DNA from: a candidate division Zixibacteria bacterium RBG_16_43_9
GTDB lineage: Bacteria; Zixibacteria; MSB-5A5; RBG-16-43-9
Assembly: GCA_001775355.1 (NCBI GenBank)
Contig: MEWM01000062.1
Span: 3,399-19,226, forward strand
Reading direction: 5' to 3'
Length of the DNA: 15,828 bases
Positions within the stretch are counted from its first letter, which is position 1. Every line of letters begins with the position of its first letter. Shown one piece after another: positions 1 through 15,828 of this stretch. Position numbers and translations under genes: made by a program. Below the pieces are notes generated by a model. It searched no databases. It had not been told where the DNA came from and saw only the letters and a program-made list of their open reading frames with translations.

Positions 1-352
1 TCATTTTCAGTTTGGCTGGGAAAAGGTCTTTCTGCCACTCACCGAAAAGAAACTCATCTGCTCCTCTGCCTAACCCCTTTATGACTGTTTTCTTGTCCGG
101 ATGAGGATGGTACAAAACCAGAGGAACTAAGGAAAGGTTGGCATCTTTCTTGAGTTTTTCGACAAGCTGAATCTCTTTGTCAAAATTACCTTTGCCGCAG
201 ATGAACACTAGATCCATTAAATGTCGATCCAGATGTTTGAATAACTCCGAGCCTATATCAAAACCAATCAGTCTCACCTTCTGGGGACGAAAACTCTCCC
301 TTAGAATCTTCTTAATCTTGATTCCCTTTTCGTACACAGCCAGGTTCAGCAT
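1..352 (-). CDS. Receiver-like (pseudo-receiver) protein, N-terminal part
   Basis: The frame is open from an ATG at 352 to the left edge, so about 117 N-terminal residues are seen and the C-terminus is missing. It begins MLNLAVYEKGIKIKKILRE and has the alternating strand/helix pattern of a CheY-like receiver: hydrophobic strands around DLVFIC and SLVPLVLYH, then GRGADEFLFGEW, which resembles the GADDYLTKPF end of receivers. The residue after the DLVFI strand, where the phosphorylated Asp should be, is Cys. The acidic pair near the N-terminus and the conserved Lys also seem absent, so phosphorylation is unlikely. A purine-rich SD (GGAGGG, or the closer GGGAAG) lies in the 18-bp gap after xerD, so the two are probably co-transcribed. 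A GGDEF, HD-GYP or other output domain may follow outside the window; that is inference. The fold call is moderately secure, the function is not known. Confidence 0.6.
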   Translation of the reverse strand, partial: MLNLAVYEKGIKIKKILRESFRPQKVRLIGFDIGSELFKHLDRHLMDLVFICGKGNFDKEIQLVEKLKKDANLSLVPLVLYHPHPDKKTVIKGLGRGADEFLFGEWQKDLFPAKLKM

Positions 353-370
353 TTAACTTCCCACCCTCCT

Positions 371-1282
371 CTATTTGGACGGTTTCTCCCTGGGATGATA
401 GCTCCGGTGTTCCTGCTTCATAAAATCAGTATCCGTATGAGTATAGACCTGTGTACTAGATATATCGGCATGTCCTAACATCTCCTGCACCGCCCTTAAG
501 TCAGCACCTGCATCCAGAAGATGAGTGGCAAACGAGTGTCGGATAGTATGCGGGCTCACTTTCTTTTTAATCCCGGCTTGAAGGATATATCTTTTTATTA
601 TTTTCCAGGCCCCCATCCGGGTTAGCTTCTTCCCCCATCTGTTTAAAAACATTATGTCTTCTGACCGGGGCTTAGCAATATGAGGCCGGGACTTCTTCAA
701 ATACTCCTTTACTGCTTTTTCAGCTTCTTTCCCTATGGGTACCAACCTTTCCTTATCCCCCTTGCCAAGAACTCGCACCCAACCAACCCCTGGCAGAAAA
801 TTCTTTCTGGTGAAATTAATCATCTCAGAGATTCTTACACCGGTAGCATAGAGAAACTCCAGAACAGCCTTATCCCTGATCCCCAGATCATCCCTGGAAT
901 AAGGTTGCTCTAAAATCTTTTCCATTTCCTGAGGAGTCAGAGTAGAAGGCAATCTTCTGCCTAATTTGGGAGAGTCAATCAGTTCCGCTGGGTTGGAATC
1001 GCAGTATTCTTCATTCAGGAGGTACTTATGAAAGGTTCTGATGGCGGAAAGGTTTCTGGCAATGGAGCTGGATTTGAGTTTTCGTTTTTTTTGATAAAGG
1101 CTGTGGATGAATTCCGAGATGTTCTCCGGCTTTACTGTCTTCAGGTCTGTTATCCCCTTTCCTATCAGGAACTGAAAATACTTTTTTAGATCCAGGCGAT
1201 AACTTTCCAAGGTGTTTTGAGACAGCCCTCTTGCCAGACGCAGGTAATGCAGGAAATCATCCAATCTTTTTTCTATTTCCAA
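371..1282 (-). CDS. xerD: Tyrosine recombinase, XerC/XerD family
   Basis: This is a site-specific tyrosine recombinase of the type that resolves chromosome dimers at dif. It has an N-terminal SAM-like core-binding domain (about residues 1-95, with RLARGLSQNTLESYRLDL) and a C-terminal catalytic domain. Counting from the TTG start at 1282, all catalytic residues are present: R150 (ATGVRISE), K174 (GKGDKER), H245 and R248 (HTIRH), H271 (LGHADI) and Y280 (STQVYTH). These numbers nearly match E. coli XerD, and the length of 303 aa fits the family. I chose TTG because AGAGAGGT lies 8 nt upstream of it. The longer frame from ATG 1312 takes its first codons from a palindromic repeat (1304-1324) and has no good ribosome site. 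XerC versus XerD cannot be settled from this sequence alone. The gene lies between the phosphatase and a receiver-like gene, with repeats filling the upstream gap. Confidence 0.93.
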   Translation of the reverse strand: MEIEKRLDDFLHYLRLARGLSQNTLESYRLDLKKYFQFLIGKGITDLKTVKPENISEFIHSLYQKKRKLKSSSIARNLSAIRTFHKYLLNEEYCDSNPAELIDSPKLGRRLPSTLTPQEMEKILEQPYSRDDLGIRDKAVLEFLYATGVRISEMINFTRKNFLPGVGWVRVLGKGDKERLVPIGKEAEKAVKEYLKKSRPHIAKPRSEDIMFLNRWGKKLTRMGAWKIIKRYILQAGIKKKVSPHTIRHSFATHLLDAGADLRAVQEMLGHADISSTQVYTHTDTDFMKQEHRSYHPREKPSK

Positions 1283-1300
1283 ATGTCTGCACCTCTCTGT

Positions 1301-1327
1301 GCGGAGACGCATGCGATGCGTCTCTAC
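1301..1327. repeat. Palindromic repeat GAGACGCAT-GCG-ATGCGTCTC
   Basis: A perfect 9-bp inverted repeat (1304-1312 and 1316-1324) surrounds GCG. It continues into CTAC on the right (GTCTCTAC, 1320-1327); the left end GCG is a poorer match to the expected GTA. It lies just upstream of the likely xerD ribosome-binding site and supplies the extra codons of the longer xerD frame. The GTCTCTAC end recurs at 15773-15780. Confidence 0.8.
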
Positions 1328-1335
1328 GTTTGTAT

Positions 1336-1441
1336 GTAAGGGCGTATTGCTCTTCGACTTTGCTCAGAGCAGTGAGCCGGTGCTTCGACTTAGCTCAGCA
1401 CTGTGAGCTTGTCGAACAGTCGAACTGCAATACGCCCCTAC
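1336..1441. repeat. Inverted-repeat-bounded element with inner TTCGAC/GTCGAA palindromes
   Basis: The ends GTAAGGGCGTATTGC (1336-1350) and GCAATACGCCCCTAC (1427-1441) form a 15-bp inverted repeat with one mismatch. Inside are a truncated palindrome unit (1353-1377, TTCGAC then GCTCA/TGAGC) and a full 33-bp unit (1384-1416) with arms TTCGAC/GTCGAA and AGCTCA/TGAGCT. The right end supplies the TAG stop codon of the phosphatase gene (CTA at 1438-1440). The element therefore occupies almost the whole gap between that gene and xerD. It has no coding capacity and looks like a non-autonomous dispersed repeat. Confidence 0.75.
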
Positions 1442-3210
1442 GCTTCCAGAACTTTTATGATAATCATTGTCAGGTCATCCTCACCAGGTTTATTTCCGGT
1501 GAAGTCTTTCACTTCCTGATAGATCTTATCCTGCAGCTCTTTGGCTTTTAAGCCGGGGTTCTCTGAAAGTATCTTCTCCAGTCTTTTTGTCCCGAACTCC
1601 TCGTCTGATTCGTTTTTGGCTTCGGTTACGCCATCAGTGTAAAATAAAATAACGTCCCCGGGCTTTAGATTCAAAACCCTTTCTTTATACTCTGAATTCT
1701 GAATGACTCCTAAGGCTAACCCCCCCTCGGTTAGATGCCGGATCTTTCCTTCCTTTCTTCTTAAAATCGGGGGGTTATGTCCGGCATTGGAAAAGGTGAA
1801 GACTTTATTTTTGATATCCAGCACTCCGTAAACCGCGGTGACGTAGTTTTCCCGCTCTAAGCTTTCATACAAAAGGTTATTAACCTTGAAACAGATAGTC
1901 CGAATAGCATAATTGTTCCTTATCTCCGCTTTCAAACTCGCCCTGAAAGATGCCATGATCAAAGCCGCAGGTATCCCCTTGCCAGCCACGTCTCCGATAG
2001 CTATTCCGATCTGGTTTTCGACGATGGGGATAAAATCGTAATAATCGCCTCCCACCTGCTCAGAGGGGATATTTATGCCGGAGATATCAAAACCGGGTAA
2101 ATTCGGATCTTCTGCCGGAAGAAAGCTCTGCTGAATGTTGCGAGCGATTAAAAGCTCTTCTTCCAGTTTCTTCTTTACGATAATCTCTTTATGCAGCCTG
2201 GTCCTCTCAATTGCCACTGCACAATGGCTGGCAAAAGCAGTTAAAAGGTTAAGGTCGTCCAAATCATAAGCATTCACCTGATTGCTTTCTAAATTAAAAA
2301 CCCCGATTATCCGCCTATCGGTCATAATCGGCGCCAGTACCTCAGATTTTGTCTCGTGCCGTGCCTCGATATACCTTGGGTCTTTTTCCACATCCGGAAC
2401 AATAACTGTCTCTTTATTCTGAGCTACCCATCCCACCAGACCTTGACCTAACTTTAACCTTAAATCCGGCTCAATCGCGGGGTCAAATCCCCTGGTCTTG
2501 ATCTCACCTACTTCCTGTTTTTTTCTGTCTATTAAGAATATGGCCGCCGCATCATATCTGACCAGCCTTTTTAAGGAATCCAGGATCAGTCCCAAAACCT
2601 CATCCAGGTCCAGGGAAGAGGAGATCAGTCTATCCATATCTAAGAGAATCTCTTTTTCCAGGCTTTCCTTTCTGGCTTTCCGGTAAAGGTAAGAATTATC
2701 TAAAGCGATTGCTACCTGATCTGCTAAAGAGGAGAAAATCTTCAAATCCTCCTCAGTAAACTCCTTGCCATCAAGCTTGTTCATCGCCACCATCACGCCC
2801 AAAAGGCTTCCTCTTCGCAAAACCGGAACGCAGATGATAGAATCTATCCTGAACCCTATTCTTTCCTCTAACTCCGGTGAAAAACGAGGGTCATTCCTTG
2901 CTTGGTTGGTAATTACCGGCTCTTGATTCTGCGCCACCCAGCCCGCAATCCCTTGACCTAACTTCAATCGCAGTTCTTTTTTCTCCTCTTTTTTCTCGCC
3001 CGAATAAAGGTAAAGGTTAAGCTCCTGAGCTTTTCTGTCAAAGAGGGAGATAGAGCTGAATGAGGCTTCCATAGCTTTGGTGATCGACTTCAAGATTAAA
3101 TCCAGAAGTTCCTTCAAATCCAGAGTCGAGTTCAGAAGCTTGGAAGTCTCCATGAAAACGCATCTTTCCGGATGGTAGATTATTTTTTCTTCAATTTTTT
3201 CTTTTTCCAT
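1438..3210 (-). CDS. GAF-GAF-PP2C (RsbU/SpoIIE-type) serine phosphatase
   Basis: A 590-aa soluble protein with two tandem GAF sensor domains (about residues 25-175 and 190-340), a short coiled-coil linker (340-360, ending in the ARNIQQSFLP motif typical of RsbU-like linkers) and a C-terminal PP2C/SpoIIE phosphatase domain (365-590). The metal-binding acidic residues are present: D389 in GGDYYD, D407 in GDVAGKG, D526 in YTDGVTEA and D578/D579 in GEDDLT. The GAF domains are clearly duplicated, as LRLKLGQG and GWVAQN occur in each. The family dephosphorylates anti-sigma antagonists (RsbV-like) in partner-switching systems; the ligand and target are unknown here, and no RsbV/RsbW gene is in view. 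AAGGA precedes the ATG by about 5 nt. The stop codon lies in the end of a palindromic repeat. No membrane segment is seen. Confidence 0.92.
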   Translation of the reverse strand: MEKEKIEEKIIYHPERCVFMETSKLLNSTLDLKELLDLILKSITKAMEASFSSISLFDRKAQELNLYLYSGEKKEEKKELRLKLGQGIAGWVAQNQEPVITNQARNDPRFSPELEERIGFRIDSIICVPVLRRGSLLGVMVAMNKLDGKEFTEEDLKIFSSLADQVAIALDNSYLYRKARKESLEKEILLDMDRLISSSLDLDEVLGLILDSLKRLVRYDAAAIFLIDRKKQEVGEIKTRGFDPAIEPDLRLKLGQGLVGWVAQNKETVIVPDVEKDPRYIEARHETKSEVLAPIMTDRRIIGVFNLESNQVNAYDLDDLNLLTAFASHCAVAIERTRLHKEIIVKKKLEEELLIARNIQQSFLPAEDPNLPGFDISGINIPSEQVGGDYYDFIPIVENQIGIAIGDVAGKGIPAALIMASFRASLKAEIRNNYAIRTICFKVNNLLYESLERENYVTAVYGVLDIKNKVFTFSNAGHNPPILRRKEGKIRHLTEGGLALGVIQNSEYKERVLNLKPGDVILFYTDGVTEAKNESDEEFGTKRLEKILSENPGLKAKELQDKIYQEVKDFTGNKPGEDDLTMIIIKVLEA

Positions 3211-3219
3211 ATTTTTCCT

Positions 3220-3238
3220 TTTTAGAACCCTTCTAAAA
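3220..3238. promoter_or_regulatory. Perfect palindrome in phosphatase leader (operator-like)
   Basis: TTTTAGAA-CCC-TTCTAAAA is an 8-bp perfect inverted repeat with a 3-bp centre, just upstream of the ribosome site of the phosphatase gene. It lies between the candidate promoter and the SD, so it could be an operator or an mRNA hairpin. The stem is AT-rich and may also be chance. Confidence 0.35.
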
Positions 3239-3257
3239 TGAATCGGAAATTCAAGGT

Positions 3258-3286
3258 AACTTATTTAATACGATTTTATCTGTCAA
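3258..3286 (-). promoter_or_regulatory. Candidate sigma70-type promoter for the phosphatase gene
   Basis: On the minus strand a perfect TTGACA (3281-3286) is followed after 17 nt by TAAGTT (3258-3263), a poor -10 with 3 of 6 matches. The predicted start would give a leader of about 40 nt containing the 3220-3238 palindrome and the AAGGA ribosome site. The perfect -35 and correct spacing are in favour, the weak -10 against. Confidence 0.35.
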
Positions 3287-3315
3287 TCTATTTTTTGGGG
3301 AATCGAGTTATAATA

Positions 3316-3345
3316 GTCATTCTGAGCCCGAGGGGCGAAGAATCT
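3316..3345. repeat. Short palindromic repeat ATTCT...AGAAT
   Basis: The segment has arms ATTCT (3319-3323) and AGAAT (3339-3343) around a GC-rich centre, GAGCCCGAGGGGCGA. It resembles short dispersed repeats common in genomes of uncultivated bacteria; that resemblance is from memory and not checked. Confidence 0.45.
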
Positions 3346-3368
3346 GTTAAATTTGAACTCTTTGTAGA

Positions 3369-3392
3369 CTGTCAGGCTTGAGAACCTGGCAG
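3369..3392. repeat. Inverted repeat CTGTCAGG/CCTGGCAG
   Basis: An 8-bp inverted repeat with one mismatch (3369-3376 and 3385-3392) and an 8-nt loop. It is part of the repeat-filled gap 3211-3966. It is not followed by a T-run on the minus strand, so it is not a convincing terminator for the genes upstream. Confidence 0.45.
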
Positions 3393-3515
3393 GACAAAAA
3401 AATCGTACTCCCATTAACTTCTTGATTGACAACTAAGCAATTTCTCAATTTATTAAAGGAGGTGACCAATACACTCTAAAAAAGGGTTATGCTGGGTAAA
3501 ATAATTTCATAGTGC

Positions 3516-3662
3516 GAACTCACCCCAAATCCCTTTCTTGGAAGAAAGGGACTTATACTCCCCTTCTCTTAGTAAGTCGAAGATCCCGCCCTTCGACAGG
3601 CTCAGGGCGGTGAGCGAAGTCGAACCGCCAAAGGCGGGGAGAAGGGGTCAGGGGATGAGTTC
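3516..3662. repeat. 147-bp nested imperfect palindrome
   Basis: Arms pair from the outside inward: GAACTCACCCC (3516-3526) with GGGGATGAGTTC (3651-3662), CCCCTTCTC (3560-3568) with GAGAAGGGG (3639-3647), CCCGCC (3585-3590) with GGCGGG (3633-3638), TTCGAC (3592-3597) with GTCGAA (3619-3624), and GCTCA (3600-3604) with TGAGC (3611-3615). A separate perfect hairpin, TCCCTTTCTT-GG-AAGAAAGGGA (3530-3551), sits on the left arm. The core 33 bp (3592-3624) belongs to the same family as 1384-1416. Confidence 0.75.
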
Positions 3663-3701
3663 AGAAGCACCCGTAGGGCGGCGCGGCCCACCAAATTAAT
3701 T

Positions 3702-3772
3702 CCCTCTCCCCTCTACGAGGAGCGAAGCCCGGCGTAGCCGCCGTAAGGCTTTTAACGGCTTGTGGGAGAGGG
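3702..3772. repeat. Inverted repeat CCCTCTCCC...GGGAGAGGG
   Basis: Nine-bp perfect arms at 3702-3710 and 3764-3772 enclose a GC-rich centre that itself contains AGCCG/CGGCT pairing. ATGAGTTCA follows at 3785-3793 and also ends the preceding element (3655-3663), which suggests repeats joined end to end. Confidence 0.65.
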
Positions 3773-3806
3773 TATAGAGAAGTAATGAGTTCACCTTCCT
3801 CTTATT

Positions 3807-3827
3807 CCCCTCCCGTCGAGGGAGGGG
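3807..3827. repeat. Perfect hairpin CCCCTCCC-GTCGA-GGGAGGGG
   Basis: Eight-bp perfect GC-rich arms with a 5-nt loop. The left arm plus the next G (CCCCTCCCG, 3807-3815) could instead pair with CGGGAGGGG at 3896-3904, enclosing the three-way element at 3832-3887, so two structures compete. Confidence 0.75.
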
Positions 3828-3831
3828 CGGA

Positions 3832-3887
3832 TTGTAGTTGCCCAATTCATTGGGCTTTTTTTAGCTCGATAAATCGAGCAACTACAA
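3832..3887. repeat. Three-way-junction repeat element (TTCA/TAAA hairpins)
   Basis: An outer stem TTGTAGTT/AACTACAA (3832-3839 and 3880-3887) encloses two perfect hairpins that abut it: GCCCAA-TTCA-TTGGGC (3840-3855) and GCTCGA-TAAA-TCGAGC (3864-3879), separated by TTTTTTTA. Every base except the spacer and loop centres pairs. The first hairpin plus T7 looks like a terminator on the plus strand, but there is no plus-strand gene. The hairpin order and loop centres match the element at 11465-11583. Confidence 0.8.
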
Positions 3888-3895
3888 AAAAATAC

Positions 3896-3948
3896 CGGGA
3901 GGGGGACCCCGCAGAGCGGGATTTCGCAATGCTCAACAAGCCCCTCCC
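3896..3948. repeat. Hairpin GGGAGGGG...CCCCTCCC with inner hairpin
   Basis: GGGAGGGG (3897-3904) can pair with CCCCTCCC (3941-3948), and between them lies a small perfect hairpin CCCGC-AGA-GCGGG (3908-3920). It mirrors the hairpin at 3807-3827 on the other side of the three-way element. It ends about 18 bp before the stop codon of the permease gene. Confidence 0.6.
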
Positions 3949-3966
3949 CTACAGCCCTGTTAAAAC

Positions 3967-5160
3967 TTATGTTCTGAAAAGGACCTGCTCTCTTTCAAAA
4001 AGTCGGCGGGTTATAAAAATCGCTATCGAGGCGTAAATGGTGGTGCTCAGGAAGATCAGCCCGATAAACCCCCAGTGATAAGTTCCCAGAAGAACCTCTT
4101 TTAAAACCAGGCTCGTATTTATCACCGGAATAAAAGCCAGCCTGGCTGATAACTCAAATCCGGGTAAAAAAGAGACCATAGCCGGCAGGATAATGACGAT
4201 AAGCAGAGGCGAAAGATAACTCTGAGCCTCTTTGTAAGACTTGGCAAAAAGCGAAAGGGAAAGCAGAATCGAGCTTGCCAGACAGCAATAGGGAATCATA
4301 AGTAAAATCAGGATTAAAATGGAAAGGGGATTGACTGAGAAAACCGCACCCTTACCCATCTCCTCGAACCGGGTAAAACTGCTTCCCGCGGTGATGACCA
4401 TGCTGCCAGTAGATACGATGGAGGTGATCAAGGAGGCGGTGAATACTGCTAAGAACTTACCTGAGGTAATCTCCCCTCGAGAAGCAGGTGAAACCAGAAG
4501 AGTTTCCATTGTGCCTCTTTCCTTTTCACCCGCAGTTAAATCGATTGCCGGATACATCGCACCGGTAAGAGCCATTATCATTATCATATAAGGCAAAAAC
4601 ATTGCCAGGAAGAATCCTCCCATCTTCTCCTTAGGAGCCAGGTTTTCCTTCTGAACCTTCACCGGATGAAGCAAGGACCTATCTACCTTTTTGACTTTCA
4701 ACCTTTCTGTGACCACGCTGTCCTGAAAAGCTTTGAAAAGATTATCCAGCTTGCCTGAAGCCATTTCAGAGCGGATCTCCGCCGCATCATAGTAGATTTT
4801 AATCTGAGCCGAGTTTCCTGCATCGATCTTTTTCTCGAAATCTGTGGAGAACTCCAATGCGGCTGTGATCTTTTTGTCTTTTAGCGCTGCTTGGTAATCA
4901 CTCTCCGGAACAATTTCAAAGGATTTGTCCATCTTCAACTGGGAGAATAAAGCTGGAGCATTATCTCCGCCAATAACCACAATCGGGTTTACCCTTTTAG
5001 CCGCTTGTTTAGTCATCTTTATCATCAGAGAGCTCATGCCGAACATCAGAATCGGAAAAAGGAGGATAGGAACCAAAATCATAGAGATGAGGGTCCTTCT
5101 GTCCCTCAGCATATCTTTTACTTCTTTGAAATAAATGATTTTTACCTTTTTAGAATTCAT
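3967..5160 (-). CDS. ABC-2 type permease, NatB-like
   Basis: A 397-aa inner-membrane permease with the ABC-2 layout: a cytoplasmic N-terminus (KEVKDMLRDRRTL), one membrane segment (about 24-46), a large extracytoplasmic domain (about 47-180), then five or so membrane segments (about 182-207, 232-257, 277-305, 316-333 and 366-385). The loop GEKERGTMETLLVSP (211-225) after the second segment is the conserved signature of NatB and related permeases. The start overlaps the end of the ATPase gene by 11 bp, which implies translational coupling and one complex. NatB of Bacillus acts in Na+ export, but many homologues have unknown cargo, so the substrate here is open. It is the last gene of the long minus-strand run. 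Confidence 0.88.
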   Translation of the reverse strand: MNSKKVKIIYFKEVKDMLRDRRTLISMILVPILLFPILMFGMSSLMIKMTKQAAKRVNPIVVIGGDNAPALFSQLKMDKSFEIVPESDYQAALKDKKITAALEFSTDFEKKIDAGNSAQIKIYYDAAEIRSEMASGKLDNLFKAFQDSVVTERLKVKKVDRSLLHPVKVQKENLAPKEKMGGFFLAMFLPYMIMIMALTGAMYPAIDLTAGEKERGTMETLLVSPASRGEITSGKFLAVFTASLITSIVSTGSMVITAGSSFTRFEEMGKGAVFSVNPLSILILILLMIPYCCLASSILLSLSLFAKSYKEAQSYLSPLLIVIILPAMVSFLPGFELSARLAFIPVINTSLVLKEVLLGTYHWGFIGLIFLSTTIYASIAIFITRRLFEREQVLFRT

Positions 5161-5893
5161 GCTCTTCCCCTACTAATTTGACGAAGATCTCATCTAAGTT
5201 TTTCAGTCCAATTGTATCCCGGAGTTTTTCCAAGGTGCCCACTGCTAAGATTTTCCCTTGGTGAATGACCGCGATCTCATCGCAGAGCTTCTCTGCCTCA
5301 TACATTATGTGAGTGGAGAAAAGAACGCATTTATCCTCTTCTTTTGCCTTCCGGATGAATTGGATGATGTTTCTGGAGGTGATCACATCCAGTCCTAAGG
5401 TAGGCTCATCCAGGATCAATATCTTCGGATTATGGATGATGGTTCGGGCTAAGGATACCTTTTGCTTCATACCGGAGGAGAGTTTATCCACCCTCCGGTC
5501 TCTGAAGCTTTCCATATCGAAAACTTTGAAAAGCTCATCTGTCCTTTTCCGGATCAAGTCTTCATCTAAACCGTTTAATCTGGCAAAATAGGCAACTGTT
5601 TCCTGGGCGGTCAGCCGGGGATAAAGAGCAGTATCTGAAGAAAGAAAACCGATATTTGCCCTCACCTTCTGAGGCTCTGAGAGGATATCGAAACCATTGA
5701 TTTTGGCGGTACCCGAAGTAGGCTTCAAAACTGTGGAAAGGAGCCGCATCAGTGTGGTTTTGCCTGCTCCGTTCAGTCCCAAAAACCCAAAGATTTTCCC
5801 GGGCTGGCATTCGAGATTAGCCTTATCCACCGCCCTGATCTCTCCCCTTTTTTTATCCTGAAATGTCTTGGAAAGGTTGAAGGTTTTTATCAT
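5150..5893 (-). CDS. ABC transporter ATP-binding protein, NatA-like
   Basis: A 247-aa nucleotide-binding subunit. Walker A is GLNGAGKTT (39-47), the signature is LSSGMKQK (138-145), Walker B is ILILDEP (158-164, D162/E163), followed by TLGLD and the switch histidine H195 (STHIM). The position of the Q-loop glutamine reads GFLSSD, so Gln is replaced by Ser; the sequence IGFLSSDTALYPRLT resembles NatA-type proteins. It pairs with the overlapping permease gene. The ATG at 5893 has GGAG only about one base upstream, which is unusually close, so initiation may depend on the upstream gene, whose stop is 37 bp away. The substrate cannot be read from the sequence. Confidence 0.9.
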   Translation of the reverse strand: MIKTFNLSKTFQDKKRGEIRAVDKANLECQPGKIFGFLGLNGAGKTTLMRLLSTVLKPTSGTAKINGFDILSEPQKVRANIGFLSSDTALYPRLTAQETVAYFARLNGLDEDLIRKRTDELFKVFDMESFRDRRVDKLSSGMKQKVSLARTIIHNPKILILDEPTLGLDVITSRNIIQFIRKAKEEDKCVLFSTHIMYEAEKLCDEIAVIHQGKILAVGTLEKLRDTIGLKNLDEIFVKLVGEEHEF

Positions 5894-5926
5894 TCTCCGT
5901 ATTTAGTTTCGCCAACAGCAGGTTCA

Positions 5927-5944
5927 CGTCTCAGTATTGAGACG
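5927..5944. repeat. Hairpin across the stop codon of the second GWxTD gene
   Basis: CGTCTCA-GTAT-TGAGACG is a perfect 7-bp stem with a 4-nt loop, spanning the last codons and the TGA stop (5931-5933). It is not followed by a T-run on the minus strand, so a terminator is doubtful. It may slow ribosomes or protect the mRNA end before natA-like translation. Confidence 0.45.
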
Positions 5945-7340
5945 ACTGATTGCTGTTCAGTTTGTCCTCCCAGGATGGGTCATACACCTCTCCTTTGGCC
6001 GTGGAATGAGCCAACCTGTAAACGCCGTATCCCTGCTCATCTACGAAGATGAAATAAACCCCACCCTGGATGTGGTCATAATACCATTTCTCCCACGCCT
6101 TTGCGGACATAGACACGGGGTACCTTTCGATATTATCCGGCTCTCCATATATTATGTAGACCTTTCCCATGTCGGTTTTCCATCCGTCTTTTTTCCAGGC
6201 ATCCCTTCCTTCTTCGGTGGTGGAGTATCGACGCTGAGCCTCCTCCCATCTCTTGTAATATTCAATCTTGAACTCGTTTTCAGGGGTTGAGGGGTCCGGG
6301 TCTTTTCTCTTCCAGAATTCAGTTATGAACTGTCTTTTGCCGGTCAAATTAAGCTGGTCGTACATCCTCAATTCATCCTTGCTGGCGATATAAGTGAGCA
6401 TTTTTCTTAGATTTTTAGCTTCCTCTTCGGTCCCAGGCTCTCCTGCTGCTTCCAGCATTGGCGAAGCCAGGACCTGAAAAGGTTTGGTTTTTTTAGTCCC
6501 CTCTCCAGAGGCAAGGTCTTTAGCCGATACCTGAAGGAAATAGTTGCCTGGCAGAAGCGAACCTACATTCAGAGCGCTGACCACCACCGAAGTATTTCCC
6601 GGCTTAGTATGTATCATTGAGCCATAATCTTTGGGATTTGAGCTGTTAGAATCCAAGACTGAAAAGCTCAAGGAATATCCCTTCTTGTTGCCCTCTGAAT
6701 CGAATCTGAGGTTATAGACCTCTGCATACAAATAAAGTAACCCCTGTTTCGCGATATATTCCCGCCTGGGGTTAGGGAATACTTTCATCCCTGACTTGTT
6801 GAATTTTACCTCAGTGGTGTCCTCTTTTAAATCCAGAGCTAACTGGATATCGCTAAGCTGCAAGGAATCGGTTTTGAAATCAGGGATAAAAAGCTGAGCT
6901 TTTTTTATCCCAGCCTTATTGGAATTGAGGTCTAAAGTCTTTAGCTCTAAAGAATAAGTCCCGGCTGGCAGTGTATCGCCCAGGACATCTATCAACTGGG
7001 CATCCGAGCTTAAGACTTTCGCCGTGTCCTCGACCAGGTTTCCTATCTGCCAGCTTTTCTCTTTGACTGTGCCACCCTTCTGATCTTTTAAGGTAAGTTC
7101 GAGGGATATGACTGCTCCGAACCCTTTAGGTTGCTGCAGATATTCCAGCTCTTTCTGCTCCAGGGAATAATAGATTTCCAGATAGCTTTTGTCTATGTCC
7201 GGCAGATACTTGAAAACCGCATAATCTAAATCTATCCTTAGCGAATCAGCAGAGAGAGCCTGCCTCTGAGGGAACCACAGAGCCAGAGCCAGGAATAAGA
7301 CCCAGGCTAAATCTGCCTTGATTTTTGATTGTTTTTTCAT
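5931..7340 (-). CDS. Secreted GWxTD-domain protein, copy 2
   Basis: About 469 aa, with an N-terminal signal peptide (KIKADLAWVLFLALALWFPQ, cleavage near residue 30-32) and no further membrane segment, so it is probably periplasmic or surface-exposed. Residues 35-295 are beta-rich and unrecognised. The C-terminal part (about 310-450) carries the GWxTD domain: FWKRKDPDPSTPENEF, EYYKRWEEA, then GWKTDMG (387-393 counting from a GTG at 7343), VYIIYGEPDNIERYP, WYY and VDEQGYGVYRL. The domain's function is unknown. The start is ATG at 7340, with GGAGG 5 nt upstream; the GTG one codon before would sit too close. It follows its paralogue by about 55 bp and precedes the NatA-like ATPase by 37 bp, so it may work with one of the two flanking ABC systems. 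This is inference. Confidence 0.85.
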   Translation of the reverse strand: MKKQSKIKADLAWVLFLALALWFPQRQALSADSLRIDLDYAVFKYLPDIDKSYLEIYYSLEQKELEYLQQPKGFGAVISLELTLKDQKGGTVKEKSWQIGNLVEDTAKVLSSDAQLIDVLGDTLPAGTYSLELKTLDLNSNKAGIKKAQLFIPDFKTDSLQLSDIQLALDLKEDTTEVKFNKSGMKVFPNPRREYIAKQGLLYLYAEVYNLRFDSEGNKKGYSLSFSVLDSNSSNPKDYGSMIHTKPGNTSVVVSALNVGSLLPGNYFLQVSAKDLASGEGTKKTKPFQVLASPMLEAAGEPGTEEEAKNLRKMLTYIASKDELRMYDQLNLTGKRQFITEFWKRKDPDPSTPENEFKIEYYKRWEEAQRRYSTTEEGRDAWKKDGWKTDMGKVYIIYGEPDNIERYPVSMSAKAWEKWYYDHIQGGVYFIFVDEQGYGVYRLAHSTAKGEVYDPSWEDKLNSNQSSQY

Positions 7341-7395
7341 CACTACCTCCGTCCATTAATTTATTTAAAAAAATAAGAGCTTTAAATTCCTTTTT

Positions 7396-8700
7396 TCATC
7401 TCCTGCCATCATAAGGATATCGAAGCTCATATTCTCCATATCCGTTCACATCCACGAACAGGAATTTACGATTAAGGCGATAATAATACCAGACCTGGTA
7501 AGCCCGGACGTCCAGTTCAAAGGGGTGCCTGTCTATTTCATCCGGAGGACCAAACTTAACATAGACCAACCCCATATCCGTCTTATACCCTTCCTTATCG
7601 TAAATGCCGAAGTGCTCATTGGCATATTTTATCCTTTTATAATATTCCTCCATCAATTCGTTCTCCGGGGTATCAGGAGTAGGGTCTTTCGATTTCCAGA
7701 ACTCTCTCCATTTCTTGATCCTTTCCTCTTTTCCTTTGGTCTCCCTCAATTCCTTTAGCTCTTTATCCGATGCCACGTACCGTAAAATCTCCACTGCCCG
7801 GTCCCAATTTGTGTTCACCTGATAAAGAGGAGACCATTCTACTTTCAGTTCCTTTTGAGCCTTGGCTATGAGATTACCTTTCCGGTCAAAAAGTTTAATA
7901 CGAACAGTACAAGTCTGATCTGGCACTGAACTCAAGTCAATTTTTTTAAAACCATATAAAGTCTGATCAAAAACCGACAAAAGTGCGGCACTGGAGGTAT
8001 CCTTTAAAATTATGGCTTTATTGCTTCCTTCCAGCTCGTAGCCTAATCTGTAATCTTCTACTTTGCCTGCGGGAAGTACACCGTAAAGCTCAAAATAGAT
8101 CCAGAAAAAACCTTCTGGATCTCCAAACAGATCAGATACGCTGGGAACGACTTTTTTACCTCTTTTGACAAATTTGGAAGAGTCCTTGTCTTCCTCTACG
8201 CTACGCGCTAATTCCAAACCGCTGAAAAGGGGTTCACCAATCTTGATTGCAGGCAGGGTGACCATCTGCTCAAACTTTGACACCCGATTAGAATTATGGT
8301 CATTAAGCCTGAAACTGAGTTTATACTCCCCGGCTGGTGCGAACAGATCGACCCGGTTTATCAGGAAGGCAGCAGCGGACCGGGTCTCCTGATAGTTATC
8401 AACTGCAAATTCTTCCTCATGTGAGCTGGCAGTATACTGTTTACCCTTATTAAAAAGGACCAACTCTATCTCATGGCTTGCTTTGAACTTGTCTTGATCC
8501 TTTACAAAGGTCATTTTGTTATTGAAGATTTTATAGTAGACCTCTAACCTCCAGCTATTTCCTTCGCTGAAATAGGCGTAATCCACGAAGACGTCCTGCC
8601 CCTCCGGCTCCTCCTGATATCCGAAGTCAGTTTGCGAAAAGGCTAACGGGAGAAAAATTAAAAACAAAAACGGGAAGAGAAACGCAATTTTTCCTTTCAT
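7396..8700 (-). CDS. Secreted GWxTD-family protein, copy 1 (GYKTD variant)
   Basis: A 434-aa protein with a clear signal peptide (MKGKIAFLFPFLFLIFLPLA, cleavage near FSQ, residue 21-23). Residues 35-290 are beta-rich, with DVFVDYAYF near the start matching DLDYAVF in its neighbour, so the paralogy covers the whole length. The C-terminal domain has FWKSKDPTPDTPENEL, EEYYKR, GYKTDMG (371-377), VYVKFGPPDEIDRHP, VWYYY and FVDVNGYGEYELRYP. The family's Trp is Tyr here. AGAGGA lies 5-6 nt before the ATG. The upstream gap of 111 bp separates it from the second permease, with a possible internal promoter. Function is unknown; location beside a tripartite exporter suggests an envelope role. Confidence 0.85.
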   Translation of the reverse strand: MKGKIAFLFPFLFLIFLPLAFSQTDFGYQEEPEGQDVFVDYAYFSEGNSWRLEVYYKIFNNKMTFVKDQDKFKASHEIELVLFNKGKQYTASSHEEEFAVDNYQETRSAAAFLINRVDLFAPAGEYKLSFRLNDHNSNRVSKFEQMVTLPAIKIGEPLFSGLELARSVEEDKDSSKFVKRGKKVVPSVSDLFGDPEGFFWIYFELYGVLPAGKVEDYRLGYELEGSNKAIILKDTSSAALLSVFDQTLYGFKKIDLSSVPDQTCTVRIKLFDRKGNLIAKAQKELKVEWSPLYQVNTNWDRAVEILRYVASDKELKELRETKGKEERIKKWREFWKSKDPTPDTPENELMEEYYKRIKYANEHFGIYDKEGYKTDMGLVYVKFGPPDEIDRHPFELDVRAYQVWYYYRLNRKFLFVDVNGYGEYELRYPYDGRR

Positions 8701-8766
8701 TTTTTCCTCTGATTATTATAAATAAATCTTATAGAAATATCCATAGAAATCTATCCTGTACTTTCC

Positions 8767-8795
8767 ATTATAATTACACTTACTTCCCTTTTCCC
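8767..8795 (-). promoter_or_regulatory. Possible internal promoter for the GWxTD genes
   Basis: In the 111-bp gap, the minus strand has a perfect TATAAT (8767-8772). Seventeen nt upstream lies GGGAAA (8790-8795), a poor -35 with 3 of 6 matches. The leader would be about 60 nt. The gap is AT-rich, so a chance TATAAT is possible. Confidence 0.25.
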
Positions 8796-8811
8796 GTTTG
8801 GGCTTAAACTT

Positions 8812-10062
8812 TTATTCGTACCTGAGGGAGACTATGGGATCAACTTTAGCTGCCCGGTAAGCCGGATATATACCGAATATCAACCCTACGCTAACTGCCA
8901 CTGAGAAACCTATGATCACCCAGGGTACGGAGACGCTGGCGGGCAAGGGGGTGGTTAAGGCTATAAGCTGGCTCAATAGAAGCCCCACGATTATACCCAG
9001 AACCCCTCCTGTACCGCTTAAGGTCATAGCCTCGATCAGGAACTGCCAGACGATGTCCCTTTTTTTGGCCCCGATCGCTTTCCTTATCCCTATTTCCCTG
9101 GTTCTCTCTGTAACTGAGACTAACATTATGTTCATCACCCCCACCCCTCCCACTAACAAGCCGATGGAGGAAATCACCACCATTACTAAATAGATAGCGC
9201 TGGTTATCTGATGGTATACATTCATCATGTCATCCTGAGTGGAGACAGCGAAATCATTGGGCTTATCTGGAGGAACAGCTCTTCTCCTTCTCATCAGCTC
9301 AGTAATCTCATCGATCGCTTTGGACATAAGCTCTGGCGATTTGGGCCTGGCAACCAAGAGTAACTCTTTTTCCTGTGGATAAAGTTTCATAAAAGTCCCA
9401 TAAGGCAAAAGGATGAAATTGTTCATACTTCCGCCTAAAAGGTTGGGCCTTTTCTCCATTACTCCAACAACTGTAAACTTCTTAGGGGAGAAAGTAGCTC
9501 CTCCCATTAGAATCTCTTTACCTATAGGGTCTATAAAAGGGAACAATTTCTCTTTTAAATCTGGACCCAGCACCACTACCTGGGCTTTGAAGTTTATATC
9601 TGAGTCGGTGAAAAATCTCCCTTCAGCTACAAAGTTGTTATTGACCACCTCATATTCCGGCATAACTCCAATCAGCTCAAAACGTGTGTTCTCTTCTTTT
9701 CCGAATTTCGCTATATGGGAGCCAGGTCCCCAGTTCTGTGGAGAGACCTCGTTAATCGAAGGGCAGAAATCCTTTACTGCCATAGCATCCTCAAAGGTTA
9801 TCGGTTTGCGATTCCTCTCCTCCTCGGGTATTCTTCCCATCCTTATACCAATTTTGAATTTCGTAACGTAGATCACATTCGACCCCAGGGATTCTATCTG
9901 CTGAGCCATACTTTTATTTAGGCCTTGAATGATCGAGACCATTCCTATAACCGCAGTCACACCAATAAGAACACCCAAAATGGTTAAAAAGGAGCGCAGC
10001 TTGTTACTTTTCAGCGATGCCCAGGCCATCAGCATGCCTTCTTTTATCTCAAAAAGGTTCAT
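8812..10062 (-). CDS. MacB/FtsX-type ABC permease, second copy
   Basis: A 416-aa permease with four membrane segments in the MacB layout: TM1 about 24-46, a large periplasmic domain (47-288), then TM2 (about 289-315), TM3 (345-368) and TM4 (383-400). Conserved family segments are WASLKSNKLRSFLTILGVLIG at the N-terminus, MNIMLVSVTERTREIGIRKAIGAK after TM2, and IYPAYRAAKVDPI..LRYE at the C-terminus. It lacks a fused ATPase domain, so it must use the separate ATPase at 11602-12285. It is a paralogue of the next upstream gene; the two probably form a heterodimer. No strong SD is seen before the ATG (only GAAGAAAC), and a repeat element fills the upstream gap. Family function is mechanotransmission that drives periplasmic export; the substrate is unknown. 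Confidence 0.9.
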   Translation of the reverse strand: MNLFEIKEGMLMAWASLKSNKLRSFLTILGVLIGVTAVIGMVSIIQGLNKSMAQQIESLGSNVIYVTKFKIGIRMGRIPEEERNRKPITFEDAMAVKDFCPSINEVSPQNWGPGSHIAKFGKEENTRFELIGVMPEYEVVNNNFVAEGRFFTDSDINFKAQVVVLGPDLKEKLFPFIDPIGKEILMGGATFSPKKFTVVGVMEKRPNLLGGSMNNFILLPYGTFMKLYPQEKELLLVARPKSPELMSKAIDEITELMRRRRAVPPDKPNDFAVSTQDDMMNVYHQITSAIYLVMVVISSIGLLVGGVGVMNIMLVSVTERTREIGIRKAIGAKKRDIVWQFLIEAMTLSGTGGVLGIIVGLLLSQLIALTTPLPASVSVPWVIIGFSVAVSVGLIFGIYPAYRAAKVDPIVSLRYE

Positions 10063-10087
10063 TTTTTAGTCTGTTTCTTCAACGCTT

Positions 10088-10179
10088 GGAGTGTAAAGCC
10101 GTCAAGGTCTTGAGACTTTAGCTTTACCTTCATTCATCCATTGGTAATTGATTTTAATAAACCTAAAGGTTTATACTCC
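10088..10179. repeat. Inverted-repeat element GGAGTGTAAA...TTTATACTCC
   Basis: Ends GGAGTGTAAA (10088-10097) and TTTATACTCC (10170-10179) pair at 9 of 10 positions. The right end contains a perfect hairpin ATAAACC-TAAA-GGTTTAT (10157-10174). The left part has GTAAAGC/GCTTTAC (10093-10099 and 10121-10127) with an irregular interior that includes TCAAG-GT-CTTGA. It fills most of the gap between the two permease genes and is a second, more degenerate copy of the element at 11465-11583. Confidence 0.75.
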
Positions 10180-10217
10180 ATGCTTTTTATTATTTTTTAT
10201 TTTTCCTTCTTCCTTTT

Positions 10218-11438
10218 TCATTCGTATCTCAAACAAGCAATCGGGTCTAACTTGGCGGCTTTAACTGCTGGAAAGATCCCGAAGAAAAGTCCTACTGAAG
10301 TTGCGATGATAAGACCGGTGATAACTGACCAGGCTTCAATAGCCGCGGGAAGCGGTGTGGTGGCTGCCACTATCTTGGCGATGATACTGCCCAAGATAAC
10401 CCCGATCAATCCTCCGACCAGGGCTACAGTTACCGCTTCAACCAAAAACTGCCAGAGGATATTTTTCTTCTTCGCACCCACAGCTTTACGGATGCCGATC
10501 TCCCTGGTTCTCTCTGTGACTGAGACCAGCATTATGTTCATAATGACTATGCCCCCAACCACCAGGGCGATAGATGAGACCCCGATCATAACTATAAAGG
10601 CGGTGGAGGTAAAATTGCGGTACAGCTCCATAAAGGTATCAGAGGTCATAATAGCGAAATCGTCTGGCTTATCATAGGGAACATGCCTTCTGGCTCTGAG
10701 GACTAAGCGAACCTGATCCTGTGCCTCCTGCATCGAGCCGAAACTTTCCACCTTGACGAAGATGGCCAGAAATCTTTTGGTTCCGAAAAGCTTGTTAAAG
10801 GTGGTGATAGGGATCATAACGAAATTATCTTGACTTATTCCTAAAAAGGTTCCCCTCTTTTCTGCCACTCCCACAACCCTGAAATAATAATTACCTATCT
10901 TGATATCTTTTTCCAAAGGGTCCTGCCCGGGAAAAAGGTTATCCGCAACCTCCCATCCAATCAAGGCCACCCTTCTATTATGTAGATTCTCAAATTCAGA
11001 AGGATACCTTCCACTGCTCAAATTGATATCCGAGATCTCTGTGATATTGGCAGTAGATCCATCAATCTCAACGTCACTCAGATATTTCTCTCTATATTTC
11101 ACCTTTCTATAGGCAACCATCTCAGCTCCAACCTTCCAGCACAAAGGGCACCCCTTCTTAACTGCTTCCATATCCTGGAGAGTGAATTCTTTTCTTTTGA
11201 GAACTTTTAAATAATCTTCCTCGCTCATTATTGTACGCCAGCCAGCGTCCACAAAAAAGGTGGTGGAGCCCAGGCTGGAGATCTGGTCAGCCACATATTT
11301 GTTCATCCCGGCTATGATCGAGACCACCGCGATCACAGTCATCACTCCGATTATCACCCCGATCAGGGTAAGGATGGACCTGAGCTTATTGGCGATAAGA
11401 GATTTTAAGGCAACCCCGATACTTTCTAAAAACTGCAA
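10218..11438 (-). CDS. MacB/FtsX-type ABC permease, first copy
   Basis: A 406-aa permease with the same layout as its downstream paralogue: TM1 (about 20-45), periplasmic domain (46-278), TM2 (279-305), TM3 (334-358), TM4 (371-391). Conserved segments are LKSLIANKLRSILTLIGVIIG, MNIMLVSVTERTREIGIRKAVGAK and GIFPAVKAAKLDPIACLRYE. The start is a TTG: GGAGG lies 6 nt before it and no ATG is nearby. Two cysteines in the periplasmic domain form CPLC (97-100); the paralogue has only one cysteine there. A disulfide or metal site is possible but unproven. It is flanked by repeat elements on both sides. It likely forms a heterodimer with the second copy and uses the ATPase encoded just upstream. Confidence 0.9.
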   Translation of the reverse strand: MQFLESIGVALKSLIANKLRSILTLIGVIIGVMTVIAVVSIIAGMNKYVADQISSLGSTTFFVDAGWRTIMSEEDYLKVLKRKEFTLQDMEAVKKGCPLCWKVGAEMVAYRKVKYREKYLSDVEIDGSTANITEISDINLSSGRYPSEFENLHNRRVALIGWEVADNLFPGQDPLEKDIKIGNYYFRVVGVAEKRGTFLGISQDNFVMIPITTFNKLFGTKRFLAIFVKVESFGSMQEAQDQVRLVLRARRHVPYDKPDDFAIMTSDTFMELYRNFTSTAFIVMIGVSSIALVVGGIVIMNIMLVSVTERTREIGIRKAVGAKKKNILWQFLVEAVTVALVGGLIGVILGSIIAKIVAATTPLPAAIEAWSVITGLIIATSVGLFFGIFPAVKAAKLDPIACLRYE

Positions 11439-11464
11439 ACTTATCCTCCGTCAAACCATTTTTT

Positions 11465-11583
11465 GGAGTGTAAACCTTCAGGTTTACCTTTTTAAATCAT
11501 TCAAAAGCGGATTAGATTGCAAACCTTCAGGTTTGCTTTTTTGTTCTTGAATTAGAGAAAGTAAAACTAAAGTTTTACACTCC
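11465..11583. repeat. Inverted-repeat element with three perfect hairpins
   Basis: The ends GGAGTGTAAA (11465-11474) and TTTACACTCC (11574-11583) are perfect 10-bp inverted repeats. Inside are three perfect 7-bp hairpins with 4-base centres: GTAAACC-TTCA-GGTTTAC (11470-11487), GCAAACC-TTCA-GGTTTGC (11519-11536) and GTAAAAC-TAAA-GTTTTAC (11561-11578). Arm differences are compensated on the other side in each case. The element fills the gap between the ATPase and first permease genes and would be part of the operon mRNA. Confidence 0.85.
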
Positions 11584-11584
11584 A

Positions 11585-11601
11585 GTTTCTTCTTAAGAAA
11601 C
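11585..11601. repeat. Hairpin immediately after the ATPase stop codon
   Basis: GTTTCTT-CTT-AAGAAAC is a perfect 7-bp stem with a 3-nt loop that abuts the TAA stop (11602-11604). There is no U-tract after it in the gene direction. It could shield the mRNA end of the ATPase cistron or be part of the neighbouring repeat. Confidence 0.45.
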
Positions 11602-12285
11602 TTATTTTACTTTTTCATCTTGCTCTATTTTCCCATCCCGGAGATGTATGGCCCTATGTGCATGAGCAGCTATATCCGCCTCGTGAGTGATCAGAATTAT
11701 GGTGTTCCCTTCAGAATGAAGCCGGTCGACCAGTTTCATTATCTCCGCACCAGTGGCTGTATCCAGGTTTCCTGTGGGTTCATCCGCCAAAATCAGGGAA
11801 GGGTTGTTCACAATAGCCCGAGCTATAGCCACCCTCTGTCTTTCACCACCGGAAAGCTCGTTCGGCTTGTGAGTTATCCGGTCAGTTAAATCCACCATCT
11901 CTAAAGCCTTTTTTGCTTTCTGGATCCTCTCTTTTGACTCTGTGCCATTATAGATTAAAGGAAGCTCCACATTATGTAAAGCTGTTGCCCGGGGCAAAAG
12001 ATTAAAGGTCTGGAAAACGAACCCTATCTCCTTATTGCGGATGAAGGCCAACTCATCATCGTTCATCTGGCTCACCAGCCTGCTGTTCAGATAATATTCT
12101 CCCTGAGTGGGAGTATCCAAGCAGCCGATCAGATTCATCAGAGTCGATTTGCCTGAGCCTGAAGGTCCCATAATGGCTAAATACTCCCCTTTTTCTACTT
12201 CCAGATCAACCCCCCGTAGGGCTTGAACCTGGACCTTTTCGTTTCCGATCTCGTATATCTTCCAGAGATTCTGGGTTTTTATCAT
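11602..12285 (-). CDS. ABC ATPase, LolD/MacB type
   Basis: A stand-alone ATPase of about 227 aa. All motifs are intact: Walker [10 protein letters not shown] (41-49), Q-loop FQTFN (Q93), signature LSGGERQR (145-152), Walker B LILADEP (165-171, D169/E170), GNLD, and the switch histidine H202 (ITHEAD). This type energises MacB/LolCE/FtsX-like permeases, and the two permease genes follow directly. In E. coli MacB the ATPase is fused to the permease; here it is separate, as in YknXYZ-type systems. The gene abuts macA-like (stop at 12290-12292). I favour the ATG at 12285, as homologues commonly start MIKT; a GTG one codon earlier (12288) has GAGGG at 8 nt and is also possible. Numbers above count from the GTG. 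Confidence 0.93.
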
Positions 12286-12289
12286 CACC

Positions 12290-13525
12290 TTAGCTTCCCT
12301 CTTTCTTCTCCATTTTTTTCTCTATCTTGATTTTATCCCCATCTTTTAAGGTCCTCAGGATCTTATAGCTTCCGGTTATTATCTGGTCATTCTCCTTCAG
12401 TCCGGAGACTATCTCCATATTCTGCTGGTCAGCAATACCGCTCTTGATCTGAGCGAATTTTGCCCTCCCTTTTTCTATCAAGAATACCCCTTCTAACTCT
12501 TTTTTCTTCTTCTTGTCGTTTTTCTCTTCCTTTGCGGAGGAAGCCAGTGCCTCGGCTTTACCCTCCTTAGACTTGGTATTCAGGGTATCTTTTTTCTCCT
12601 CCCGCATTACCACTGCGGCGATCGGGATATTAAGAACGTCTTTGTGAGAAGCGGTGGTGATATCCACAGAGGCGGACATCCCGGGCTTTATCCCATTGAC
12701 TTCATCCTGGATCAAGACCTTGACTATGAAGTTGACCACCTGATCCTGGGTTCCGAAACCGGTGATCTTGGCTGTATTGCCGATCTCCGAGACCTCACCC
12801 TTAAAAGAGGTATCCGGAAAAGCGTCGATTTTGATCTTGGCTTCCTGGGTTAATCTGGTTTCTGCGATATCGGTCTCATCCACCTCTACCTCTACCTCGA
12901 ATGCAGAAAGGTCCGAGATGGTCATGATCTCAGTGGGATTATAGGTGGCGCCGGTTACCATCTCCCCTTCTTTTTTTAAAAGCTCGGTGATCTTTCCGTC
13001 CATGGGAGCATTAATGGTGGTCTTGGCTAAAAGGTCTTCAGCCTGTCTCAGCGATGCCTGGCTTTGATCATACTGTGCCTTGGCAACATCATACTGGGTC
13101 AAAGAGGCATCATACTGCTCCTTGGAGGTGAGGCTCTTCTCAAAGAGCTTTTGCTGTCTTTCGTGGAGCAGTTTTGCCTGTTCAAAACTAGCTTTAGCTG
13201 AATTCAACTGTGCTGTGGTTTGAGCTACAGCCGATTTGTACTCTGAAGGGTCAATTTGCACTAAAAGCTGCCCTTTTTTAACTAAGTCTCCATCTTTCAC
13301 TGGAAGACTGATAATCAGTCCAGGAACCATGGCACCGATCTTGACATCTTTTTTAGCCTGGACTTTGCCGCTGCCTGTGACTATGGAGGCTAAGTCGCCC
13401 TTTTTGACCTTGTCAGCCTCCACTGTATAGACTTTCTCACCAGAGCGGAACAGGTTTAAAAGGACTATCACCACCACTAAAATTAATACTCCTGCTATGA
13501 TTATGATCTTATTTCTTTTTTTCAT
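12290..13525 (-). CDS. macA: MacA-like periplasmic adaptor (HlyD/RND-MFP family)
   Basis: A 411-aa inner-membrane-anchored adaptor that links the ABC permeases to the TolC-like channel. An N-terminal anchor (about 7-26) is followed by a first half lipoyl domain ([20 protein letters not shown], about 60-95), an alpha-hairpin coiled coil (95-168, rich in Gln, Ala and Lys), the second lipoyl half ([22 protein letters not shown], about 169-191), a beta-barrel (205-295) and a membrane-proximal domain (345-400). GAGGAGG lies 4 nt before the ATG. An odd insert at about 309-345 is rich in Lys and Glu ([15 protein letters not shown]) and sits between the beta-barrel and the membrane-proximal domain. 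The symbol follows family and gene order; the substrate may be a macrolide, peptide, lipid or siderophore. Confidence 0.9.
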
Positions 13526-13556
13526 ACTACCTCCTCTAAACTATGACTGAAGCTGC

Positions 13557-14867
13557 TCATCTGGCTGTGGCTTTCTCGAATTGAGCAACTGCTAAGTTAT
13601 AATCATACAAGGCTTGCACCTGGTTATTTTTGGCTGTTTTATATGAGACGTTGGCACTCAGCAGGTCTAATATCGATGCCGCACCTAAGTTATATTTTTC
13701 CTGGGTCAGCTTTAAGTCCTCCTCAGCCGACTTCAAAGCATCATCCGTCAACTGGATTTTTCGTTCTCCTTCTTTTACCGAAAGATTTGCTTGTTTGATT
13801 GCCAGGGCTAAATCTCTTTTATTCTGTTCCAGATTGTCTTTGTTCAATCTGACCTGGGCTTTGGCACTTCTCACCTGAGAGGTGGTCAGGAAGCCGTCAA
13901 AGATGCTTAAGCTGATTCTTATACCTATATCCCAGGAATCATAGGGGTCCCAGTCCCTTTTGAAATTCTTCAGTTCCGGAAGCTTAATATCGCTCCAGGA
14001 GTAATCCCCGAAAAAAGATATGCTGGGGTAATTAGCACTTCTGGCAAGGGTCAGGCTGGAATGAGACTGATTCAATCCCATCCTAGCTTTGTCTATCTGG
14101 GGATGGCTTTCCAGAGCTTTTCTGGTTTCCTGCTCTACATCTGCATCTAATTTTGTATACTCCAGCCGGGCATTTATCTCTAAAGGAGTGTTGACATCAA
14201 GTCCTAACAGACTGTTCAGGGTGGCTTCAGCTAATTTCACATTGTTCTCGTTGGTGATTAAAGTCAGGCTATCGTTACCTAACTGAACCTTAGCCTTTAG
14301 ATAATCGGAAAGCGAGGCTGCACCTAAATCATACCTGGCTTTTGCCATCTTTAGCTGTTCAAGACTTACTTCTACGGCATCCTTCTGCACATCATATAAC
14401 ATCTGAGCTTTTAGAAGATCATAGCAACCCTGCTTGACGTTTAAAGCCACTGACTTCTCTGCAAGCTTCAAATCATCCCAGGCTGAACTCTTGCCATATT
14501 TCTTTAGATTATAGCTGGCGAAGTTAGCTCCTCCGTTGAAGATGGTCTGGTTTAGTCCGAGATTAAAACTATACTGGTCCCGCGAGCTGACCAACTGTCC
14601 CAACCTGAACCGCAAGATCTCTTGACTGTTCCTGAACCAGCCAGAGGAAACACTCAGCGAGGGAAGAAAGTTAGACCATCCTCCCAGATATTCCCACCTG
14701 GCTGACTGGTAATTCTCCTGGGCAGAACGAGCCGGGAAACTATTCTTCAATGCTATATTCACACAGTCGTCAATGGTCAGAACTTTTTTTTGAATTTCCT
14801 GTGCCTGAGCTGAATAGAACCACAAGAGAACCGCTAAAAGAACTGAAAAGGCCGTTTTCTTTCTCAT
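13557..14867 (-). CDS. TolC-like outer membrane efflux protein
   Basis: A 436-aa outer-membrane channel subunit with a signal peptide (MRKKTAFSVLLAVLLWFYSA, cleavage after AQA, residue 22). It begins VLTIDDCVNIALKNSF, typical of the OEP family, and has two homologous halves. The duplication is visible in the matching segments ARYDLGAASLSDYLKAKVQL (near 177) and EKYNLGAASILDLLSANVSY (near 390), each closing a long coiled-coil helix. Length fits TolC-type proteins (about 430-490 aa). AAGGAG lies 5 nt before the ATG. With the adaptor 31 bp downstream and the ATPase and permeases after it, it completes a tripartite MacAB-TolC-like machine. Secretion of proteins through a type I route is less likely, as no HlyB-type exporter is present. 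Confidence 0.92.
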   Translation of the reverse strand: MRKKTAFSVLLAVLLWFYSAQAQEIQKKVLTIDDCVNIALKNSFPARSAQENYQSARWEYLGGWSNFLPSLSVSSGWFRNSQEILRFRLGQLVSSRDQYSFNLGLNQTIFNGGANFASYNLKKYGKSSAWDDLKLAEKSVALNVKQGCYDLLKAQMLYDVQKDAVEVSLEQLKMAKARYDLGAASLSDYLKAKVQLGNDSLTLITNENNVKLAEATLNSLLGLDVNTPLEINARLEYTKLDADVEQETRKALESHPQIDKARMGLNQSHSSLTLARSANYPSISFFGDYSWSDIKLPELKNFKRDWDPYDSWDIGIRISLSIFDGFLTTSQVRSAKAQVRLNKDNLEQNKRDLALAIKQANLSVKEGERKIQLTDDALKSAEEDLKLTQEKYNLGAASILDLLSANVSYKTAKNNQVQALYDYNLAVAQFEKATAR

Positions 14868-14889
14868 TTTGACTCCTTAAAATAAAGTT

Positions 14890-15630
14890 TTACCAGGTAA
14901 CCGGTATCCCTGAAACCGACATCCCCATCACACCCAAACCTATGCCAATAATTACCAGAATCGCCCAGCCAATAAAGGAGGCGATAAAGGCTTTGGTAGT
15001 TGAGAACTTGTATAAAACGGTAATTCCTAAAGCTATAAGTATTATCTGCCAGATGGAAAATATATCTAAGGCTGAAAGGAGCATATATCTGATCTTTGTA
15101 AAATCACCCCCGGGCATAAGCAGAGACAGACTGGTCTGCACGTTCGCCGAATTCTTAGCTAAGATCAAAGGGGTTTTAAGGATTGCACCTAAGGTCGGAA
15201 CCAGTGAAGTATAGGTCACAACTGACAAAACCTTCTTGTAACTGCTATCACCACCCAGGATGATATTGCAGAGAAAATAGACCAGCGAGGTCATAAGTAT
15301 GAGTCCAATGAAAACCTTTATGATCTCGCTTACGACCGTGCTTATCCTTTTGCCGGTGGTGATCTCTGTCATTTTATCCAGGACCTCAGGGGTAGAAGAC
15401 AACCTGGGGCTCTGCGAGACTAACTCTTTTTGTAAAAGAAGATTCTGGGGCAGGGTTATCTCTGCCACGATCACACCGATTACCACAATAAGTATAAGAA
15501 CTGGCAGCCAGCCAGGTTTAAAGTTCAAAAAATTGAAAACTTTTCTCGGCTCAAAAAAAATCCCGGAAATCCTTGAGAAAAACCCCATTTTCTCTTCCTG
15601 GGTCTCGACCGGTTTTAATTCCTCTTCCAT
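14890..15630 (-). CDS. Yip1-family integral membrane protein
   Basis: A 246-aa inner-membrane protein with five predicted membrane segments (about 42-60, 104-126, 136-157, 188-207 and 212-237). The cytoplasmic N-terminus contains MGFFSRISGIFFEPRKVFNFLNFKPGW, where the F..P..VF pattern followed by W marks bacterial Yip1/YIF1-like proteins. Their molecular function in bacteria is unknown; they often lie beside ABC transporters or efflux genes. CGGAGG lies a few nt before the ATG. It is the first gene of the run and is followed after 22 bp by the TolC-like gene, so it may be an accessory or assembly factor for the exporter. That role is inference. Confidence 0.8.
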   Translation of the reverse strand: MEEELKPVETQEEKMGFFSRISGIFFEPRKVFNFLNFKPGWLPVLILIVVIGVIVAEITLPQNLLLQKELVSQSPRLSSTPEVLDKMTEITTGKRISTVVSEIIKVFIGLILMTSLVYFLCNIILGGDSSYKKVLSVVTYTSLVPTLGAILKTPLILAKNSANVQTSLSLLMPGGDFTKIRYMLLSALDIFSIWQIILIALGITVLYKFSTTKAFIASFIGWAILVIIGIGLGVMGMSVSGIPVTW

Positions 15631-15754
15631 TTTACCTCCGTTGTTTTTAAATATAATTCACTCTATTTTAACGTAATAAAACCAAAAAAGTTTCAAAAAT
15701 CAATCTAAAAAGGGGGTTAAAATTATGACCTAAGAGGTATAGTATATCGAGGTA
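15631..15754 (-). promoter_or_regulatory. AT-rich leader of the export operon
   Basis: The 124 bp upstream of the Yip1-like gene is strongly AT-rich, as expected for a promoter region, but no good -35/-10 pair is seen. TAAAAT and TATATT (minus strand, about 15664-15669 and 15650-15655) are possible -10 elements without a matching -35 at 16-18 nt. The operon promoter is probably here. Confidence 0.3.
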
Positions 15755-15780
15755 GTAGCAGGGACAAGCCCTGTCTCTAC
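15755..15780. repeat. Short palindromic repeat GTAG...CTAC
   Basis: GTAG (15755-15758) and CTAC (15777-15780) flank CAGGG-ACAAG-CCCTG (15759-15773), an inverted repeat with 5-bp arms. Its right end GTCTCTAC is identical to that at 1320-1327, suggesting a repeat family with constant ends and variable centre. Confidence 0.55.
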
Positions 15781-15828
15781 ATAAATTGTTTTGCAAAAAA
15801 AATGGATTTTGGCAAAAGCAGCTTGTAG

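Follow-up and report, generated by a model that had tools for sequence, protein, structure and literature searches.

The window analysed here is a 15,828-nucleotide stretch of contig MEWM01000062.1 from the candidate division Zixibacteria bacterium RBG_16_43_9. It holds three hairpin elements that agree in layout and loops despite differing arms, and raises the question of what kind of repeat would keep its loop and change its stem. The elements are very probably REPINs, that is, two inverted REP units with their feet outward, situated between genes. We infer that a RAYT (an HUH/Y1 single-strand transposase) binds each unit as folded single-stranded DNA, and that its reading would cover three features, namely the foot tetranucleotide, the loop T-T-Y-A and the constant distance of 8 nt; of the stem, pairing would be the main requirement. 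Provided that both arms change together, the letters of the stem would then be largely free, giving unrelated stems under one loop.

The three elements lie where the first-pass annotation had placed them, and their parts are listed in Table 1. Read from its own tag, each REP unit has GTAG or GGAG as its foot, followed after exactly 8 nt by a loop TTCA or TTTA (together TTYA) and then by the complement. The outer inverted repeat described earlier turns out to be made up of the foot, the one or more spacer bases and that end of the stem which faces the foot. The left hairpin of element 2 had been called degenerate; it is altered, but not by random decay, as its arms and loop are intact and 17 nt are inserted between stem and loop. 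There are nine such expanded units in an 821-kb sample of the genome, including this one. The right unit of element 2 fits the design. Element 3 has a third, middle unit with a decayed foot; in the aligned counterpart of this unit in the relative G001, the GGAG foot is intact and the loop is TTTA. The stem of the right unit of element 3 is GTAAAGC at the same place in G001, with both arms altered. Rfam gave no matches across the window at the gathering threshold.

Table 1. Positions and make-up of the three elements, numbered from the first letter of the window
Feature	Position	Strand	Description
Element 1	3834..3885		GTAG-TT-GCCCAA-TTCA-TTGGGC, 8-nt spacer, GCTCGA-TAAA-TCGAGC-AA-CTAC
Element 1, left REP unit, family B	3834..3855	+	foot GTAG 3834–3837, TT, stem GCCCAA/TTGGGC, loop TTCA 3846–3849
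Element 1, spacer	3856..3863	.	TTTTTTTA
Element 1, right REP unit, family B	3864..3885	-	foot GTAG (CTAC 3882–3885 on plus), stem GCTCGA/TCGAGC, loop TAAA 3870–3873 on plus (TTTA in own orientation)
Element 2, left unit, family A, expanded form	10088..10127	+	foot GGAG 10088–10091, stem GTAAAGC 10093–10099, 17-nt insert 10100–10116, loop TTTA 10117–10120, GCTTTAC 10121–10127
Element 2, right unit, family A	10156..10179	-	foot GGAG (CTCC 10176–10179 on plus), stem ATAAACC, loop TTTA; on plus ATAAACC-TAAA-GGTTTAT-A-CTCC
Element 3	11465..11583		GGAG-T-GTAAACC-TTCA-GGTTTAC ... GTAAAAC-TAAA-GTTTTAC-A-CTCC
Element 3, left unit, family A	11465..11487	+	foot GGAG, stem GTAAACC, loop TTCA 11477–11480
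Element 3, middle (third) unit	11514..11537	+	stem GCAAACC, loop TTCA, foot decayed (AGAT)
Element 3, right unit, family A	11560..11583	-	foot GGAG, stem GTAAAAC, loop TTTA

The foot stands at exactly −8 in 166 of the 199 TTYA hairpins in the 821 kb (GTAG 87 and GGAG 79; the sample consists of contigs holding hits, so that family shares are biased), and in 78 of 97 in stretches of the sister genome G002, which were not chosen by hits. Ten shuffles of the 821 kb (first-order Markov resamplings of 2-kb pieces) contained no TTYA hairpin with a foot at −8. GTAG and GGAG are missing at this position in 33 of the 199 hairpins, 12 of which have a one-letter variant (GGAT 6, GCAG 2, GAAG 2 and ATAG 2). 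The predicted excess over shuffled sequence was found: among hairpins with a 4-nt centre and arms of at least 6, TTTA/TAAA occurs 116 times and TTCA/TGAA 83 times, where five shuffles averaged 4.6 and 4.4 respectively, making these the two commonest centres. The genome contains 88 exact copies of GGAGTGTAAA and 34 of TTGTAGTTGC, compared with 3 for the reversed control in each case.

The stems, by contrast with the loop, are diverse. The 821 kb contain 26 distinct 6-bp stems, among which every inner position (six in all) takes all four Watson–Crick pairs, and the earlier view that the repeat type can be recognised by layout and loop despite differing arms is borne out. When units were picked by foot and loop only, with pairing not required, 166 of 413 had all six inner pairs and 30 had five. 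Six control loop classes gave 0–1 perfectly paired units each, and TTYC and TTYT gave 11 each; the paired TTYC and TTYT units look like other REP families. That many unrelated stems are found under one loop, with its distance from the tag kept constant, points to the letters that the mobilising enzyme may read.

Of the 69 pairs of neighbouring units within 150 bp, 45 have opposite orientations and outward-facing feet (20 of 34 in G002); two inverted REP units close together constitute a REPIN or BIME. The stems within a pair are unlike in 44 of 45 cases in the 821-kb sample and in 20 of 20 in G002 (P 0.0012), the corresponding P values by family being 0.0008 for A (25 pairs), 0.004 for B (15) and 0.40 for C (3). 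The stem pair of element 1 recurs in 9 of the 15 family-B pairs of the sample. The units of a pair are probably kept unlike because identical units would form a long perfect inverted repeat, which would be unstable. The order of a left TTCA and a right TAAA, proposed in the first-pass annotation as a rule, proved to be just one of four combinations (TTCA..TAAA 18, TTTA..TAAA 14, TTTA..TGAA 9 and TTCA..TGAA 4 in the 45 pairs), and accounts for 3 of 20 pairs in G002. Mixed-loop pairs, 27 of the 45, show no significant excess (permutation P 0.084). The impression of a fixed order arose partly because loops are linked to stems in family A, where TTCA is commoner with AACC stems and TTTA with AAGC or AAAC stems (Fisher P 0.003).

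Only 12 of 196 units lie inside ORFs of at least 100 aa, though the coverage by such ORFs is 81%; the units are thus REP-like in being present in many copies and nearly all intergenic. Elements 2 and 3 are missing at the syntenic place in G003, and another REPIN is missing in G002, where the flanks are 97–98% identical. Presence and absence between relatives are counted here as signs of mobility, and the stem difference at one place (GTAAAAC here, GTAAAGC in G001) as an in-place stem change. The published REP definition has a GT[AG]G foot. Element 1, in common with families B and C, has GTAG at −8, whereas elements 2 and 3 belong to family A, whose 79 units have the GGAG foot and so fall outside this definition. 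Family A behaves as a REP would, yet is a variant with respect to that definition. The three elements do not form one family: element 1 and elements 2 and 3 are from different families, and their best-matching transposases lie on different RAYT branches.

The first-pass annotation had also proposed checking whether a mobile protein such as a Y1/REP transposase is encoded elsewhere, and the genome indeed has 10 PF01797 matches, 9 of them above the cut-off. Model NF047646 (REP-associated tyrosine transposase) exceeds its 80-bit cut-off in six of nine proteins tested (L032, L033, L164, L167, L171 and L192), and scores 72.9 for L179, 68.6 for L180 and 62.7 for L037. Units on both sides of RAYT genes were scored by a foot-anchored rule with a 120-aa protein limit, used in place of an unbiased both-side hairpin match that missed several clear cases, probably through too strict limits. 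TTYA units at distance 8 occur on both sides of L179 and L180, with family B stems, and of L164, L167, L171, L033 and L275, of family C type (L275 has a CTCA loop on one of its two sides); this is the arrangement of RAYT-associated REPs. The best match for family A is L192, flanked on either side by TTYA units with a GGAG foot at distance 8. These have the foot, spacer base and loop of family A but a different stem, and the genome of L192 contains just 6 copies of its exact GGAGTGTCAGCC. No RAYT with GTAAACC or GTAAAGC units on both sides was found among G000–G002; a single TGTAAAGC unit lies next to L195 (G002), on one side only. The GGAG-clade gene of the genome studied here (G000:C134) has CTTG-loop units nearby and appears to be frame-broken. 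A second Y1 set found with L180 (L237, L241–L243, L245, L249, L251–L259) was left out as cognates; none had units on both sides by the rule used, L249 and L256 being under its 120-aa limit. L255 (G001) has one GTAG-TTGCCCGA-TTTA unit, on one side only.

An alternative explanation for the constant loop is descent: families A, B and C would come from a single ancestral REP, with TTYA kept as one inherited class. This would account for the identical loop and foot–loop distance in all three families, and the TTYA-plus-Y loops of L032, L165 and L304 look like extensions of TTYA. On the RAYT tree, the TTYA loop takes 7 changes against a shuffled mean of 9.5, with 29 of 500 shuffles as low (L161, with a doubtful unit at distance 5, was left out, and L185 was set to GGAG by hand, the automatic label having settled on a GCAG nested within its GGAG units). 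The loop class thus tracks the tree weakly. Against descent, TTYA requires at least 6 changes on well-supported branches, near the figure for shuffled labels, and sister RAYTs have other loops (L033 TTTA beside L175 TTT/TTC). We consider it unlikely, though much the strongest of the alternatives.

It is highly improbable that the hairpins are intrinsic terminators or mRNA 3′-end hairpins, with loop and stem shaped by RNA function. Seven T follow the left unit of element 1, and T-rich tails are seen behind two hairpins in element 3, but among the 196 units only 17 carry six or more T in the 8-nt stretch beyond the hairpin on their own strand, and 0 of 196 do so on the other, so that a hairpin followed by a T-run is not the general pattern. 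The T-runs in the window are on the plus strand while the long ORFs flanking its elements are on the minus strand, and no terminator function is known for an invariant foot placed exactly at −8. Least credible of all is an origin as MITE-like remnants of IS200/IS605 elements, whose hairpins would mark the left and right ends: the transposase superfamily is the same, and eight of nine tested proteins match the IS200 model NF033573 (all below cut-off), but IS200/IS605 end hairpins have one strand-specific orientation whereas 45 of 69 neighbouring pairs here are inverted with feet outward, and the RAYT model outscores the IS200 model wherever both match.

REPINs that RAYTs would bind, cleave and copy are the preferred reading. 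A fuller recognition code can be put forward only tentatively. In this code, RAYTs would read the foot, an 8-nt ruler and TTYA and hardly the stem letters, so that stems could diversify freely and yield REPINs of unlike stems; in addition, one clade would have moved from GTAG to GGAG at the second guide letter and, along with this, lost the glutamine that follows a conserved tryptophan (Q95, E. coli numbering), a natural change in guide reading that may be traceable to a residue. The GGAG foot does go with one RAYT clade that has no glutamine at this position, and this clade makes it possible to test a residue-to-base link in guide reading, which is believed to be the step that sets the cut site. 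Natural sequences alone give letters that a RAYT seems to read, and these agree with SELEX data from an unrelated bacterium; if so, REP recognition would be predictable from genomes. We note that many small, seemingly unrelated families can result when repeats of this sort are searched for by their stems.

REPs and REPINs are already known as a kind; what is unusual here is the combination of many stems with one loop at a fixed distance from the tag. A word search for GGAG as a foot gave nothing in PMC3733652, PMC6006769, PMC2817692 and PMC8266576, and, in a wider search, the titles among the matches listed belonged to other topics. No work on repetitive extragenic palindromes was found under the spelling Zixibacteria, and for RAYT palindromes in candidate phyla only work on sponge Thaumarchaeota turned up, by title.

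In the accessible parts of the work on Pseudomonas and Stenotrophomonas REP classes (PMC3686654), orthologous RAYTs have different stems, as here, and part of the loop is often kept (CTTG, in our own reading of the tables); the feet are GT[AG]G and the loops mostly differ from those found here. Among TnpAY1 subclasses (PMC6006769), subclass 2.5 has short REPs with a narrow foot-plus-stem length of 10–13 nt, compared with 12 here. Subclass 2.8, which was from Cyanobacteria in that sample with relatives in other phyla mentioned, has the signature NHYH, W[YH] and YIHYNP, close to the GGAG-clade proteins, but its REPs are reported as long, with GT[AG]G feet, whereas ours are short with GGAG feet. 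The GTAG-tagged REP super-family (Di Nocera 2013, PMC3733652) has, like the present units, an unpaired GTAG end, stems mostly of 6–9 bp, alternative complementary stem residues, many TY-type loops, and head-to-head dimers, often with unlike stems. The degenerations given in its text are GYAG, GYRG, GTRG, GTMG and GTGG, as against GGAG in family A.

REPtron Mb of Marinomonas sp. MWYL1, with a group 3 TnpAREP, also has a T-T-(any)-A loop and a paired, partly free stem (PMC8266576). There the loop was read base by base: T12, T13 and A15 are required and any base is tolerated at 14, a T-T-N-A requirement with which the TTYA pattern, as a pattern of sequence, agrees. Stem mismatches are harmful, changes at stem positions 2 and 3 are without effect, and those at position 4 are weakening. 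Swapping the whole stem to its complement moderately reduced cleavage, so the stem is not wholly free in that system. As in family B, the tetranucleotide foot is 2 nt from the stem; REPtron Mb has a 5-bp stem and 7 nt from foot to loop, compared with 6–8 bp, 8 nt and 26 stems in several families here.

By our reading of the sequence, the three places in the window (elements 1–3; see the table) hold six units of a common layout, one with a decayed foot, and one expanded unit. Starting at its own tag, a unit has a GTAG or GGAG foot, then eight bases, the last 6–7 of them being the stem, then a TTCA or TTTA loop (TTYA) and the complementary arm. The units form inverted pairs (REPINs) with the feet outward, so that plus-strand loops read TTYA on the left and TRAA on the right. 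The first-pass annotation had assigned TTCA to left hairpins and TAAA to right ones, a difference that arises from the inverted pairing alone: the third loop position, C or T, varies among units, and loops follow no left/right rule in pairs sampled from the window's own genome (G000) or its sister genome (G002). The left half of element 2, previously described as degenerate, is instead intact: it reads GTAAAGC...TTTA-GCTTTAC, with 17 nt separating stem from loop. The G000 sample contains nine such expanded units; in seven the insert is nearly identical, in the other two it is longer. This half is a recurring sub-type, not single-copy decay.

Features discussed, with coordinates (C6 is a contig of G000)
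Feature	Coordinates	Description
Element 1	window 3834-3885	family B
Element 2	window 10088-10179	family A
Element 3	window 11465-11583	family A
Segment	window 1300-1430	intergenic
Segment	window 3300-3415	intergenic
Segment	window 3576-3766	intergenic
Hairpin	window 1300-1327	foot GTAG (minus strand, start 1327), stem AGACGCAT, centre CGC
REPIN at L004	L004 1501-1600 (G000:C6:27772-27871)	family A; other palindromes in interior, outer feet intact
L040 flanks	G000:C6 ~20878-21054	long GTTGGTG/GTTGGTC palindromes, TCCT/TCCC centres, crowding a Y1 gene

The G000 genome (1.95 Mb, 160 contigs, 74% complete), in which the window spans C62:3399-19226, has Candidatus Zixiibacteriota MAGs as its nearest named relatives. 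We sampled 821,066 bases in 60 stretches, from contigs picked for holding the pattern or Y1 transposase hits. There were 763 hairpins with 4-nt centres and arms of at least 6; five shuffles averaged 276. The commonest centres, TTTA/TAAA (116 vs 4.6) and TTCA/TGAA (83 vs 4.4), show a large excess. Exactly 8 nt before the loop, GTAG occurs in 87 and GGAG in 79 of the 199 TTYA hairpins, with at most two occurrences per tag at any other distance from 4 to 15. Selection on foot and loop with no demand for pairing gave 413 sites, of which 166 form all six inner pairs and 30 form five. Under the same foot selection, six control loop classes gave 0 or 1 perfect units each; the TTYC and TTYT classes gave 11 each, apparently members of other REP families. 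Ten shuffled copies of the sample held no perfect foot-plus-TTYA unit. The ruler recurs in 442 kb of G002, made up of the syntenic contig and of contigs taken in order of number, none picked for hits: the foot stands at 8 nt in 78 of 97 TTYA hairpins.

Among the 166 perfect units there are 26 different inner 6-bp stems, and all four Watson–Crick pairs are found at each inner stem position. The proposed repeat type, recognisable by layout and loops despite differing arms, is supported, but not as a single family. At least three families can be distinguished among TTYA units: A, GGAG-T-(G/A)TAAA(C/G/A)C; B, GTAG-TT-GC(C/T)C(A/G)A and relatives; and C, GTAG-C-GGAAACC, GGAAGGC, GGAGGTC and relatives. 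Loop letter and stem type are associated in family A (AACC, 25 TTCA and 22 TTTA; AAGC/AAAC, 7 and 29; Fisher P 0.003); family B has a like tendency that is not significant (P 0.10). Stem partners within pairs are unlike: inner stems differ in 44 of 45 head-to-head pairs in the G000 sample. By partner shuffling, same-stem pairs number 1/25 against 7.5 expected in family A (P 0.0008), 0/15 against 4.2 in B (P 0.004) and 0/3 against 0.8 in C (P 0.40); in G002 they number 0/20 against 4.9 (P 0.0012).

Only 12 of 196 units lie inside ORFs of at least 100 aa, although such ORFs span 81% of the G000 sample. Elements 2 and 3 are absent from the syntenic place in the related genome G003 (flanks about 70–73% identical), and element 2 and the stretch holding element 1 are absent in G001. 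Element 1 is present in G002 with one base changed in one arm, and another G000 REPIN is absent there between flanks 97–98% identical; the G002 contig stops short of where elements 2 and 3 would lie. The right-hand stem of element 3 is GTAAAAC in the window and GTAAAGC in G001, both arms differing under the same loop; the G001 left unit, GGAG-T-GCAAACC-TTTA, aligns with the middle unit of element 3, whose foot has decayed in the window. Stretches of G001 and G002 gave 58 unit clusters, 14 matchable to the same place in G000, and among these some stems are unchanged under a loop with a swapped letter, some have changed on one side and some have changed in both arms as a pair. The three intergenic segments in the table differ in length or content from 93–95%-identical G002 and are seemingly made of other repeats; stem AGACGCAT is also seen in relatives, close to or within the Y1 genes L257 and L258.

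A Y1/REP transposase had been suggested as a possible mobile partner, and G000 indeed has 10 Y1 (PF01797) matches, 9 over the cut-off. Under a strict rule, an identical footed unit lies on both sides of five (L031, L032, L033, L034, L039); at the remaining five, the hairpins lying within 500 bp fall outside this rule. Over the relatives the rule holds for 34 of 122 distinct genes resembling REP-associated Y1 transposases (RAYTs), those shorter than 120 aa having been left out before unit labelling. Family C type TTYA units flank L033, L164, L167, L171 and L275 (CTCA on one L275 side), and units with family B stems flank L179 and L180, the latter having a GCCCGA-TTCA/GCCCAA-TTTA pair on each side. 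L192 is flanked by GGAG-T-GTCAGCC-TTTA units, and L276, L287 and L289 by TTYA units at foot–loop distances of 9, 7 and 7. In G000–G002 we found no RAYT flanked on each side by the window's family A stems; the GGAG-clade RAYT gene of G000 is apparently frame-broken, and only 6 copies of the exact L192 unit start are present in the genome that carries L192. Accordingly, the links of families B and C to RAYTs are good, and for family A the link is drawn from the foot, the spacer base, the ruler and the loop.

At least six more REP-like hairpin families lie near G000's own Y1 genes (L031, L032, L034, L035, L038, L039, L040), with loops CCT, TTTAC, TTCC/TTCT, TTAC, TCCT/TCCC and TTAT. Pieces like the L040-flank palindromes also lie inside the REPIN at L004, as palindromes nested in palindromes. 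In relatives, L241 and L258 are longer-type Y1 genes with REP-like hairpins within the reading frame, like the description of subclass 2.4.

On a tree of 33 RAYT genes (L185 foot coded by hand), TTYA requires 7 changes against 9.5 in shuffles, 29 of 500 being as low; the loops are therefore common to several lineages or easily switching. The GGAG foot requires one change. According to PMC6006769, the residues with which E. coli TnpAREP contacts GTAG have been identified, and W94, Q95 and R104 show good conservation in subclasses 2.2, 2.4, 2.5 and 2.7. Of the 28 RAYTs flanked by GTAG units on each side, 26 carry Q (L034 and L179 do not); none of the three flanked by GGAG on each side does. Q is missing from all nine proteins assigned to the GGAG group (seven in a supported clade, L325 added by the 33-gene tree and L326 by motif alone), and also from some RAYTs whose feet are of other kinds or unknown; no GGAG unit was found for L199 and L326. 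Because the GGAG clade is one branch, foot and Q loss amount to a single correlated event, which is not proof. The clade signature (NHYH, W plus aromatic or H, and YIHYNP in several members) closely resembles subclass 2.8, for which PMC6006769 reports GT[AG]G feet.

The elements are well explained as a known kind. The closest biochemistry is that of REPtron Mb of Marinomonas (PMC8266576). Its loop requires T, T and A with the third base free; stem mismatches are harmful, substitutions at stem positions 2 and 3 have no effect and those at position 4 cause a loss, and a whole-stem swap moderately lowers cleavage. With CT-site substrates, strong selection acts only on the last two foot bases, both of which GGAG retains. 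Family A hairpins are followed by CA (27/90) or CT (26/90), the dinucleotides cut by Mb; families B and C differ. Near-constant foot-plus-stem length is already reported for subclass 2.5 (10–13 nt; PMC6006769), and heterodimer preference is also published, said in PMC3733652 to lack an obvious explanation, with protection from hairpin cleavage suggested. New, as far as we searched the literature, are the clear distinction, within single genomes, between letters that are seemingly read (foot, ruler and loop) and stem letters that are free, the REPINs of the phylum Zixibacteria, and the GGAG foot together with its RAYT clade.
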